Assembly (NCBI RefSeq): GCF_003963535.1
Contig: NZ_CP034539.1
Coordinates: 5,022,001-5,086,000, forward strand
DNA length: 64,000 nucleotides
Direction: 5' to 3'
From: Streptomyces cyaneochromogenes
GTDB taxonomy: Bacteria; Actinomycetota; Actinomycetes; Streptomycetales; Streptomycetaceae
In this document: piece after piece, positions 1-64,000 of the stretch
How positions within the stretch are numbered: the first letter of the stretch is position 1
How the letters are laid out: each line of letters opens with the position of its first letter
Translations under genes and position numbers: made by a program
The notes under the pieces: model-generated
The model's input: the letters and a program-made list of their open reading frames with translations, nothing else
Told to the model about the DNA's origin: nothing
Databases searched by the model: none

Positions 1-1462
1 CGGCCCGGTACTTCCGTGCCCTGCCGTCGAAGGTGAACTCCCAGTACCCAGCGGGCCCTCCCCGGAAGGTCGTCTCGGCCATCCTCACCCGCTCGTATCC
101 GGGGTTGTCGCGAGCGGTCTGTTCCTCCTCCGTCTCGCGCCAGTGCTGCAGCGGATCGGAGCCGGCGAACTCGATGACGTTGACCCTCAGGCCCACGAGG
201 CGCGACGGGTCTATGTAGCCGACTTCGCCGCCGGAGAGCGTCTTGCGGGTCCAGCCGTCCTGCACGGGCACGGAGATGCCGCTGTCCGGACTCTCGAGGT
301 GGTATCCGGCCGGCACCGGCGGCACGGAGGAACTGGAGCCGGGGTCAGAGCCAGACCCAGAGCCGGTGCCGGCGCCAGGGCTGGTGCCCGTCGTGGGCGT
401 CGACGCCTCGGAGCCGGAGGCCTGCCTGCCAGGCCCGTCGGTCCTGCCGTTGAGCCACCACACCGTGCCGCCCGCCAGACAGGCGGCGAGCGTCACGGCC
501 AGGGCCGACAGCACCACCGTACGGCGGCGGTCGGCGCGGCTCTTGGACGCGGGAGGCGTGAGGACGTCGGTACGGTTCGGTCGCGTGGGCGGATCCAGGG
601 GCTCGGTCCCGGTGCTGGTCACGTCGCCCAGGCGGCGTTCGACCTCGTGCACGTCCATGCGCCGGCCCGGGTCCTTGACGAGCAGGCCCTCGATCACCGG
701 GGCCAGCTCACCGGCGTTGCGCGGCGGCTCGTACGGGTCCGTGGCGATGGCGTACGCGGTCTCGATCGCGGTGTCGCGGCGGAACGGGTCGCGCCCCTCG
801 ACCGCCTGGTACAGCGTCGCCCCCAGGGCCCACAGGTCACTGGCGGGACCGGTCTCGGGGCGCGCTCCCCGCAGTCGTTCGGGCGCCAGGTAGCCGATGG
901 AGCCGATCAGCTCGCCGGGCTTGGTCAGCGAGGACGTGCCCGACTCCATGGCGATCCCGAAGTCGGTGAGGATGATCCGCCCGTCGTCACCGAGCAGCAC
1001 GTTGGCGGGTTTGACGTCCCGGTGCTGCACTCCGACGTCGTGGGCGGCGCGCAGGGCGGCGGCCATGGCGCGGCCGATCCGGGCGGCTTCCCCGGGCGGC
1101 AGCGCACCCCGCCGCTTCAGTACGTCGCTCAGCGTGACCGAGGGCACGTACTCCATGACGATGCACGGCAGGCCCTCGTCGTCGACCACGTCGTGTACGA
1201 CGATCACGTTGGGGTGGGTGATCCGGGCGGCGCTGCGGGCCTCGCGGCGGGTGCGTTCGTAGAGCGTGCGGACCTCGTCGTCCTGCAGGTGCGGTGGAAT
1301 GCGCAGTTTCTTCACGGCGACATGGCGGCCGAGCATCTTGTCCTCGGCACGCCAGACGGTGCCCATGCCGCCGCTGCCCACCCGGTCCACCAGCAGGTAC
1401 CGGCCGGCGACGAGCCGTCCAAGATCGGACACCGCGAGATTGTCCCCTTGTCTGCTTGCCAT
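1..1462 (-). CDS. Membrane Ser/Thr protein kinase (PknB-like), 3' end cut by window edge
   Basis: Eukaryotic-type serine/threonine kinase that would phosphorylate cytoplasmic proteins in response to an extracytoplasmic signal. About 487 residues are visible and the reading frame is still open at base 1. The glycine loop GSGGMG lies near residues 29-34, the VAVKKL lysine near 51, the HRDVKPAN catalytic loop at 147-154, DFG at 167-169 and APE further on. A Pro/Thr linker is followed by one membrane segment near residue 320 and a Gly/Ser/Thr-rich stalk leading to an extracytoplasmic domain that is not a PASTA repeat. The ATG at 1462 was chosen because the kinase fold begins about 20 residues later. 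Kinase identity is secure; the ligand of the outer domain is unknown. Confidence 0.93.
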   Translation of the reverse strand, partial: MASRQGDNLAVSDLGRLVAGRYLLVDRVGSGGMGTVWRAEDKMLGRHVAVKKLRIPPHLQDDEVRTLYERTRREARSAARITHPNVIVVHDVVDDEGLPCIVMEYVPSVTLSDVLKRRGALPPGEAARIGRAMAAALRAAHDVGVQHRDVKPANVLLGDDGRIILTDFGIAMESGTSSLTKPGELIGSIGYLAPERLRGARPETGPASDLWALGATLYQAVEGRDPFRRDTAIETAYAIATDPYEPPRNAGELAPVIEGLLVKDPGRRMDVHEVERRLGDVTSTGTEPLDPPTRPNRTDVLTPPASKSRADRRRTVVLSALAVTLAACLAGGTVWWLNGRTDGPGRQASGSEASTPTTGTSPGAGTGSGSGSDPGSSSSVPPVPAGYHLESPDSGISVPVQDGWTRKTLSGGEVGYIDPSRLVGLRVNVIEFAGSDPLQHWRETEEEQTARDNPGYERVRMAETTFRGGPAGYWEFTFDGRARKYRA

Positions 1463-1637
1463 TCGCGGCTCTGCTTCCCGTTTGCGAAGAGTCGAGGTCG
1501 AGAAGGCACGATAGCCCATTCGATTGCATGGCCACGGTCACCGGTCGACCGGCAACTCCCGGCGCGCACCGCGCAGTCCACACCTGTGTGTGAACGAGGG
1601 CCACCCGGTGTGGTGGGACGCGGTACGCCGTGTCCTG

Positions 1638-1741
1638 GTTCCCTTCACTTCCCGGAATCCCGTTTCGAAGCTTGGTTCCCCTCGCTTCGCAGATCCCCGA
1701 TTCCCTCACTCCCCGGAACCGGATTCCCTCACTCTCCGGAA
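1638..1741. repeat. Degenerate intergenic direct repeats
   Basis: The 346-base gap between the kinase and protease genes (1463-1808) holds no convincing gene. It contains repeated copies of a GATTCCCTCACTCCCCGGAA-like word. Two copies, at 1699-1718 and 1722-1741, differ by one base with a 23-base period, and a looser copy lies near 1638-1660. Two alternating (CG)n words follow at 1748-1759 and 1787-1797. Role unknown; possibly regulatory for the kinase promoter. Confidence 0.6.
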
Positions 1742-1808
1742 AACAGACACGCGCGCGTGGTCGGCCCCTCAAACGGAGCCGGACCTACGCGCGCGTGGCC
1801 GTCGAACG

Positions 1809-3350
1809 TCAGCTGTCGCCCGTGCGGGAGCCCAGGGTCAGTTCGACCGTGCGGGACTTGCCGTCCCGTTCGTAGGTGATCGTGACCTTGTCGCCGGGCT
1901 GGTGGGTCCAGATCTCGCCGATCAGGGTGGGACCGGAGTCGATCACCCTGTCGTCGAGCTTGGTGATGACGTCGCCGGGCTGGAGGCCGGCCTTGTCGGC
2001 GGGGCCGCCCGCCTCGACCGCGTCCGCGCTGCTGTTGCCCTGGTCGACGATCTTGGCGCCGTCGCTGGTGTCCTCCGTGGAGACGGAGGCGCCGATCTTG
2101 GCGTAGACCGGCTCACCGGTCTTGATCAGCTGCTGGGCGACGTACTTGGCCTGGTTGATCGGGATGGCGAAGCCGAGGCCGATCGAGCCGGACTGGCTGG
2201 TGCCGCCCAGGCCGTTGGCGGCGGACTGGATCGCGGAGTTGATGCCGATGACGTTGCCCTGCGCGTCCAGCAGCGGGCCGCCGGAGTTGCCCGGGTTGAT
2301 CGAGGCGTCGGTCTGCAGGGCGCTCATGTACGAGGCGTTGCTGCCGGTGCCGTCGCTGGAGGCCACCGGGCGGTTCTTAGCGCTGATGATGCCCGTGGTG
2401 ACCGTGTTGGAGAGGCCGAAGGGGGCGCCGATCGCGATCGTCGAGTCGCCCACCGCCACCTCGTCGGAGTTGCCCAGCGTGAGCGGCTTGAGGTCCGACG
2501 GGGCGTTCTTGAGCTTGATGACCGCCACGTCGTAGCCCTGCGCGTGGCCGACGACCTCGGCGTCGTACTTCTTGCCGTTCGGGAAGGTGGCCGTCAGCTT
2601 GCCGCCGTCGACCGCGTCGGCCACCACGTGGTTGTTGGTCAGGATGTGGCCCTCGGCGTCGAAGACGAAGCCGGTGCCCGTGCCGCCCTCGCCGCTGCTG
2701 CTCTCGGCCTGGATGGTGACGGTGCTGGGCAGCGCCTTGGCGGCCACGCCCGCGACGGTGCCCGGGTCGCGCTTGACGGAGCCGCCGCTGTCGGGGGCGG
2801 AGACGGTCGTGGAGGAGGTGGTGTCGTCGTTCTTGGCCAGGGTGTAGCCGAGGCCGCCGCCCAGGCCGCCCGCGACCAGCGCGGCGATGAGGACCGCGGC
2901 GAGCAGACCGCCGCGGCCGCGGCCGGACTTCGGCGCAGGCTGCTGGTACGTGGCACCCCAGCCGGAGCCCGCACCGGCACCGCCGCCCGCGGCGCCGCCG
3001 TCGGCGTACGGCTGCGTGCCGGGCGGCGGCGGGGGCGGCCAGGAGGCATCGGGGGCCGAGCCCTGGGTGACGGGCGGCTGGGGTACGGGCGGCTGGGCAC
3101 CGGCGCCGTTCGAGGCGACCGGGGCGGCGTACGGCTGTGACCCGTCGGCGGCTCCCGGGGCGGCGTACGGCTGCGTGCCGTCGGCGTTAGCGGGGGCGCC
3201 GCTCGGCACCGGCGGGAGCGGCGTGGTCGGGGCGGCGTCGCCCTCGGGGGCCGGGTGCTCCTGGGAAGCAGGAGCAGCGGGAGTATCCACCGGCACGGGG
3301 GGTGCGGACGGGGCCGGGGGTACCGCGGCGCCCTCGTTCTCGGTGCTCAC
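1809..3350 (-). CDS. HtrA/DegP-like membrane-anchored serine protease with PDZ domain
   Basis: 513-residue trypsin-like protease of the HtrA family, expected to degrade or process misfolded proteins outside the membrane. Order of parts: a cytoplasmic Pro/Gly/Ala-rich region of about 140 residues with repeated QPYAAP-like units, one membrane segment near 148-170, a protease domain, and a C-terminal PDZ domain near 410-505. The catalytic triad is visible as H241 (TNNHVV), D274 (YDVAVIKL) and S356 (GNSGGP). The ATG start gives the long N-terminus usual for actinobacterial HtrA proteins. It is divergent from the phosphodiesterase gene. The fold and active site are certain; the substrate is unknown. 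Confidence 0.95.
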   Translation of the reverse strand: MSTENEGAAVPPAPSAPPVPVDTPAAPASQEHPAPEGDAAPTTPLPPVPSGAPANADGTQPYAAPGAADGSQPYAAPVASNGAGAQPPVPQPPVTQGSAPDASWPPPPPPGTQPYADGGAAGGGAGAGSGWGATYQQPAPKSGRGRGGLLAAVLIAALVAGGLGGGLGYTLAKNDDTTSSTTVSAPDSGGSVKRDPGTVAGVAAKALPSTVTIQAESSSGEGGTGTGFVFDAEGHILTNNHVVADAVDGGKLTATFPNGKKYDAEVVGHAQGYDVAVIKLKNAPSDLKPLTLGNSDEVAVGDSTIAIGAPFGLSNTVTTGIISAKNRPVASSDGTGSNASYMSALQTDASINPGNSGGPLLDAQGNVIGINSAIQSAANGLGGTSQSGSIGLGFAIPINQAKYVAQQLIKTGEPVYAKIGASVSTEDTSDGAKIVDQGNSSADAVEAGGPADKAGLQPGDVITKLDDRVIDSGPTLIGEIWTHQPGDKVTITYERDGKSRTVELTLGSRTGDS

Positions 3351-3530
3351 AGCTTCTCTCCTCGATCCACGGCTGTTGTCTTCGGTCGCACTCGGTCACG
3401 CCCGTTCGCTTGCCACTGCTTGTCGGCGGTCGGTGCGTTTCAGCTGTGCATGCCTTTATGTATGCCGTCAGCTTTTCCCACAGGCCGTCAGAGCACCATA
3501 AGCGGTCGCTGTGGGTCCACGGCCAACCTT

Positions 3531-3536
3531 TATATT
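3531..3536 (+). promoter_or_regulatory. Candidate -10 element (TATATT) in the divergent protease/GDPD gap
   Basis: TATATT is a good sigma-70 type -10 in an otherwise GC-rich gap and lies about 90 bases upstream of the phosphodiesterase start. No clear -35 is visible, so this is a weak call. Confidence 0.35.
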
Positions 3537-3625
3537 GCCCATGTGAGACTAAACGGGCGCAATCCCTGCGCACCCGCTGCTCCTCCGGTCGCACGCCCAC
3601 CCCGGTGCGGTGGCACCATGACGCG

Positions 3626-4453
3626 GTGACCCACGCACGGCAGCAGCAGATCCAAGTCGTCGCCCATCGCGGAGCCTCCGAAGACGCTCCCGAGCACACC
3701 CTTGCCGCGTACAAGAAGGCGATCGAGGACGGTGCGGACGCCCTCGAGTGCGATGTACGCCTCACCGCGGACGGTCATCTCGTCTGCGTCCACGACCGAC
3801 GCGTCAACCGTACGTCCAACGGCCGCGGCGCGGTCTCGGCCCTGGAGCTCGCCGAGCTCGCCGCTTTGGACTTCGGCTCCCGGAAGAACCGTGACTCGTG
3901 GAAGAACCGGGCCGAGGAGCCCGACTGGGAGTTCCGGCCGGAGGACCCCGAGGACACCTCCGTGCTCACCCTGGAGCGGCTGCTGGAGCTCGTCGCCGAC
4001 GCCGGGCGGCGGGTGGAGATGGCGATCGAGACCAAGCACCCGACGCGTTGGGCGGGACAGGTCGAGGAGCGGCTGCTGCACCTGCTGAAGCGGTTCGGGC
4101 TGGACGCGCCCGCCTCGGCCGAGGAGTCCCCGGTGCGCGTCATGAGCTTCTCGGCGCGCTCGCTGCATCGCGTGCGTGCCGCCTCGCCGACGCTGCCGAC
4201 GGTCTATCTGATGCAGTTCGTCTCGCCCAGGCTGCGGGACGGCCGACTGCCCGCGGGCGTCCATGTCGCCGGCCCCTCGATCCGGATCGTGCGCAATCAC
4301 CCGGCGTACGTGGAGCGCCTGAAGGGGGCGGGTCACCAGGTGCACGTCTGGACCGTGAACGAGCCCCAGGACGTCGACCTCTGCGTCGAACTGGGCGTCG
4401 ACGCCATCATCACCAACCGCCCGCGCGCGGTGCTGCACCAGCTCGGCCGCTGA
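3626..4453 (+). CDS. Glycerophosphodiester phosphodiesterase
   Basis: 275-residue GDPD-family enzyme that hydrolyses glycerophosphodiesters to glycerol-3-phosphate and an alcohol. The family TIM-barrel motif begins at residue 11 with VVAHRG (His14, Arg15), continues with PEHTLAAYKKAIEDGAD and the metal/catalytic segment LECDVRLTADG, then VCVHD. The C-terminal VWTVN and DAIITNRP strands are typical of the family. Length is normal and there is no signal peptide, so it acts in the cytoplasm. The GTG at 3626 was chosen because the HRG motif normally lies within the first 15 residues; the upstream in-frame sequence is low quality. A nearby ATG at 3618 is out of frame. Confidence 0.92.
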   Translation: MTHARQQQIQVVAHRGASEDAPEHTLAAYKKAIEDGADALECDVRLTADGHLVCVHDRRVNRTSNGRGAVSALELAELAALDFGSRKNRDSWKNRAEEPDWEFRPEDPEDTSVLTLERLLELVADAGRRVEMAIETKHPTRWAGQVEERLLHLLKRFGLDAPASAEESPVRVMSFSARSLHRVRAASPTLPTVYLMQFVSPRLRDGRLPAGVHVAGPSIRIVRNHPAYVERLKGAGHQVHVWTVNEPQDVDLCVELGVDAIITNRPRAVLHQLGR

Positions 4454-4762
4454 CCACGCGCGTGTGCTCCCGGCGCCGCGCGCTCGAAGCACGCGCGTGT
4501 GCCCCGGGTAAGCCGCACACCGGGAAACCCCTAGAACCTCATCAATCCCTGCACAACCTCTTGACCCTGAAGTCCCAGCAGCCTCATCCTCCACTCTCGG
4601 CCACACCGATAATTTCCAGCCATCTCGACTACGGGGAGTGCTCCGGCGCGTTCGGTCCGTATTCGATCGTTGTGAATGCGTCGCCAGACATTGGTTGGCC
4701 GGTTTCCGGTACAGGCCAATGGGGCATCCACACCGTGGCGTGGGGCAAAGGAGGTCTCGGGG
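4454..4762. other. Intergenic region without a recognised gene
   Basis: 309 bases between the phosphodiesterase and the ATPase gene. Two copies of CACGCGCGTG (4455-4464 and 4490-4499) sit just after the phosphodiesterase stop. The rest presumably holds the ATPase promoter, but no -10/-35 pair stands out. I see no other structure. Confidence 0.5.
4747..4755 (+). promoter_or_regulatory. Strong ribosome binding site deciding a GTG start
   Basis: AAAGGAGGT is a near-perfect anti-16S match ending 7 bases before the GTG at 4763. This makes that GTG the likely start, rather than the in-frame ATG at 4676 that would add 29 unconserved-looking residues. Confidence 0.8.
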
Positions 4763-5314
4763 GTGGCGTTGGTGGTGGCACAGGAGGTGCCCACGTCGTC
4801 GAGCATGGCCGTACCCCATGGCCCTGCGGGCGTGGGGGAAGCGAGACACCGTATGCGCTCGCAGTTGCGCAGGGGCGGGGTAGCGGAATCGGTCATCGAC
4901 GATGCCGTACTGATTCTTTCCGAACTCTTGAGCAACGCGTGCAAACACGGCCGACCACTGGGTGACGCACTGTCCGGGGACGGCGACGTCCTGGCCGCAT
5001 GGCGCGTGGACGCGGGCGGCAGGCTCACCGTGGAGGTGACGGACGGCGGCGGACCCACCCGCCCGGCTCCAGCCACGCCCTCGGTCACCGCGCACGGCGG
5101 CCGCGGGCTGAACATCATCACCGCCCTGGCCGACGACTGGGGGGTACGGGACGACGCCCGCGGTGAGGTCACGGTCTGGGTCGTGGTCCACGTCGACGTT
5201 CATGATCCTGATGCCGGGCACCGCCGCGACGACTTCGCTACGCGCGTTGCGGCGCCGTCCGTGAGCGCGATACCCGGCCTCGACTTCGCGGACGCCTTCG
5301 ACGACATGGATTGA
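4763..5314 (+). CDS. RsbW/SpoIIAB-like ATP-binding regulatory protein (HATPase)
   Basis: 183-residue GHKL ATPase of the anti-sigma-factor/serine kinase type, of which Streptomyces has dozens. The N box is DDAVLILSELLSNACKHG, the G1 box VEVTDGGG and the G2 box HGGRGLNIITALADDWG. The last roughly 40 residues are a variable tail. Such proteins bind a partner sigma factor or anti-anti-sigma factor, but no partner is encoded next to this gene, so its target cannot be read from context. The start rests on the excellent ribosome binding site at 4747-4755. A second protein of this class lies at 17747-18196. Confidence 0.88.
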   Translation: MALVVAQEVPTSSSMAVPHGPAGVGEARHRMRSQLRRGGVAESVIDDAVLILSELLSNACKHGRPLGDALSGDGDVLAAWRVDAGGRLTVEVTDGGGPTRPAPATPSVTAHGGRGLNIITALADDWGVRDDARGEVTVWVVVHVDVHDPDAGHRRDDFATRVAAPSVSAIPGLDFADAFDDMD

Positions 5315-5357
5315 CGGGCGCTCGGCACCGGAGGCCGTGCCCGGCACGAACCGTGGG

Positions 5358-5366
5358 TTGTCCACA
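5358..5366 (+). promoter_or_regulatory. DnaA box (TTGTCCACA)
   Basis: A perfect 9-base Streptomyces-consensus DnaA box between the ATPase stop and the SEC-C gene. It stands alone here; groups of such boxes occur at 26.1, 33.2 and 37.0 kb. Confidence 0.6.
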
Positions 5367-5394
5367 GGCTCCCGTCGGCCATGGCCTGAACGGC

Positions 5395-5400
5395 TAGGCT
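5395..5400 (+). promoter_or_regulatory. Candidate -10 element of the SEC-C gene (TAGGCT)
   Basis: TAGGCT fits the Streptomyces -10 consensus TANNNT and lies 41 bases before the ATG at 5442, leaving a leader of about 35 bases. No convincing -35 is seen. Confidence 0.45.
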
Positions 5401-5441
5401 CGCGCCGTACGAGACGAGCCGTAACCGGGAGACAACTCACG

Positions 5442-6407
5442 ATGGCCAAGAAGCGACCCCAGACCCAGGCCAAGCGCCCGCAGCTCAGCGACGGGGAGAT
5501 CCCGGTCGTCGGCGCACGCGAGCCCTGCCCCTGCGGCAGCGGCCGCCGCTACAAGGCCTGCCACGGCCGGGCCGCCGCACAGGCGGTGACCGAGCTCGTG
5601 CACCGCCCGTTCGAGGGGCTGCCGGGCGAGTGCGACTGGGTGGCCCTGCGCGAACTGGTGCCGGCCGCCACCGTCGAACTGCCCCTGAAGGGCGGTCTCC
5701 CCGAAGGCGTCCCGTCCGTCACCCTCGCCACCGTCCTGCCGATGGCCTGGCCGGCCCTGCGCCGCGACGACGGCTCGGTGCTGCTCGGCCTGCAGAACGA
5801 CACGGCGTCGGGCGACATCAGCCGTGACCTCGCCGACACCCTCCAGCAGGCTCTCGCCGCCCAGCCGGGCACCCCGGTCCAGGGCCGCCGCGCCCCGGCC
5901 GACGGTCCGCGGCTGCAGGATCTGCTCGACCCCGAAGGCGCGTTCGAGCCAGTTGTGCACCCGGGCTTCGAGTTCTGGGTCCCGGACGCGGAGAACGCCA
6001 CTCCTGAGGTCTCCGCCTCCCTGGAGCGGGCCAACGCCGCGGCCATCCCCACCGTGAAGCTGACCGGCGTGGACGCCGCCTACTGGTGCGAGACGCCGGA
6101 GAAGAACCACCTGCGCTGGGTCATGCCGCACCCCGAGGAGCAGCTTCTGGACGCTCTCGCGCGGCTGCACGCGGCAGGGAAGTCGAGCCTCGGCGAAGGC
6201 ACCCGGCTCGTCGGTTCCTTCCGCGCTCACGGCCTCACCGTGCCGGTCTGGGACCTGCCGAGCGAGATCGGCGCGGAGGACGTGGAGAAGCCGGCGGCCG
6301 AGTTCGCCGAGCGCCTCGCCGCGGCCCTGGCCACCGACGCTCCGCTCACCGCGGACGAGCGCCGCGCGCGTGGCGGCCTGACCAACCGGCAGGTCACGCT
6401 CAGCTGA
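5442..6407 (+). CDS. SEC-C motif protein (DUF5926-like)
   Basis: 321-residue conserved actinobacterial protein. Near its N-terminus it carries a SEC-C zinc motif, PCPCGSGRRYKACHG (Cys29, Cys31, Cys40, His41), the same metal-binding motif found at the end of SecA. The remainder is acidic with no membrane segments and resembles the DUF5926 family from memory. The function is not established; the zinc finger suggests binding to protein or nucleic acid. The ATG at 5442 begins the basic MAKKRPQ segment typical of these proteins and follows a plausible promoter. The gene stands alone. Confidence 0.85.
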   Translation: MAKKRPQTQAKRPQLSDGEIPVVGAREPCPCGSGRRYKACHGRAAAQAVTELVHRPFEGLPGECDWVALRELVPAATVELPLKGGLPEGVPSVTLATVLPMAWPALRRDDGSVLLGLQNDTASGDISRDLADTLQQALAAQPGTPVQGRRAPADGPRLQDLLDPEGAFEPVVHPGFEFWVPDAENATPEVSASLERANAAAIPTVKLTGVDAAYWCETPEKNHLRWVMPHPEEQLLDALARLHAAGKSSLGEGTRLVGSFRAHGLTVPVWDLPSEIGAEDVEKPAAEFAERLAAALATDAPLTADERRARGGLTNRQVTLS

Positions 6408-6650
6408 CGCACAGGACGGAGATCGGGTTCGGCTGAACGGCGGTTCAGCCGAACCTGCCCTCCCCCGAGGGGTGAATCCCATCACAACTCCCAAGCGGAG
6501 CAAGGGAATCCGTGACTGGAAAGCCCAGATCGAATTTGCGAACGGCGGATCTCTTGTTACCGTTCCATTAGCCCGGTTGCTGGTGCATCCCCCGTCGCCA
6601 GCAACCGGGTCTTTCCATGTGCGCAGTCATTTACGGAATGACGCCGCGTG

Positions 6651-7268
6651 TCAACGTCCCGTGGCCGCCTCGGAATTGTCCGGCACGGAGTTGCTCGCGG
6701 CGCGCAGCAGCAGCGGCCCGTTCCCGGCCCGCGCGGCGAACTCCGCGACCGCCGTATAGGCGTCCAGGCCTCCCCGAGTGGGCCGCCGGGGCGTCTCACA
6801 GGTCCCCGGCTCGTCTCCGGCGCCCCCGGCGCAGCGCATCTGCACCGTGCGCCCGCCGGGCCCCATGAGGCTCAGGACGGAGTCCAGCGCGCCGCCGGTC
6901 GCATTGCGGAAGTAGGTGCGCGCCCAGGTCTCCTCGCCCTGCGTGAGGACACAGGTCTGCGCCTCGATGCCCTCCGGGGAGGTGAGCTCGGGGCCGCAGC
7001 GGGCGGCGGTGACCAGGCCCAGGCCGAGCAGCAGCGGCGAGTCGCCGGGCTCGGCGGAGGGCCCTTTGTCGTCGGCGGCGGGGGAGGGACGTACCGAAGG
7101 GCGCTCGGCCTTGCGTGACGTATGGCCGAGGGCGCGCTCCTCCTCGCCCACGGGTCCTGCGGACGCGACGGCCAGCGGCAGCGCGACCGCGCCCACCACG
7201 GCGCCGGTGAGGGCGAACAGACGGATCTTTCCTGAGCCGGGGCGGCGTGTCTCAGCGTGACGGGGCAT
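6651..7268 (-). CDS. Secreted or membrane-anchored protein of unknown function
   Basis: 205-residue protein with a basic N-terminus and one hydrophobic segment near residues 17-40 that looks like an uncleaved anchor or Sec signal. An acidic/Ser-Pro linker follows, then a soluble domain with four cysteines (near ARCGPEL, AQTCVLT, MRCAG and GTCETP) that probably form two disulfides outside the cell. I do not recognise a family. It lies downstream of, and in the same direction as, the Prim-Pol-like gene with a 56-base gap, so it may be cotranscribed. The start is the ATG of MPRHAETRR. Coding confidence is good; function is unknown. Confidence 0.75.
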   Translation of the reverse strand: MPRHAETRRPGSGKIRLFALTGAVVGAVALPLAVASAGPVGEEERALGHTSRKAERPSVRPSPAADDKGPSAEPGDSPLLLGLGLVTAARCGPELTSPEGIEAQTCVLTQGEETWARTYFRNATGGALDSVLSLMGPGGRTVQMRCAGGAGDEPGTCETPRRPTRGGLDAYTAVAEFAARAGNGPLLLRAASNSVPDNSEAATGR

Positions 7269-7324
7269 ACAGCGGAATGTAACGACCACGCACGCGTGCG
7301 CCGTTCCGCGCGCGCCGTACACCC

Positions 7325-7984
7325 CTACAACTCGGGTGCGCTCACACCCGTACGAGTGAGGGCCTCGACCACGGCGTCGACCACGGCCTCCACGTCGGGC
7401 ACCCACGGGGAGGCCGAGCCGGGCAGCGGGGCGCGCTGCCAGCTGATGGGACCCTGGCCCGTCTCGGACGGGGGCAGGGCGAGATAGCCGCCCTCTCCGT
7501 GGAAACGCAGGGAGCCCGGGACGAAGTCCTTGGCGTACAGCAGTTCGCCCAGCTGCTCCATGGAGTACGGCTTCACCAGGATCGCCCAGCGGGTGGGCGA
7601 GGCGACGACCGGGCCGAGGCGCATGCCCATGCGGTCGAGCGCGGTGAGGGCATGGGCGGCCGGCAGGGCCGGAAGGCTGACCGCGCAGGGCGCCTGGCCG
7701 CCGGTGGCGAGGATGATCGGTGCCGCGGGCCGGTTGGACCACCACCAGCGCACCATGCGCTCGTCGGTGGTCGCCGCGAGGAGACCGGGGTCGAAGGGGT
7801 GGGCACCGGGCACCGTGCATTCGGGATCCGGACAACCGCAGCGGTCCCGCTTCTGCGAATCCGCCGCCACACCCGGGAGTACGGGCCACTGCCATTGAGT
7901 CGCGAAGGTCAGGGCCGCGCTGATCACCTCAGGCCTCCCGTCGCCGCGCAGGAGCCTGCGTCGCTTTCCGAGGATCTCGCGCAT
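7325..7984 (-). CDS. Bifunctional DNA primase/polymerase-domain (Prim-Pol) protein
   Basis: 219-residue protein resembling the stand-alone prim-pol N-terminal domain proteins conserved in Streptomyces. It shows a Cys/His cluster, CGCPDPECTVPGAHP, near residues 49-63, then RWWWSNRPAAPIILATGG, as in plasmid and phage primase-polymerases. The catalytic DxD of active enzymes is not obvious, so it may be a regulatory or degenerate member. It has no helicase partner here. The ATG at 7984 is divergent from the PP2C phosphatase, with a 503-base gap between them. Family assignment is from pattern recognition only. Confidence 0.7.
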   Translation of the reverse strand: MREILGKRRRLLRGDGRPEVISAALTFATQWQWPVLPGVAADSQKRDRCGCPDPECTVPGAHPFDPGLLAATTDERMVRWWWSNRPAAPIILATGGQAPCAVSLPALPAAHALTALDRMGMRLGPVVASPTRWAILVKPYSMEQLGELLYAKDFVPGSLRFHGEGGYLALPPSETGQGPISWQRAPLPGSASPWVPDVEAVVDAVVEALTRTGVSAPEL

Positions 7985-8487
7985 GAGCGCTCGTTCCTTT
8001 CCGTTGCACCGCTGGCAACACCGTGGGCCACATCACACCATGTGTCGATCACTTCACTGTGCGTACCTAATGGCGCATCACACCCCTGCCCTGGGCAAGG
8101 GAAACCCCTATGGGTCGAGCGTTGGCTGCTTCCGCGGCAGCCCCGTCCATACTGCGTCTAGCAAAAGCATGGGCGTGGCGTGGGGTGGCGAAGTCTGGCG
8201 TTTTGCTGTCCCGCGTATTTCTCTTCGCCTCCGCCACGGGAGGATGGGGCACGGCCGTCGGTGGCTAAGACGCCCGGGTCCGTCACCAGGTTCCGGGTGG
8301 TTGTCAACCGCCCCTGGCCTTCACCGAGTACGTACCCATCACGACCGCTGTGACGCTCCGTGGAGCGAAACCAGTCGACCGCAATACCCCGTTCCCTGCG
8401 ACAGTTTTAAGCCAACTTTGCCTTTACGCAAGAGATCTACGGCAACTGCTCTGGTTGCCCACGGACACCAGGAATCCCGGCAGGACA
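7985..8487. other. Long divergent intergenic region
   Basis: 503 bases between the Prim-Pol-like gene and the phosphatase gene hold no convincing CDS. A short hairpin, CGCTCCGTGGAGCG, lies at 8354-8367. The stretch from about 8400 to 8430 is the most AT-rich part and is the likely promoter zone for the phosphatase. In-frame starts upstream of 8488 give low-quality sequence and were not used. Confidence 0.5.
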
Positions 8488-9999
8488 ATGCTGGACATCC
8501 CCTCACGAGTGCGTGTACATGTGGAGGCACTGCTAGCGGCGCAGAATGACATGGGGGTTTGCGATGCTTTTGAGCAATACGCACCGGTCGGAAAGCCGGA
8601 CGCCATGAACGCTCCCCACCCTCCGAAAGTGGCCGGAATCGATTCGACGGTTCCCTCGCCCGCACACACTGTCGCGCCCGCGCAAGCGGCCTCCGGCGCC
8701 TCAGCCGTCCCCCCGCCCAACCCACCGGGAGTGGTGCTCCAGGACCGTCTCGCCGGCTGGGTGTCGGACCTCACGACGCTCCACGAACTCACCGAACGCC
8801 TGGCCCGCACGGACACGCTCGCCGAGGCCCTCGAGGAACTCCTGCGCGCCGGATCCGCCCTCGTGGGCGCCCGGCGTGGTCTCGTCGTACTGGAGCCGGC
8901 GGACGGGCTGGGCCCCGACACGACCATCGGGCTGGGCCTCGCCCGCGCCGACCTCGGACACATCGAGACCGTGCCGCGCAGCGCGATGTCGTACGGCAAG
9001 ATCCTCGACGGCCTCCCGGGCGGCGACGGCGAGATCGCCGAGCCCGACCTGCTCGCCGAGGCCAAGCTCGACCCCCGCCACCGCGAGGTGGCCGCCCGCC
9101 TCGGCTACGCCGCGAGCTACGCCCTCCCCCTGTCCACCGACGCCGCCGGGCGCCTCGGCGCCGCCGTATGGCTGTACGACGAGCCCGCCGAACCGGCCGA
9201 GCGCCAGCGCCACCTCGTCGGCCTGTACACCCGCTACGCCACCGAGCACCTGGCCCGGCTCCTCGAAGTCGAGCGCACGCGCGCGTGCCTGCGGACCATG
9301 GCCGAGGAACTGCTCCCCTCCCGGCTGCCCCGCATGGCGGGCGTCCAGCTGGCGGCCCGGCACCGTACCGGCCCGCGCGGGGGCGGCGACTGGTACGACG
9401 CGCTGCCGCTGCCGGACGCCGCGCTCGGCCTCGCGGTCGGCTCGGTGACCGGCTCCGGGCCCAGCGCGATCGCCGCGATGGGACGGCTCAGGGCGTCGCT
9501 GCGGGCGTACGCCGTCATGGAGGGCGAGGACCCGGTCGCGGTCCTGTCCGACCTGGAACTGCTGCTGCGACTCACCGAGCCCGCCCGTTCCGCCACCGCC
9601 CTGTTCGCCTACTGCGAGCCCGCCCTGCGCAAGATCACGCTCGCCGGTGCCGGGCACACCCCGCCGCTGCTGATCGGCGACCGTCGCACGGAGTTCGTGG
9701 AGACCTCCGTGTCCGCGCCGCTGGGCATGCTGTCCTGCTGGGAGGCGCCGAGCGTGGAGCTGACGGCCGAAGCCGGAGAGACGGTTCTGCTGTACACCGA
9801 CGGACTGCTGCACCGCACCGGCGACCCCACCGACCGCGCCTTCTCGCGGCTGCACGCGGCCGCGGCCGGCGTGCCCAGGGCCATCCGGCACGACCCGGAC
9901 GCCGTCGTCGACCACGTCCTGCGGACCGTGCTGCCGGGCGGGCTGGACCAGGCGGACAGCGAGGAGGACGTCGTCCTGCTGGCGGCTCGCTTCGAGTAG
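8488..9999 (+). CDS. GAF-PP2C (SpoIIE-type) serine phosphatase
   Basis: 503-residue soluble regulator. A disordered Pro/Ala-rich N-terminus is followed by a GAF-like sensor domain near residues 90-265 and a C-terminal PPM/SpoIIE phosphatase domain from about 280. Visible phosphatase motifs are GGGDWYDALPL, AGHTPPLL, LLYTDGLLHRTGDP and the terminal EEDVVLLAAR. Such enzymes dephosphorylate anti-anti-sigma factors in partner-switching pathways, opposing RsbW-like kinases such as those at 4.8 and 17.7 kb; that link is inference. ATG 8488 (MLDIPSRVRVHVE) was chosen from remembered conservation of this N-terminus in Streptomyces. An alternative start is the ATG at 8605. Confidence 0.88.
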   Translation: MLDIPSRVRVHVEALLAAQNDMGVCDAFEQYAPVGKPDAMNAPHPPKVAGIDSTVPSPAHTVAPAQAASGASAVPPPNPPGVVLQDRLAGWVSDLTTLHELTERLARTDTLAEALEELLRAGSALVGARRGLVVLEPADGLGPDTTIGLGLARADLGHIETVPRSAMSYGKILDGLPGGDGEIAEPDLLAEAKLDPRHREVAARLGYAASYALPLSTDAAGRLGAAVWLYDEPAEPAERQRHLVGLYTRYATEHLARLLEVERTRACLRTMAEELLPSRLPRMAGVQLAARHRTGPRGGGDWYDALPLPDAALGLAVGSVTGSGPSAIAAMGRLRASLRAYAVMEGEDPVAVLSDLELLLRLTEPARSATALFAYCEPALRKITLAGAGHTPPLLIGDRRTEFVETSVSAPLGMLSCWEAPSVELTAEAGETVLLYTDGLLHRTGDPTDRAFSRLHAAAAGVPRAIRHDPDAVVDHVLRTVLPGGLDQADSEEDVVLLAARFE

Positions 10000-10102
10000 C
10001 GGCCCGTGGCCCTCGGTGACCCACCCATAACAGGCGCGTGGCCTGCGCCATAGCAGAGGCGGCGGCTCGTCCTTCGCCCCTCGGCCCTCGCGTGCACGAC
10101 CG

Positions 10103-10108
10103 TACGAT
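10103..10108 (+). promoter_or_regulatory. Candidate -10 element of the aminopeptidase P gene (TACGAT)
   Basis: TACGAT fits the Streptomyces -10 consensus and sits 35 bases before the GTG start, upstream of the GAGGAGG ribosome binding site at 10131-10137. Confidence 0.45.
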
Positions 10109-10143
10109 GGACGGGGTCGAATGCCGTATCGAGGAGGATGACC

Positions 10144-11601
10144 GTGGCCGACGAGCTCACCCCGGAGACCCCGGAAGAGTCGGAAGAGCCGATCAAGCAG
10201 CAGAAGAACGGTCTGTACCCGGGCGTGTCCGACGAGCTTGCCGAGAACATGAAGTCCGGCTGGGCCGACACGGAGCTGCGTGACCTGGCGCCGGTCCCCC
10301 AGGCCGCCGAGACCGCCACGCGGCGTGCCGCGCTGTCGGCGCGGTTCCCGGGCGAGCGTCTGGTGATCCCCGCGGGCAATCTGAAGACACGGTCGAACGA
10401 CACGGAGTACCCCTTCCGGGCGTCGGTCGAGTACGCGTACCTCACCGGCAACCAGACGGAGGACGGCGTACTCGTCCTTGAGCCCGTCGCCGACGGCCAC
10501 AAGGCGACGATCTACCTGTTGCCGCGCTCCGACCGCGAGAACGGCGAGTTCTGGCTCTCCGGCCAGGGCGAGCTGTGGGTCGGCCGCCGGCACTCGCTCA
10601 CCGAGGCGGAGAAGCTGTACGGCATCCCCGCGTCCGACGTGCGCGAGCTGACCGGCAAGCTCCGTGAGGCGACGGGTCCGGTGCGTGTCGTACGCGGCTA
10701 CGACGCCGGCATCGAGGCCGCGCTGACCGACAAGGTCACCGCCGAGCGGGACGAGGAGCTGCGGGTCTTCCTGTCCGAGGCGCGGCTGGTCAAGGACGCG
10801 TTCGAGATCGGCGAGCTGCAGAAGGCCGTCGACTCCACCGTGCGCGGCTTCGAGGACGTCGTGAAGGTCCTCGACAAGGCCGAGGCGACCTCCGAGCGCT
10901 ACATCGAGGGCACGTTCTTCCTCCGCGCGCGCGTGGAGGGCAACGACGTCGGCTACGGCTCCATCTGCGCGGCCGGCCCGCACGCATGCACGCTGCACTG
11001 GGTGCGCAACGACGGTCCCGTGCGCTCCGGTGATCTGCTGCTGCTCGACGCGGGCGTCGAGACGCACACGTACTACACGGCCGACGTCACGCGCACGCTG
11101 CCGGTCAACGGCCGGTACAGCGAGATCCAGAAGAAGATCTACGACGCCGTGTACGACGCCCAGGAAGCCGGTATCGCGGCCGTGCAGCCGGGCGGCAAGT
11201 TCCGGGACTTCCATGACGCGGCACAGCGCGTGCTGGCCGAGCGGCTCGTCGAGTGGGGGCTTGTCGAGGGGCCGGTGGAGCGGGTGCTGGAGCTCGGGCT
11301 GCAGCGACGGTGGACGCTGCACGGGACCGGGCACATGCTCGGCATGGACGTGCACGACTGTGCTGCCGCGCGCGTGGAGTCGTACGTCGACGGCACGCTG
11401 GAGGCGGGCATGGTGCTGACCGTCGAGCCGGGGCTGTACTTCCAGGCCGACGACCTGACCGTGCCGGAGGAGTACCGGGGGATCGGGGTGCGGATCGAGG
11501 ACGACATCCTGGTGACGGCCGACGGCAACCGGAACCTGAGCGCTGCGCTGCCTCGGCGGTCGGACGAGGTCGAGAGCTGGATGGCTTCTCTCAAGGGCTG
11601 A
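10144..11601 (+). CDS. pepP: Xaa-Pro aminopeptidase (aminopeptidase P)
   Basis: 485-residue M24-family metallopeptidase that removes N-terminal residues preceding proline. An N-terminal creatinase-like domain is followed by the pita-bread catalytic domain. Dinuclear metal ligands are visible in LLLDAGVETHTYYTADVTRT (two Asp), HGTGHMLGMDVHD (His), LTVEPGLYF (Glu) and RIEDDILVT (Glu). There is no signal peptide, so it is cytoplasmic. The GTG at 10144 is preferred over the ATG at 10138 because the GAGGAGG site at 10131-10137 abuts that ATG but is correctly spaced, 6 bases, from the GTG. Length and motifs match Streptomyces PepP proteins. Confidence 0.95.
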   Translation: MADELTPETPEESEEPIKQQKNGLYPGVSDELAENMKSGWADTELRDLAPVPQAAETATRRAALSARFPGERLVIPAGNLKTRSNDTEYPFRASVEYAYLTGNQTEDGVLVLEPVADGHKATIYLLPRSDRENGEFWLSGQGELWVGRRHSLTEAEKLYGIPASDVRELTGKLREATGPVRVVRGYDAGIEAALTDKVTAERDEELRVFLSEARLVKDAFEIGELQKAVDSTVRGFEDVVKVLDKAEATSERYIEGTFFLRARVEGNDVGYGSICAAGPHACTLHWVRNDGPVRSGDLLLLDAGVETHTYYTADVTRTLPVNGRYSEIQKKIYDAVYDAQEAGIAAVQPGGKFRDFHDAAQRVLAERLVEWGLVEGPVERVLELGLQRRWTLHGTGHMLGMDVHDCAAARVESYVDGTLEAGMVLTVEPGLYFQADDLTVPEEYRGIGVRIEDDILVTADGNRNLSAALPRRSDEVESWMASLKG

Positions 11602-11646
11602 CGTCGGTTTGATGGCCGGGTACCGGAGGGGTGCTCGGCCATCGTT

Positions 11647-11700
11647 GCGGTCTGCGGGTCGTGGGGGCTTGTAGCGCAGTTCCCCGCGCCCCTGAGGGGG
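11647..11700 (+). repeat. Streptomyces-type intergenic repeat
   Basis: This segment contains GCGCAGTTCCCCGCGCCCCT and its usual upstream context (TGCGGGTCGTGGGGG). I recall this as a short sequence scattered in many copies between Streptomyces genes. It lies immediately before the MocR gene, whose ribosome binding site (GAGGGGG) is at its 3' end. Only one copy occurs in this window. Function unknown. Confidence 0.6.
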
Positions 11701-11705
11701 TTGAT

Positions 11706-13052
11706 GTGGACCTGCATGTGGAAGTCACCGCTACCGACGGGCGTCGGGCGGGGCTTGAGCGTTCCCTGCGTGAGGCTGTGCGAGAAGGGCGGCTGGCGCC
11801 CGGGGAGCGGTTGCCTGCCAGTCGGCGGCTTGCTGAGGAGCTCGGGGTCTCCCGGAACACCGTGAAGGCCGCCTACGACCAGCTCGTCGCCGAGGGATAT
11901 CTCACCGCCCGCCAAGGGGCCGGTACGCAGGTCGCCCCGCTGCTCCCGGTCCACGCCGAACCGCCGGAGGCCGCCGCACGCGCGCGTGAGCCGCGTTTCG
12001 ACCTGCGCCCGGGAAGCCCGGACGTGGGGACGTTTCCGGCTGCCGCCTGGTTGCGGGCGTTGCGCAGGGCGATCGCCACGGCGCCCTCCTTGGCGTACGA
12101 CTACGGCGATCCGCGGGGCCGTGTCGAGTTGCGGACGGCGTTGTCGGGGTACCTGGGGCGGGCGCGTGGGGTGATCGCGCCGCCGGAGCGGATCGTGATC
12201 ACCTCCGGGTATGTGCAGGGGCTGGCGCTGCTCACGCGCGTGCTGGCGGGCGGCACGATCGCCATGGAGGACCCCGGGCTGCCGTTCCATCGGGAGGTGG
12301 TGCGGCGGGGCGGGGGCGTCGTCGTGCCCGTGCCGGTTGATGAACGAGGTGTGCGCGCGCAGGAGTTGGGGGACTGCGCGGCCGTCGTCGTCACACCCGC
12401 GCATCAGTACCCGACCGGCGTGACCCTGCACCCGGAGCGGCGGCGGGCGCTCACCGACTGGGCACGCGCGCGTGGCGGACTGATCGTCGAGGACGACTAC
12501 GACGGGGAGTTCCGCTACGACCGCCAGCCCGTGGGCGCGCTGCAAGGGATGGCGCCGGGGCGGGTGGCGTATCTGGGCACGGCCTCGAAGACGCTCGGTC
12601 CCGCGCTGCGGCTGGGCTGGATGGTGCTGCCGCCGCATCTGGTCGACGCCGTCGCCGACGCCAAGCTGCACAGCGACCATCACACCGAGTCCATCGGCCA
12701 GTTGGCGCTCGCCGAGCTGATCGACAGCCATGCGTACGACCGTCACGTACGGGCCTGCCGGCTGCGGTACCGGCGGCGCCGGGATCAGCTCCTGGAGCGG
12801 CTGGGTACGGGTCGGGCCGTGCGCGGCATCGCGGCCGGGCTGCACGCGCTGGTGGAGGTCGACGACGAGGCGCGGGTGCTGGAGCGGGCGGAGACGGAGG
12901 GGCTCGCCGTGGGGTCTCTGGGGGAGCACTGGCATGCGCCCGGCGGCGGTGCGGGGCGGCAGCAAGGGCTGGTCGTGGGGTACGGGACGCCTCGGGAGCG
13001 GGCCTATCCGGAGGCGTTGGACGTGCTGAGGAAGGTGTTGGAGAGCGGCTGA
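11706..13052 (+). CDS. MocR/GntR-type PLP-dependent transcription regulator
   Basis: 448-residue MocR-family regulator. The N-terminal winged helix-turn-helix (roughly residues 15-75, with LPASRRLAEELGVSRNTVKAAYDQL) is fused to an aminotransferase fold I domain. That domain contains VIVTPAHQYPTG-like and VEDDYDGEFRYD segments and the PLP-lysine motif TASKTLGPALRLGWM. These proteins usually sense PLP or an amino-acid adduct and control an adjacent gene, here probably the MFS transporter that follows in the same direction. The GTG at 11706 follows a GAGGGGG ribosome binding site by 5 bases. Direct repeats after the gene are candidate operators. Family is certain; effector and targets are not. 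Confidence 0.93.
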   Translation: MDLHVEVTATDGRRAGLERSLREAVREGRLAPGERLPASRRLAEELGVSRNTVKAAYDQLVAEGYLTARQGAGTQVAPLLPVHAEPPEAAARAREPRFDLRPGSPDVGTFPAAAWLRALRRAIATAPSLAYDYGDPRGRVELRTALSGYLGRARGVIAPPERIVITSGYVQGLALLTRVLAGGTIAMEDPGLPFHREVVRRGGGVVVPVPVDERGVRAQELGDCAAVVVTPAHQYPTGVTLHPERRRALTDWARARGGLIVEDDYDGEFRYDRQPVGALQGMAPGRVAYLGTASKTLGPALRLGWMVLPPHLVDAVADAKLHSDHHTESIGQLALAELIDSHAYDRHVRACRLRYRRRRDQLLERLGTGRAVRGIAAGLHALVEVDDEARVLERAETEGLAVGSLGEHWHAPGGGAGRQQGLVVGYGTPRERAYPEALDVLRKVLESG

Positions 13053-13091
13053 ATTGGGCCGGTGAAAAGGTCGCCGATTGGGCCTGATGAA
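13053..13091 (+). promoter_or_regulatory. Direct repeats, candidate MocR operator upstream of MFS gene
   Basis: ATTGGGCC occurs at 13053-13060 and again at 13077-13084, a 24-base spacing of about two helical turns, each followed by a TGAA a few bases later. The pair sits in the 68-base gap before the transporter, where a MocR regulator would bind. Direct repeats are the usual MocR site form. Confidence 0.45.
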
Positions 13092-13120
13092 GGCTCCATT
13101 GCGTCCTTAGTGTCGTCTGC

Positions 13121-14356
13121 ATGACGAACTCCCCCGTCCCGCCCGCCGGCCCGCAACGCGTCCTGGCCCTGGCCCAGTTGAGCAACTCGATCGGCGACGG
13201 CGCCTACTACACGACGTCGGCCCTGTACTTCACCCAGGTCGTGGGCCTCGCCCCCGCGCGCGTAGGGCTCGGGCTCACCGTGGGGTGGGCGGTCGGTTCG
13301 CTGGTGGGGGTGCCGCTGGGGCAGCTCGCCGACCGGAGGGGGCCGCGCGGTACGGCGGTGCTGCTGGCGCTGGCGACGGGACTGGCGGTGGCGTCCTTCA
13401 CGGTCGTACGCGGCTTCTGGCCGTTCGTACTGGCCGCGTGCGTGTACGCCGCGGCGCAGTCGGGGCTCGCGGCGGCCCGGCAGGCCCTGCTGGCGGGGCT
13501 GGTGGCCGCCGGGGAGCGGACGAGGCTGCTCGCGCATCTGCAGTCGACGCTCAACGCCGGTCTGGCGGTGGGCGCGGGGCTCGGCGGTCTCGCGTTGCAT
13601 GCCGGGACGCGGACGGCGTATCTGACGGTGTTCGCGCTGGACGCGGTGAGTTTCCTGGTCTGCGCGTCGCTGCTGCTCCGGCTGCCCTCCATGACGCCTG
13701 TGGCGAGCCGGCAGCGGCACGGGGGGCTCGGTGTGCTGCGCGACCGCCCGTATGCGGTGGTCGCGCTCCTCAACACCGTGCTGCTGCTGCGGCTGCCGCT
13801 GCTCAGCCTGGTGCTGCCGCTGTGGATCACCCGCAGGACCGAAGCGCCTGCCTGGCTGGTCTCCGCGCTGTTCGTGCTCAACACCGCCGCGGTGATGCTG
13901 TTCCAGGTGCGGGCGGCGCGCGGCGTCACGGGGCTTGCCACCGCCACGCGCGCGGTGCGCCGTGCGGGCTGGGTGATGCTCGCCGCGTGCGTGGTGTTCG
14001 CGTTGTCGGCCGGTGCGTCCCTGTGGGTGGCCGTCGGGATCCTGGTGGTGGGCGCGGTGCTTCAGGTGGTCGCCGAGATGGGGCAGTCGGCGGGTTCCTG
14101 GCAGCTGTCGTTCGACCTGGCCCCGGAAGGCCGCGTGGGCGAGTACCAGGGCCTGTTCGGGACCGGCGTCACCGTCGCCCGCACCCTCGGCCCGCTCCTG
14201 CTGACGGCCCTGCTGGTGGAGTGGGGGACGCCGGGCTGGCTGCTGCTGGGCGGGGCCATGCTGGCGGCGTCGTACGCGATGGGACCGGCGGCTCGGTGGG
14301 CCGCCGGTCGCCGGGCGCGGGAGGACCGCCTCAGGCAGCCCGCGCTCGTGCCGTGA
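13121..14356 (+). CDS. Major facilitator superfamily transporter
   Basis: 411-residue integral membrane protein with about twelve hydrophobic segments and the MFS loop 2-3 signature GQLADRRGPRG near residues 66-76. It resembles small-molecule efflux permeases; the substrate cannot be inferred. It follows the MocR regulator with 68 bases between them and probably forms a regulator-exporter pair. Its last 26 bases overlap the end of the convergent CitG-like gene, so both transcripts run into each other with no terminator between. The ATG start is followed by MTNSPVPPAGP and then the first membrane helix. Confidence 0.9.
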   Translation: MTNSPVPPAGPQRVLALAQLSNSIGDGAYYTTSALYFTQVVGLAPARVGLGLTVGWAVGSLVGVPLGQLADRRGPRGTAVLLALATGLAVASFTVVRGFWPFVLAACVYAAAQSGLAAARQALLAGLVAAGERTRLLAHLQSTLNAGLAVGAGLGGLALHAGTRTAYLTVFALDAVSFLVCASLLLRLPSMTPVASRQRHGGLGVLRDRPYAVVALLNTVLLLRLPLLSLVLPLWITRRTEAPAWLVSALFVLNTAAVMLFQVRAARGVTGLATATRAVRRAGWVMLAACVVFALSAGASLWVAVGILVVGAVLQVVAEMGQSAGSWQLSFDLAPEGRVGEYQGLFGTGVTVARTLGPLLLTALLVEWGTPGWLLLGGAMLAASYAMGPAARWAAGRRAREDRLRQPALVP

Positions 14357-15164
14357 CGGGCAGGGCGTCCAGGAACAGCGCCCCCGCGAGCAGCCCCGCA
14401 CTCCCCCGCGGGCTCCACGCGCGCGCGTGCAGGTCGGCGTCGAGGGCGGCCAGGGCCTCGGCGCCCGGGCCCGTGGCCGTACCGCCCGCCTCCAGGACGC
14501 CACGGGCGCCGGCCTGGACCTGCCGCAGCCCGATGGGGCCCGCGGTGTAGAGGAGTTCGGTGTCCTGGAGGGTGGACATCACGGTGAGCAGGGCGTCCAG
14601 GCGGGCCTGCTCCTCCGTGGCGCCGGCCGAGCGGGCCTCGGTGAGCGCGTCCAGCGCCCGCCGTACGTGCGGGAATCCGGCCCGTGCCTCGCCCCGCGCC
14701 CCGGCGGCGCCGTACTTCGCGGACACCGAGGAGCCCCGGGAGGGCCTGCGCGGGGCACGCTTGTCGGTGTGGGCGGCGATGCGCTTGGCGGTCGCCGCTA
14801 CGTCCCGTGCCCCGGCCCCCGGGGCGAGCGCGGCCGCGGCGACCAGCAGGCCGAGCGCCCACAGAGCGCCCCGGTGACCGCCGCCCGCGAGGTGCACCGA
14901 GTGCTCGGTGCACCTGCCGATGGCGCCGAGTTCACCGCGGAGCGCGGGCGTCGGCTCGCCCGTGCGCCGGGCGGCCGCGGCCATCGCCGCGAGGCCGGGC
15001 GCGAGCGCCTTGGCGGACCAGCGCAGCATGCGGTGGTCCCGGCGGGTGGCGCGGGCACCGAGGTCGCGCGGGTCGGGCAGGCCCGGCTTGGGAGCCAGGG
15101 CCAGCTGCCCGGTCAGCGCGGTCACGGCGGCCTGCGCGAGCGTGTCGTCCTCGCGGCTGCTCAT
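14331..15164 (-). CDS. Triphosphoribosyl-dephospho-CoA synthase (CitG/MdcB) family protein
   Basis: 277-residue CitG-like protein. In citrate or malonate lyase systems the family makes the prosthetic-group precursor 2'-(5''-triphosphoribosyl)-3'-dephospho-CoA. Family motifs are KPGLPDPRDLGARATRRDH, the loop GGGHRGALWALG and AKYGAAGARGEARAGFP. The canonical NTHKG is altered to GGHRG, as in many actinobacterial members. No lyase subunits or CitX are nearby, so the real substrate is uncertain. Its start lies 9 bases downstream of the stop of the dioxygenase gene in the same direction, so the two are probably one operon. The end overlaps the MFS gene by 26 bases. Confidence 0.82.
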   Translation of the reverse strand: MSSREDDTLAQAAVTALTGQLALAPKPGLPDPRDLGARATRRDHRMLRWSAKALAPGLAAMAAAARRTGEPTPALRGELGAIGRCTEHSVHLAGGGHRGALWALGLLVAAAALAPGAGARDVAATAKRIAAHTDKRAPRRPSRGSSVSAKYGAAGARGEARAGFPHVRRALDALTEARSAGATEEQARLDALLTVMSTLQDTELLYTAGPIGLRQVQAGARGVLEAGGTATGPGAEALAALDADLHARAWSPRGSAGLLAGALFLDALPVTARARAA

Positions 15165-15173
15165 GGCCGTGCC

Positions 15174-16121
15174 CTACGAGGACGCCGTGGCCGACGGGGC
15201 GTCGCTGGGCGGGGCGCCGGTCGGGGCGCCGCTCGGCGGCGTACCGCCCTCGCCGCCACCGCCGCCGCTGCCCGCGCCGGTGTTCTCGGCGTCGGGGTCG
15301 ACACCGATGGTGAGGAAGCCCTTGTAGCCCTTGGAGGGGTCCTTCTTGTGCACGGCCTTGAGGGTGAGCAGGCCGCTGGAGGCGCCGCCGCCGTCGTAGA
15401 CCATGTCGTTGTCGAGGGTGGTGTAGCTGCCGGAGTGCCTGGAGTAGGGCTCCAGGGTGAAGATCTCCTGGGCGATCTCGTCGTCGAAGAACAGCTGGCC
15501 GGTGTAGTTGACCTTGCCGCCCTCGTAGGTGCCGTCCTCCTTCTGGCCGCCCGTGTGCACCTTGAGATGGATGTGGCAGGTGCGCGGGGTGTACCAGCCC
15601 GGGAAGATCGTCTCGAACTTGACGACCCCGCCCGCGCCCGCGATCTGGTAGCCGCGCAGGTAGGTCTTGTCGTCGGCGGTCGAGCCGTCCTCGCTCTCGG
15701 CGGGCGCGGAGCCGCCGGGGTTGGCCGTGGTGTAGCCGGAGTAGTAGCCCCAGGCGTCGCAGTGCCAGATCTCCACGGCGGCGCCGGGAACCGGGGTGCA
15801 GCCGTCGGTGGCGTCGACGACGCTGAGGCGCAGGGTGAGCGGGACGCCGCTCTTGCCCTCGGTGATGTCCTTTCTCACCAGGGCGCCGTCGAGGTAGTAC
15901 GGGCCCTCGGTGACACTCGACATCAGCGTCATGCAGCTGGAGCTCTCCGAGGCGGTCGCGCCGGCCGTCGCCGCGGCCTCGGTCGTGGTCGTGGTCGTGC
16001 CGGTGTCGGCGAAGGCCGCCTGATAGCCCGCGGCGGCGAGCCCGCCCGCCGCGATCGTGCCGCCGGTCACCGCGATGGCACGGCGCCGAGTGATCGACTT
16101 GTCCTTGTGGTTTCCCGTCAT
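15174..16121 (-). CDS. Tat-exported intradiol ring-cleavage dioxygenase
   Basis: 315-residue protein of the protocatechuate/catechol intradiol dioxygenase fold. The N-terminus is a twin-arginine signal (ITRRRAIAVTGG) with a hydrophobic stretch ending near residue 35, so it acts outside the membrane. The domain has EGPYYLDG, VEIWHCDAWGYYSGY and FPGWYTPRTCHIHLKV, supplying the Tyr-Tyr-His-His ferric iron ligands. The C-terminal tail is repetitive (Gly-Ala-Pro-Ser), possibly a cell-wall spacer. Secreted enzymes of this class in Streptomyces are thought to attack lignin- or tannin-derived catechols; here that is inference. It is the first gene of the pair with the CitG-like gene. Confidence 0.92.
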   Translation of the reverse strand: MTGNHKDKSITRRRAIAVTGGTIAAGGLAAAGYQAAFADTGTTTTTTEAAATAGATASESSSCMTLMSSVTEGPYYLDGALVRKDITEGKSGVPLTLRLSVVDATDGCTPVPGAAVEIWHCDAWGYYSGYTTANPGGSAPAESEDGSTADDKTYLRGYQIAGAGGVVKFETIFPGWYTPRTCHIHLKVHTGGQKEDGTYEGGKVNYTGQLFFDDEIAQEIFTLEPYSRHSGSYTTLDNDMVYDGGGASSGLLTLKAVHKKDPSKGYKGFLTIGVDPDAENTGAGSGGGGGEGGTPPSGAPTGAPPSDAPSATASS

Positions 16122-16214
16122 GGCCAGGAAGTTAGGGACGCCGCCCGTCAGAAGCTTGGGGTGGCGCTGTGCGGTGGCTGTGAGTCCTGAGGAAGCTGAA
16201 GTCGACGCCTGTCA

Positions 16215-16282
16215 CCGTCCATTGGCGGGTCCCTCACCCGTGCGTTGGCAGGCCCCTCACCGTGCGTTGGCGGGTCCCTCAC
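16215..16282 (+). repeat. Three tandem copies of a 22-23-base repeat
   Basis: CCGTGCGTTGGCGGGTCCCT-like units start at 16215, 16238 and 16260. The third copy matches the consensus, and the others differ by three bases or fewer over the core. The array lies in the 273-base divergent gap between the dioxygenase and PLD-like genes, about 110 bases upstream of the latter. Function unknown. Confidence 0.75.
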
Positions 16283-16394
16283 CCATAGAGCCCACCGGTT
16301 ACCCCAAATGCCCCTGTTCCGGTGACTTTCCTCCTCTCCTGGGCAAAGTGAACTGGCCACTTCCGCGATCAGTCCGCCCAGGAGAGCGAAGCCG

Positions 16395-17705
16395 ATGACC
16401 CGTTCGCCAGTACGCCCGCTGCGCCCGCGTCCGGCCCGGCCCCTCCGTTCGGTGCTGTCGGCCGTCGCCGCTGTCCTGTCCCTGGTGAGCGCACTCCTCG
16501 TCGGCGGGGCGACCCCGGCCGCCGCACTGACCAAGCCGGTCATCAACGGGCCCGTGTTCAACGACCCGCTGGGCACGGCCGCGCAGCAGAAGGCGATCTT
16601 CACCCAGCTGGTGCGGCTGATCGACGCGACGCCGACCGGGGCGCAGATCCGCGGCTCGGTCTACGAGTTCCTCGACCAGGAGGTCGCCAACGCGCTGATC
16701 GCCGCCCATACGCGCGGCGTCGACGTCAGACTCGTCGTCGACGACTCGACCTACGTGGGCCCCGGCGGCGCCGAGTTCGACAACCCGGCCTACCAGTCCC
16801 TCAGGGCCGTGCTCGGGACCAGCACCGCCGCCCGCTCCTGGATCGTCGTCTGCGACGACAGGTTCGAGGACGCGGACGGGGTGGACGACGTCCAGCGCGG
16901 CTGCCTGGCGGTGGCCCCGCCCGTACCGGCGTACAACCACAACAAGTTCTTCGTCTTCTCGAGGATCGGGCCCTTCGACGACGGCACGAGCTATTCGGGG
17001 GTCGTCTTCCAGACCTCCTCCAACCTCACCGACTGGTACAAGGTCGAGTCCTTCAACGACGCCGTCACCTTCACGAACAGCACGGTGTACAACGCCTACG
17101 TCTCCTACCACGAGCAGCAACGCCTGGGCCGCACCCTCGCCCGCGGCAACAACAACGCGTACTTCTCCACACCGACCGGCTCGGCCTACCGGGGCTTCTT
17201 CTACCCGCGAGGTGACGCGTCGTACTACAACCCGGCCACGGACACGGTCGTGGGCGCGCTGAACGAGATCAGCTGCGCCTACACCGGCGCGGACGGGCTG
17301 CGGCACCAGACCGACATCCGCATCGTGACGCACAGCTTCTTCGGCTCCCGCCGCCAGGTCGCCGACAAACTGGCCCAGCTGCGCGGCCAGGGCTGCTGGA
17401 TCGACATCGTCTACGCCGACAGCGACTCCGCGATCACCAGCCGGCTGAACGCCGCCGGCATCCAGCACCGCCGATGCCGCATCCCCAACGGGCCCGGAAT
17501 CGACGTCCGCCCGCACAACAAGCAGATCCTGATCGACGGCGACTACAACGGCGACATCACCCCGCGCGTCTACACGGGCAGCGCCAACCTGACCGGGTCG
17601 TCACTGCGGTCGGCGGACGAGGCGATCGTGCGGATCACCAGTGCGGCGTACCACGCGCGGTACCTGAGCGCGTTTTACAGGATCCGCTCCGCTTGCGGTG
17701 GTTGA
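16395..17705 (+). CDS. Secreted phospholipase D-like (HKD) protein
   Basis: 436-residue protein with a long Arg-rich Sec signal peptide ending near ATPAAA (about residue 44), so it is exported. Two HKD half-sites are visible: NHNKFFVF with downstream SNLTDW in the first half, and RPHNKQILIDGDYNGD with TGSANLTGSS in the second. The first site lacks the Asp of the canonical HxKx4D, while the second has it. Phospholipase D, phosphatidyltransferase or nuclease activity is possible; which one cannot be told from sequence. The ATG follows a GGAGAGCG ribosome binding site. Neighbours are unrelated. Confidence 0.88.
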   Translation: MTRSPVRPLRPRPARPLRSVLSAVAAVLSLVSALLVGGATPAAALTKPVINGPVFNDPLGTAAQQKAIFTQLVRLIDATPTGAQIRGSVYEFLDQEVANALIAAHTRGVDVRLVVDDSTYVGPGGAEFDNPAYQSLRAVLGTSTAARSWIVVCDDRFEDADGVDDVQRGCLAVAPPVPAYNHNKFFVFSRIGPFDDGTSYSGVVFQTSSNLTDWYKVESFNDAVTFTNSTVYNAYVSYHEQQRLGRTLARGNNNAYFSTPTGSAYRGFFYPRGDASYYNPATDTVVGALNEISCAYTGADGLRHQTDIRIVTHSFFGSRRQVADKLAQLRGQGCWIDIVYADSDSAITSRLNAAGIQHRRCRIPNGPGIDVRPHNKQILIDGDYNGDITPRVYTGSANLTGSSLRSADEAIVRITSAAYHARYLSAFYRIRSACGG

Positions 17706-17746
17706 TGCCGGCGCGGCGGTGACGGCCGTACACGGTGACGGCGGCG

Positions 17747-18196
17747 CTACACCGCCACCAGCGGCGTACCCTCGCGCCACTTGAGGATCTTGTCGAAACT
17801 CACCACCGCCCCGCTGCGCCCCGGCTTGTTGCCGATCTGGACGTGGTCGGCGAGTTCCGCGATGAGGCAGAGACCCCGGCCGTGCTCGGCGTCGGTGGAG
17901 ACCGGCCGAGGGGCGCGGGGTGGCGCCGTGAAGCCGGGGCCGGAGTCGGTGACTTCGATGTGGCACTTCTCGCCGTCCAGGTACGCCGTCACGCGATACG
18001 CCTGGGGAGAACCGTCCGGCGCACTGTCGCCGCCGTGCTCGACGGCGTTCGCACACGCTTCGCTGAGGGCGACGGAGAGGTCGTACGACACGTCCGGGTC
18101 AACGCCCGCGGTCTCCATGGTGCCGATCAGCAACCGCCGGGCGAGCGGCACGCTCGCAGCTTCCCGCCGCAGATGGAGTGACCACCAGATGCTCAT
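17747..18196 (-). CDS. RsbW-like anti-sigma/ATP-binding protein (HATPase)
   Basis: 149-residue single-domain GHKL ATPase. The N box is YDLSVALSEACANAVEHG, the G1 box IEVTDSGPGF and the G2 box HGRGLCLIAELADHVQIG. Its size and arrangement match the stand-alone anti-sigma regulatory proteins of Streptomyces, which hold a sigma factor or phosphorylate an anti-anti-sigma factor. No sigma or STAS-domain gene adjoins it. It converges on the PLD-like gene with a 41-base gap and is divergent from the copper-cluster membrane protein. The start is the ATG of MSIWWSLHLRREA. Confidence 0.9.
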   Translation of the reverse strand: MSIWWSLHLRREAASVPLARRLLIGTMETAGVDPDVSYDLSVALSEACANAVEHGGDSAPDGSPQAYRVTAYLDGEKCHIEVTDSGPGFTAPPRAPRPVSTDAEHGRGLCLIAELADHVQIGNKPGRSGAVVSFDKILKWREGTPLVAV

Positions 18197-18456
18197 GCTC
18201 CAGCCTCCTGGCCGCGGCTCGACATACCGTTACGTATTGCCACGAGTGCGGGGGTGTAAGCACATCCTTGACGTGATGCCGCCCATATGGTCGATGCGCC
18301 CACGCTTGAATCGGTGTATGTGGGGTCGGCCCACACCAGAGGGTGATCTTCCGGTTTGTACGGTCCCTATCCCCCCGTATGTCCCGAAGCACTCGTTCGT
18401 CATCTTGCGGACCTGCCGTATGGCGGTCATAAGGCCAGTGCGATGATGAGCCCGCC

Positions 18457-19305
18457 ATGACTGCCCCCCACCCGCGCACGGTGCGCTCCGGAGGAGATCT
18501 CCGGATACTGCGGGCCGCGGTGTTCGCCGCGGTCTGCGTCGTGCTGGCCGGGGTCGGGCACACGCTGGGCTCCTGCGCCACGATCCCGCTGTGGACGCTG
18601 GGCGCCGGGTTCCTGGGGGTACTCCTGGTCACGGTGCCGTTCGCGGGGCGGGAGCGCTCGCTGCCCGGTATCGCGGCGCTGCTCGCGGCCGGCCAGACCG
18701 TCCTGCACACGCTGTTCGGGCTCGGTCAGCACGGGGCGGCCACCGGGGTCTCCGGCACGGTCACCACCGGCGCCTCCGCCTCCGACGCCGCGCTCGTCGA
18801 ACAGGCCGCACGACTCGTCTGCGGGACCGCCGCTGCGGCCATCAGCCCCGCCCAGGCCCAGAAGCTCCTCACCGAGGCACGGCTCGCGCCGACCGCCGGA
18901 GCGCACACCCCGCACCGGTCGGCGGACGCTGTGTCCACCGTCACCGGCGCCACCGACGCGACCGCGTCGCTCCTGCCGTCCCTGCCCATGGTGCTCGCCC
19001 ACCTCCTCGCCGCTCTCGTCGCGGGATGGCTGCTGCGCCGCGGGGACCTGGCGCTGCTGCGCGTCGCCGAGATGTCGGCCCTGTCGGCGCACTCGGTCGC
19101 CGAGGGGGCGTTCGTACGATCCCTGCGCGGGGCGCTCGCGCTGGTGCGCGCCCTGCGTGCCGGGCTCCCGGGCGCTCCCGAGGCGGGCCCGCTCGTCCAG
19201 TGCGCCGACCGGTACGGCCCGCCCGAGCCCCGCACCCTCGCACTCCAGCACACGGTGATCAGGCGCGGCCCGCCTGCCGGTGCCGCACTCGTTCTCGCCG
19301 CCTGA
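18457..19305 (+). CDS. Conserved membrane protein heading the copper cluster
   Basis: 282-residue protein with about four hydrophobic segments: near 20-40, 45-63, 70-92 and, after an Ala/Thr-rich loop with one cysteine, near 175-195. A basic cytoplasmic tail follows. I do not recognise a characterised family, but it sits directly upstream of YcnI, Sco, PCuAC, CopCD and DtpA genes in the same direction, which suggests a part in extracytoplasmic copper handling. A 207-base gap before the next gene leaves room for a second promoter. The ATG gives MTAPHPRTVRSGGD; there is no signal peptide cleavage site. Confidence 0.78.
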   Translation: MTAPHPRTVRSGGDLRILRAAVFAAVCVVLAGVGHTLGSCATIPLWTLGAGFLGVLLVTVPFAGRERSLPGIAALLAAGQTVLHTLFGLGQHGAATGVSGTVTTGASASDAALVEQAARLVCGTAAAAISPAQAQKLLTEARLAPTAGAHTPHRSADAVSTVTGATDATASLLPSLPMVLAHLLAALVAGWLLRRGDLALLRVAEMSALSAHSVAEGAFVRSLRGALALVRALRAGLPGAPEAGPLVQCADRYGPPEPRTLALQHTVIRRGPPAGAALVLAA

Positions 19306-19512
19306 CACGACGCGACCGCCACTCCACCGAAGTGGGGCTGAGGGGCCGCCGTCGTGCGGCACGCGCGCGTGCCCGGTTCTCCGATCGCGGGACAGCTCTT
19401 TCCTGCTCGTGCCCGACCGATCGGACACCCCTGCGCACGCGTACTCCTCATCACCACCGGAATCCCGATCACTACTGGGATCCCGAATCTCACCCACAGT
19501 GGAGTGCTCCGT

Positions 19513-20250
19513 ATGAAGACCTCTCGCCTCGCCGCCGCGGGCGCCCTCGCCGGCACGGCCGTCCTCGCCCTGTCCGCGCCCGCGTTCGCCCACGTCAGCG
19601 TGCAGCCCGAGGGCACCGCTGCCAAGGGCGGCTACGCGGTCGTCGACTTCAAGGTGCCCAACGAGCGCGACGACGCCTCGACCACCAAGCTCGAGGTGGC
19701 CTTCCCGACCGACCATCCGCTGGCCTCCGCGATGCCGGAGCCGATGCCCGGCTGGAAGATCGAGGTCACCAGGTCCAAGCTCGACAAGCCGATCGAGATG
19801 CACGGCGAGAAGATCTCCGAGGCGGTCTCCAAGATCACCTGGACTGCCGAGGACAAGGGCGTCGAGCCCGGCTACTTCGAGAAGTTCCCGGTCGCCATCG
19901 GCCAGCTCCCCGAGGACGCCGACGAACTCGTCTTCAAGGCGATCCAGACGTACTCCAACAAGGAGGTCGTGCGCTGGATCGAGGTGCCGCAGGAGGGCCA
20001 GGAGGAGCCCGACAACCCGGCACCGGTACTCGAACTGTCCGCCGCCGAGGACGGCCACCACGGCTCGTCCTCCTCCGACCAGGCCTCCGACTCCGACGAC
20101 GCCGAGGCCGCCTCCGCGAAGACCGAGGCCGCCGAACCCGCCGACAGCAGCGACACCACCGCCCGCGTCCTCGGCGTGGTCGGCATCGTCGTCGGCGCGC
20201 TGGGCGTGGCGTACGGCGTGCTCGCCGGCCGTCGGCGCACCGACGCCTGA
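19513..20250 (+). CDS. YcnI-like copper-binding surface protein (DUF1775)
   Basis: 245-residue exported protein. The Sec signal ends APAFA so that the mature protein begins with His (HVSVQPEG). In characterised YcnI domains this N-terminal His is part of the Cu(II) site. The DUF1775 domain spans about residues 28-165, followed by an acidic Ser/Ala/Glu linker and one C-terminal membrane anchor with an RRR stop (VGIVVGALGVAYGVLAGRR). It is therefore tethered to the outer face of the membrane. It is followed by Sco and PCuAC genes. The start was chosen as the ATG at 19513, giving an ideal signal peptide; upstream in-frame sequence is not signal-like. Confidence 0.92.
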   Translation: MKTSRLAAAGALAGTAVLALSAPAFAHVSVQPEGTAAKGGYAVVDFKVPNERDDASTTKLEVAFPTDHPLASAMPEPMPGWKIEVTRSKLDKPIEMHGEKISEAVSKITWTAEDKGVEPGYFEKFPVAIGQLPEDADELVFKAIQTYSNKEVVRWIEVPQEGQEEPDNPAPVLELSAAEDGHHGSSSSDQASDSDDAEAASAKTEAAEPADSSDTTARVLGVVGIVVGALGVAYGVLAGRRRTDA

Positions 20251-20348
20251 CCCACCCCGTACACCCACACCTAGGGACGCCTCCCGTGTCCCGGCCCACC
20301 GGTCTCCGGGCCGGGGCCGGGGGCCGTCCCCCGGGAGATTGCAGCAGC

Positions 20349-21002
20349 ATGCGTAAGACAACACTCGCCGCGGCCGCCCTGCTCGCCGCCGCCACCCTGA
20401 CCCTCTCCGCCTGCGGCAGCGGTGACGACGGCGACAAGCCCGTCACCGTGGTCTCCGAGGAGGCGGGCTCGGACAAGGCCGCCATCGTCCTCGACAAGCC
20501 GTTCGAGAAGCCGGACCTGGTCCTCACCGACACCAACGGCAAGAAGTACGACCTCCGCAAGGAGACCCAGGGCAAGCCGACGCTGATCTACTTCGGCTAC
20601 ACCAACTGCCCCGACGTCTGCCCGCTGACGATGAGCAACGTCGCCGTGGCCAAGAAGCAGCTGCCCAAGGCCGAACAGGATGAACTGCGCGTCGTGTTCA
20701 TCACGACCGACCCGCAGCGCGACACCGCGTCCGCGCTCGGCAAATGGCTCAAGGGCATCGACCCGCAGGTCGTCGGCCTGACCGGGGACTTCTCCACCAT
20801 CCAGGCCGGCGCCCGCACCCTCGGCATCACCATCGAGCCGCCGCACAAGGACAAGAACGGCAAGATGGTCTCCACCCACGGCACCCAGGTCGTCGCGTTC
20901 TCGCCGAAGACCGACGCCGGGTACGTCCTGTACACCGAGGACGCCCAGGTCGACGACTACACCAAGGACCTCCCCAAGCTGATCAAGGGGGAGAAGCCGT
21001 GA
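20349..21002 (+). CDS. Sco1/SenC-family copper lipoprotein
   Basis: 217-residue lipoprotein. The lipobox LSAC places the acylated cysteine at residue 22. The thioredoxin-like domain carries the copper-binding CxxxC (Cys87 and Cys91 in TNCPDVCP) and the distal His177 (STHGTQ), all three residues needed for Cu binding in Sco proteins. Sco proteins load or reduce copper sites such as CuA of cytochrome oxidase. In S. lividans, as I recall, the equivalent protein also serves maturation of the oxidase GlxA. Its last four bases overlap the start of the next gene (GTGA), indicating translational coupling. Confidence 0.95.
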   Translation: MRKTTLAAAALLAAATLTLSACGSGDDGDKPVTVVSEEAGSDKAAIVLDKPFEKPDLVLTDTNGKKYDLRKETQGKPTLIYFGYTNCPDVCPLTMSNVAVAKKQLPKAEQDELRVVFITTDPQRDTASALGKWLKGIDPQVVGLTGDFSTIQAGARTLGITIEPPHKDKNGKMVSTHGTQVVAFSPKTDAGYVLYTEDAQVDDYTKDLPKLIKGEKP

Positions 21003-21451
21003 GGCGGTTCGCCCCGGTGACCGCGGTGATGACCGGAGCCCTCGTCCTGGCGGGCTGCGGCTCCGGCTCCGGCGACTCCCAGGCCGAACTGTCCATCAGC
21101 GGCGCCTACATCCCGCAGCCGGTCTCCGACTCCATGGCCGCGGGCTTCCTGACGATCACCAACAAGGGCGGCAGCAAGGACGAGTTGACCTCCATCACCA
21201 GCGACATCGGCGAGGTGACCGCTCACGAAACGGTCGACTCGTCGATGCGGGAGGTCAAGGAGGTCGACGTCCCCGCGCACGGTCAGCTCGTGTTCAAGAG
21301 CGGCGGCAGCCATCTGATGTTCGAGAAGCTGAAGCGCAAGCCCGAGGAGGGCGAGAAGGTGACCGTGAAGCTCCACTTCGCCGAGTCCGGCACGGTCACC
21401 GTCGAGATGCCGGTGAAGTCCGCGACGTACCACCCGACGACCGGACACTGA
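20999..21451 (+). CDS. PCuAC-type periplasmic copper chaperone lipoprotein
   Basis: 150-residue lipoprotein with lipobox LAGC (Cys20) and one PCu(A)C domain. Candidate Cu(I) ligands are in AHETVDSSM and GGSHLMF, a His/Met pattern matching the family's H-M-H-M site. Such chaperones deliver Cu(I) to Sco or oxidase subunits. The GTG start at 20999 overlaps the Sco stop by four bases. A DtpA gene lies two genes downstream. Together these match the Sco-ECuC-DtpA copper-trafficking cluster described in S. lividans, though the correspondence is from memory. Confidence 0.92.
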   Translation: MRRFAPVTAVMTGALVLAGCGSGSGDSQAELSISGAYIPQPVSDSMAAGFLTITNKGGSKDELTSITSDIGEVTAHETVDSSMREVKEVDVPAHGQLVFKSGGSHLMFEKLKRKPEEGEKVTVKLHFAESGTVTVEMPVKSATYHPTTGH

Positions 21452-21464
21452 GGGAGAGATCGCC

Positions 21465-23570
21465 TTGACCCAGACCATCGCCCCGCGCGTGCGGACCCTG
21501 GCGCTGTCGCGTGTCCAGCCCTTGGTGCCGCTGCGTGTCCGGACCCTGGTGCTGCTGCTCCTGGCCGCCACCGGACTGCTCCTCGCCGGTGCCGGGCCGG
21601 TCTCCGCGCACGCCGCGCTGACCGGCAGCGACCCGCAGCAAGGGGCGGTGGTGGACAAGGCCCCGACGCAGATCTCACTGACCTTCTCCGAGAAGGTCGC
21701 CCTGTCCGACGACTCCCTGCGCGTGCTCGACCCCAAGGGCCAGCGCATCGACCAGGGCGCCCCGGCCAACCTCAGCGGCACGACGTACGCCGTGAAACTC
21801 CACAGCGGCCTGCCCGACGGCACGTACACCGTCACTTACCAGGTGGTGTCCGAGGACAGCCATCCCGTCGCCGGCGCCTACACCTTCTCCATCGGCGCCC
21901 CCTCGCAGACCAGCGTCTCGGTCTCCGGCCAGGAGGCGGGCGGCGGGGTCGTCGGCCGGCTCTACGGGTTCGGGCGGTATGTGTCGTACGCCGGCTTCAT
22001 CGTCCTGGTCGGCGGCGCCGCCTTCGTGCTCGCCTGCTGGCGGCGGGGGTCGAGCGTGCGGGCGCTGCAGCGGCTCGTCGTCTCCGGCTGGCTGGCCTTG
22101 ACCGCCGCCACGCTCGGCCTGCTGCTCCTGCGCGGCTCGTACACCGGCACCGGGAAGGTCGGCGACATCTTCGACCTGGACCTTCTCGGCCAGGTGCTCC
22201 AGACCAAGACCGGTGCGGCACTGGTGTCGCGGCTGCTCCTGCTCGCCGCGGCGGCGCTGTTCATCGCGGTGCTGTTCGGGGCCTACGACAAGCGGGAGGA
22301 CGAGGAGAAGCGGGACCTGACCTTCGGGCTCGCGATCGGCGGGACCGTCGTGGCGGCGGGGCTCGCGGCGAGCTGGGCGATGTCCGAACACGCCTCGACC
22401 GGGCTCCAGGCCGGCCTCGCGATGCCGGTCGACATCGTTCACCTGCTGGCCGTCGCGGGCTGGCTCGGCGGGCTCGCCGCGCTGCTCGTCGCCCTCTACC
22501 GGACGCCCACGGACACGCCGCTCGAGGCGTCCGCCGTACGACGCTTCTCGCGCGTCGCCTTCGGCAGCGTGCTGGCGCTGGTCGCGACCGGGATCTACCA
22601 GTCGTGGCGGCAGCTCGGGTCGTGGTCGGCGTTCACCGGCACACGGTACGGGCAGCTGCTGCTGGTCAAGATCGGGCTCGTACTTCTGCTGGTGGGGATC
22701 GCGTGGATCTCACGGCGGTGGACCGCGCGGTTGGCCGACGCGGTCGTGGTGAGGCCGCGGAAGGCCAAGGAGCCGGCCGACGGCCAGGCTGTCGAGGACG
22801 AGTCAGCAGAGGAGGAGAAGGCTGCCGAGGACAAGGCTGCCGCCAGCGAGGCAGCCGCGGGCGGGAAGGAGCACGCCACCGCCCACTCCCGCACCTCCTC
22901 CGCCGCCACCTCGGCCGCCGGCAAGAAGGGTGCCTCAGCGGCCGTGGCCGACAAGGGCGCCTCCGCCTCCTCATCCGACCAGGGCGACTCCAAGCGCGTC
23001 GCCCAGCTCGCCCGGCAGCAGGCCGCGATCGACACGGCACGCCAGAAGCAGCAGCGGGACGCCGACCCGAACCGGTCCGGACTGCGCCGCTCGGTGCTTG
23101 CCGAGGCGGGCGTCGCCGTCGTCCTGCTCGCCGTCACCACCATGCTGACGTCGACCGAGCCGGGACGTACGGAGGAGGAGGCCAGGGCGGCCACGTCGTC
23201 GTCCGCCGCCGCCGACGGGTCGACGGCCGGGGCGCTGACCCTGGACATGTCCTTCGACACCGGCGGCGAGGATGGCAAGGGCGTCGTACGGATCGACCTC
23301 GACCCCGCGCGCGTGGGCGGCAACGAGATGCACGTCTACGTGCAGCGGCCCAACGGCCGCGCCTTCGACATCCCCGAGGTGAAGGTCGCCTTCACCCTGG
23401 AGTCCCAGGACATCGGGCCGCTGCCCGTCGTCCCCGACCACATCTCCACCGGACACTGGTCGGCGAGCGGAGTGCAGATCCCCATGGCCGGCGAATGGAA
23501 GATCGCCGTGACCGTGCGGACCTCCGACATCGACCAGGCCACCGTCTCCAAGAACGCGCAGATCGGCTGA
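21465..23570 (+). CDS. CopC-CopD fusion copper protein (YcnJ-like)
   Basis: 701-residue membrane protein. After a signal sequence ending VSA, the mature N-terminus is HAALTGSDP, the His-first CopC domain (about residues 50-145) that binds Cu(II). It is followed by a CopD membrane domain with about eight helices (roughly 165-420). Next is an Ala/Lys/Glu-rich low-complexity segment near 425-525, one more membrane helix, and a C-terminal extracytoplasmic beta domain. The start is TTG at 21465 behind AGGGAGAG; I see no better in-frame start before the signal peptide. It probably imports or senses copper for the cluster. Confidence 0.92.
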   Translation: MTQTIAPRVRTLALSRVQPLVPLRVRTLVLLLLAATGLLLAGAGPVSAHAALTGSDPQQGAVVDKAPTQISLTFSEKVALSDDSLRVLDPKGQRIDQGAPANLSGTTYAVKLHSGLPDGTYTVTYQVVSEDSHPVAGAYTFSIGAPSQTSVSVSGQEAGGGVVGRLYGFGRYVSYAGFIVLVGGAAFVLACWRRGSSVRALQRLVVSGWLALTAATLGLLLLRGSYTGTGKVGDIFDLDLLGQVLQTKTGAALVSRLLLLAAAALFIAVLFGAYDKREDEEKRDLTFGLAIGGTVVAAGLAASWAMSEHASTGLQAGLAMPVDIVHLLAVAGWLGGLAALLVALYRTPTDTPLEASAVRRFSRVAFGSVLALVATGIYQSWRQLGSWSAFTGTRYGQLLLVKIGLVLLLVGIAWISRRWTARLADAVVVRPRKAKEPADGQAVEDESAEEEKAAEDKAAASEAAAGGKEHATAHSRTSSAATSAAGKKGASAAVADKGASASSSDQGDSKRVAQLARQQAAIDTARQKQQRDADPNRSGLRRSVLAEAGVAVVLLAVTTMLTSTEPGRTEEEARAATSSSAAADGSTAGALTLDMSFDTGGEDGKGVVRIDLDPARVGGNEMHVYVQRPNGRAFDIPEVKVAFTLESQDIGPLPVVPDHISTGHWSASGVQIPMAGEWKIAVTVRTSDIDQATVSKNAQIG

Positions 23571-23578
23571 ATCTCACC

Positions 23579-24958
23579 ATGGCTGACCAGTCCATTCCGG
23601 AGGCCCGTACTCCTCGGACGCCACGCAAGGGCAAGACGCCGCTCAACGGCAAGACGGCACTTGACGGCGAGACGGAACTTGACGGCGAGACGGAACTTGA
23701 TGACGGCGTTTCCGAAGGCTCCGCCAAGGGCGCCCTCAAGGAGGGCGTTTCGCGGCGCAGGCTGCTCGGCACCGCCGGTGCCACCGGGCTGGTCCTCGGT
23801 GCGGCCGGCGGGGCCGTGGGATACGCCGCCCGGCCCGCCGAGGCGACACCGCTCACCTCGCTGGGCGCCGATCAGGTGATGTTTCACGGGAAACATCAGC
23901 CCGGCATCCTCCAGGGACTCCAGGCGCGCGGCCACGTCATCGCCTTCGACCTGGCGGCGGGCGCGGGCCGCAAGGAGGCGGCGGCGTTGCTGCGCCGCTG
24001 GTCTCAGACGGCTCGGCGGCTGATGGCGGGCGAGGGGGCGCAGCAGGACGACACGGATGTCGCCCGGGACGCGGGGCCGTCGTCGCTGACGATCACCTTC
24101 GGCTTCGGGTACGGCTTCTTCGCCCGGACCGGCCTGGAGAAGCAGCGCCCGGTCGCCCTGGACCCGCTGCCCGACTTCTCCTCCGACCAGCTCGACAAGG
24201 CACGCAGCAACGGCGACCTGTGGGTACAGATCGGCGCCAACGACGCCCTGGTCGCCTTCCACGCCCTGCGCGCGATCCAGAAGGACGCGGGCCAGGCTGC
24301 CAAGGTGCGCTGGCAGATGAACGGCTTCAACCGGTCGCCGGGCGCCACCGCGCACCCCATGACGGCCCGCAACCTGATGGGCCAGATGGACGGCACGCGC
24401 AATCCGAAACCGACGGAGGCCGACTTCGACGAGCGGATCTTCGTGCCGGAGTCCGGCTCGAAGGACCCCGCCTGGATGGCGAACGGCTCCTACGCCGTCG
24501 TACGCCGCATCCGCATGCTCCTCGACGACTGGGAGCAGCTCTCGGTCAAGGAACAGGAGGACGTCATCGGGCGCCGCAAGTCCGACGGAGCACCGCTGTC
24601 CGGCGGCACCGAGACGACCGAGATGGACCTGGAGAAGACCGACAAGGCAGGGAACCTGGTCGTCCCCATCAACGCCCACGCGCGCATCACCCGGCCCGAC
24701 CAGAACGGCGGGGCGGCGATGCTGCGGCGCCCGTTCTCGTACCACGACGGCATCGACGCCGACGGACTACCCGACGCGGGCCTGCTCTTCATCTGCTGGC
24801 AGGCCGACCCGCTGCGCGGCTTCGTCACCGTCCAGCGCAAGCTCGACCGGGGCGACGCCCTGTCGAAATACGTCCGGCACGAGGCGAGCGGGCTGTTCGC
24901 GGTGCCGGGCGGGGCGGCGGAGGGGGAGTACGTGGGGCAGCGGTTGCTGGAGGGGTGA
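23579..24958 (+). CDS. dtpA: Tat-exported dye-decolorizing haem peroxidase DtpA
   Basis: 459-residue DyP-type peroxidase. A charged N-terminal leader with an 18-base DNA repeat precedes the twin-arginine signal (SRRRLLGTAG, residues 58-67). The signature GxxDG, with distal Asp271, is in MGQMDGTRN, and the likely proximal haem His367 is in NAHARITRP. It is folded in the cytoplasm and exported. In S. lividans DtpA is involved in maturation of the copper radical oxidase GlxA. GlxA is not in this window. The ATG starts 8 bases after the CopCD stop, so it is the last gene of the copper operon. A near-parS palindrome lies within codons 101-106. Confidence 0.95.
   Translation: MADQSIPEARTPRTPRKGKTPLNGKTALDGETELDGETELDDGVSEGSAKGALKEGVSRRRLLGTAGATGLVLGAAGGAVGYAARPAEATPLTSLGADQVMFHGKHQPGILQGLQARGHVIAFDLAAGAGRKEAAALLRRWSQTARRLMAGEGAQQDDTDVARDAGPSSLTITFGFGYGFFARTGLEKQRPVALDPLPDFSSDQLDKARSNGDLWVQIGANDALVAFHALRAIQKDAGQAAKVRWQMNGFNRSPGATAHPMTARNLMGQMDGTRNPKPTEADFDERIFVPESGSKDPAWMANGSYAVVRRIRMLLDDWEQLSVKEQEDVIGRRKSDGAPLSGGTETTEMDLEKTDKAGNLVVPINAHARITRPDQNGGAAMLRRPFSYHDGIDADGLPDAGLLFICWQADPLRGFVTVQRKLDRGDALSKYVRHEASGLFAVPGGAAEGEYVGQRLLEG
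23643..23696 (+). repeat. 18-base tandem repeat in the dtpA leader
   Basis: TTGACGGCGAGACGGAAC occurs twice without gaps (23661-23678 and 23679-23696), preceded by a degenerate copy at 23643-23660. The unit keeps the frame and encodes LDGETE. Copy number could vary between strains without breaking the gene. Confidence 0.85.
23881..23894. promoter_or_regulatory. parS-like site inside dtpA (one mismatch)
   Basis: GTTTCACGGGAAAC differs from the Streptomyces parS palindrome GTTTCACGTGAAAC at one central base. It lies in coding sequence, as is common for parS. Binding strength would be lower than for the perfect sites. Confidence 0.5.
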
Positions 24959-25119
24959 CAGTGACGGGTGGAGTGACGGTACCGGCGGGCTGAGGTGCCA
25001 GGTGAGGACGGGTGACGGTGCTGGGAGCGTCGTACGGGTTCTGCACAGTCGTACGACAGTGAGGTCGCTCGGGAGTGGCCCACGGCCCAGAGTCGTGCAC
25101 CGCCTTTCGCAAGGCCCAT

Positions 25120-25125
25120 TAGGGT
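25120..25125 (+). promoter_or_regulatory. Candidate -10 element just before pheA (TAGGGT)
   Basis: TAGGGT fits TANNNT and ends 6 bases before the ATG, the spacing expected for a leaderless transcript. A weak GAGG also precedes the ATG, so a normal leader is not excluded. Confidence 0.4.
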
Positions 25126-25131
25126 GAGGTC

Positions 25132-26064
25132 ATGCCAGCGAGCTACGCCTATCTCGGCCCCGAGGGCACCTTCACCGAAGTCGCCCTGCGCACCCTTCCC
25201 GAGACCGCGACCCGGGAACTGATCCCCTACGTGTCCGTGCAGTCCGCGCTCGACGCGGTGCGCGCCGGCGAGGCCGAGGCCGCGTTCGTGCCGATCGAGA
25301 ACTCGGTCGAGGGCGGCATCACCACCACGCTCGACGAGCTGGTCGCGGGCGCGCCCCTCATGATCTACCGCGAGGTGCTGCTGTCGATCACCTTCGCGCT
25401 GCTGGTCAGGCCCGGCACCAAGCTGTCGGACATCAAGACGGTCTCCGCGCACCCGGCCGCCCAGCCGCAGGTACGCAACTGGCTGAAGAAGAACCTCCCG
25501 GACGCCCACTGGGAGTCGGCCGCCTCGAACGCGGACGCCGCGCGCCTGGTCCAGGAGGGCCAGTACGACGCCGCCTTCGCCGGTGAGTTCGCGGCCGCCC
25601 GGTACGGCCTCGAGGCCCTGGAGACCGGCATCCACGACGCGGAGAACGCCCAGACCCGGTTCGTGCTGGTGGGCCGGCCGGCCCGGCCCGCGGCGCCGAC
25701 CGGCGCGGACAAGACCTCCGTCGTGCTGTGGCAGCGCGACGACCACCCCGGCGGGCTGCGCGACCTCCTGGGCGAGTTCGCCACCCGCGGCATCAACCTG
25801 ATGCTGCTGCAGTCCCGTCCCACCGGCGCGGGCATCGGCAACTACTGCTTCTGCATCGACGCCGAGGGACACATCTCCGACCGCCGGGTGGCCGAGGCGC
25901 TGATGGGTCTGAAGCGGATCTGCCTGGAGGTCCGCTTCCTCGGCTCGTATCCGCGGGCGGACATGAAGCCGGGGGATGTGCAGCCGCCGCGCCTCGGGAC
26001 GTCGGACGAGGCGTTCGTGTCGGCGTCGGACTGGGTGGCTCGGTGCCAGGACGGGCGGTTCTGA
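25132..26064 (+). CDS. pheA: Prephenate dehydratase
   Basis: 310-residue enzyme that converts prephenate to phenylpyruvate in phenylalanine synthesis. The catalytic domain (residues 4-185) has [21 protein letters not shown] and the threonine motif [10 protein letters not shown]. An ACT regulatory domain follows (about 200-275, with [20 protein letters not shown] and [13 protein letters not shown]), the phenylalanine-binding module; its usual ESRP reads QSRP. There is no fused chorismate mutase, as in other actinomycetes. The start is the ATG of [12 protein letters not shown]. The gene precedes serS, separated by a 577-base region rich in DnaA boxes. Confidence 0.96.
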
Positions 26065-26145
26065 GCGGTTCGGTGCCAGCCGGTTCCGACTGGTTCCGAA
26101 TGGATCCGGCATGGGTTTCACGCCGGTACTACCAGCTGATTGTCG

Positions 26146-26484
26146 TTATCCACAGGAGTTATCCACAGGTACTCTTCTCGACCTGGGGACAAGTCGACAA
26201 GAAAGCATGAGTCTGTCGACAAAGCGCTCCCCAGGACCCATCGGCGTCCACCATCGCGCAAGTCACCCTTCGTCCACTCTTTTCCTTTGGGCAATCCTTT
26301 GGGGCGACCGCTTTCCACTCGAACGTGGGGATACAGAGGGTTTGTCCTGGGAATCCTCGACTCGCGCGGCGCGTTACGGAGTGATCAATTCCGACGTCCA
26401 CAACCCATCCACACAGCCTGTGGATAACTCTTCAGGGGCTGGGGATTCCTGTGGACAACACGACCTCAAGTCCCGTTCTCCACA
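26146..26484. promoter_or_regulatory. Cluster of DnaA boxes between pheA and serS
   Basis: Perfect 9-base boxes: TTATCCACA at 26146-26154 and 26159-26167 (+), the same word on the minus strand at 26419-26427, and TTGTCCACA on the minus strand at 26450-26458. Near matches (8/9) are at 26184-26192 (-) and 26476-26484 (+), with 7/9 matches at 26394-26402 and 26405-26413. The 577-base gap holding them has no gene. S. coelicolor has a published high-affinity cluster, D78, that titrates DnaA near oriC; this is probably its counterpart, by inference. Confidence 0.8.
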
Positions 26485-26628
26485 AGGGAATCGAGTCAAC
26501 CGGGCGCCGCACCCCTGCCCCGTTCCAGGGAGTGAGACGCTTTTTATTGACACGTTTCGCAATTCACCCATAACGGAACGTAAGCCGCAGTTCGGAATAG
26601 CGGGTCGTGGGCTGTCACCCCGCCCCGG

Positions 26629-26634
26629 TAGCCT
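26629..26634 (+). promoter_or_regulatory. -10 element of a probably leaderless serS transcript (TAGCCT)
   Basis: TAGCCT fits TANNNT and ends 7 bases before the GTG at 26642, and no ribosome binding site precedes that codon. Transcription would begin at or next to the start codon. I see no T-box leader. Confidence 0.55.
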
Positions 26635-26641
26635 TGAGCGC

Positions 26642-27919
26642 GTGATTGACCTTCGCCTGCTCCGTGAGGACCCCGACCGAGTGCGCGCCTCGCAGCGCGC
26701 CCGTGGAGAGGACGTCGCGCTCGTCGACGCCCTCCTGTCTGCCGACGAGCGGCGCAGGTCGTCCGGCGTCCGCTTCGACGAGCTGCGTTCCGAGCAGAAG
26801 AACCTCGGCAAGCTCATCCCCAAGGCCTCCGGCGACGAGAAGGCCGAGCTGCTGAAGAAGGCGAGCCAGCTGGCCGCCGACGTCAAGGCGGCCGACGCCG
26901 AGCAGAACGAGGCCGACGAGGAGACCAAGCGCCTCGCGCTCCAGCTCGGCAACCTCGTCCACCCGGACGTCCCCGTGGGCGGCGAGGAGGACTTCGTCGT
27001 CCTGGAGACGCACGGCACCATCCGCGACTTCGGTGCCGAGGGCTTCGAGCCCAAGGACCACCTGGAGCTCGGCGAGGCGCTGGGCGCCATCGACGTCGAG
27101 CGCGGCGCCAAGGTGTCCGGCTCCCGCTTCTACTACCTCACCGGTGTCGGCGCCCTGCTGGAACTGGCCCTGGTGAACGCGGCGATCGCGCAGGCCACCG
27201 AGGCCGGCTTCATCCCGATGCTCACCCCCGCGCTGGTCCGCCCGCGCGCGATGGAGGGCACCGGCTTCCTCGGCCAGGCCGCGGAGAACGTGTACCACCT
27301 GGAGAAGGACGACTACTACCTGGTCGGCACCTCCGAGGTCCCGCTCGCCGCGTACCACATGGACGAGATCCTCGACGCGGAGAAGCTGCCGCTGCGCTAC
27401 GCGGGCTTCTCGCCGTGCTTCCGCCGCGAGGCCGGCACGTACGGCAAGGACACGCGCGGCATCTTCCGCGTGCACCAGTTCGACAAGGTCGAGATGTTCT
27501 CGTACGTCACCCCCGAGGACGCGGAGAACGAGCACAAGCGGCTCCTGGAGTGGGAGAAGCAGTGGCTCACCGGCCTCGAGCTGCCCTTCCAGGTCATCGA
27601 CGTCGCCTCGGGCGACCTGGGCGCGTCGGCGTCCCGCAAGTTCGACTGCGAGGCGTGGATCCCGACCCAGGGCAAGTACCGCGAGCTGACCTCGGCCTCC
27701 AACTGCGACAGCTTCCAGGCCCGCCGGCTGTCGGTGCGTCTGCGCGACGGCAAGAAGGTGCAGCCGCTGGCCACGCTCAACGGCACGCTGTGCGCCGTCC
27801 CGCGCACGATCGTGGCGATCCTGGAGAACCACCAGCAGGCCGACGGCTCCGTCCGGGTGCCCGAGGTGCTGCGCCCGTACCTGGGCGGCCGGGAGGTCCT
27901 GGAGCCGGTGGCCAAGTGA
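26642..27919 (+). CDS. serS: Seryl-tRNA synthetase
   Basis: 425-residue class II aminoacyl-tRNA synthetase charging tRNA-Ser. An N-terminal coiled-coil arm (about residues 25-105) reaches the long variable arm of tRNA-Ser. The catalytic core has motif 2 ([15 protein letters not shown], then RVHQFDKVE) and motif 3 ([16 protein letters not shown]). The GTG at 26642 begins [15 protein letters not shown], the conserved N-terminus of the family, and a -10 element sits at leaderless distance. A tRNA-Ser(GCT) gene lies 1 kb downstream on the other strand. The next gene overlaps the stop by four bases. Confidence 0.97.
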
Positions 27920-28776
27920 GCGGCACGGCTCCTGCCGGGGATCCCGAGGGCTCCTCGGGAGGCTTCCCGGACAACTCGGGCGGCTTCCCCTACCGGCTGA
28001 TCGCGACCGACCTCGACGGAACGCTCCTGCGCTCCGACGAGTCGGTCTCACGCCGCACCCGTGACGCCCTCGCCGCGGCCACCGCGGCGGGCGCGGCGCA
28101 CATCGTCGTCACGGGGCGCGCGGTGCCCTGGACCCGCCACGTCCTCGACGACCTCGGCTACCAGGGTCTGGCCGTGTGCGGGCAGGGCGCGCAGGTGTAC
28201 GACGCCGGCGAGCACCGCCTGCTGACCTCGGTCACCCTGGACCGCCAGCTGGCCGGCGTGGCCCTGGCCAAGATCGAGGCGGAGGTCGGCCCGCTGTTCC
28301 TGGCGGCGAGCCGCGACGGCCTGGACGGCGACGTGCTGGTGGGCCCCGGCTACGCGGTCACGGGCAAGCTCCCCGCGACCCCCTTCACGGACGCGTCGGA
28401 TCTGTGGACGGCCCCGCTGAACAAGATCTACATCCAGCACCCGAGCCTGTCGGACGACGAACTGGCCGAGGCCGCCCGCCAGGCCGCCGGCGGTTTCGTC
28501 ACGGTGGAGATGGCGGGTGAGGGCATCGTGGAGCTCCTGCCGCTGGGCCTGTCGAAGGCGACGGGCCTGTCCCTGGCCGCCCGCCGGCTGCGCCTGAAGT
28601 CCGCCGACACGATCGCCTTCGGCGACATGCCGAACGACATCCCGATGTTCGCCTGGGCGGCCCGCGGTGTGGCCATGGCCAACGCCCACAAGGAACTCAA
28701 GGCCGTGGCGGACGAGGTGACGGCCTCCAACGAGGAGGACGGGATCGCGGTGGTGCTGGAGCGGTTGCTCGGCTGA
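27916..28776 (+). CDS. HAD-superfamily (Cof-type) phosphatase, coupled to serS
   Basis: 286-residue haloacid dehalogenase-like hydrolase of the Cof/IIB class, which dephosphorylates small metabolites such as sugar phosphates or nucleotides. Motif I is ATDLDGTLL, motif II VTGRA, motif III the lysine in [10 protein letters not shown] and motif [13 protein letters not shown]. The N-terminal 25 residues are Gly/Ser/Pro-rich and probably disordered. The start GTG at 27916 overlaps the serS stop as GTGA, so the two are translationally coupled. A related protein lies at 38852-39760; both share [10 protein letters not shown] and FGDMPND. Confidence 0.93.
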
Positions 28777-28800
28777 GGGCTGCCAGTCGGCTCGGCCGAG

Positions 28801-28849
28801 GGCCTGCAGCGCCGGGTGCCTCATCAAGGCACCCCAACCCCTGCAGGCC
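28801..28849. terminator. Two-tier hairpin between HAD gene and tRNA-Ser
   Basis: Outer arms GGCCTGCAG (28801-28809) and CTGCAGGCC (28841-28849) enclose a second perfect stem, GGGTGCCT (28814-28821) with AGGCACCC (28827-28834), around a 5-base loop. Placed between two convergent genes, it probably stops transcription from both sides. There is no U tract, as usual in Streptomyces. Confidence 0.7.
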
Positions 28850-28875
28850 GGCCAAGCCCCAGTGGCAACGTCTCG

Positions 28876-28962
<87 letters not shown>

Positions 28963-29111
28963 GGGTGGGCGGCCCACGCGAGAGCGACATCGCGTGCTCG
29001 AAGCGGCCGCCCCGGGCAGCTCCCCGTGCGGTACGGACTCGTCGGAGGGGTAGCGATTACTCCGGAGTCCGCCGCCGACTGCCCTGAAGGGAGCTGGACG
29101 TACTGTCGTGC

Positions 29112-29213
29112 ATGGACATCGTCCGGCTCCTCTCCCAGAACGTGGCGCCGGACTCACCGTCCGGCGATGTGGACACAACCACTGTGCCTGTACGGAAAGT
29201 TGGACGCCACTGA
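29112..29213 (+). CDS. Candidate 33-residue small protein
   Basis: ATG at 29112 to TGA at 29213 encodes a 33-residue peptide with an amphipathic start (MDIVRLLSQNV) and a basic end (VRKVGRH). A TACTGT element at 29101-29106 lies 5 bases upstream, so the transcript could be leaderless. Codon use is GC-rich at third positions over the first half. It lies in the 283-base gap upstream of tRNA-Ser, which otherwise holds nothing. Without comparative data this is tentative. Confidence 0.35.
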   Translation: MDIVRLLSQNVAPDSPSGDVDTTTVPVRKVGRH

Positions 29214-29245
29214 TTAAGAGGTCCCAAAAAGGCGGCGTACGTCCC

Positions 29246-29446
29246 CTACCGGCGGCGCCACTTGCGTCGGCGCCCTTTGCTGAAGAACCATCCCGCCGGC
29301 GGTTCGTCGGAGCGCCACGGCTGCGGCTCGGGTTCCTCACGGCGCCAGCGGGCGGCCAGCATGCGGGCGCGGGCGGACGGTTCGGCGGTCTCCGCGGACC
29401 GTATGAAGTCCTCGTCCAGGACGAGGTCGTCCCAGTCGTCTGCCAT
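29246..29446 (-). CDS. Small conserved-looking protein with basic tail
   Basis: 66-residue protein with an acidic start (MADDWDDLVLDEDF), a helical Ala/Arg middle (ARARMLAARWRREE), a WRSDEPPAGWFFSKG segment and an RRRKWRRR end. It has no signal or membrane segment. I do not recognise a family. It lies downstream of the ABC operon in the same direction but is separated from it by a hairpin at 29523-29552, so it is likely a separate transcript. The charge pattern and codon use support coding. Confidence 0.65.
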   Translation of the reverse strand: MADDWDDLVLDEDFIRSAETAEPSARARMLAARWRREEPEPQPWRSDEPPAGWFFSKGRRRKWRRR

Positions 29447-29522
29447 CCCCGGTCCTCTCAGCCCGCTCAGCAGGACGTCCCCCTTTTGCCCAGTGTGCCC
29501 GGACGGAGGTGAAGCCGCCGTC

Positions 29523-29552
29523 AGGAGCGAGCCCGGTCAGGGGCCCGCTCCT
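29523..29552 (-). terminator. Hairpin after the ABC transporter operon
   Basis: AGGAGCG (29523-29529) pairs with CGCTCCT (29546-29552), with a further CCC/GGG pairing inside. It starts about 20 bases after the stop of the last permease gene, on the transcribed minus strand. Confidence 0.55.
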
Positions 29553-29571
29553 TTACTTCTCACCGGCGCCC

Positions 29572-30291
29572 CTACTCCTCACCGGCGAGCGTCAGCGACC
29601 GCAGTTTCTGGCCCGCGTACCAGGTGGCGACCACGGTGACCACGGCCAGCAGCACCGTCGCCGTGGTCAGCCCGACGTCCGACGTCACCATGTCCCCGCC
29701 GGCGACCTTCTGCGCCACCGCCAGCGACCACTGCTGGACGCTCAGCGTGCGCGCACCCGCCACCAGGGAGCCGAACAGGGCCTCCCAGACGAGCGCGTAG
29801 ACGAGCCCGAAGACCACCGCGTGCCGGGACACCGTGCCGAGCAGCAGGAAGATCGCCGCGTACGCGATGGAGGCGACCAGCGCGGCCACCGTGTAGGCGA
29901 CGGCGATCTGCTGGCCGTTGCCGTTGAGGATGAATCCGGCGATGAAGGTGGGCAGCGCCGAGAACACCATCGTCACGGCGATCGCCACGATCAGCTTGGT
30001 GAAGATGATCGTCGGCCGTTTCACCGGCTTGGACAGCAGATACACCACGGAGCCGTCGTCGATCTCGGGCCCGATCGCGCCCGTGCCGGCGATGACGCCG
30101 ATGATCGGCACCATGGTGGCGAGCGCCAGCCCGCCGAGCAGGTCCGACGCCGTCTGGTCGTCGGCTCCGGCGAGGACGCGCACCAGCACGGAGATGACGA
30201 TGAGCAGCAGCGGCAGCGCGCCCAGGATGAGGGCCCGGCGACGGCCGAGCAGGGCCCGGTAGGTGAGCCGGGCGACTGTGGGGTCGTACAT
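29572..30291 (-). CDS. ABC transporter permease (ABC-2 type)
   Basis: 239-residue membrane protein with six hydrophobic segments, the size and pattern of an ABC-2 exporter permease. GPEIDDGSVVYLLSKPVKR between the second and third helices is the coupling region seen in this family. It is the last gene of a four-gene operon and starts 10 bases after the stop of its ATPase gene. The operon order is ATPase, permease, ATPase, permease, so this protein probably pairs with the ATPase at 30302-31213. The substrate is unknown. Confidence 0.9.
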   Translation of the reverse strand: MYDPTVARLTYRALLGRRRALILGALPLLLIVISVLVRVLAGADDQTASDLLGGLALATMVPIIGVIAGTGAIGPEIDDGSVVYLLSKPVKRPTIIFTKLIVAIAVTMVFSALPTFIAGFILNGNGQQIAVAYTVAALVASIAYAAIFLLLGTVSRHAVVFGLVYALVWEALFGSLVAGARTLSVQQWSLAVAQKVAGGDMVTSDVGLTTATVLLAVVTVVATWYAGQKLRSLTLAGEE

Positions 30292-30301
30292 CTTCGGCCT
30301 C

Positions 30302-31213
30302 CTACGCCGCGACGAGATACGAGAAGACGGACTCGAGGGACTCGTCGGACGGCGAGACCGTGAGCAGGCGGATGCCGTGGTCGCGTGCCACCCTCGGCAG
30401 CAGGGCGGTGAAGCGGCCGAAGTCGACGGCCTGGATGTGCAGCGCGCCCTCGGCCAGGTCGACCTCGATGCCCGACGTCGACGGGTCGGCGATCAGCGCG
30501 GCCGCGAGGGCGCGGTCGTCGCTGGAGCGCACCAGGTAGCGGTGCGGGCGGTCGGTCATCAGGCGGCGGATCTTGCGGAAGTCACCGCTGGCCGCGTGCC
30601 GTCCGGCGACCACGACCTCGATGTGCCAGGCGAGTTGCTCGACCTCTTCGAGGATGTGCGACGAGAACAGCACCGTGCGTCCCTCGTCGCCCATGCGTCG
30701 CAGCAGGTCCATGAGCTGCATGCGCTGGCGCGGGTCCATGCCGTTGAAGGGCTCGTCGAGCAGGAGCAGCGACGGGTCGTGCACGAGGGCACTCGCCATC
30801 TTCACGCGCTGGCGCATGCCCTTGGAGTACGTCGAGATCTTGCGGTCCTGCGCGTACTCCATCTCGACCGTGGCCAGGGCCTTCTGTGCGGCCTTGGCGC
30901 CCAGGCCGTGCAACTCGGCGTTGGCGACGACGAATTCGCGGCCGGTGAGGAAGTCGTACATCGCCTCGCGCTCGGGGACGATGCCGATGTGCCGGTAGAT
31001 GGACTCGTTGCGCCACACCTGCTGTCCGTCGAGGGTGACGGTGCCGGTGGAGGGGGCCAGGAAGCCGCCCATCATGTTGATGAGGGTGGACTTTCCGGCG
31101 CCGTTCGGGCCGAGCAGGCCCGTGACGCCGGGGCCGATCGTCATGGTGATGTCGTTGACGGCGACCACGTTGCCGAACCAGCGGGAGACGTGGTCGATGG
31201 AGAGCGTGGTCAC
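30302..31213 (-). CDS. ABC transporter ATP-binding protein
   Basis: 303-residue ATPase with Walker A GPNGAGKST near residues 36-44, Q-loop region IGIVPEREAMYDFLTG, signature YSKGMRQRVKMA, Walker B LLLLDEPFNGMDP and switch SSHILEEVE. The C-terminal 70 residues are a regulatory extension typical of ABC-2 exporters. The GTG at 31213 overlaps the preceding permease stop by four bases (GTGA), showing translational coupling. The signature begins YSKG instead of LSGG, which is common in this subfamily. Confidence 0.94.
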   Translation of the reverse strand: MTTLSIDHVSRWFGNVVAVNDITMTIGPGVTGLLGPNGAGKSTLINMMGGFLAPSTGTVTLDGQQVWRNESIYRHIGIVPEREAMYDFLTGREFVVANAELHGLGAKAAQKALATVEMEYAQDRKISTYSKGMRQRVKMASALVHDPSLLLLDEPFNGMDPRQRMQLMDLLRRMGDEGRTVLFSSHILEEVEQLAWHIEVVVAGRHAASGDFRKIRRLMTDRPHRYLVRSSDDRALAAALIADPSTSGIEVDLAEGALHIQAVDFGRFTALLPRVARDHGIRLLTVSPSDESLESVFSYLVAA

Positions 31214-32133
31214 AGTCCGACCTTTCGGTAGCGGCGCATCAGGAGGCCGTAACTGGCGGCGATCAGACCCAGGGTGAGAAGGACGTAGACGACGCCTTCG
31301 CCGTTGCTCGGGCCCACCCCGCCCGGGAACGCGGAGCTCGCGCCCAGGAAGGCGGACTGCACGCCGTCGATCAGCGTGATGGGCGAGAACAGGCCGATCC
31401 AGGCGATGGCGCCGCTGCTGCCTTCGCCGTCGAGGGACTGGGCGTCGGCGATGGCCTGGAGTGTGGACACCGAGCCGTAGGAGATGGTCAGTACGGCGAT
31501 CACGGCCGCGATGCCGAAGCCGCGGCGCGGGGTGAACGACGCGATGACGAGGCCGATGCCGGCGAACAGCAGCGAGAGCAGTGCCACGGAGACGAGCCCC
31601 TGTGCGAATCCCTTGGTCTGGTCGGCGAAGTCGAGCTTGGCCAGCAGCGCGCCCACGTAGAGCACGAGCAGCGGGGCCGCGGTGAGGAGGAACAGCGCGG
31701 AGGCCAGCGCCGCGAACTTCGCCCGGACGTAGTCGGCGGTCTCGATGGGCCGCGAGAAGTACAGCGGCACGGTCTTGAAGCGCAGGTCGCGGGAGACGGA
31801 CTGGGGCGCCTGCGAGGCGACGTAGAGGCTGATCACGGCCTGCATGACGATCGCGTAGCGCGTGTAGTCCACGGGCAGGTCGCTGGCCTTGGTGGCGACC
31901 GCGACGGCGACCATGATGGCCGCGGGCACGCACATCACCACGAACAGCAGCATCGGCAGCACCTTGGACTTCACCGAGCGGCCGAGGCCGTAGGCGCCGC
32001 GCAGGGACTGCGAGTAGAGCGAGCGGGTGGCGTAGGAGCGGCCGAGGCGGGGGCCGTCGTAGGCGCGGTAGCCGATGTTGTGGATGCGGGTCTGGTCACC
32101 CGACTTCGTTGCTACGGGCTGCTCAACCGCCAT
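31210..32133 (-). CDS. ABC transporter permease (ABC-2 type)
   Basis: 307-residue membrane protein with a cytoplasmic N-terminus of about 60 residues and six hydrophobic segments, including LPMLLFVVMCVPAAIMVAV and a C-terminal VYVLLTLGLIAASYGLLM. The segment SRDLRFKTVPLYFSRPIE marks the conserved cytoplasmic coupling region. Its start overlaps the end of the upstream ATPase gene by 11 bases and its stop overlaps the next ATPase start by four, so the operon is tightly coupled. Longer than the second permease of the operon by about 70 residues, mostly at the N-terminus. Confidence 0.92.
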   Translation of the reverse strand: MAVEQPVATKSGDQTRIHNIGYRAYDGPRLGRSYATRSLYSQSLRGAYGLGRSVKSKVLPMLLFVVMCVPAAIMVAVAVATKASDLPVDYTRYAIVMQAVISLYVASQAPQSVSRDLRFKTVPLYFSRPIETADYVRAKFAALASALFLLTAAPLLVLYVGALLAKLDFADQTKGFAQGLVSVALLSLLFAGIGLVIASFTPRRGFGIAAVIAVLTISYGSVSTLQAIADAQSLDGEGSSGAIAWIGLFSPITLIDGVQSAFLGASSAFPGGVGPSNGEGVVYVLLTLGLIAASYGLLMRRYRKVGL

Positions 32134-33118
32134 GGCCGACCGCCTCCTTCCGCTGTGCGTCGGTGCTCTGCTCGCTGCCCTGGTCGCTGTCGGTGAAGAC
32201 CTCGGAGATGTGGTGCCGGCGCTGTTCCATGCGCACCAGGCCGAGGCCGAGGTCGGCGACCACGTCGCGCACCAGGTCGTAGGTCTGCTCGCCCTGCGCG
32301 GTGAGCAGCAGGATGTGTCCGGCGCCCGGGAGGCCTCCGCTGCCGTCGAGAACGTCCACCCCGCGCGCGTGGAGCGCGTCGCGCACCGCGCGGGTGCCGT
32401 CCGGGTGGTCGTCGGTGTCGGTGACCTCGATGGCGAGGGTCGTCGTGGTCTGGGTGAAGTCGGTGGTGGAACTGGAGCGCAGGAGCTTGCCGCCGTCGAT
32501 GACGACGACGTGGTCGCAAGTGCGCTCCAGTTCGCCCAGCAGGTGCGAGGTGACCAGGACCGAGATGCCGAAGTCCGTGTGGATGCGGCGGATCAGGCCG
32601 AGCATGTCGTCGCGGCCGACCGGGTCGAGGCCGTTGGTCGGCTCGTCCAGGAAGACCAGCTGCGGGTCGTGCACCAGGGCCTGCGCCAGCTTCACGCGCT
32701 GCTTCATGCCGGTCGAGTAGCCGCCGATGGGGCGGTAGCGCTCCTCGTACAGACCGACGTGGCGCAGGGTGTCCGCGGTGCGCTCGCGGGCGGCGGCGGG
32801 CGGCAGGCCGGACATGCGGGCCATGTGCACGACGAACTCGGTGGCCGAGACGTCGGGCGGCAGGCAGTCGTGCTCCGGCATGTACCCGACCCGCTCGCGG
32901 ATGGTGGCGCCCTTGGTGGCGACGTCGAGTCCGAGCACTTCGGCTCGGCCCTCGGTGGCGGGGGACAGACCCAGCAGGATCTTGATCAGTGTGGACTTGC
33001 CGGCTCCATTGGCTCCGACGAGTCCGGTCACACCGGGCCCGACGTCCACGGAGAGCCGGTCAAGCGCGGTCACCCTGGGGAACCGCTTGCTCAGGCTTTC
33101 GGTCGCGATCACAGTCAC
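32123..33118 (-). CDS. ABC transporter ATP-binding protein, first gene of operon
   Basis: 331-residue ATPase with Walker A GANGAGKST, signature YSTGMKQRVKLA, Walker B LVFLDEPTNGLDP and switch TSHLLGELE, plus a C-terminal extension of about 90 residues. The GTG at 33118 (VTVIATESLSKRF) was chosen instead of the longer frame from 33199. It starts at the usual family N-terminus, and a TACCTT -10 element on the minus strand (33125-33130) lies 6 bases upstream, implying a leaderless transcript. The sequence between 33119 and 33199 would then be promoter, not coding. Confidence 0.92.
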   Translation of the reverse strand: MTVIATESLSKRFPRVTALDRLSVDVGPGVTGLVGANGAGKSTLIKILLGLSPATEGRAEVLGLDVATKGATIRERVGYMPEHDCLPPDVSATEFVVHMARMSGLPPAAARERTADTLRHVGLYEERYRPIGGYSTGMKQRVKLAQALVHDPQLVFLDEPTNGLDPVGRDDMLGLIRRIHTDFGISVLVTSHLLGELERTCDHVVVIDGGKLLRSSSTTDFTQTTTTLAIEVTDTDDHPDGTRAVRDALHARGVDVLDGSGGLPGAGHILLLTAQGEQTYDLVRDVVADLGLGLVRMEQRRHHISEVFTDSDQGSEQSTDAQRKEAVGHGG

Positions 33119-33124
33119 GCTTCG

Positions 33125-33130
33125 AAGGTA
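33125..33130 (-). promoter_or_regulatory. -10 element of the ABC operon (TACCTT), leaderless
   Basis: Read on the minus strand, TACCTT fits TANNNT and ends 6 bases before the GTG at 33118. No ribosome binding site is present, which supports a leaderless mRNA and decides the start codon. Confidence 0.5.
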
Positions 33131-33236
33131 GTGACGCGGGCCACGCCGGTCGTCACCCCGCAGAGCTGTCTTGAAGTCAGACTCCAGATGTACGGGCACC
33201 TAGGGGTCACCCTGAGGTCGAACAACGACGCCCATG

Positions 33237-33353
33237 TTTTCCACATCGGCAAGGTTTTCCACAGCCCGAGGCAGGCCTATTGACGCAGCCTCTAACAACT
33301 GTCACATTCGCCAGTGTCAAGTTACGGACACGTACCGCAGTCAGTGTGGACAA
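33237..33353. promoter_or_regulatory. Three DnaA-box-like sites in a divergent gap
   Basis: TTTTCCACA occurs at 33237-33245 and 33255-33263 (8/9 matches, 18 bases apart, same strand). A perfect TTGTCCACA lies on the minus strand at 33345-33353, just before the M24 gene. The gap separates the ABC operon from the M24-SDR genes. Confidence 0.55.
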
Positions 33354-33367
33354 AGTGGGGCGGTGGC

Positions 33368-34219
33368 ATGACTACGGCGGTGACAGGCGAACTCCGTGCG
33401 GAATCCGCGGAACTGCAGGGATTCAGACGGGTCCAGCGGCTGGCGTACGAGTGCGCGGAGGCCGTCGCGGCGCAGCTGGAGCCGGGCATCACCGAGCGCG
33501 AGGCGGCGCGTATGCAGCGCGAGTGGCTGCGTGAGCGCGGGGTGCGGGACTGGTTCCATCTGCCCTTCGCCTGGTTCGGGGACCGCACGGCGTTCGTGAA
33601 GTTCCGGATTCCGCTGCAGTTCTTCCCGACCAACCGCCGCCTGGAGCCCGGGATGCCGTTCATCCTGGACATGGCCCCGGTGTTCGACGGCTACACGGCC
33701 GACATCGGCTACTCGGGCTCACTCGGCATCAACCCGGTGCAGGACAAGCTGATGGCCGACCTGGAGGCGCACCGGGAGCTGATCCTGCGCGAGGTGCGCG
33801 AGCGGCGGCCGCTGCGGGAGATCTACGAGAACGTGGACCGCCTCATGGTCCGCCAGGGCTATGCCAACCGGCACCGCGCCTATCCCTTCGGCGTGATCGC
33901 GCACAAGGTCGACCGGGTCCGGCAGCGCCGCTGGTCGGCGCATGTCTTCGGGTTCGGCACGCAGTCCCTGAAGGGCCTGGCGAGCGACGCGCTGCACGGC
34001 CACCGCGAGGGCTGGTCCCCGTTGTGGTCGCCGTACCGCTTCTCCGACCATCCGCCGCAGCCGGGCCTGTGGGCGGTCGAACCGCACCTCGGATTCCGGG
34101 GTACGGGCGCGAAGTTCGAGGAGATCCTCGTCGTCACCGACTCCGCGGATCCCGAGGAGAGCGCCTTCTGGCTGGACGACGATCTGCCGCATGTGCGGCG
34201 CTGGGCGGAGGAGAAGTGA
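33368..34219 (+). CDS. M24-family (aminopeptidase P/creatinase-like) protein
   Basis: 283-residue pita-bread-fold protein. Candidate metal ligands are the Asp residues in ILDMAPVFDGYTADIGYSG, the His in SAHVFGFGTQ, and the Glu residues in WAVEPHL and AKFEEILVV, so the active site looks intact. It lacks the N-terminal domain of classical aminopeptidase P. The substrate is unknown. The ATG at 33368 (MTTAVTGELRAES) was chosen; an upstream ATG at 33314 would run through the DnaA box and add an unlikely N-terminus. It is translationally linked to the hydrolase-SDR gene that follows. Confidence 0.88.
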   Translation: MTTAVTGELRAESAELQGFRRVQRLAYECAEAVAAQLEPGITEREAARMQREWLRERGVRDWFHLPFAWFGDRTAFVKFRIPLQFFPTNRRLEPGMPFILDMAPVFDGYTADIGYSGSLGINPVQDKLMADLEAHRELILREVRERRPLREIYENVDRLMVRQGYANRHRAYPFGVIAHKVDRVRQRRWSAHVFGFGTQSLKGLASDALHGHREGWSPLWSPYRFSDHPPQPGLWAVEPHLGFRGTGAKFEEILVVTDSADPEESAFWLDDDLPHVRRWAEEK

Positions 34220-34221
34220 CA

Positions 34222-35985
34222 GTGCCGGTGACGCTTCAGGACGCGCGCGAGCGGCGGGTGCGGACCGGCGGGGTCGAGCTGTGCGTCGCCGAGCTGGGCG
34301 ATGCCGGACAGCCGACGGTGATCCTCGTGCACGGCTATCCGGACAGCAAGGAGGTGTGGTCCGAAATCGCGCCGCGGCTCGCCGACCGCTTCCACGTCGT
34401 GCTGTACGACGTCCGGGGCCACGGCCGGTCCACCGCGCCGCGGCCGCTGCGGGGCGGGTTCACGCTGGAGAAGCTGACGGACGACTTCCTGGCCGTCGCG
34501 GACGCGGTCAGCCCGGACCGGCCCGTGCATCTGGTGGGCCACGACTGGGGCTCCGTGCAGGCCTGGGAGTTCACCACGGTCGAGCGCACCGAGGGGAGGA
34601 TCGCCTCCTTCACCTCGATGTCCGGGCCGTCCCTCGACCACTTCGGTCACTGGATCAACACCCGCCTGAAGCGCCCCACCCCACGCCGGGTGGGTGAGCT
34701 GCTCGGACAGGGCGCCAAGTCCTGGTACGTCTACGCGCTGCACACGCCCGTCCTGCCCGAACTGGCCTGGCGCGGCCCCCTCGGCAAGCGCTGGCCGAGG
34801 CTGCTGGAGCGCTTCGAGAAGGTGCCCGGCGACGGCTATCCGACCTCGTCCCTGCCGACGGACGCGGCGCACGGGTCATGGCTGTACCGCGACAACGTAC
34901 GGTCCCGGCTGCGCCGGCCGCGCCCGGACGCGTACGCACACGCGCCCGTGCAGCTCATCACGCCCCTCCAGGACGCCTTCCTGTCGGAGAAGCTCTACGA
35001 CGAACTGGAGTTGTGGGTTCCGCAGTTGACCCGCCGCACGCTGGCCGCGAAGCACTGGATCCCGCGCAGCCGCCCCGACCAACTGGCGGCGTGGATCACG
35101 GAGTTCGTGACGTCCGTGGAGGGCGGGCGGCCGGACGGGGTGACGGCGACCGGGAAGTACGCCGATCGCTTCGGCGGGCAGCTCGTGCTGGTCACCGGCG
35201 CCGGCAGCGGCATCGGCCGGGCGACGGCGTACGCGTTCGCCGAGGCGGGCGCGCGCGTGGTGGCCGTCGACCGGGATGCCGAGGCCGCCGCCCGCACCGC
35301 CGAGATGTCCCGTCTGATCGGCGCGCCCGAGGCCTGGGCGGAGACCGTCGACGTCTCCGACGAGCAGGCCATGGAGAAGCTCGCCGAGAAGGTCGCCAGG
35401 GACTACGGCGTGGTGGACGTCCTGGTGAACAACGCCGGGATCGGCCTGTCGGGCTCCTTCTTCGACACCACGCCGGAGGACTGGAAGAAGGTCCTCGACG
35501 TCAACCTCTGGGGCGTCATCCACGGCTGCCGGCTCTTCGGCAGGCAGATGGCCGAGCGCGGACAGGGCGGCCACATCGTCAACACCGCGTCGGCGGCGGC
35601 GTACCAGCCCTCGAAGGCGCTGCCCGCCTACAGCACCTCCAAGGCGGCCGTTCTGATGCTGAGCGAGTGCCTGCGCGCGGAACTGGCCGGTCAGGGCATC
35701 GGCGTGACCGCGATATGCCCCGGCTTCGTCAACACCAACATCACCTCGACCGCGCACTTCGCCGGAGTCGACGCCGAGGAGGAGAAACGGCGCCAGAAGA
35801 AGTCCGCGCGGCTGTACGGGTTGCGGAACTACCCGCCGGAGAAGGTCGCCGACGCCATCCTGCGGGCGGTGGTGCGCGGGGAGGCCGTCGTTCCGGTGAC
35901 GCCTGAGGCACGCGGGGCATATCTCATGTCGCGGTTCACGCCGAAGGCGCTGCGCAGGATCGCGCGGTTGGAGCCGCCGCTGTGA
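34222..35985 (+). CDS. Alpha/beta-hydrolase - short-chain dehydrogenase fusion
   Basis: 587-residue two-domain enzyme. Residues 1-295 form an alpha/beta hydrolase with LVHGYPDSKEVW (oxyanion loop) and the nucleophile elbow GHDWGS, where Asp is the nucleophile as in epoxide hydrolases and haloalkane dehalogenases. Residues about 315-587 form a short-chain dehydrogenase with cofactor motif TGAGSGIG, NNAG, a serine region NTASAAAY and the catalytic YSTSK. The GTG at 34222 is spaced 8 bases from GGAGGAG (34207-34213); the alternative GTG at 34216 overlaps the previous stop. A product of the first site could be oxidised at the second; the substrate is unknown. Confidence 0.93.
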   Translation: MPVTLQDARERRVRTGGVELCVAELGDAGQPTVILVHGYPDSKEVWSEIAPRLADRFHVVLYDVRGHGRSTAPRPLRGGFTLEKLTDDFLAVADAVSPDRPVHLVGHDWGSVQAWEFTTVERTEGRIASFTSMSGPSLDHFGHWINTRLKRPTPRRVGELLGQGAKSWYVYALHTPVLPELAWRGPLGKRWPRLLERFEKVPGDGYPTSSLPTDAAHGSWLYRDNVRSRLRRPRPDAYAHAPVQLITPLQDAFLSEKLYDELELWVPQLTRRTLAAKHWIPRSRPDQLAAWITEFVTSVEGGRPDGVTATGKYADRFGGQLVLVTGAGSGIGRATAYAFAEAGARVVAVDRDAEAAARTAEMSRLIGAPEAWAETVDVSDEQAMEKLAEKVARDYGVVDVLVNNAGIGLSGSFFDTTPEDWKKVLDVNLWGVIHGCRLFGRQMAERGQGGHIVNTASAAAYQPSKALPAYSTSKAAVLMLSECLRAELAGQGIGVTAICPGFVNTNITSTAHFAGVDAEEEKRRQKKSARLYGLRNYPPEKVADAILRAVVRGEAVVPVTPEARGAYLMSRFTPKALRRIARLEPPL

Positions 35986-36086
35986 TCGGGGGCGGCGACG
36001 GTCAGGAGGGGTACGCGGCGCTCACGCAGCCACCACCGTGGGCAAGTTGGAACTGACGGTACGACAGCGGGCGGAGGCGGCCGAGG

Positions 36087-37019
36087 ATGGAGCAGGCGTA
36101 CCGGATCGAGGATCTCGCGCATCTCAGCGGGGCGACCGTCCGCACCATCCGCGCCTACCAGGACCGCGGACTGCTCCCCCGTCCCGTGCGCCGTGGCCGC
36201 GCCAACGTCTACTCGGACGCCCACCTCGTCCGCCTGCGCCAGATCGCCGGCCTCCTCGACCGCGGCTACACCCTGGCCTCCATCAAGGAGCTCCTGGAGG
36301 CCTGGGACGCCGGTCGCGGCCTCGGTGGTGTGCTCGGGCTGGTCGCCGAGGTGGACGGGCCGTGGACCGACGAGGAAGCGGTACGGATCTCGCGCGCCGA
36401 GCTGGACGAGCGCTTCGGCGGCACCCCGGACGACGCCGCGGTGGCCGATGCCGTGGAGCTCGGCGTGCTGGAGCCGGTCCCCGGGGATCCGGACTCCTTC
36501 CTCGTGCCGAGCCCTCAAGAGCTCGCCGTGGCCGTTGAGTTGCATGCGGCCGGGGTCCCCCTTTCCGCGATCTCCGACCACCTAAGGGAGTTGAGAGGCC
36601 AGGTCGAGCACATCGCCGCCCGTTTCCTGGAGTTCACCACCGAGCACGTCTTCGCCCGCTACCTCGACGGTCCGCACCGCCCGACGGACGCCGAAGCGGC
36701 CGAGGCGGCCTCACTCGTACGCCGGTTGCGCCCGCTCGCCCAGCAGACGGTGGACGCGGAACTGGCGCGCGCGATGCGACTGTTGGCGGTCCGGCACCTG
36801 CGTCAGCGACTAGGAGCGGACGAGGAGCCGGATCCTCGTAAAAACACTCAAACCGTGCCGATATCCGTCGAGACAATGCAGGCCGTGGAGAAACTGGTTG
36901 GCCCGAAGCAGGCGGCGGAGTTCGTCACATTGGCCGTCGAACGGGAAGTGCGGGCCCGGTCCTTGGACCGGCTCGCGGCAAATCACAGTTCATCAGCTGA
37001 TCTTGACGAAACCCCTTGA
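36087..37019 (+). CDS. MerR-family transcription regulator
   Basis: 310-residue regulator. The N-terminal MerR helix-turn-helix and wing are clear (YRIEDLAHLSGATVRTIRAYQDRGLLPRPVRRGR, residues 5-39, then YSDAHLVRLRQIAGLLDRGYTL). A long C-terminal effector region of over 200 residues shows no metal-binding cysteines, so it is not a metal sensor; it ends in a helix-rich segment. It lies 101 bases after the hydrolase-SDR gene in the same direction and may control that gene or itself. The ATG follows a GGAGGCGGCCGAGG ribosome-binding region. Effector unknown. Confidence 0.92.
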   Translation: MEQAYRIEDLAHLSGATVRTIRAYQDRGLLPRPVRRGRANVYSDAHLVRLRQIAGLLDRGYTLASIKELLEAWDAGRGLGGVLGLVAEVDGPWTDEEAVRISRAELDERFGGTPDDAAVADAVELGVLEPVPGDPDSFLVPSPQELAVAVELHAAGVPLSAISDHLRELRGQVEHIAARFLEFTTEHVFARYLDGPHRPTDAEAAEAASLVRRLRPLAQQTVDAELARAMRLLAVRHLRQRLGADEEPDPRKNTQTVPISVETMQAVEKLVGPKQAAEFVTLAVEREVRARSLDRLAANHSSSADLDETP

Positions 37020-37031
37020 AACGACGGCTCG

Positions 37032-37085
37032 TTGTCCACAGAATCGCCAATTCCCCTGTGGATAACACTACTTGGTTGTGGATCA
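37032..37085. promoter_or_regulatory. Three DnaA boxes upstream of kptA
   Basis: TTGTCCACA at 37032-37040 (+), TTATCCACA at 37057-37065 (-) and an 8/9 match, TGATCCACA, at 37077-37085 (-) lie within 54 bases between the MerR and kptA genes. Confidence 0.65.
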
Positions 37086-37141
37086 AACATCCGCAGCGAA
37101 ATCATTCGCGTGATTCGTGTCGCTCCCGGCAGGCTGGTGGC

Positions 37142-37690
37142 ATGGACGAAAGACGCACCGTGAAGGTGTCGAAGTACCTATCGAAGCACCTGCGCCACCA
37201 GCCCGAGCGCATCGGGCTGGTCCTCGACGAGGGCGGCTGGGTCGAGATCGACACGCTGATCGCCGCCGCGGCCGCGCACGGATTCCGCTTCACCCGGGAA
37301 GAGCTGGACCACGTGGTCGCCGCCAACGACAAGAAGCGCTTCGCGATCGAGGGCACCCGCATCCGCGCCAGCCAGGGCCACAGCATCGAGGTCGACCTCG
37401 GACTGCCCCCGGCGACACCGCCGCCGTACCTGTACCACGGCACCGTGGCGCGCAACCTGGACGCGATCCGCAGCGCGGGCCTCAGGCCCATGAACAGGCA
37501 CGATGTACACCTCTCGGCCGATCGCGAGACCGCGACCCGAGTCGGCGCCCGGCGCGGACGTCCCGTGGTGCTCTCCGTGGACGCCGACGCCATGCACCGC
37601 GACGGCCATGTCTTCCACGTCAGCGCGAACGGGGTGTGGCTGACGAAGGCCGTGCCGCCGGAGTACCTGCGCTTTCCCGAGTCGCGCTGA
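37142..37690 (+). CDS. kptA: RNA 2'-phosphotransferase (Tpt1/KptA)
   Basis: 182-residue KptA protein. The family transfers an internal RNA 2'-phosphate to NAD+, giving ADP-ribose 1''-2'' cyclic phosphate. Conserved parts are KYLSKHLRHQPERIGL at the N-terminus, ASQGHSIEVD, YLYHGT and the HLS segment after MNRHDV, so the RNA- and NAD-binding residues look intact. Eukaryotes use it in tRNA splicing, but its bacterial role is unclear. The ATG at 37142 begins MDERRTVKVSKYLS. No RNA ligase or tRNA gene adjoins it. Three DnaA boxes lie in its upstream region. Confidence 0.95.
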   Translation: MDERRTVKVSKYLSKHLRHQPERIGLVLDEGGWVEIDTLIAAAAAHGFRFTREELDHVVAANDKKRFAIEGTRIRASQGHSIEVDLGLPPATPPPYLYHGTVARNLDAIRSAGLRPMNRHDVHLSADRETATRVGARRGRPVVLSVDADAMHRDGHVFHVSANGVWLTKAVPPEYLRFPESR

Positions 37691-37779
37691 TCACTGTCGT
37701 GGGCGTGGAGCGCCCCGGTGATCGGCTTTACTCCGCTGATCAGCCTCACTGCGTGGCTGAGCAGCCGCGTGCGGTGACC

Positions 37780-37793
37780 GTTTCACGTGAAAC
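37780..37793. promoter_or_regulatory. parS site (perfect)
   Basis: GTTTCACGTGAAAC is an exact match to the 14-base Streptomyces ParB-binding palindrome. It lies in the 128-base gap before the luciferase-like gene and covers the position where that promoter's -35 would be. Confidence 0.9.
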
Positions 37794-37806
37794 CCGTTCG
37801 GCCGCT

Positions 37807-37812
37807 TAGGCT
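37807..37812 (+). promoter_or_regulatory. -10 element of a leaderless gene (TAGGCT), beside parS
   Basis: TAGGCT fits TANNNT and ends 6 bases before the ATG at 37819. With a normal 17-base spacer the -35 would fall at about 37784-37789, inside the parS palindrome. Confidence 0.6.
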
Positions 37813-37818
37813 CGAAAC

Positions 37819-38721
37819 ATGAGTCTGCGCCTGAGCACCGTGATCCTCCCGTACCGCCGCTGGTCCGAGGGGGGCCGCGAGGCATGGCAGCGCGCGGAGC
37901 AGCTCGGCTTCCACGGTGCGTACACCTACGACCACCTCTCCTGGCGCAGCTTCCGGGACGGCCCGTGGTTCGGTGCCGTGCCGACGCTGACCGCCGCCGC
38001 GGCCGTCACCGACCGGCTGCGGCTGGGCACCCTGGTGACCTCGCCGAACTTCCGGCATCCGGTGCCCTACGCCAAGGAGCTCATCTCTCTCGACGACGTC
38101 TCCGACGGCCGCTTCACGCTCGGTATCGGTGCGGGCGGCGCCGGGTTCGACGCGACCGTGCTCGGCCAGGAGCCGTGGACCCCACGTGAGCGCGCCGACC
38201 GGTTCGCCGAGTTCGTCGCACTGCTTGACCGGCTGCTGAGCGAGGACTCGGTGTCGTACGAGGGTGACTTCTACGCGGCGCACGAGGCACGCAACATCCC
38301 GGGCTGTGTGCAGCGCCCCCGGCTGCCCTTCGCGGTCGCGGCGACCGGCCCGCGCGGGCTACGGCTCGCGGCGCGGTACGGACAGGCTTGGGTGACCACC
38401 GGCGACCCCAAGCTGTACGAGAACGGCACTCCTGAACAGTCGGTTCAAGCCATTCGTGGACAGGCCGAGAAGCTGGCGGACGCCTGCGCGGAGATCGGCC
38501 GGGAGGTGACCGGGCTCGACAAGATCCTGCTCACCGGTTTCACGCCGGACCGCACCCGCCCCCTGGAGTCCCTCGACGCGTTCGTGGACTTCGCGGGGCG
38601 CCACCAGGAGCTGGGATTCACCGAGATCGTGATCCACTGGCCGATCCCCGACTCGGACTTCGCGGCCGACGAGAAGGTCTTCGAGCAGATCGCCATGGAG
38701 GCGGCCGCACAGCTGCGGTGA
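37819..38721 (+). CDS. LLM-class (luciferase-like) flavin/F420-dependent oxidoreductase
   Basis: 300-residue TIM-barrel oxidoreductase of the bacterial luciferase superfamily. Family landmarks are [52 protein letters not shown], then [24 protein letters not shown]. Streptomyces members mostly use F420 or FMN; cofactor and substrate are not readable here. There is no ribosome binding site, and the -10 element lies 6 bases before the ATG, so the mRNA is probably leaderless. It stands between kptA and a HAD phosphatase. Confidence 0.93.
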
Positions 38722-38851
38722 GGCGGGCAGGCGCAACGGTGCTGGTGAAGGGGCTGTCGGCGGTGTTCTCAAGGGCGTTTTCTGCTCAGGCGCGGCCTCA
38801 GATGTGCGGACTGCCGCACGGCCGTGCAGGCATATGCGGGAGAATGACCCG

Positions 38852-39760
38852 GTGACCTCAGCGACTCGACAGCCCCAGACCCCGGCTTCCCCCCAGCTCT
38901 CGACTTCGCCCGAGCAGGGCGGCACGCCCGTGGTCCGCCCGCGGCTCATCGCCACCGACCTGGACGGCACCCTGCTGCGGGACGACAAGTCGGTCTCCCC
39001 GCGCACGGTCGCCGCGCTGGCCGCGGCCGAGGAGGCGGGCATCGAGGTCTTCTTCGTCACCGGCCGCCCGGCCCGCTGGATGGATGTCGTCAGCGACCAC
39101 GTCCACGGTCACGGTCTGGCGATCTGCGGCAACGGCGCCGCGGTGGTCGACCTGCACGGCGGCCCCGGCACCCACAAGTTCGTGAAGGTGCGGGAGCTGG
39201 CGCGGGAGAACGCGCTGGATGCCGTACGGCTGCTGCGTGAGGCGGCGCCGGGCACCGTGTACGCGGTGGAGCAGACGTACGGCTTCTACCAGGAGCCGGA
39301 CTACCCCAAGCTGCACATGGAGATACCGGACGAGCTCGCGCCGGCCGAGGACCTCCTGGCGCCGGACGCCCCCGGGGCCGGCGAGCCGGTGCTGAAGATC
39401 CTCGCCTACCACCCCACCCTCGACCCCGACGGCTTCCTCACCCTCGCCCGCCTCGCCATCGGCGACCGCGCCAATGTCACCCGCTCCAGCCCCAGCGCCC
39501 TGCTGGAGATCAGCGGGCCCGGCGTCTCCAAGGCCAGCACGCTGGCGCTGTGCTGCGCCGAGCGCGGCATCTCGCACGAGGAGGTCGTCGCCTTCGGCGA
39601 CATGCCGAACGACGTGGAAATGCTGACCTGGGCGGGCCAGTCGTACGCGATGGGCAACGCCCACCCGGATGTCATCGCTGCCGCGTCGGGGCGGACGGTC
39701 GCCAACAACGAGGACGGTGTGGCGGTCGTGATCGAGCAGCTGCTGGCGGAACGGCGCTAG
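38852..39760 (+). CDS. HAD-superfamily (Cof-type) phosphatase
   Basis: 302-residue haloacid dehalogenase-like hydrolase of the Cof/IIB class. Motif [17 protein letters not shown], motif [12 protein letters not shown], motif III lysine in [10 protein letters not shown] and motif [13 protein letters not shown] are intact. A 30-residue Gln/Ser/Pro-rich N-terminus precedes the fold. The GTG at 38852 is preferred because GGGAGA lies 8 bases upstream; the ATG at 38834 has no such site. It resembles the protein at 27916-28776 and could be an ancient duplicate. It converges on the M23 gene with 25 bases between them. Confidence 0.92.
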
Positions 39761-39785
39761 CGGCCGCGGCGGATCAGCCCCGGGC

Positions 39786-40868
39786 CTACCCGAGCCGCAC
39801 TCCCCGCTTGGTCAGCCACGGCACCGGATCCACGGCCGAGCCCAGCTCCGCGGTGACCCGCACCTCGAAGTGCAGGTGCGGGCCGGTCGAGTTGCCGGAC
39901 GTGCCCGACTGGCCGATCCACTGACCGGTGTCGATCCGCTCGCCCTGGTCGACGGCGACGGCGGCGAGGTGGGCGTACTGCGTGTAGTAGCCGTCGGCAT
40001 GCAAAAGCACGACCTCCATGCCGAAGGCGCCTCCGCACGAGACCCTGACCACGCGCCCGTCCCCGACCGCCCGCACCGGCGCGCCGATCGGCACCGCGAA
40101 GTCCTGTCCGGTGTGCAGGTTCGCCCACCGCAGCCCGCCGCTTCCGAACACCGCGGACAGCTCGTACGACTCCAGCGGAGCGACCCACTCGCTCGTGAGG
40201 TCCGTCTTCGGCTGGTCGAGCCGGACGGCACCACTGCAGGCCCCGGCGGCCACGGAGGCGTCGGCCTGCCCCTGCAACTGCCAGCGCGCCTGTTCGAGTT
40301 TCTGCTCGATGCCCTCCTTCAGCTCGGCGAGTTCGGCGTTGCGCTTTTCCAGGTTCTGCCAGGCCGCCGCGGCCCTGGCCTCGACCTTGGCAAGCCGGGC
40401 CTCGGCACGCCGGCTCTTCTCGATGGCGTTGCCGACGGCCATGTTCGTCTGGGAGAAGGCGTGCTGACCGCGCATCAGCTCGTCAGGGTCCTTCGCGAGG
40501 ATGATCTGCGCGGTGAGCGGCATCCCACCGCCGCTGCGGTACTGGGCGCGTGCGATCCGGCCCAGGTCCTCGTGCAGCACGCCGATCTCCCGCCGCTCCC
40601 GTTCGAGCAGCGCCTCGGCCCGCTGTGCCTTGGCCCGCTGCGACTCGGCCTCCCGCCGGCCCTTCTCGTACCGCTGAGTCGCCCTGGCCGCGTCCGCGTA
40701 CAGCTTCACCACCCGGGCGCTGAGAACGGAGTCACCACCGGTCCCGGTGCCATTGCGGCCCCGAGCGCCCTTCCCGTCGCCGACGGCACCGGCGGGCAGG
40801 GCCGCGAGGAGGGCGAGCGCGCACAGCAGCGCCGGAACGAGGAGGAGACGTCGGCGATATGAACGCAT
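39786..40868 (-). CDS. Secreted M23 (LytM-type) peptidoglycan endopeptidase with coiled coil
   Basis: 360-residue exported protein. A Sec signal (basic MRSYRRRLLL, then a hydrophobic run to about residue 28) is followed by a long Arg/Glu/Ala-rich coiled coil (about 65-205) and a C-terminal LytM domain. That domain has metal ligands HTGQDF (His and Asp) and HLHFEVR (HxH). This EnvC/RipA-like architecture suggests wall cleavage or activation of other hydrolases during growth or division. One cysteine pair (GACSG and VSCGG) may form a disulfide. It lies downstream of, and in the same direction as, the cydDC gene, 114 bases away, but probably has its own promoter. Confidence 0.92.
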   Translation of the reverse strand: MRSYRRRLLLVPALLCALALLAALPAGAVGDGKGARGRNGTGTGGDSVLSARVVKLYADAARATQRYEKGRREAESQRAKAQRAEALLERERREIGVLHEDLGRIARAQYRSGGGMPLTAQIILAKDPDELMRGQHAFSQTNMAVGNAIEKSRRAEARLAKVEARAAAAWQNLEKRNAELAELKEGIEQKLEQARWQLQGQADASVAAGACSGAVRLDQPKTDLTSEWVAPLESYELSAVFGSGGLRWANLHTGQDFAVPIGAPVRAVGDGRVVRVSCGGAFGMEVVLLHADGYYTQYAHLAAVAVDQGERIDTGQWIGQSGTSGNSTGPHLHFEVRVTAELGSAVDPVPWLTKRGVRLG

Positions 40869-40982
40869 GTCAGCGATCCTGGCCCGCGGGCCGGGTCACG
40901 GTCCTGTTCAGGTCGTACGCCTGGGGGACGGGTTGCTGCGGACGGGTCAGTACTGGTGTTGACGCGGGCGCCGACAGGGGCG

Positions 40983-43900
40983 CTACGCCGTCCCCACCAG
41001 AAGGTCCGCCTGCTCCTCCCGCGCCAGCATCCCGCGCAACGGCCCGTCCGCAGCGGCCAGCTCCGCGAACGTGCCCCGCTGCACCACACGCCCCTCGTCC
41101 AGGACGACCACCTCGTCCACTGCCGCCAGCCCGGCCAGCCGGTGGGTGATCAGCAGGGTCGTTCGGCCCTCGGTCGCCGCCAGCAGATCGGCGGTGAGGG
41201 CGTCCGCGGTCGGCAGGTCCAGGTGCTCGGCGGGCTCGTCGAGGACGAGGACGGGGAAGTCGGCGAGCAGGGCGCGGGCCAGCGCGAGCCGCTGCCGCTG
41301 CCCGCCCGACAGCCGTGCCCCGTGCTCGCCCACAAGCGTGTCGAGCCCGTCGGGTAGACCGTCGGCCCAGTCGAGCAGCCGGGCACGCTCGAGGGCGTCG
41401 CGCAGCGCGTCCTCGGTGGCGTCCTTCCTGGCGAGGAGCAGGTTCTCCCGTACGGAGCTGTCGAAGAGGTGCGCGTCCTGGGCGCACAGCCCGACGAGCC
41501 GCCGTACGTCGTCGCCGTCCAGCGCGTACGCGTCCACGCCACCCAGCGTGTACGAGCCCGCATCGGCGTCCAGGAAGCGCAGCAGCGTCTGCGCCAGCGT
41601 CGTCTTGCCGGACCCGGACGGCCCGACCACGGCGATCCGGCGGCCTTCCTCCAGGGTCAGGTCGAGGCCGGCGAGCGCGTCCCGGTCCTGCCCCGCGTGG
41701 CGGGCCGTCAGGCCCCTGACGGCGACCGGGAAGGGCGACGCGGGCGCCTGCCGCGGCCGCTCGGGCTCCCGTACGGGTTCGGGGGCGTCCAGGACCTCGT
41801 ACACGCGCTCCGCGCTCTTGCGCACCCGCTGCCGGTACTGCACGGCGAGCGGCAGGCTCAGAACGGCCTCGAAGGCGGCCAGCGGGGTGAGGACGACGAC
41901 CGCCATCGTCACGCCGCCCAGGCGCCCGTCGGCGACCGCCTGGGCGCCCACGAGGGCGGTGGCGGCAACGGTGAGCCCGGAGATCAGTGCGGTGAGTCCG
42001 TCGCCGAGCGCGGTGGCCGTGGCGGCGCGCTCGGCGATCCGGGTGAGCGTCCGGTCGGCGCGCCGCGCTTCGGCCGTACGGCCGGGCAGGGCGCCGGCCA
42101 CGGTCAGCTCGGCGGTGCCGGTGAGCAGATTCGTCACGCGTGTCGCGAGCACTCCCCGGGCGGGGGCCAGCCTGCGCTCGGCGCGGCGGGCGACGGCGCC
42201 GGTGACGAGCGGGACTCCGGCACCGGCCGCCAGCAGCCCGACGGCGAGCACGGCACCGGCCTCGGGCAGCAGCCAGGCGGTGAAGCCGACGGCACCGGCG
42301 GACACGACGGTCGCGGCAGCGGCGGGCAACAGCCACCGCAGCCAGTAGTCCTGCAGCGCGTCCACATCGGCGACGAGCCGTGAGAGCAGATCGCCCCGCC
42401 GTGTGCTCCGCAGCCCGGCGGGCGCCAGGCTCTCCAGCCGCCGGTACACGGCGACCCGGGTGTCGGCCAGCATCCGCAGCACGGCGTCGTGCGACACCAG
42501 CCGCTCCGCGTACCGGAACACGGCCCGCCCGATACCGAAGGCCCTGGTCGCCGTCACAGCCACCATCAGGTAAAGCACAGGCGGCTGCTGCGAGGCCCGC
42601 GAGATGAGCCACCCCGAGGTGGCCATGAGCCCGACAGCGCTGCCGAGCGCGAGGCTTCCGAGCAGCAGCGCGAGGGCGAGGCGGCCACGCCGGGGACCGG
42701 ACATGGCGCGGACACGGGCGAGGACACCCTGGGCGTCCGTCGTGAGCGACATGGCCTCGGCGTCATCCGCGGCCGAACCGCCGTGCACGCCCTGCTCGAT
42801 CGGCCGGGCAACGGACACCTTGGGCAGGCCTTCCGCCGGCACAGGTGCCTCGGCTTCCGCGAGCCGTACGACGCGGTCCGCCACCCCCAGCAGGGCCGGC
42901 CGGTGCACCACCAGCAGCACAGTCCGCCCCACCGCCAGCCTCCGCACGGCCTCCACGACCTCGGCCTCGGTGGCCCCGTCGAGCGCGGCCGTCGGCTCGT
43001 CGAGCAGCAGGACAGGCCGGTCAGCGAGGAACGCCCGGGCCAGCGCGAGCCGCTGCCGCTGCCCCGCCGACAGCCCGGCCCCGTCCTCGCCCAGCACGGT
43101 GTCGACGCCCTGGGACAACGCGTCCACGAACTCCAGCGCCCCGGCGTCCCCCAGCGCCTGGCGCACGGCGGCGTCGTCCGCGTCCGGGCGCGCCAGCCGT
43201 ACGTTCTCGGCGATCGTCCCGGCGTACAGGTGCGGCCGCTGCGGCACCCAGGCGATCCGCGAGCGCCACTCCTCCAGATCGACCTCGGCGAGATCGGCTC
43301 CCCCGACCAGCACACGCCCCTCGGCCGGCCGAACGAACCCCAACAGCACGTTCAGCAGAGTCGACTTGCCCGCGCCGCTCGGCCCGACGAGTGCGACCGT
43401 CTCCCCGGGCGCGACGGCGAAGGACACGTCCGACACGGCCTCGGCGGACCGCCCGGGGAAGCGGACCGAGACGCCCTCGAACCCGAATGACACCGTCCCC
43501 GCCGGCACCGCCGCGGTACCCGCCACCGGCACCGGAGTCTCCAGCACTTCGAAGATCTCCTCGGCGGCCGACAGCCCTTCGGCCGCCGCGTGGTACTGCG
43601 CACCCACCTGGCGCAGCGGCAGATAGGCCTCGGGGGCCAACACGAGGATGACCAGGCCGTCGTACAGATGCATCTCGCCATGGACGAGCCGCATGCCGAT
43701 CGTCACGGCGACCAGTGCCACGGAGAGCGTCGAGAGCAGTTCCAAGGCGAAGGAGGAGATGAAGGCGATCCGCAGCGTCTTCATGGTGGCCTTGCGGTAC
43801 TCGCCGGTGATCCGCCGGATCGACTCGGCCTGCGCCTTGGCCCGCCCGAACACCTTCAGGGTCGGCAGCCCGGCGACCACGTCCAGGAAGTGCCCGGACA

Positions 43901-44495
43901 GCCGGGACAGCAGCCGCCACTGGTGATCCATGCGGGACTGCGTGGCCCAGCCGATCAGCATCATGAAGATCGGAATGAGCGGCAGGGTGCCGACGATGAT
44001 GGCCGCCGAGACCCAGTCCTCGGTCACGATCCGCGCCAGCACCGCCACCGGCACGACCACGGCGAGCCCCAACTGCGGCAGATAGCGCGAGAAGTAGTCG
44101 TCGAGGGCATCGACTCCCCGCGTGGCGAGGGCGACCAGCGATCCGGTCCGCTGTCCGCTCAGCCAACCGGGCCCCAGCTCGGCCGCCCGCTCCAGCAGCC
44201 GCCCCCGCAGCTCCGACTTCACGGCCGCGCCGGCACGGTGTGCGGCGAGCTCGGTGAGCCACGCGACCACTGCGCGACCGACCGCGACGGCCGCCAACAG
44301 CAGTAGGGGAGTGCTCAGTTCAGCGGCGGACATCCCGTGTTGGAACGCCCCCACCACCGCCTCGGCGATGAGCATCGCCTGGACGATGACCAGCCCGGCA
44401 CTTACGGCGCCCAGGCCGACGACCGCGATCAGGAAGAGGCGAGTGGCTCGGGCGTAACGGAGGAGGCGCGGATCGATCGGTTTCACGTGAAACAT
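40983..44495 (-). CDS. cydDC: Fused CydD-CydC thiol reductant ABC exporter
   Basis: About 1170 residues: a CydD-like half (six helices, then ATPase with GPSGAGKSTLL, signature LSAGQRQRLALA, Walker B VLLLDEPTAALD) is joined to a CydC-like half (six helices, then GPSGSGKTTLA, LSGGQRQRLALA, VLVLDEPAEHLD). In other bacteria these are two proteins; the fusion is usual in Streptomyces. The exporter moves glutathione, cysteine or heme-related thiols needed for cytochrome bd assembly. The ATG at 44495 (MFHVKPIDPRLL) was used; the GTG at 44486 has better spacing from AAGGG and may be the true start. A parS palindrome overlaps the first codons. The gene follows cydB in the operon. Confidence 0.95.
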   Translation of the reverse strand: MFHVKPIDPRLLRYARATRLFLIAVVGLGAVSAGLVIVQAMLIAEAVVGAFQHGMSAAELSTPLLLLAAVAVGRAVVAWLTELAAHRAGAAVKSELRGRLLERAAELGPGWLSGQRTGSLVALATRGVDALDDYFSRYLPQLGLAVVVPVAVLARIVTEDWVSAAIIVGTLPLIPIFMMLIGWATQSRMDHQWRLLSRLSGHFLDVVAGLPTLKVFGRAKAQAESIRRITGEYRKATMKTLRIAFISSFALELLSTLSVALVAVTIGMRLVHGEMHLYDGLVILVLAPEAYLPLRQVGAQYHAAAEGLSAAEEIFEVLETPVPVAGTAAVPAGTVSFGFEGVSVRFPGRSAEAVSDVSFAVAPGETVALVGPSGAGKSTLLNVLLGFVRPAEGRVLVGGADLAEVDLEEWRSRIAWVPQRPHLYAGTIAENVRLARPDADDAAVRQALGDAGALEFVDALSQGVDTVLGEDGAGLSAGQRQRLALARAFLADRPVLLLDEPTAALDGATEAEVVEAVRRLAVGRTVLLVVHRPALLGVADRVVRLAEAEAPVPAEGLPKVSVARPIEQGVHGGSAADDAEAMSLTTDAQGVLARVRAMSGPRRGRLALALLLGSLALGSAVGLMATSGWLISRASQQPPVLYLMVAVTATRAFGIGRAVFRYAERLVSHDAVLRMLADTRVAVYRRLESLAPAGLRSTRRGDLLSRLVADVDALQDYWLRWLLPAAAATVVSAGAVGFTAWLLPEAGAVLAVGLLAAGAGVPLVTGAVARRAERRLAPARGVLATRVTNLLTGTAELTVAGALPGRTAEARRADRTLTRIAERAATATALGDGLTALISGLTVAATALVGAQAVADGRLGGVTMAVVVLTPLAAFEAVLSLPLAVQYRQRVRKSAERVYEVLDAPEPVREPERPRQAPASPFPVAVRGLTARHAGQDRDALAGLDLTLEEGRRIAVVGPSGSGKTTLAQTLLRFLDADAGSYTLGGVDAYALDGDDVRRLVGLCAQDAHLFDSSVRENLLLARKDATEDALRDALERARLLDWADGLPDGLDTLVGEHGARLSGGQRQRLALARALLADFPVLVLDEPAEHLDLPTADALTADLLAATEGRTTLLITHRLAGLAAVDEVVVLDEGRVVQRGTFAELAAADGPLRGMLAREEQADLLVGTA
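44480..44493. promoter_or_regulatory. parS site (perfect), in the first codons of cydDC
   Basis: GTTTCACGTGAAAC exactly matches the Streptomyces ParB palindrome. It encodes the FHVK residues of the cydDC N-terminus if translation starts at 44495. Confidence 0.9.
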
Positions 44496-44517
44496 GCCCT
44501 TCGGTCCAGGGCGGGGT

Positions 44518-44531
44518 GTTTCACGTGAAAC
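44518..44531. promoter_or_regulatory. parS site (perfect), cydB-cydDC gap
   Basis: GTTTCACGTGAAAC, extended to the full 16-base TGTTTCACGTGAAACA at 44517-44532. Its centre is 38 bases from that of the other perfect site at 44480, so two ParB dimers could load side by side. Confidence 0.92.
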
Positions 44532-44558
44532 AACGTGAACCACCCCGCTACAGCGGAC

Positions 44559-45578
44559 TCAGTGCGCGGATCCCGCAGCGGCGTCCGCGGCGATGTGCTG
44601 CGTGCCGATCCGCTTGCGGAACACCCAGTAGGTCCAGCCCTGGTAGAGCATGACGATCGGCGTGGCGATGACCGCGCACCACGTCATGATCTTCAGGGTG
44701 TACGGGCTCGACGAGGCGTTGGTGACCGTGAGGCTCCACGCGTCATTGAGCGAGGACGGCATGACGTTCGGGAAGAGCGTCAGGAACAGCATCGCCACGG
44801 CGGCCACAATGGTGACGCCGGAGAAGGCGAACGACCATCCCTCACGCCCGGCCTGGTTCGCCGCCAGCGCCGCCACCAGCGCGACGACAGCGACCACGAG
44901 CGCGACCAGACTCTGGCCGTCACCGTTCTCGACCTGCGTCCAGAGCAGGAAGACCAGCGCCAGCACCGCGGTGGCGAGGCCGACGAACAGAGCCAGCCTC
45001 CGCGCCCGCTCCCGGATCTCGCCGACGGTCTTGAGTGCGGTGAACACCGCGCCGTGGAAGGTGAACAGCGTCAGTGTCACCAGACCGCCGAGGAGCGCGT
45101 ACGGGTTGAGCAGGTCCAGGACGGTGCCGACGTATTCATGATTCTGGTCGATCTTCACGCCCCGCACGATGTTGGCGAAGGCCACACCCCACAGGAACGC
45201 CGGAATCAGCGAGCACCAGAAGATCGCGTGCTCCCAGTTGCGCTGCCAGTTCTCCTCGGGCCGCTTCGCCCGGTACTCGAAGGCGACGCCCCGGACGATC
45301 AGGCAGACCAGGATGAGCAGCAGCGGGAGATAGAAGCCGGAGAAGAGCGTGGCGTACCACTCGGGGAAGGCGGCGAAGGTGGCACCGCCGGCCGAGAGCA
45401 GCCACACCTCGTTGCCGTCCCACACAGGACCGATGGTGTTGATCAGCACCCGCTTCTCGGGCCGGTTACGGGCGAGCAGCTTGGTGAGGACACCGACCCC
45501 GAAGTCGAAGCCCTCCAGGAAGAAGTAGCCGATCCACAGGACGGCGATCAGGACGAACCAGACGTCGTGAAGTTCCAT
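44559..45578 (-). CDS. cydB: Cytochrome bd oxidase subunit II
   Basis: 339-residue integral membrane subunit with about eight hydrophobic segments. The N-terminal WFVLIAVLWIGYFFLEGFDFGVG, IGPVWDGNEVWLL and FSGFYLPL segments are characteristic of CydB. With CydA it forms the quinol oxidase that reduces O2 with high affinity. The start ATG lies 20 bases after the cydA stop, and cydDC follows 63 bases downstream, so cydA-cydB-cydDC form one operon controlled from the Rex site upstream of cydA. No CydX-like small subunit is visible. Confidence 0.96.
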   Translation of the reverse strand: MELHDVWFVLIAVLWIGYFFLEGFDFGVGVLTKLLARNRPEKRVLINTIGPVWDGNEVWLLSAGGATFAAFPEWYATLFSGFYLPLLLILVCLIVRGVAFEYRAKRPEENWQRNWEHAIFWCSLIPAFLWGVAFANIVRGVKIDQNHEYVGTVLDLLNPYALLGGLVTLTLFTFHGAVFTALKTVGEIRERARRLALFVGLATAVLALVFLLWTQVENGDGQSLVALVVAVVALVAALAANQAGREGWSFAFSGVTIVAAVAMLFLTLFPNVMPSSLNDAWSLTVTNASSSPYTLKIMTWCAVIATPIVMLYQGWTYWVFRKRIGTQHIAADAAAGSAH

Positions 45579-45598
45579 GACTGTGCAGCTCCCTCGGC

Positions 45599-47107
45599 CT
45601 AGTACGAGAAGGCCATCGGCTTGTCGGCGTCACGGGAGTCGCCGCCGATCTTCGTGGGCGGGTTCAGGTCGGCTTCCGTCAGCTCGGGCGGGCCGGCCTT
45701 GACGTACTTCGCGAGGAGCTTGACCTCGACGACGGCGAGGATGGCGTAGAGCGTGGTGAAGACGATCATCGAGGTGAGGACCTCGCCCTGGGAGACGCCG
45801 GGGGAGACCGCGTCACGAGTGCGCAGGACGCCGTAGACGACCCAGGGCTGACGGCCCATCTCGGTGAAGATCCAGCCCCAGGAGTTGGCAATCAGCGGGA
45901 AGGCAAGCGTCCAGATCGCGATGCGCCAGTACCACTTGGTCAGCTTCGGGCCGAGCGCCTTGTTCGGGAGCAGAACCAGATGCGGCACCTCGTCGTCGCC
46001 GACCCTCAGGTGCTGCGGCAGCATGAACTTCTTGCGGGTCAGCCAGAGTCCGATCAGGCCGATGGTGAACGACGCCATGCCGAAGCCGATCATCCAGCGG
46101 AAGCCCCAGTAGGCGACGGGGATGTTGGGCCGGTAGTCGCCGGGGCCGTACTTCTCCTGCTCGGCCTTGTTGACGTCGTTGATGCCGGGGACGTACGAGG
46201 AGAAGTCGTCCTTGGCCAGGAAGGACAGCAGGCCCGGAATCTCTATCGCGACCTTGTTGTGGCCCTTGTCGACGTCGCCGACGGCGAAGACCGAGAAGGG
46301 CGCCGGCTCCTCTCCGTCCCACAGCGCCTCGGCCGCGGCCATCTTCATCGGCTGCTGCTCGTACATGATCTTGCCGAGGACATCGCCGCTGATCGCGGTG
46401 AGCATGCCGCCGATGACCACGGTGACCAGGCCGAGCCGCAGCGAGGTCTTCATGTCGCCGATGTGCTTCTTGCGGAGCAGGTGGAAGGCGGAGATGCCGA
46501 CCATGAACGCGCCGCCGGTGAGGAAGGCCGCCGACAGGGTGTGGAAGGCCTGGGCGAGCGCGGTGTTCTGGGTCAGCACGAGCCAGAAGTCGGTGAGCTC
46601 AGCCCGCCCCTTCGCCTCGTTGATCCGGTAGCCGACGGGGTGCTGCATCCACGAGTTGGCCGCGAGGATGAAGTACGCCGACAGAATGGTGCCGATGGAG
46701 ACCATCCACATACAGGCCAGGTGGATCTTCTTGGGCAGCTTGTCCCAGCCGAAGATCCACAGGCCGATGAAGGTGGACTCGAAGAAGAAGGCGATCAGAG
46801 CCTCGAAGGCGAGCGGGGCGCCGAAGACGTCACCGACGAAGCGGGAGTAGTCGGACCAGTTCATGCCGAACTGGAACTCCTGCACGATGCCGGTGACCAC
46901 ACCCATCGCGATGTTGATCAGGAAGAGCTTGCCCCAGAACTTCGTCGCTCTGAGGTACTTCTCCTTCTCCGTGCGCACCCACGCGGTCTGCAGCCCGGCC
47001 GTGAGGGCGGCCAGGGAGATCGTCAGAGGGACGAACAGAAAGTGGTAGACGGTGGTGATACCGAACTGCCAGCGCGCCAGAGTCTCCGGCGCCAAAGCCA
47101 GGTCCAC
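45599..47107 (-). CDS. cydA: Cytochrome bd oxidase subunit I
   Basis: 502-residue membrane subunit carrying haems b558, b595 and d. The axial His near residue 19 lies in TTVYHFLFVPLT, and NWSDYSRFVGDVFGAPLAFEALIAFF is the conserved haem b595 region. GRQPWVVYGVLRT is the conserved C-terminal segment. The quinol-binding Q loop is short, as in Gram-positive bacteria. The GTG at 47107 follows AAGGAG by 7 bases. It is first in the operon, and a perfect Rex operator ends 23 bases upstream of the start, so expression should rise when NADH accumulates under low oxygen. Confidence 0.97.
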   Translation of the reverse strand: MDLALAPETLARWQFGITTVYHFLFVPLTISLAALTAGLQTAWVRTEKEKYLRATKFWGKLFLINIAMGVVTGIVQEFQFGMNWSDYSRFVGDVFGAPLAFEALIAFFFESTFIGLWIFGWDKLPKKIHLACMWMVSIGTILSAYFILAANSWMQHPVGYRINEAKGRAELTDFWLVLTQNTALAQAFHTLSAAFLTGGAFMVGISAFHLLRKKHIGDMKTSLRLGLVTVVIGGMLTAISGDVLGKIMYEQQPMKMAAAEALWDGEEPAPFSVFAVGDVDKGHNKVAIEIPGLLSFLAKDDFSSYVPGINDVNKAEQEKYGPGDYRPNIPVAYWGFRWMIGFGMASFTIGLIGLWLTRKKFMLPQHLRVGDDEVPHLVLLPNKALGPKLTKWYWRIAIWTLAFPLIANSWGWIFTEMGRQPWVVYGVLRTRDAVSPGVSQGEVLTSMIVFTTLYAILAVVEVKLLAKYVKAGPPELTEADLNPPTKIGGDSRDADKPMAFSY

Positions 47108-47129
47108 GTCGCCGCTCCTTACCTACGCT

Positions 47130-47145
47130 TGTGAAAGCGTTCACA
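47130..47145. promoter_or_regulatory. Rex operator upstream of cydA
   Basis: TGTGAAAGCGTTCACA is a perfect 6-base inverted repeat with a 4-base spacer (TGTGAA-N4-TTCACA), the Rex binding consensus, located where the cydA promoter is expected. In S. coelicolor Rex represses the cyd operon until NADH/NAD+ rises. Confidence 0.92.
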
Positions 47146-47223
47146 TTCACAAGCAATTATGCAGCACCGGTACTCCGGCCCACGAGGGGGGGTCCCTCCC
47201 GACATCAACCCCTTGGCGCGAAC

Positions 47224-47240
47224 TTCAACATATTGTTGAA
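47224..47240. promoter_or_regulatory. 17-base palindrome, likely operator of the cyclophilin-like gene
   Basis: TTCAACATATTGTTGAA has perfect 7-base arms around TAT and ends 8 bases before the ATG at 47249. It includes a TATTGT that could be the -10 element, so a bound repressor would block transcription. Form and size suit a GntR- or MarR-type regulator; none is encoded next to it. Confidence 0.65.
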
Positions 47241-47248
47241 TCGAGGGC

Positions 47249-47641
47249 ATGCAGACACACCGACCACAGCAGATCCGAATCTCCTGGCCGGCGGGACACC
47301 TCACCGCAACCCTCGACGACACCCCGACCACGCAGGCCCTCGCCAAGGCCCTGCCCCTCGCCTCCACCGCCCGCACCTGGGGCGAGGAGGTCTACTTCGA
47401 CACGGGCGTCACCGTTCCACGTGAAACCAACGCCCGGCAGGTCGTCGACCCCGGCACGGTCGCCTTCTGGACGGACGGCGACGCGCTCGCCCTCCCCTAC
47501 GGGCCCACGCCGATCTCGCGGGGCGACGAATGCCGCCTCGCGAGTCCGTGCAACGTCCTGGGACGCCTCGACGGCGACCCCCGGGTCCTGGCCACGGTGC
47601 GCGACGGTGACCCCGTACGCGTGGAACTCGTAGACGCCTGA
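47249..47641 (+). CDS. Cyclophilin-like fold protein
   Basis: 130-residue protein resembling the TM1367-like cyclophilin fold family (RISWPAGHLTATLDDTPTTQALAKALPL, then WGEEVYFDTG, PGTVAFWTDGDALALPYGPTP). These proteins lack proven prolyl isomerase activity and their function is not known. It is divergent from cydA with the palindrome at 47224-47240 next to its start, and converges on hisC with 16 bases between. A one-mismatch parS site lies inside the gene. Coding quality is high throughout. Confidence 0.82.
   Translation: MQTHRPQQIRISWPAGHLTATLDDTPTTQALAKALPLASTARTWGEEVYFDTGVTVPRETNARQVVDPGTVAFWTDGDALALPYGPTPISRGDECRLASPCNVLGRLDGDPRVLATVRDGDPVRVELVDA
47414..47427. promoter_or_regulatory. 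parS-like site inside the cyclophilin-like gene (one mismatch)
   Basis: GTTCCACGTGAAAC differs from parS by one base in the left arm. It encodes VPRET within the gene. Confidence 0.5.
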
Positions 47642-47657
47642 CCCTGCTCGCGGAGTC

Positions 47658-48737
47658 CTACAGCTCCTTCTGGAACCCTTCCGCCACCTTCAGGAAGATG
47701 TCGTTCGCCTCGACCTCTCCGATCGTCACCCGCACACCCTCGCCCGGGAACGGCCGGACCACCACGCCGTGCTGCTCGCACGCGGCCGCGAAGTCGACCG
47801 TGCGCTCCCCCAGTCGCAGCCACACGAAGTTGGCCTGGGTCTCGGGCACCGTCCAGCCCTGGGCACGCAGCCCGTCGACCACGCGGCTGCGCTCGCCCAC
47901 CAACGAGCCGACCCGTCCGAGCAGTTCGTCCTCCGCGCGCAGCGAGGCGATGGCCGCGTCCTGCGCGAGCTGGCTCACCCCGAAGGGCACCGCCGTCTTG
48001 CGCAGCGCCGCGGCGACCGGCTCCTGGGCGATCGCGAAACCGACACGGAGACCGGCGAGGCCGTATGCCTTGGAGAACGTCCGCAGGACGCACACGTTCG
48101 GCCGCTCACGGTAGATCTCGACACCGTCCGGCACCTCGGGATCACGAATGAACTCGCGGTACGCCTCGTCGAGCACCACCAGCACATCGCCGGGCACCCG
48201 GTCGAGGAACCGCTCCAGCTCGGCCCGCCTCACGACGGTGCCCGTCGGGTTGTTGGGGTTGCAGACGAAGATCATCCTGGTGCGGTCGGTGATGGCGGCG
48301 GCCATCGCGTCCAGGTCGTGCACATCACCCGGCGTCAGCGGGACCTTCACCGAGGTGGCGCCGCTGATCTGCGTGATGATCGGGTACGCCTCGAAGGACC
48401 GCCAGGCGTAGATGACCTCGTCGCCGGGCCCGGAGGTGGCCTGGATCAGCTGCTGCGCGACACCGACCGAACCGGTGCCGGTGGCCACATGGGAGGCCGG
48501 GACGCCGAAGCGCTCGGCCAGCTCGTTCATCAGCCCCGTACACATCATGTCCGGGTAGCGGTTGAACGACGAGGCGGCGGCCGTCACGGACTCCATCACG
48601 CCGGGCAGCGGCGGATAGGGGTTCTCGTTCGAGGACAGCTTGTAGGCCACCGGACCACCCGCCGCGGCAGGCTTGCCGGGCTTATAGGTGGGGATCCCCT
48701 CCAGCTCGGCGCGCAGCTTGGGGCTCGTCTCGCTCAC
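47658..48737 (-). CDS. hisC: Histidinol-phosphate aminotransferase
   Basis: 359-residue fold-I PLP aminotransferase that makes L-histidinol phosphate from imidazole acetol-phosphate in histidine synthesis. Features are [15 protein letters not shown] at the N-terminus, [19 protein letters not shown] and the PLP lysine in [15 protein letters not shown]. The GTG at 48737 ([16 protein letters not shown]) follows AGGAGG at good spacing and gives the usual length; the frame is open upstream but lacks a start site. It is isolated from other his genes. HisC enzymes of this branch may also act on aromatic amino acids, and pheA lies about 22 kb away. Confidence 0.92.
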
Positions 48738-49083
48738 CGCAGTCCTCCTCGCGACCACCGGCGGCCCGTCATCACCGCCGGCTCCAATACTCCTCACCTT
48801 ATGAGGATTCCCCGCCGATGCGTACAGGTGAGACGCCTTCGACTGCGGACCCCTTCTGTCACACCTGCATCAGGGGCATCACCGTACGAAGCTGTACGAA
48901 TTAGGGGGCGCATCACACATATATCTACGCGCCGGTGGCTCACTCCGTGGCGCGCATCCCTCGTGAAGGTGAGTTGAGACCTCTTCGAAACATCGGGCAC
49001 TTGGCAGGCCCATACGTGCCGACAAGTCAGGTCCTACTATTGGATCGTTCAACTCCCTTGCTTTCCAAGGACTTTGACGCCCC

Positions 49084-49146
49084 ATGACCTTGCAGAAACG
49101 TGCCTGTCAACGCGTGCATATGCGTCCGCACTACCCCACCGGATGA
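49084..49146 (+). CDS. Candidate 20-residue leader peptide upstream of LacI gene
   Basis: ATG at 49084 to TGA at 49146 encodes MTLQKRACQRVHMRPHYPTG, a basic peptide with the flavour of actinobacterial leader peptides. AAGGA lies 12 bases upstream and a TACTAT -10-like element at 49035-49040. The stop lies just before the second TACTAT that may drive the LacI gene. Tentative. Confidence 0.35.
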   Translation: MTLQKRACQRVHMRPHYPTG

Positions 49147-49150
49147 GCCC

Positions 49151-49156
49151 TACTAT
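49151..49156 (+). promoter_or_regulatory. -10 element of a probably leaderless LacI gene (TACTAT)
   Basis: TACTAT fits TANNNT well and ends 9 bases before the ATG at 49166. No ribosome binding site precedes that ATG. Confidence 0.5.
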
Positions 49157-49165
49157 CGGCTCGCC

Positions 49166-50278
49166 ATGACAGCAGCAGGGAAGCACCAGGTGAGCCGCGC
49201 GGAAACCTCACGCCGAGGCAGTCGGCCCGGGCGGGCGGGGATCAGAGACGTGGCCGCCGCTGCCGGGGTCTCCATCACAACCGTCTCCGACGCCCTCAAC
49301 GGCAAGGGTCGGCTCCCCGACGCCACCCGACGCCACGTCCGCGAGGTCGCCGACCGACTGGGCTACCGGCCCTCGGCCGCGGCCCGCACACTCCGTACCG
49401 GCAAATCAGGCCTCATCGGCCTGACCGTGACGACGTACGGGGATGAACCTTTCACCTTCACCGAGTTCGCGTACTTCGCCGAGATGGCCCGTGCGGCCAC
49501 CTCGGCCGCGCTCGCCCGCGGCTACGCCCTCGTGATCCTCCCCGCGACCTCGCGCCACGACGTGTGGTCGAACGTCGCCCTCGACGGCACGGTCGTCATC
49601 GACCCGTCCGACCAGGACCCCGTCGTCAGCGAGCTGGTCAGACAGGGTCTGCCGGTCGTCTCCGACGGCCGCCCGGCCGGCTCGCTCCCGGTCACCGCCT
49701 GGGTCGACAACGATCACGAGGCCGCCGTACTCGGCATCCTCGACCACCTGGCCGACGCGGGCGCCCGCCGGATCGGTCTGCTGACCGGCACCACGACGGA
49801 CACGTACACCCATCTTTCGACCACCGCCTACCTGCGCTGGTGCGAGAGGGTCGGCCAGGACCCGGTGTACGAGGCCTACCCGGCACATGATCCGTGCGCC
49901 GGAGCCGTCGCCGCCGACCGGCTGCTCGCCCGCCCGGACCGGCCCGACGCCGTCTACGGCCTGTTCGACCCGAACGGCACCGATCTGCTCGCCGCCGCGC
50001 GCCGCTACGGCCTGCGCGTGCCGGACGACCTGCTGCTGGTCTGCTGCAGCGAGTCGGTCGTCTACGCCAACACCGAGCCGCCCATCACCACGCTCTCCCT
50101 CAAACCGCGCCGCATCGGCACGGCCGTGGTCCAGCTCCTCATCGACGCCATCGAGGGAGTGGACTCGGACCGGCCGGTCGAGCAGGTGATACCGACCGAA
50201 CTGATCGTGCGTACCTCGTCCCAGCGACGGCCGCCGCGTACGACGGTCAGCCCGCCGCGGTCGCCGGAGGAGCGCTAG
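49166..50278 (+). CDS. LacI-family transcription regulator
   Basis: 370-residue regulator. The N-terminal LacI helix-turn-helix and hinge are clear (IRDVAAAAGVSITTVSDALNGKGRLPDATRRHVREVADRLGYRPSAAARTLRTG, residues about 26-79). A periplasmic-binding-protein-like effector domain follows to about residue 345 (LIGLTVTTYGDE, DGTVVIDPSDQDPVV, WVDNDHEAAVLGILDHL, TTLSLKPRRIG). LacI regulators usually sense sugars or nucleosides, but no transport or sugar gene adjoins it, so it may act elsewhere. The ATG at 49166 was chosen because a -10 element lies 9 bases upstream; the frame is open further back. Confidence 0.92.
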   Translation: MTAAGKHQVSRAETSRRGSRPGRAGIRDVAAAAGVSITTVSDALNGKGRLPDATRRHVREVADRLGYRPSAAARTLRTGKSGLIGLTVTTYGDEPFTFTEFAYFAEMARAATSAALARGYALVILPATSRHDVWSNVALDGTVVIDPSDQDPVVSELVRQGLPVVSDGRPAGSLPVTAWVDNDHEAAVLGILDHLADAGARRIGLLTGTTTDTYTHLSTTAYLRWCERVGQDPVYEAYPAHDPCAGAVAADRLLARPDRPDAVYGLFDPNGTDLLAAARRYGLRVPDDLLLVCCSESVVYANTEPPITTLSLKPRRIGTAVVQLLIDAIEGVDSDRPVEQVIPTELIVRTSSQRRPPRTTVSPPRSPEER

Positions 50279-50585
50279 CGGGAGGCCGGGGGCGGCAGAC
50301 GCGGGCCGGGGGAGTCGGCCGACGCAGGCCGGGCGAAGGTGAAACGCAGGTCCGAGAGCGCCGGAGACGAGTCAGGGAGCGACGGCGAACACGGTCATCG
50401 GACGGCCGAAGCCCGGCCCAATCGGGGCGAAAGCCGCGGTGAACAGGAGTCCTGCTCCGATTCACCACCCCTGGGTCATCACATGGCGCGATCGGCATTC
50501 CTATGATGGGCCCACGACACCCGCGGGCCGCTGCGACCAGGCAGTCCGATGCGGTGCAGCTGCGGCGCGATGGTGGAGGGGTCTG
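50279..50585 (+). other. Intergenic region with promoter of the phosphoesterase gene
   Basis: 307 bases. TATGAT at 50502-50507 is a good -10 element about 80 bases before the ATG at 50586, and GGAGGGG provides a ribosome binding site. The first 150 bases after the LacI stop are GC-rich with no clear terminator or gene. Confidence 0.5.
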
Positions 50586-51662
50586 ATGACTCAGGGGGCC
50601 GGTCAGGGACCCGAGGTGGAGCGGACGGCGACGTTGCGCGACTTCCGGGTGCCCGCTTACGTCCACGAGACCGGTCCGTACGGCCACAGCACACACCCGG
50701 GTGACGTCGCGCCGCCCGTAGGCGAGGCCTATCCGGAGGGATACACGCCGACGCAGCGCGACCTGCCCGTCATCAATCGCGGTGACACGGTTCAGGTGCA
50801 GGTCGACCCGGCCTCCCTGCCCGCCCCGGCGTCCGGAGGCGGTGTCGGCCCGCTGTTCGTCGTCGGCGACGTGCACGGCTATCTCGACGAGCTGGTGGCC
50901 GCCCTCCAGGAGAAGGGCCTCATCGACTCGGCGGGGAACTGGAGCGCGGGCACCGCCCGGCTGTGGTTCCTCGGCGACTTCACCGACCGCGGCCCGGACG
51001 GCATCGGCGTCATCGACCTCGTGATGCGTCTCTCCGCGGAGGCGGCGGCTGCCGGCGGCTACTGCAAGGCCCTCATGGGCAACCACGAGCTGCTGCTGAT
51101 CGGTGCCAAGCGGTTCGGCGACACCCCCGTCAACTCCGGCGCGGGCACCGCCACCTTCCAGGCGGCCTGGCTGCTCAACGGCGGCCAGAAGACCGACATG
51201 GACCGTCTCCAGGACCACCACCTGCAGTGGATGTCGCGGCTGGACGCCGTGGAAGAGGTCGACGGCCACCTGCTCGTGCACTCGGACACCACCGCCTATC
51301 TCGACTACGGCGACTCGATCGAGGCGGTCAACGACACCGTCCGCGAGACGCTCGCACGCAACGACGCCGACGAAGTCTGGGATCTCTTCCGCAAGTTCAC
51401 CAAGCGCTTCTCCTTCCGCGACGAGGGCGGCGCCGACCATGTGCGCTCCCTGCTCGATACGTACGGCGGCACCCGCATCGTTCACGGCCACAGTCCCATC
51501 CCCTACCTCCTGGGAGAGGTCGGCTCCGACGAGGGCGAGGACGACAGCAGGCCCTTGGTCGAGGGACCGCACGTCTACGCCGAAGGCCTCGCCATCGCGA
51601 TGGACGGCGGCGTGACCATGGCCGGAAAGCTGCTGGTCCAGCAACTTCCCCTGGATATCTGA
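50586..51662 (+). CDS. Calcineurin-like metallophosphoesterase
   Basis: 358-residue phosphoesterase. The dinuclear metal site motifs appear in order: GDVHGY, GDFTDRGPD, GNHE, a His in LLVHSDT and GHSP, close to the PrpE/ApaH-like protein phosphatase pattern. The first 95 residues are a Pro/Thr-rich extension without signal. Likely cytoplasmic protein or dinucleotide phosphatase; the substrate is unknown. The ATG follows GGAGGGG by 6 bases. It is upstream of a membrane protein gene, 199 bases away, without evident functional link. Confidence 0.9.
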   Translation: MTQGAGQGPEVERTATLRDFRVPAYVHETGPYGHSTHPGDVAPPVGEAYPEGYTPTQRDLPVINRGDTVQVQVDPASLPAPASGGGVGPLFVVGDVHGYLDELVAALQEKGLIDSAGNWSAGTARLWFLGDFTDRGPDGIGVIDLVMRLSAEAAAAGGYCKALMGNHELLLIGAKRFGDTPVNSGAGTATFQAAWLLNGGQKTDMDRLQDHHLQWMSRLDAVEEVDGHLLVHSDTTAYLDYGDSIEAVNDTVRETLARNDADEVWDLFRKFTKRFSFRDEGGADHVRSLLDTYGGTRIVHGHSPIPYLLGEVGSDEGEDDSRPLVEGPHVYAEGLAIAMDGGVTMAGKLLVQQLPLDI

Positions 51663-51861
51663 CCGTTCACGGGGCAGACGTCGCCCCAGGAGGCAGTGAC
51701 GGCAGACGGCGCAGGCCAGGGCCCAATTTTTGGAAACCCCCTGTCACCGTGTGCCGTCACCGCTCTACCATCGGCTTATCCGTAGCAGGCTCCCCTCCGT
51801 TTCTGCCCGACGGCTCGTTGCCATGCGAGCCCCAAGCCCTACGGAGCATCGGGGGATGCAC

Positions 51862-52725
51862 ATGAACAGCGTTCCGCAGCACCTGTACAGCGAGGACCGC
51901 CAGGATTACGAGCGGATCCTCGACGAGGCGCTGCGCTCCGCACCACACCGCCCGGAACTGACCGCTGTCGGACAGCGGCTCAACCCCGAACAGCTGCGCA
52001 CCATGGCGCTCAACGCCACCGCACTCATCACGGCGGCCGCGGCGACCGAGTACCAGCACTACGTGAAGGTCCGCGAGGAACTGCGCCAGCCGGCGCCGTC
52101 CACCCCGTCGTCCGCCCGCGAGTCCGGCTCCACCGAGTCGGGCACGGGTGCGATGGGGCTCGCCACCACCATGGGAGAAGTCGCCGAGACAGCCGGCCCG
52201 GGCGTCGTCGCCGTGCTCGCCGTCCTGGCACCCGTCCTCGCCGGCACCGCCGCGGCGATCTTCCTGCTCGTCGGCTACATCCTGAAGATGTTCGACCCCG
52301 AGCCGGCGTTCGCCACGACGATGCTCACCACCGGCTGGGTGTTCGGTGCCGTGGCGGCGGCCGCGATCCTGGTCGCCGCCGTCGGCCTTCTGCTCACCGC
52401 CCTGCGCAACCGGCCCGCGTTCGACGCCGGACCGTACGGCGAACTGAGCGAGGAGGTCTCCCGGGCCAGGGAAGCCTGGCGTGGGGCCCTGCTGGAGCGC
52501 GGCATCCTGCCCTTCCTTCGGGAGGCACTCGCCGACCCCGGCACGGCATCGGCACTGCACCGCACGCCACCGTCGACACCCGCGGGCCGCATTCCGAACC
52601 TCGGCTACGCCCGCCCGGGTTTCAGCAGCCCGGACGACGGTGCCTCGCGGGGCGCACGGCCGAGCTTCTCGAGCCCGGACTACACCAGCCCGGACTTCGG
52701 AGGGCCGGAACACCAGCCGGAGTAG
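51862..52725 (+). CDS. Two-helix membrane protein of unknown function
   Basis: 287-residue protein with a soluble acidic N-terminus (LYSEDRQDYERILDEALRSAPHRPE), a Ser/Thr-rich linker, two strong hydrophobic segments (about residues 113-142 and 152-178) and a cytoplasmic C-terminus. That end is rich in SSPD and SPDF repeats and is probably disordered. I do not recognise a family, though it looks like a conserved Streptomyces transmembrane protein. The ATG at 51862 is spaced 6 bases from GGGGG; the in-frame ATG at 51856 is also possible. A long inverted repeat follows the stop. Confidence 0.75.
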   Translation: MNSVPQHLYSEDRQDYERILDEALRSAPHRPELTAVGQRLNPEQLRTMALNATALITAAAATEYQHYVKVREELRQPAPSTPSSARESGSTESGTGAMGLATTMGEVAETAGPGVVAVLAVLAPVLAGTAAAIFLLVGYILKMFDPEPAFATTMLTTGWVFGAVAAAAILVAAVGLLLTALRNRPAFDAGPYGELSEEVSRAREAWRGALLERGILPFLREALADPGTASALHRTPPSTPAGRIPNLGYARPGFSSPDDGASRGARPSFSSPDYTSPDFGGPEHQPE

Positions 52726-52729
52726 CCCC

Positions 52730-52819
52730 TCGGCTTGCGCCTCCGCGTAGGAGAGCCCCGCCAGGGGAACTCCACCTCGACGGAACCCCGGGGAGACCCC
52801 TCGGGGAGGCGCAAGCCGA
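52730..52819. terminator. Long hairpin between convergent membrane protein and thiC genes
   Basis: Perfect 15-base arms TCGGCTTGCGCCTCC (52730-52744) and GGAGGCGCAAGCCGA (52805-52819) enclose 60 bases that include a CCCCGGGG/CCCCTCGGGG inner pairing. It begins 4 bases after the stop of the + strand gene and ends 95 bases past the thiC stop, so it could end transcription from both directions. Confidence 0.75.
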
Positions 52820-52913
52820 ACAGCCGGGCAGCACGCCGGCGCCCGGACGTGCGCCGGACAACCGGACACGCGCCGGACACCAGGGCACGGCGCCCTGGGT
52901 CAGGACGTCGACG

Positions 52914-54710
<1,797 letters not shown>

Positions 54711-54771
54711 CTACGCCGGCATTACCCGGTAACAGGTTCGGCGGTCGACGCAGCGGTTTCCGTCTGCCGAC

Positions 54772-54785
54772 GTTTCGTGTGAAAC
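54772..54785. promoter_or_regulatory. parS-like palindrome (two mismatches) in riboswitch arm
   Basis: GTTTCGTGTGAAAC differs from parS at two central positions. It is in the variable arm of the TPP riboswitch. Confidence 0.35.
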
Positions 54786-54804
54786 ATCACTCGCGATGGG
54801 TGAT

Positions 54805-54818
54805 GTTTCATGTGAAAC
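54805..54818. promoter_or_regulatory. parS-like palindrome (one mismatch) in riboswitch arm
   Basis: GTTTCATGTGAAAC differs from parS at one central base and extends to TGTTTCATGTGAAACA. It lies 33 bases from the weaker copy at 54772 in the same arm. Confidence 0.5.
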
Positions 54819-54951
54819 ATCGCTGGGACGGAGGTCAGCGCCCTCTCAGCCCGGTGCTCCGAGCTCCCGCGTGTACAAAGGTGGCACCACGCTAGCGTCA
54901 ATTCGGGCGCGGTGAACAGGGGGCCCCGGTCGTTCTTGCGATGATCGGTCG

Positions 54952-56727
54952 GTGACCTCGACGCATGAACCTCCGTACCCACCGCCTGAGCGGCCCCGTG
55001 GATCCGGCACCGGAAACGGCCCCGGGCGGGGCAACGGCCGTACAGACGGCCGGGGTTCGGGGGTTCCCGCGAGCAGATACGACGGTGGGTACGGCCGTGG
55101 TCCCGCAGGCGGCCACGACGATCACACGGCCGGCACCGGCGGTTGGCACGAGCACGGATCTGGGGCGGGTGGGATGCAGGAGCCTGGGAGCAGGGGCGGT
55201 GGCAGACACGAGGGCGGGCCGGGATCCGGAGGACTGAACGACCACCGTCCCGGCTTCGGTGGGCCGCACGAGCGCGGCCCAGGATCCGGTGGCTCGCCAC
55301 GGCAGGGGCCCGGCCCAGGTGACGGACACGGGCACGGTTCCGGTGGTGATCACGGACACGGCCACGGGTCCGGCGGCTCGCGTGGCGGCGGTGATGGTGG
55401 CGGGTACGGGCACTCGCACAGTCACGCCCACGGTCCTGCGGCCCCCGTCTCCCAGCACCTGCGCAAGGTCATCGCAGCGATCCTGATCCCGTTCGCCGCG
55501 GCGGTGGTGGTGGGGCTCGTGGTGCTGTGGCCGGGCGGTGCCCCGTCGCACGAACGCACGGGCGTCGGCTTCGACCGGCAGACACAGCAGGCCACGGTCA
55601 CCAAGGTGGTCGAGGTGAGCTGCAAGGACGTGGGCGCCTCTGGGGTGCCCCCGACCGGCGGCACCTCCACCGCCGAGGGTTCCTCCGCCGTGCAGCAGGA
55701 GAACGGCACCTGCAAGAAGGCGACGATCACCGTCGACACGGGCAAGGACAAGGGCCGTACGTTCACGGAGATCGTGCAGCCCGATCAGTCGCGGCAGTTG
55801 GAAGAGGGCCAGAAAGTCGTGGTCGCCTACGAGCCCTCGGCGCCCAAGGACCTGCAGTACTCGGTCACCGATGTGAACCGTAAGTTCCCGATGGCGCTGC
55901 TCGCCGGCATCTTCGCACTCGCGGTCGTCGTGGTGGGCCGGATGCGCGGTGTCATGGCGCTCGTCGCGCTGGCCATCAGCTTCCTGGTGCTGACCTTCTT
56001 CATCCTGCCGGCGATCCTGCAGGGCTCGAATCCCCTGGTCGTGGCCGTGGTCGGGGCCAGCGCCATCATGCTGATCGCCCTCTACATGTGCCACGGCCTA
56101 TCGGCCCGTACGTCCGTGGCGGTCCTCGGCACACTGCTCTCGCTGCTGCTGATCGGGCTCCTGGGCTCGGGGTTCATCGACTGGGCCGCCCTGACCGGCA
56201 ACACGGACGACAACACCGGCCTGATCCACGGGCTGTACCCGTCGATCGACATGAGCGGTCTGCTGCTCGCCGGCGTCATCATCGGTTCCCTCGGTGTCCT
56301 CGACGACGTGACGGTCACCCAGACGTCCGCTGTCTGGGAGCTGCACGAGGCCAACCCGACGATGGGCTGGCGCGGCCTGTACCGCGCGGGCATCCGCATC
56401 GGCCGCGACCACATCGCGTCGGTCGTCAACACGCTCGTCCTCGCCTATGCGGGCGCCGCGCTGCCGCTACTGCTGCTCTTCTCGATCGCGCAGAGCGGCG
56501 TCGGCACGGTCGCCAACAGTGAGCTGGTGGCGGAGGAGATCGTGCGCACGCTGGTGGGCTCCATCGGCCTGGTCGCCTCGGTGCCGGTCACCACCGCGCT
56601 CGCGGCCCTGGTGGTCTCGGCCGACCGGCCGGAGAAGGGGACGGCACCGACAGGTGCCCAGCCGGTCCCGGCGGGCGCACAGCCGGCGCCGGGGCGCGGA
56701 GGACGGGGACGACGGCGGAAGCGGTGA
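54952..56727 (+). CDS. YibE/F-family membrane protein with Gly/His-rich N-terminal region
   Basis: 591-residue membrane protein. The YibE/F domain spans about residues 170-565: one N-terminal helix, an extracytoplasmic domain with two cysteines (VSCKDV and GTCKKA), then about seven helices (such as FPMALLAGIFALAVVVVG and DMSGLLLAGVIIGSLGVLDDVTVTQ). The first 165 residues are Gly/Pro/His-rich with runs such as HGHGSGGDHGHGHGSGG, unusual for the family and possibly metal-binding. The GTG at 54952 is used, but a later start would shorten this region. Divergent from thiC. The function of YibE/F proteins is unknown; transport is presumed. Confidence 0.85.
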   Translation: MTSTHEPPYPPPERPRGSGTGNGPGRGNGRTDGRGSGVPASRYDGGYGRGPAGGHDDHTAGTGGWHEHGSGAGGMQEPGSRGGGRHEGGPGSGGLNDHRPGFGGPHERGPGSGGSPRQGPGPGDGHGHGSGGDHGHGHGSGGSRGGGDGGGYGHSHSHAHGPAAPVSQHLRKVIAAILIPFAAAVVVGLVVLWPGGAPSHERTGVGFDRQTQQATVTKVVEVSCKDVGASGVPPTGGTSTAEGSSAVQQENGTCKKATITVDTGKDKGRTFTEIVQPDQSRQLEEGQKVVVAYEPSAPKDLQYSVTDVNRKFPMALLAGIFALAVVVVGRMRGVMALVALAISFLVLTFFILPAILQGSNPLVVAVVGASAIMLIALYMCHGLSARTSVAVLGTLLSLLLIGLLGSGFIDWAALTGNTDDNTGLIHGLYPSIDMSGLLLAGVIIGSLGVLDDVTVTQTSAVWELHEANPTMGWRGLYRAGIRIGRDHIASVVNTLVLAYAGAALPLLLLFSIAQSGVGTVANSELVAEEIVRTLVGSIGLVASVPVTTALAALVVSADRPEKGTAPTGAQPVPAGAQPAPGRGGRGRRRKR

Positions 56728-57028
56728 GACGACGGCGGACGCGCTGAGGTGACGGCGATGACGCTGGGGTGACGGCGATGGCGCTGGGGTGACGGCGATG
56801 GCGCTGGGGTGACGGTGGTGGCGCTGGGGTGACGGTGGTGGCGGTGCGGCGGCCGCTGAAGGAGTGAGCCGGCTGTGGAACGGGTGAGAGGTACGCCCGC
56901 CGATCCGACACGGCCGGCCTCGCCCATCCGGCGCAATGCGGAGCCCGCCCGGCGAGGAAGAGCTCCCACGCACGCCGTTTGCGCCTGGCGAAGCGTTACG
57001 CCACCGCCACCGTGGCTGCCGTGACTCC
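56728..57028. other. Convergent gap holding a tandem array
   Basis: 301 bases between the YibE/F and ssgA stops. The first 120 bases are the tandem array at 56749-56848 and its degenerate flank; the rest shows no gene or clear terminator. Confidence 0.5.
56749..56848 (+). repeat. 20-base tandem repeat array after the YibE/F gene
   Basis: Five consecutive 20-base units of the form GTGACGGCGATGGCGCTGGG begin at 56749, 56769, 56789, 56809 and 56829. The second and third are identical, the fourth has GGTGGTG in place of GGCGATG, and the last is degenerate. A looser copy precedes them up to the stop codon. Likely a variable-number tandem repeat. Confidence 0.85.
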
Positions 57029-57436
57029 TCACCCCGCGCTCTGCTCCTCGGCCAGGATGCGGTCCAGGGCCTCGTCGAGATGGGCGTCGAAGTCGGCGAG
57101 CGCGCCCTCCTGCCCGAGCGGCACCAGCTTGTCGGTGCGGTCGAGGAAGGCCACGAGCGGTGCCACCGAGGAACGGAACAGCGCCTGGTCGGCGCCGACC
57201 TGAAGCCGGATCAGCACATCGCCGAGTGTCTCGGAACCGGCCGGCGAGACCCGTACGTCGCCCTCGCCGCAGGGCCTGCCCACCCCGTCGACCAGCAGTT
57301 CGCGGCCGAATGCCCAGGTCACCGGGGCATCGCCGGGCAGGTGGAAGGTCAGCCGCACGGCATAGGGATCACAGGTCTCGTAGCGCAGCTCTACCGGGAT
57401 GCGGAAGGACAGCTCCTCGGACACGAGAAAGCTCAT
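57029..57436 (-). CDS. ssgA: Sporulation cell-division activator SsgA
   Basis: 135-residue SsgA-like protein (SALP), a family restricted to sporulating actinomycetes that stimulates septum formation by guiding division proteins. It begins MSFLVSEELSFRIPVELRYE and contains HLPGDAPVTWAFGRELLVDG and FLDRTDKLVPLGQE, close to my memory of S. coelicolor SsgA. The ATG at 57436 is spaced 5 bases from AGAGG; the ATG at 57439 and the ATG at 57466, which adds ten residues, are alternatives. It lies downstream of ssgR in the same direction, 128 bases away, matching the ssgR-ssgA arrangement in which SsgR activates ssgA. Confidence 0.95.
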   Translation of the reverse strand: MSFLVSEELSFRIPVELRYETCDPYAVRLTFHLPGDAPVTWAFGRELLVDGVGRPCGEGDVRVSPAGSETLGDVLIRLQVGADQALFRSSVAPLVAFLDRTDKLVPLGQEGALADFDAHLDEALDRILAEEQSAG

Positions 57437-57564
57437 CATGACCTCTGCCTGTACGGACTCGCGCATCGCCTACCCCGTCGTTTGCCGGTCGACTGGCCGG
57501 GAACGGACCCCGACACTGGTGGAATCTTGCTGAACGTACACGAGAGATCACAAGGAGTGAGTTT

Positions 57565-58425
57565 TCACATACTGATAGAGATCGAGAGTGACCCCAGGAG
57601 CCGCCCGACCTCGTCCTGCAGCTGGTGTGCCGCCGACAGCAGCCGGTCGGCCTGGTGAACGGGCAGGGAGATGGCGATCGTCGCGGCCGTACTGCCCACC
57701 GTGATCGGGATCGCCGCGCACACCGTGCCCAGCGCGTACTCCTGGCGCTCGGTCACCGGCTCCATCCGGCGGATCCGTTCGAGGCGGCGCAGCAGGGTGC
57801 GGCTGTCACGCACCGTGTACGGGGTGATGGCCTGCACGGGATGGCGGTCGAGATGGTCCCGGCGGGCGTCCTCCCCCAGCTGGGACAGCAGGCACTGGCC
57901 GATGGCGTGCGCGTGGCCGGTCTCACGGAAGTCGGCCCATTCCTCGACGGCCGGATTGCCCGGGGTGTCGGAGACGCCCATGACCTCGATCTCGCCGTCG
58001 CGGTACAGGGCGTAGTACACGGGCAGGCCGAGGGCGTCACGGCAGTGGGCGAGCGCGTCGGCGACCGTGCTGCGACGTTTCTGCTCGGCTCCGCTGCTGC
58101 TCAGCCGCACAGCGGCGTCACCCAGGAAGAACAGCCCTCTGTCGCGGCGCAGATAGCCCTCGTGCACCAGGGTGCGCAGCAGGTGGTACGCGGTGGGCAG
58201 CGCCAGGCCCGTCTCACGGGCGAGTTGCTTGGCGGGAGCGCCGTATTCGTGCCCGGCGACGCATTCCAGCAGGCGCATCGCACGTTGGACGGATCCGATG
58301 AGCGTCGCTGAGTGCGGCTGCTCGGGGGGTGTCGGGGACGCCTGTCGCGGTACCTGGGGACTTGAGGACCGCGGTCGTCCGACGGATGCGTGGGGGTCTG
58401 AGGGTGCGGTGTCAACCGTGGCCAA
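57565..58425 (-). CDS. ssgR: IclR-family activator of ssgA, SsgR
   Basis: 286-residue IclR-type regulator. A 40-residue Ser/Pro-rich N-terminus precedes the winged helix-turn-helix (GSVQRAMRLLECVAGHEYGAPAKQLARETGLALPTAYHLLRTLVHEGYLRRD, residues about 44-95) and the IclR effector domain. The start is TTG at 58425, 6 bases after AGGGAG. Its position directly upstream of ssgA, and its similarity to the known SsgR, support the name; SsgR switches on ssgA before sporulation. I found no TTA codon in this gene. A small palindrome overlaps its stop in the ssgA promoter zone. Confidence 0.94.
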   Translation of the reverse strand: MATVDTAPSDPHASVGRPRSSSPQVPRQASPTPPEQPHSATLIGSVQRAMRLLECVAGHEYGAPAKQLARETGLALPTAYHLLRTLVHEGYLRRDRGLFFLGDAAVRLSSSGAEQKRRSTVADALAHCRDALGLPVYYALYRDGEIEVMGVSDTPGNPAVEEWADFRETGHAHAIGQCLLSQLGEDARRDHLDRHPVQAITPYTVRDSRTLLRRLERIRRMEPVTERQEYALGTVCAAIPITVGSTAATIAISLPVHQADRLLSAAHQLQDEVGRLLGSLSISISM

Positions 58426-58490
58426 GGGTCACTCCCTGAGCGCGAGGGGGGAGCCCGTGCGGGGGAACACGGGAGGGGTGCACGCCGCTC

Positions 58491-58506
58491 GCGGGGGCGT
58501 CCCCGC
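58491..58506 (-). terminator. Short GC hairpin between DUF5326-like gene and ssgR
   Basis: GCGGGGGCGTCCCCGC forms a six-base stem with a 4-base loop. It lies downstream of the small membrane protein gene on its transcribed strand and upstream of ssgR. It could end the former or be part of the ssgR leader. Weak call. Confidence 0.35.
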
Positions 58507-58629
58507 GTCGATTTCCGGACTCTATTGGCCCGTCACCGCTCGCTGACGCCCTGCCGGGAAAACTTCCCTCGGCCGAGGGAACCGGTGATTCCTGTTACCG
58601 CCCACCGGTCCCCACAGTCCCCACGGCCC

Positions 58630-58842
58630 TCACCAGTCGCTGCGCGACGAGGAGCTCGAGGTGAACTTCCTTACGACGTAGATCAGTCCACCGACCAGTG
58701 CCACGAAGACCAGCACCTTGAAGAGCAGTCCGATGACGAACCCGACGACGCTGGCTATCAGCCCGCCGAACACGACCAGAGCGATGACCGGCACCGCGAT
58801 CCACTTCACCCACCACGGCAGTCCTGCGAAGATCTCACGCAT
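58630..58842 (-). CDS. Small two-helix membrane protein (DUF5326-like)
   Basis: 70-residue protein with two closely spaced hydrophobic segments (about residues 12-32 and 35-55), a basic turn and a Ser-rich C-terminus (KFTSSSSSRSDW). From memory it matches the DUF5326 family of Streptomyces membrane proteins, with no known function. It lies upstream of ssgR and in the same direction, with a 204-base gap, so an operon is uncertain. ATG start with MREIFAGLPWWVKW. Confidence 0.8.
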   Translation of the reverse strand: MREIFAGLPWWVKWIAVPVIALVVFGGLIASVVGFVIGLLFKVLVFVALVGGLIYVVRKFTSSSSSRSDW

Positions 58843-59023
58843 CGCCCTCGTCCTTACCTCTCCGGCCCGTCACTGTGCCGGGTCCTGATCCTTCGAACCT
58901 GCCGATTCATTCGAACCCGCGGATTCCCTGCACTCGATGCTAGGGCGGGCAGGTGCCCGTGCGGGGGCCTCGCAGCCCTTGTCCTCCCCTGATCGATCCC
59001 CTAGGGAACCCTGACGCCAAGGG

Positions 59024-59341
59024 TCAGCTCTCGGGCGGAGAGAACACCACGAGCACCCGCAGATCCTCGCTGATGTGGTGGAACTTGTGGGCGACGCCGG
59101 CCGGCACGTAGACGACGCTGCCGCGCGCCACCTGGGTCGTCTCCATGCCGACGGTGATCTGGGCGCGGCCGCTCACAACGAAGTAGACCTCGTCCTGATT
59201 GTGCGGCTTCTGTGGATCATGCTCGCCTGCGTTGAGCGCGTACAGCCCGACCGACATGTTCCGCTCACGCAGAAACTGCAGGTAGGCGCCCTCGTTGGCG
59301 GCGCGCTCCGCCTCCAGTTCGTCCAGCCGGAATGCCTTCAT
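59024..59341 (-). CDS. Cupin-domain protein
   Basis: 105-residue single-domain cupin. Motif 1 (PHNQDEVYFVVSGRAQITVG) and motif 2 (RGSVVYVPAGVAHKFHHI) provide His, His/Asn, Glu and His metal ligands. Such small cupins bind a metal and may act as isomerases, dioxygenases or sensors; the function is unknown. It is divergent from the holin-like gene, with 60 bases between the starts. The N-terminal segment LDELEAERAANEGAYLQFL is helical. No enzyme partner is adjacent. Confidence 0.88.
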   Translation of the reverse strand: MKAFRLDELEAERAANEGAYLQFLRERNMSVGLYALNAGEHDPQKPHNQDEVYFVVSGRAQITVGMETTQVARGSVVYVPAGVAHKFHHISEDLRVLVVFSPPES

Positions 59342-59401
59342 CGCTGTTGTCCGCCCTCATCCCAGTGCTCATGGCCGATTCCGTCTGCCACGATCAGACA
59401 C

Positions 59402-59779
59402 ATGAAGAATTTCGTAGTCAAGACGATCGCCAACGCGGGCGCCCTGGCGGTCGCCGTCTGGCTGCTCGACAAGATCACCCTCACCGGTGACAGCACGGGC
59501 AAGAAGGTCGGCACCCTGCTCCTCGTCGCGCTGATCTTCGGCGTGGTGAACTTCCTGGTCAAGCCAATAGTCAAGCTGCTGAGCCTGCCGCTGCTCATCC
59601 TGACGCTCGGCCTGTTCACACTGGTCGTCAACGCGCTGATGCTGCTGCTGACCTCGTGGCTCGCCGACACGTTCGACCTGAGCTTCCATGTCGAGGGCTT
59701 CTGGACCGCGGTGCTCGGCGGCCTGATCATCTCGATCGTCTCCTGGGCGCTCAACGTCGTCCTGCCCGACGGGGACTGA
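59402..59779 (+). CDS. Phage holin superfamily IV-like membrane protein
   Basis: 125-residue protein with four hydrophobic segments, resembling the mycobacterial four-helix phage-holin family IV proteins common in actinobacterial chromosomes: ANAGALAVAVWLLDKITL, VALIFGVVNFLVKPIVKLLSLPL, LFTLVVNALMLLLTSWLAD and AVLGGLIISIVSWALNVVL. It is not part of a prophage, so a lysis role is not implied. It is followed after 7 bases by the tyrosine phosphatase gene, suggesting one transcript. The ATG start lacks a strong ribosome binding site. Confidence 0.88.
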   Translation: MKNFVVKTIANAGALAVAVWLLDKITLTGDSTGKKVGTLLLVALIFGVVNFLVKPIVKLLSLPLLILTLGLFTLVVNALMLLLTSWLADTFDLSFHVEGFWTAVLGGLIISIVSWALNVVLPDGD

Positions 59780-59786
59780 GTACCTC

Positions 59787-60278
59787 ATGACCTACCGCGT
59801 CTGCTTCGTCTGCACCGGCAACATCTGCCGCTCGCCGATGGCCGAGTCCGTCTTCAGAGCCCGGGTGGCGGAGGCCGGGCTCGACGGCCTGGTCGAGATC
59901 GACAGCGCCGGCACCGGCGGCTGGCACGAGGGCGACCCCGCCGACCCGCGCACCGTCTCCGTCCTCGAGGAGCACGGCTACGACGGCGGCCACACGGCCC
60001 GACAGTTCCAGCCGTCCTGGTTCGCCCGTCTCGACCTCGTCATCGCGCTCGACGTGGGCCACCTCAAGGCCCTGCGCCGCCTCGCACCCTCGCCGGAGGA
60101 CGCGGCGAAGGTGCGGCTGCTGCGTTCCTACGACCCCGCCGCGGACGACGAACTGGACGTGCCGGACCCGTACTACGGCGGCCGGGACGGCTTCGAGGAG
60201 TGCCTGGAGATGGTGGAGGCGGCAAGCACGGGCCTGCTCACCGCGGTCCGCGAGCAGGTGGAGGGGCAGGCGGCATGA
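59787..60278 (+). CDS. ptpA: Low-molecular-weight protein tyrosine phosphatase
   Basis: 163-residue phosphatase. The P-loop VCFVCTGNICRSPMAES contains the CX5R signature with nucleophile Cys9 and Arg15, and the general acid Asp is in VPDPYYGG. It removes phosphate from tyrosine residues in the cytoplasm; in S. coelicolor the equivalent PtpA affects secondary metabolism. Length is normal. It begins 7 bases after the holin-like gene and its stop overlaps the start of the lyase gene as ATGA, so the three genes probably form one transcript and the last two are translationally coupled. Confidence 0.96.
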   Translation: MTYRVCFVCTGNICRSPMAESVFRARVAEAGLDGLVEIDSAGTGGWHEGDPADPRTVSVLEEHGYDGGHTARQFQPSWFARLDLVIALDVGHLKALRRLAPSPEDAAKVRLLRSYDPAADDELDVPDPYYGGRDGFEECLEMVEAASTGLLTAVREQVEGQAA

Positions 60279-61429
60279 GCGACGCGCGGACGCAGGGGCT
60301 GCCCTCCGGTGACGGGGACGGTACGCGCGCGGTGCGGGCCGGGCTGCCCGAGCCGGTCAAGTACGAGCCCACTCTGCCGGGCCCGGTGTTCGCCGCCCAC
60401 TACCACCTGCCGGGCGAGCCCACGGGGTCGTACACCTACGGGCGCGACGAGAACCCGACCTGGTCCCACCTCGAGCGTGCCATCGGCGAGTTGGAGGCGC
60501 CGGGGGAGGACGGCGTCGAGACGCTGGTCTTCGCGTCGGGCATGGCCGCGACCTCGTCGGTGCTCTTCTCCCAGTTGCGCGCCGGGGACGCGGTCGTCCT
60601 GCCCAGCGACGGCTACCAGGCACTGCCCCTGGTGCGTGCGCAGTTGGAGGCGTACGGCATCGAGGTGCGCACGGCGCCGACCGGCGGGGACGCCCAGCTC
60701 GGCGTCCTGGACGGCGCGAAGCTGCTGTGGATCGAGACCCCGTCGAACCCCGGCCTCGACGTGTGCGACATCCGGCGGCTCGTCTCGGAGGCACACGCGC
60801 GTGGCGCCCTCGTCGCCGTCGACAACACGCTCGCGACGCCCCTCGGGCAGCGGCCGCTGGAACTCGGCGCCGACTTCTCGGTGGCCAGCGGCACCAAGCA
60901 GCTCACGGGACATGGCGACGTGCTGCTGGGATACGTCACCGGCCGCGGCGCCGAGGCCATGGCCGCCGTACGGCGCTGGCGCAAGATCGTCGGGGCGATT
61001 CCGGGGCCCATGGAGGCCTGGCTGGCGCACCGTTCCCTCGCCACGCTCCACCTGCGCGTCGAGCGGCAGAACGCCAGTGCCCTGGCGGTCGCCGAGGCGC
61101 TGCGGGACTGGCCGGAGGAGCTCGGAGTGCGCTATCCGGGGCTGCCCGGGGACCCTTCGCACACGATCGCCTCGCAGCAGATGCGGCGCTATGGGTGCGT
61201 GGTGTCCTTCACGCTGCCCACGCGCGCGCGTGCCGAGCGTTTCCTGGACGCCCTGCGGCTCGTCGACGACGCGACCAGCTTCGGCGGTGTGCGGTCCACG
61301 GCCGAGCGGCGCGGACGCTGGGGAGGCGACGCCGTGCCGGAGGGCTTCATTCGCATGTCGGTCGGCGCGGAGGATCCCGAGGACCTGGTGGCGGATGTGC
61401 TGAGTGCACTGGACGCTTCGGCGAAGTGA
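60275..61429 (+). CDS. Cystathionine gamma-lyase/synthase-family PLP enzyme
   Basis: 384-residue fold-I PLP enzyme of the Cys/Met metabolism family. It shows TGSYTYGRDENPTW, LVFASGMAATSSVL, WIETPSNPGLDVCD, AVDNTLATPLGQRPLELGAD and the PLP lysine in ASGTKQLTGHGD. The C-terminal IRMSVGAEDPEDL matches lyases that cleave cystathionine to cysteine. Discrimination between gamma-lyase, gamma-synthase and methionine gamma-lyase is not possible by eye. The ATG at 60275 overlaps the ptpA stop by four bases. A strong hairpin 52 bases after its stop ends the operon. Confidence 0.92.
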   Translation: MSDARTQGLPSGDGDGTRAVRAGLPEPVKYEPTLPGPVFAAHYHLPGEPTGSYTYGRDENPTWSHLERAIGELEAPGEDGVETLVFASGMAATSSVLFSQLRAGDAVVLPSDGYQALPLVRAQLEAYGIEVRTAPTGGDAQLGVLDGAKLLWIETPSNPGLDVCDIRRLVSEAHARGALVAVDNTLATPLGQRPLELGADFSVASGTKQLTGHGDVLLGYVTGRGAEAMAAVRRWRKIVGAIPGPMEAWLAHRSLATLHLRVERQNASALAVAEALRDWPEELGVRYPGLPGDPSHTIASQQMRRYGCVVSFTLPTRARAERFLDALRLVDDATSFGGVRSTAERRGRWGGDAVPEGFIRMSVGAEDPEDLVADVLSALDASAK

Positions 61430-61481
61430 CCGGAGTCTTGTCCGCGTCCGTTGCCGTCGTCGGTGTCCTCATACATAGAAC

Positions 61482-61520
61482 GGGCGGTCCGAGCCTCCCC
61501 CCTCGTGGCTCGGACCGCCC
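61482..61520 (+). terminator. Terminator hairpin after the ptpA operon
   Basis: GGGCGGTCCGAGCC (61482-61495) and GGCTCGGACCGCCC (61507-61520) form a perfect 14-base stem with an 11-base loop, directly downstream of the lyase gene. There is no U tract. Confidence 0.85.
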
Positions 61521-61673
61521 CCGGTTCCGCGCGCGAAGAACCGCGCGAACAAGGCTAGTTGACTCTCTGTCAGTGTCCAATCACAGTAGCGACAGCGACC
61601 TATCGACTTATTTATAGTTGGGCCCTGCCTGCCCTGGGGGTGAGGAGAAGGGCGGGGAAGGGGAGGGTGTCGC

Positions 61674-62579
61674 ATGGATCTGGCCTTGTTGCGCACCTTT
61701 GTGACCGTGCACCGGGCCGGTTCCTTCACTCGCGCCGCCGCGCTGCTCGGACTCTCCCAGCCGGCGGTGACCTCACAGATCCGCACCCTGGAACGACAGT
61801 TGGGCCGCCCTCTCTTCCTGCGCCAGGCCCGCGGAGTGACGCCGACGACCATAGGCGACGAACTCGCCCACAAGGCCGCGCCGCATCTCGACGCCCTGGT
61901 GGAGATAGCCGAGACCGGTATCGACGACGACTTCTCGTTACGAACCCTGCACCTGGCCGGCCCGCCCGAGTTCACCGCCGAGCGAGCGCTGCCCGCGCTC
62001 ACCGAGCTGACCGGCGAGGACAGCCAGGGACTCGCGCTGCGCGCATCCTTCGGCAACGCCGAGGAGACCTTGGAAGGGCTTGCCGCCGGGCATCACGATC
62101 TGGCCATCAGTACGGCCCGTCCGCGCGGCGCTCTGCTCACCGCGACTCCGCTCTGCGACGAGGAGCACGTACTCGTCGCCGCTCCCCGCTGGGTCGACCG
62201 GATCGGCGCGGGGCAACTGCGCCACAAGGGAGCGCACGCGCTGGAGGACGTTCCGGTGGTAGAGGTCCACGAGTCCCTCCCGTTCGTCTCCCGGTACTGG
62301 GCTTCGGTCTACGACTCCCGCCCCGCCGCCCCGGGCACCGCGATCGTCCCGGACCTGCGCGCGGTCCTCGCCTGCGCGGTCGCGGGGGCAGGGCTCGCGG
62401 TACTGCCCCGCTATCTGTGCGCGGACGCGCTGGAGCGCGGTGACGTCGTCGCCCTGCATGATCCGCCAGTGCCACCGCTGCGGACGTACTTCCTGGTGGT
62501 CCGCACGGGCACGCTGGCGATGCCGCATATCGCGCGGGCCCACGAGTGGCTGCTGAGAGCGGCTTCCGACTGGGCTTGA
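61674..62579 (+). CDS. LysR-family transcription regulator with a TTA codon
   Basis: 301-residue LysR-type regulator. The N-terminal helix-turn-helix is textbook (LRTFVTVHRAGSFTRAAALLGLSQPAVTSQIRTLERQLGRPLF, residues 6-48), followed by the two-lobed effector domain. Codon 89 (61938-61940, in FSLRTL) is TTA, the leucine codon that needs the bldA tRNA in Streptomyces, so production should be delayed until development. I found no other in-frame TTA in the window by eye. A CTAT-N10-ATAG dyad lies at 61600-61617 upstream. It stands alone, so its target is unknown. Confidence 0.94.
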   Translation: MDLALLRTFVTVHRAGSFTRAAALLGLSQPAVTSQIRTLERQLGRPLFLRQARGVTPTTIGDELAHKAAPHLDALVEIAETGIDDDFSLRTLHLAGPPEFTAERALPALTELTGEDSQGLALRASFGNAEETLEGLAAGHHDLAISTARPRGALLTATPLCDEEHVLVAAPRWVDRIGAGQLRHKGAHALEDVPVVEVHESLPFVSRYWASVYDSRPAAPGTAIVPDLRAVLACAVAGAGLAVLPRYLCADALERGDVVALHDPPVPPLRTYFLVVRTGTLAMPHIARAHEWLLRAASDWA

Positions 62580-62678
62580 GCCGGCTTCCCACGGGGCCTG
62601 AGCAGCGGCTTCCGAGCAGGCCTGAACTGGGCGTTCGGGTCCGTCACGGCCTGAGCTCGACCGGTGACGTCTCGCGAT

Positions 62679-62692
62679 GTTTCACGTGGAAC
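62679..62692. promoter_or_regulatory. parS-like site upstream of Nudix gene (one mismatch)
   Basis: GTTTCACGTGGAAC differs from parS by one base. It lies 21 bases before the ATG of the Nudix gene, in its promoter zone. Confidence 0.5.
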
Positions 62693-62713
62693 CAGCCGGG
62701 CCACATTTCTCCC

Positions 62714-63196
62714 ATGACCGTCCGACCCGTGGTCAAGCGCACCGCACGCGCCGTTCTGCTGGATGGCGACGACCTGATCCTGATCAAGCGCACCAAGCCT
62801 GGTGTGGATCCCTACTGGCTCACTCCCGGTGGTGGGGTCGAGCCGACGGACACGACTGTTGTCGACGCCCTGCACCGTGAGGTGTACGAGGAGCTCGGCG
62901 CCAAGATCATCGACGTTGTGCCCTGCTTCGTCGACACCGTCGAGCACATAGGCGAGGACGGCGGCGCGACCGGCGTGAAGGTGCAGCACTTCTTCGTCTG
63001 CCGCCTGGAGTCGATGGACACCTCCTTGCGGCACGGGCCCGAGGTGGACGAGCCCATCGGCGAGTACGAGATCGTGCGGGTGCCGTTCACCCGGGTCGGG
63101 ATCGCCTCGGTCCATCTCGTACCGCTGTCGCTGCGGCACTACCTGGACGGCAACATCGAGGGCGTCCGCGCGATGCACGCCCCGGACCTGGGCTGA
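62714..63196 (+). CDS. Nudix hydrolase-family protein with altered Nudix box
   Basis: 160-residue Nudix-fold protein (ARAVLLDGDDLILIKRTKPG, WLTPGGGVEP). The Nudix helix reads GVEPTDTTVVDALHREVYEELGA. The REVYEELG half that binds metal is intact, but the Glu expected at the fifth-residue step after Gly is Thr. Many Nudix enzymes need mainly the REXXEE part, so activity is likely but the substrate is open. The ATG at 62714 begins MTVRPVVKRTARAVLL. A parS-like site lies 21 bases upstream. It converges on the flavohaemoprotein gene. Confidence 0.9.
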   Translation: MTVRPVVKRTARAVLLDGDDLILIKRTKPGVDPYWLTPGGGVEPTDTTVVDALHREVYEELGAKIIDVVPCFVDTVEHIGEDGGATGVKVQHFFVCRLESMDTSLRHGPEVDEPIGEYEIVRVPFTRVGIASVHLVPLSLRHYLDGNIEGVRAMHAPDLG

Positions 63197-63208
63197 TCCG
63201 ACCGAAGG

Positions 63209-64000
63209 TCAGCTCCCTGTGACGACGAGTTCCTCCACCGAGTCGTGCCGTATGCGCTCGGACGGGATGCCGATGTCTCGCAGCGCGTCCACGCCGCTGC
63301 GAATCATGCCGGGCGGTCCGGAAACGTAGGCGTCGTACTCCCTCCAGGGCTGCCCGTACTCCCGTATGGCGTCGGGAAGCTGGAGGAGTCCGTGCCGGTC
63401 CACCACCGGGCGGACCTCCAGCCAGGGGTGGGACTGCTGGAGGCGGAGCATCGTGTCGATGTCGTAGAGGTCCTGATTGCTGCGGGCGCCGTAGAAGACC
63501 TCGACCGGTCGGCGTTCGCCGTGTTCGGCCACGTCCTCGACGAGTGCCTTGATGGGCGCTATGCCGGTGCCTCCGCCCAGACAGAGCAGGCCACTGTCCG
63601 TGGTGTGGTCCACGGTCATCGAACCGCTCGGCGGGCCGAGCCGGATGATGTCCCCCGGCCGGGCGCGGTGCACCATCGCGTTGGAGACCCAGCCGGCGGG
63701 CACGGCCTTCACATGGAACGTCAGCAGTCCGTCGGAGCGGGGCGCCGAGGCGAAGGAGTAGTGCCGCCAGATCCTCGGCCACCAGGGCGTCTCGAGGCTC
63801 GTGTACTGCCCGGCGAGGAAGGGATAGGGCTGGTCGGGACGGACGGTGACGACCGCTACGTCCCGGGTCCTGAGATCGTGCGACACGACCTCCGCGTACC
63901 ACCAGGCCGGGGCACGTAGTTCGTCCGCCGCAGCCGCGTCGATCATGACCTGCGAGATCGTCGTGTACGCCCGGACCCAGGCGGCCTCCATCTCCCCGTT
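63209..64000 (-). CDS. Flavohaemoprotein-like protein, 5' part cut by window edge
   Basis: 264 residues are visible and the frame is still open at base 64000. The first visible residues (WVRAYTTISQVMIDAAAADE) look like the last helix of a globin domain. They are followed by an FAD-binding ferredoxin-reductase domain (IWRHYSFASAP, RLGPPSG) and an NAD-binding domain (LCLGGGTGIAPIKALVED, VFYGAR, SGPPGM, HDSVEELV). This is the C-terminal two-thirds of an Hmp-like protein, which detoxifies nitric oxide by dioxygenation. The ATG at 63991 would give a globin-less reductase, but the codons beyond it read on in frame. Confidence 0.9.
   Translation of the reverse strand, partial: NGEMEAAWVRAYTTISQVMIDAAAADELRAPAWWYAEVVSHDLRTRDVAVVTVRPDQPYPFLAGQYTSLETPWWPRIWRHYSFASAPRSDGLLTFHVKAVPAGWVSNAMVHRARPGDIIRLGPPSGSMTVDHTTDSGLLCLGGGTGIAPIKALVEDVAEHGERRPVEVFYGARSNQDLYDIDTMLRLQQSHPWLEVRPVVDRHGLLQLPDAIREYGQPWREYDAYVSGPPGMIRSGVDALRDIGIPSERIRHDSVEELVVTGS

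Follow-up and report, generated by a model that had tools for sequence, protein, structure and literature searches.

What are so many DnaA boxes doing in the non-coding DNA between pheA and serS of Streptomyces cyaneochromogenes, and does their arrangement matter as well as their number? The question was addressed in a window of 64,000 nucleotides (chromosome positions 5022001-5086000, the whole stretch of DNA that was analysed; positions are those of the window unless a chromosome or another genome is named) and in the corresponding loci of relatives. The gap between the two genes measures 577 bp (the pheA stop ends at 26064 and the serS GTG is at 26642), and gene ends and Pfam matches agree with the non-coding position that a sequence-only reading of this DNA had given to the boxes. 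The same reading had placed them far from dnaA, and the dnaA match indeed starts at chromosome position 5130274, 82 kb from the cluster on a chromosome of 10.68 Mb.

Box content of the pheA-serS gap

Both strands of the gap were scanned with the consensus TTRTCCACA, and the matches were classed as exact, one-mismatch or two-mismatch boxes. Four boxes are exact and span 313 bp, three carry one mismatch and eight carry two, the last class including two weak boxes in the right half (Table 1). The four perfect boxes claimed by the sequence-only reading were all located, and its 13-bp direct pair and its 31-bp opposite-facing pair are both real; its list was right otherwise, except that it gave two 8/9 boxes where this consensus gives three.

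The box cluster is far above chance: seven boxes of at most one mismatch were seen, whereas 1000 runs of a first-order Markov simulation of the gap averaged 0.18 and peaked at 3. Exact TTRTCCACA occurs at 69 sites genome-wide, versus 20 for the reversed pattern. The claim of a dense cluster holds well, since this is the densest group among the 69 exact sites: the pheA-serS gap is the sole place with four exact boxes within 1 kb among the genome matches listed, and the next densest among them has three exact boxes (chromosome positions 5152188-5152412). When the 400 kb around dnaA were scanned by weighted scoring, the gap came first (score 11) and oriC second (9), the best 400-bp oriC window holding nine boxes, none of them exact, against the four exact boxes of the gap.

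Table 1. Features of the pheA-serS region, in window coordinates.
Feature	Position	Strand	Basis and remarks
pheA, prephenate dehydratase	25132..26064	+	Pfam PDT and ACT; reading frame checked
DnaA box 1, TTATCCACA	26146..26154	+	Exact; conservation below that of box 2 (80-sequence alignment)
DnaA box 2, TTATCCACA; core of left module GTTATCCACAGG	26159..26167	+	Exact; spacing anchor
Box 3, TTGTCCCCA (one mismatch, 26184), with adjoining two-mismatch TTGTCGACT	26184..26200	-	Conserved plus-strand block CCTGGGGACAAGTCGACA
Box 4, TTGTCGACA (one mismatch, 26214), within conserved block TGTCGACAAAT	26214..26224	-	Box scan, alignment
Stretch homologous to the S. coelicolor ScbR site for sco3961	26260..26287	+	Aligned by eye; contains weak box TCGTCCACT (26270)
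Element M (central, conserved), TTCCAC-N-CGAA-N-G, imperfect dyad	26313..26325	.	Alignments; not a DnaA box
Weak boxes ACGTCCACA, CCATCCACA (two mismatches; 26394, 26405)	26394..26413	+	Relatives keep block TCCACAGATC
DnaA box A, TTATCCACA	26419..26427	-	Exact; alignment
DnaA box B, TTGTCCACA (CCTGTGGACAA)	26450..26458	-	Exact
Outer box, TTCTCCACA (one mismatch)	26476..26484	+	Found in some relatives only
TAGCCT, resembling a -10 element, 7 bp upstream of the serS start codon	26629..26634	+	Conserved in the 80-gap alignment; putative promoter element of a leaderless serS mRNA
serS, seryl-tRNA synthetase	26642..27919	+	Pfam Seryl_tRNA_N and tRNA-synt_2b

Two smaller groups of boxes were observed elsewhere in the window. 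Two exact boxes and one 8/9 box lie at 37032-37085, between genes of the MerR family and of an RNA 2'-phosphotransferase (KptA/Tpt1), and two copies of TTTTCCACA 18 bp apart, together with an exact TTGTCCACA, lie at 33237-33353 in the divergent gap between ABC transporter and M24 peptidase genes (starts chosen by eye).

Identity and range of the cluster

By box sequence and position alone, the gap holds several high-affinity boxes in intergenic DNA away from oriC, as a D78-type locus does. The serS gene of S. coelicolor is SCO3961, on cosmid SCD78, which would be the site of the D78 cluster, and the pheA-serS cluster is very probably the counterpart of D78. The sequence-only reading had made this identification from the position near serS, and it is very likely right; clusters are also found near oriC, one upstream of dnaB and one beside crgA, which is where counterparts of S. 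coelicolor H24 and H69 would be expected. S. coelicolor D78 has dense high-affinity boxes, lies tens of kb from oriC and would have the same place, and there is probably no essential difference between the two, this being very likely the same locus in another Streptomyces species. In the work of Smulczyk-Krawczyszyn et al. 2006 (J Bacteriol 188:6184), D78 reportedly binds DnaA about eightfold more tightly than oriC does, its deletion is said to have increased the number of origins relative to chromosome ends, and extra D78 copies reportedly slowed growth.

The dnaB-side cluster (chromosome positions 5095076-5095338; L098:5076-5338) comprises five boxes that deviate from the consensus by one base at most. 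It lies about 35 kb from dnaA, its flanking genes are dnaB and a divergent gene for a MATE-like transporter (named by reading), and it is presumably the counterpart of S. coelicolor H24. The other (5152167-5152412; L101:2167-2412) has three exact boxes and one with a single mismatch; it is flanked by a rhomboid gene and by crgA, a cell-division gene, lies about 21 kb from dnaA on the other side from the pheA-serS cluster, and is presumably the counterpart of H69.

The passages seen of PMC5742627, PMC4585315 and PMC10950094 describe the S. coelicolor DnaA-box cluster as analogous to datA and as repressing untimely initiation, and they call the Streptomyces and Bacillus clusters datA-like without giving a mechanism. 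The likeness to E. coli datA and to the Bacillus subtilis clusters is that these too are chromosomal DnaA boxes off oriC which restrain initiation, according to the parts seen of PMC5742627 and PMC4585315.

Concerning the range of the cluster, the first sample comprised the best 80 of 583 confirmed serS loci, all of them Streptomyces by name except L035 ('Actinobacteria bacterium'), which is included in the Streptomyces counts. In the pheA-serS gap each of these 80 loci, like the window, has two or more exact boxes and four to nine boxes with at most one mismatch. The full Streptomyces set consisted of 136 loci (80 + 15 + 40 and the window; 134 distinct sequences among the positives), and the cluster, taken as at least two exact boxes and at least three boxes in total within 900 bp of serS, is upstream of serS in 135 of them. 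The exception is L040, in which an insertion of about 1.5 kb splits the cluster.

Among the other Streptomycetaceae, the cluster lies within 1.5 kb of serS in 37 of 40 loci from 13 genera (80 of the 218 matching family genomes were examined). Two of the three remaining loci, L166 and L167, belong to the same genus and the third, L197, to another. In L166 the cluster may be displaced, because three exact boxes (positions 3402625-3402718 of that genome) sit about 4.8 kb upstream of serS. In G183, a Streptomycetaceae genome without a cluster next to serS, five exact boxes within about 200 bp (G183:C12:294760-294963) were observed among the matches listed, on the same contig as serS. In other families of the class the cluster was found in none of 34 loci (34 of 142 other-family genomes), and pheA is upstream of serS in 17 of these. 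A search of the plasmid collection with the gap gave no match. Judged from the sequences sampled, the range of the DnaA-box cluster is most of the Streptomycetaceae.

The comparison that the sequence-only reading had proposed as its check, an alignment of the gap across Streptomyces, shows that box order is clearly kept. When 80 gaps are aligned, the boxes are prominent, box 2 included (each of the 12 columns of 26158-26169 reaches at least 90%), and non-box stretches are prominent too, chiefly GTCGACA beside box 3 and element M. The arms of element M vary in pairs around CGAA among relatives (CCAC/GTGG, CTCAC/GTGAG, CACYCG/YGAGTG), which suggests a dyad-binding protein or an extruded hairpin. 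Two other ideas about this part of the gap were dropped: element M as a DnaA box, with three to four mismatches by eye, and a SigR-like GGAAT-N18-GTT at about 26350, whose downstream part is not conserved in the alignment.

With its imperfect dyad and its varying arms, element M could also belong to a conserved non-coding RNA or to a leader structure of serS, with the boxes there by coincidence. However, DnaA boxes of either orientation are among the best-conserved stretches, and the steps of one helical turn described below would be unexpected of RNA linkers. An Rfam search of 25900-26800 on either strand gave no match up to E = 1, and an RNA explanation of the locus appears scarcely credible.

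Spacing of the conserved modules

From locus to locus, the conserved modules are displaced relative to one another either by small shifts of 1-3 bp or by steps of about 10, 20 or 30 bp, and half-turn changes are rare. The distances between modules were obtained by a pattern search for boxes 2(+), 3(-), A(-) and B(-), in which order and allowed ranges were fixed and no phase was imposed. The pattern is fitted by 129 of the 136 Streptomyces loci, the seven without the full pattern (L027, L030, L031, L038, L040, L080 and L120) being omitted; in six of them, all but L040, boxes 2 and A are 250, 260 or 270 bp apart, and these values were included manually, giving n = 135. In the 129 fitting loci, the distance from box 2 to box A is 255-263 bp in 97, 268-273 in 18 and 278-281 in nine, with single loci at 288, 290, 294, 295 and 303, and box A to box B is 30-31 bp in 116. 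Measured in whole turns of 10.5 bp from 259.5, 129 of all 135 distances between boxes 2 and A are in phase to within 2.6 bp, the six out of phase being 255, 263, 273, 288, 294 and 295; when only the values more than 5 bp off 259.5 are taken, 32 of 36 are in phase.

The same quantisation is seen within this distance. Allowing two mismatches in a motif, and counting both Streptomyces and the other genera as tips, box 2 to box 4 measures 53-57, 65-67 or 76-77 bp (139 of 149 tips), box 4 to M 97-99, 108-110, 118-119 or 128 bp (129 of 149), and M to box A 104-109, 116-118 or 127 bp (133 of 149), while two loci with 96 bp from M to box A, a whole turn short, fall outside the search range of that interval. 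Changes were then counted by parsimony, using a tree built from the pheA genes of 149 loci (L177, in which no pheA was found, was left out). The three inner intervals together give 64 changes of 1-3 bp, none of 4-8, 21 of 9-12, none of 13-18 and five of 19-22, and the whole distance from box 2 to A gives 37 changes of 1-3 bp, three of 4-8 and 22 of 9-12. Support for this tree is partial, with 74 of its 148 internal nodes left at a threshold of 0.9, and these counts are therefore approximate; when the nodes below 0.9 are collapsed, the bins of the inner intervals become 56, 0, 20, 0 and 5. A second method used conservation as the sole criterion for picking blocks in the 129 fitting loci; 528 of the resulting spacings equal the mode, and 134 differ from it by 1-3 bp, one by 4-8, 28 by 9-12, two by 13-18, six by 19-23 and three by more.

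Neighbouring DNA served as control. From the pheA stop to box 2 there are 11 changes of 4-8 bp versus 12 of 9-12, and in the gap upstream of pheA (79 loci) there are four of 4-8, five of 9-12, four of 13-18 and seven of 19-23, the raw lengths of this gap having no 10.5-bp period (R 0.03). Fisher tests of half-turn versus whole-turn bins separate the inner intervals from the pheA-stop control (P = 5e-5) and from the upstream-gap control (P = 5e-4). A broad in-phase count over 4-60 bp gave 27 of 33 for box 2 to A, and the upstream-gap control reached 27 of 39; this control value makes the broad count uninformative, and the empty half-turn bins were therefore used instead. The two control intervals are not quantised, and the distance from box B to the serS start is weakly so (20 changes of 9-12 bp versus 12 of 4-8 on the pheA tree).

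Steps of 10 bp could also reflect a mutational habit, the duplication or insertion of a 10-bp unit, and not selection on helical phase. Among ten close pairs that differ by 9-12 bp, one 9-11-bp insertion makes up most of the step in four, a tandem 10-bp repeat is plain in one further close pair (L052), and in several loci of one genus a step of +10 coincides with an extra box-like 10-mer (e.g. L169). On the other hand, in most other close pairs the net change of about 10 bp results from several indels of other sizes (L112, L206, L054), a kind of gap that the aligner can create at 64-83% identity. Furthermore, the 10-bp steps occur in at least three different intervals, and the pattern is absent from the pheA-proximal part of the gap and from the gap upstream of pheA. 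In view of the four pairs explained mostly by a single insertion, mutation may have contributed, and on the evidence of the ten close pairs such an origin may account for up to about half of the steps; as the explanation of the pattern it seems improbable, and selection on total phase is likely to be behind the whole-turn spacing.

The phasing is looser beyond the genus. In three other genera the distance from box 2 to the A-like box is 245 bp (7 of 7 loci), 201-202 bp (3 of 3) and 229-251 bp (6 of 6), and the right half is rearranged in all three; strict phasing does not hold from genus to genus.

The Streptomyces oriC offers a comparison. It has similar boxes and box-like blocks (TTGTCCCCA, CTGTGGACAA), and its block spacings likewise deviate by 1 bp or 10 bp only, although they are far more rigid than those of the pheA-serS cluster: with the same block method in 30 genomes, 868 of 885 spacings are at the mode, 11 are off by 1 bp and the remaining six by exactly 10 bp, all of them in one interval. 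A cruder re-measurement of that interval without the mismatch filter was noisy (21 bp in 14 of 30 loci, 11 bp in five, other values in 11), and for this reason the comparison is to be taken as suggestive. For oriC, the passages seen of a review (PMC4285127, citing Woelker and Messer 1993) state that one-turn changes between selected boxes are tolerated and that part-turn changes between them are highly detrimental.

Function of the locus

The simplest function would be a passive DnaA sink, in which box number and strength alone matter and the boxes are bound independently. The packing of four exact boxes in 313 bp would suit such a sink, as would the reported properties of D78, which is said to be tighter for DnaA than oriC and to have altered S. 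coelicolor growth when its copy number was changed. However, nearly all changes of the inner spacings are of 1-3 bp or of whole turns, and several conserved stretches are not DnaA boxes, neither of which is expected of independent sites; we regard the passive sink as unlikely. The initiator-titration role put forward by the sequence-only reading is supported in its D78-type part, and passive titration is probably too simple because of the helical phasing and the conserved non-box elements.

The cluster lies directly upstream of serS, and its main task could instead be transcription control, with DnaA, and perhaps ScbR, regulating serS and replication control being secondary. The interval from box B to the serS start is weakly periodic at about 11 bp (R 0.61 raw). 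In the parts seen of PMC4595836, ScbR ChIP-seq in S. coelicolor lists a 28-nt site for sco3961, given as serS; the printed site has one mismatch to L080 and one to L120 and lies inside the cluster of L080. A site for ScbR, a GBL receptor, in the middle of the cluster would make a link between quorum signalling and the DnaA locus possible. Against a mainly transcriptional role, the interval from box B to the serS start is otherwise loose (96-502 bp), and collapsing the tree lowers its in-phase count to 40 of 69 (P 0.11). Moreover, in three loci of another genus pheA is about 1.5 kb from serS and the cluster lies near pheA, 1.1-1.4 kb from serS, and in L040 the left half of the cluster is about 2 kb from serS. 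The ScbR table of PMC4595836, in the part seen, prints 0.947 for serS as an unlabelled figure. Regulation of serS as the main function thus seems quite unlikely to us.

We consider it probable that the pheA-serS gap is a D78-type DnaA control locus at which a helically phased, looped complex restrains re-initiation. DnaA would bind the left half (boxes 1-4) and the right half (the weak boxes with A and B), about 260 bp apart, and the conserved element M between the halves would possibly be bound by a second protein. Because the modules keep fixed helix faces, the bound DnaA, possibly together with a protein at M, is proposed to assemble into a single orisome-like structure that is bent or looped. 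DnaA held in this complex, about 80 kb from oriC, would leave less DnaA for oriC, and re-initiation would be restrained. From the whole-turn spacing of the modules across Streptomyces we infer a stereospecific, orisome-like DnaA complex with this restraining effect; the sequences establish the boxes, their conservation, the range and the spacing rule, whereas DnaA occupancy, looping and the effect on initiation are predicted. The distance from serS to dnaA is 79-96 kb in five of five genomes compared, and therefore the locus would double soon after initiation, which would suit a feedback role. Regarding the contacts between the two halves, the passages seen of PMC13270200 report that the domain I dimer of DnaA is conserved in actinomycetes, and that domain I contacts of S. 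lividans DnaA are proposed to link distant clusters of boxes in oriC.

A further step may be considered more tentatively. D78-type loci could be a second orisome-like machine, with its own protein at element M and a register kept over about 300 bp, which acts on DnaA itself. Such activities exist in E. coli, where datA works with IHF and promotes ATP hydrolysis on DnaA, and DARS promotes nucleotide exchange. We hold this to be possible but rather doubtful; if true, D78-type loci would alter DnaA, by ATP hydrolysis or nucleotide exchange, and not merely hold it.

A D78-type locus is already known. A helical-turn rule for the pheA-serS or D78 locus was not found in the literature searched, most subscription journals being outside its scope, and the whole-turn phasing, with the element M described here, appears to be a new and testable mechanistic clue. 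Element M is, moreover, a conserved non-DnaA bait for finding a partner protein. A rule of whole-turn spacing that is kept through many separate changes across the genus indicates that geometry matters at this locus, and it bears on how Streptomyces couples replication to growth and development.
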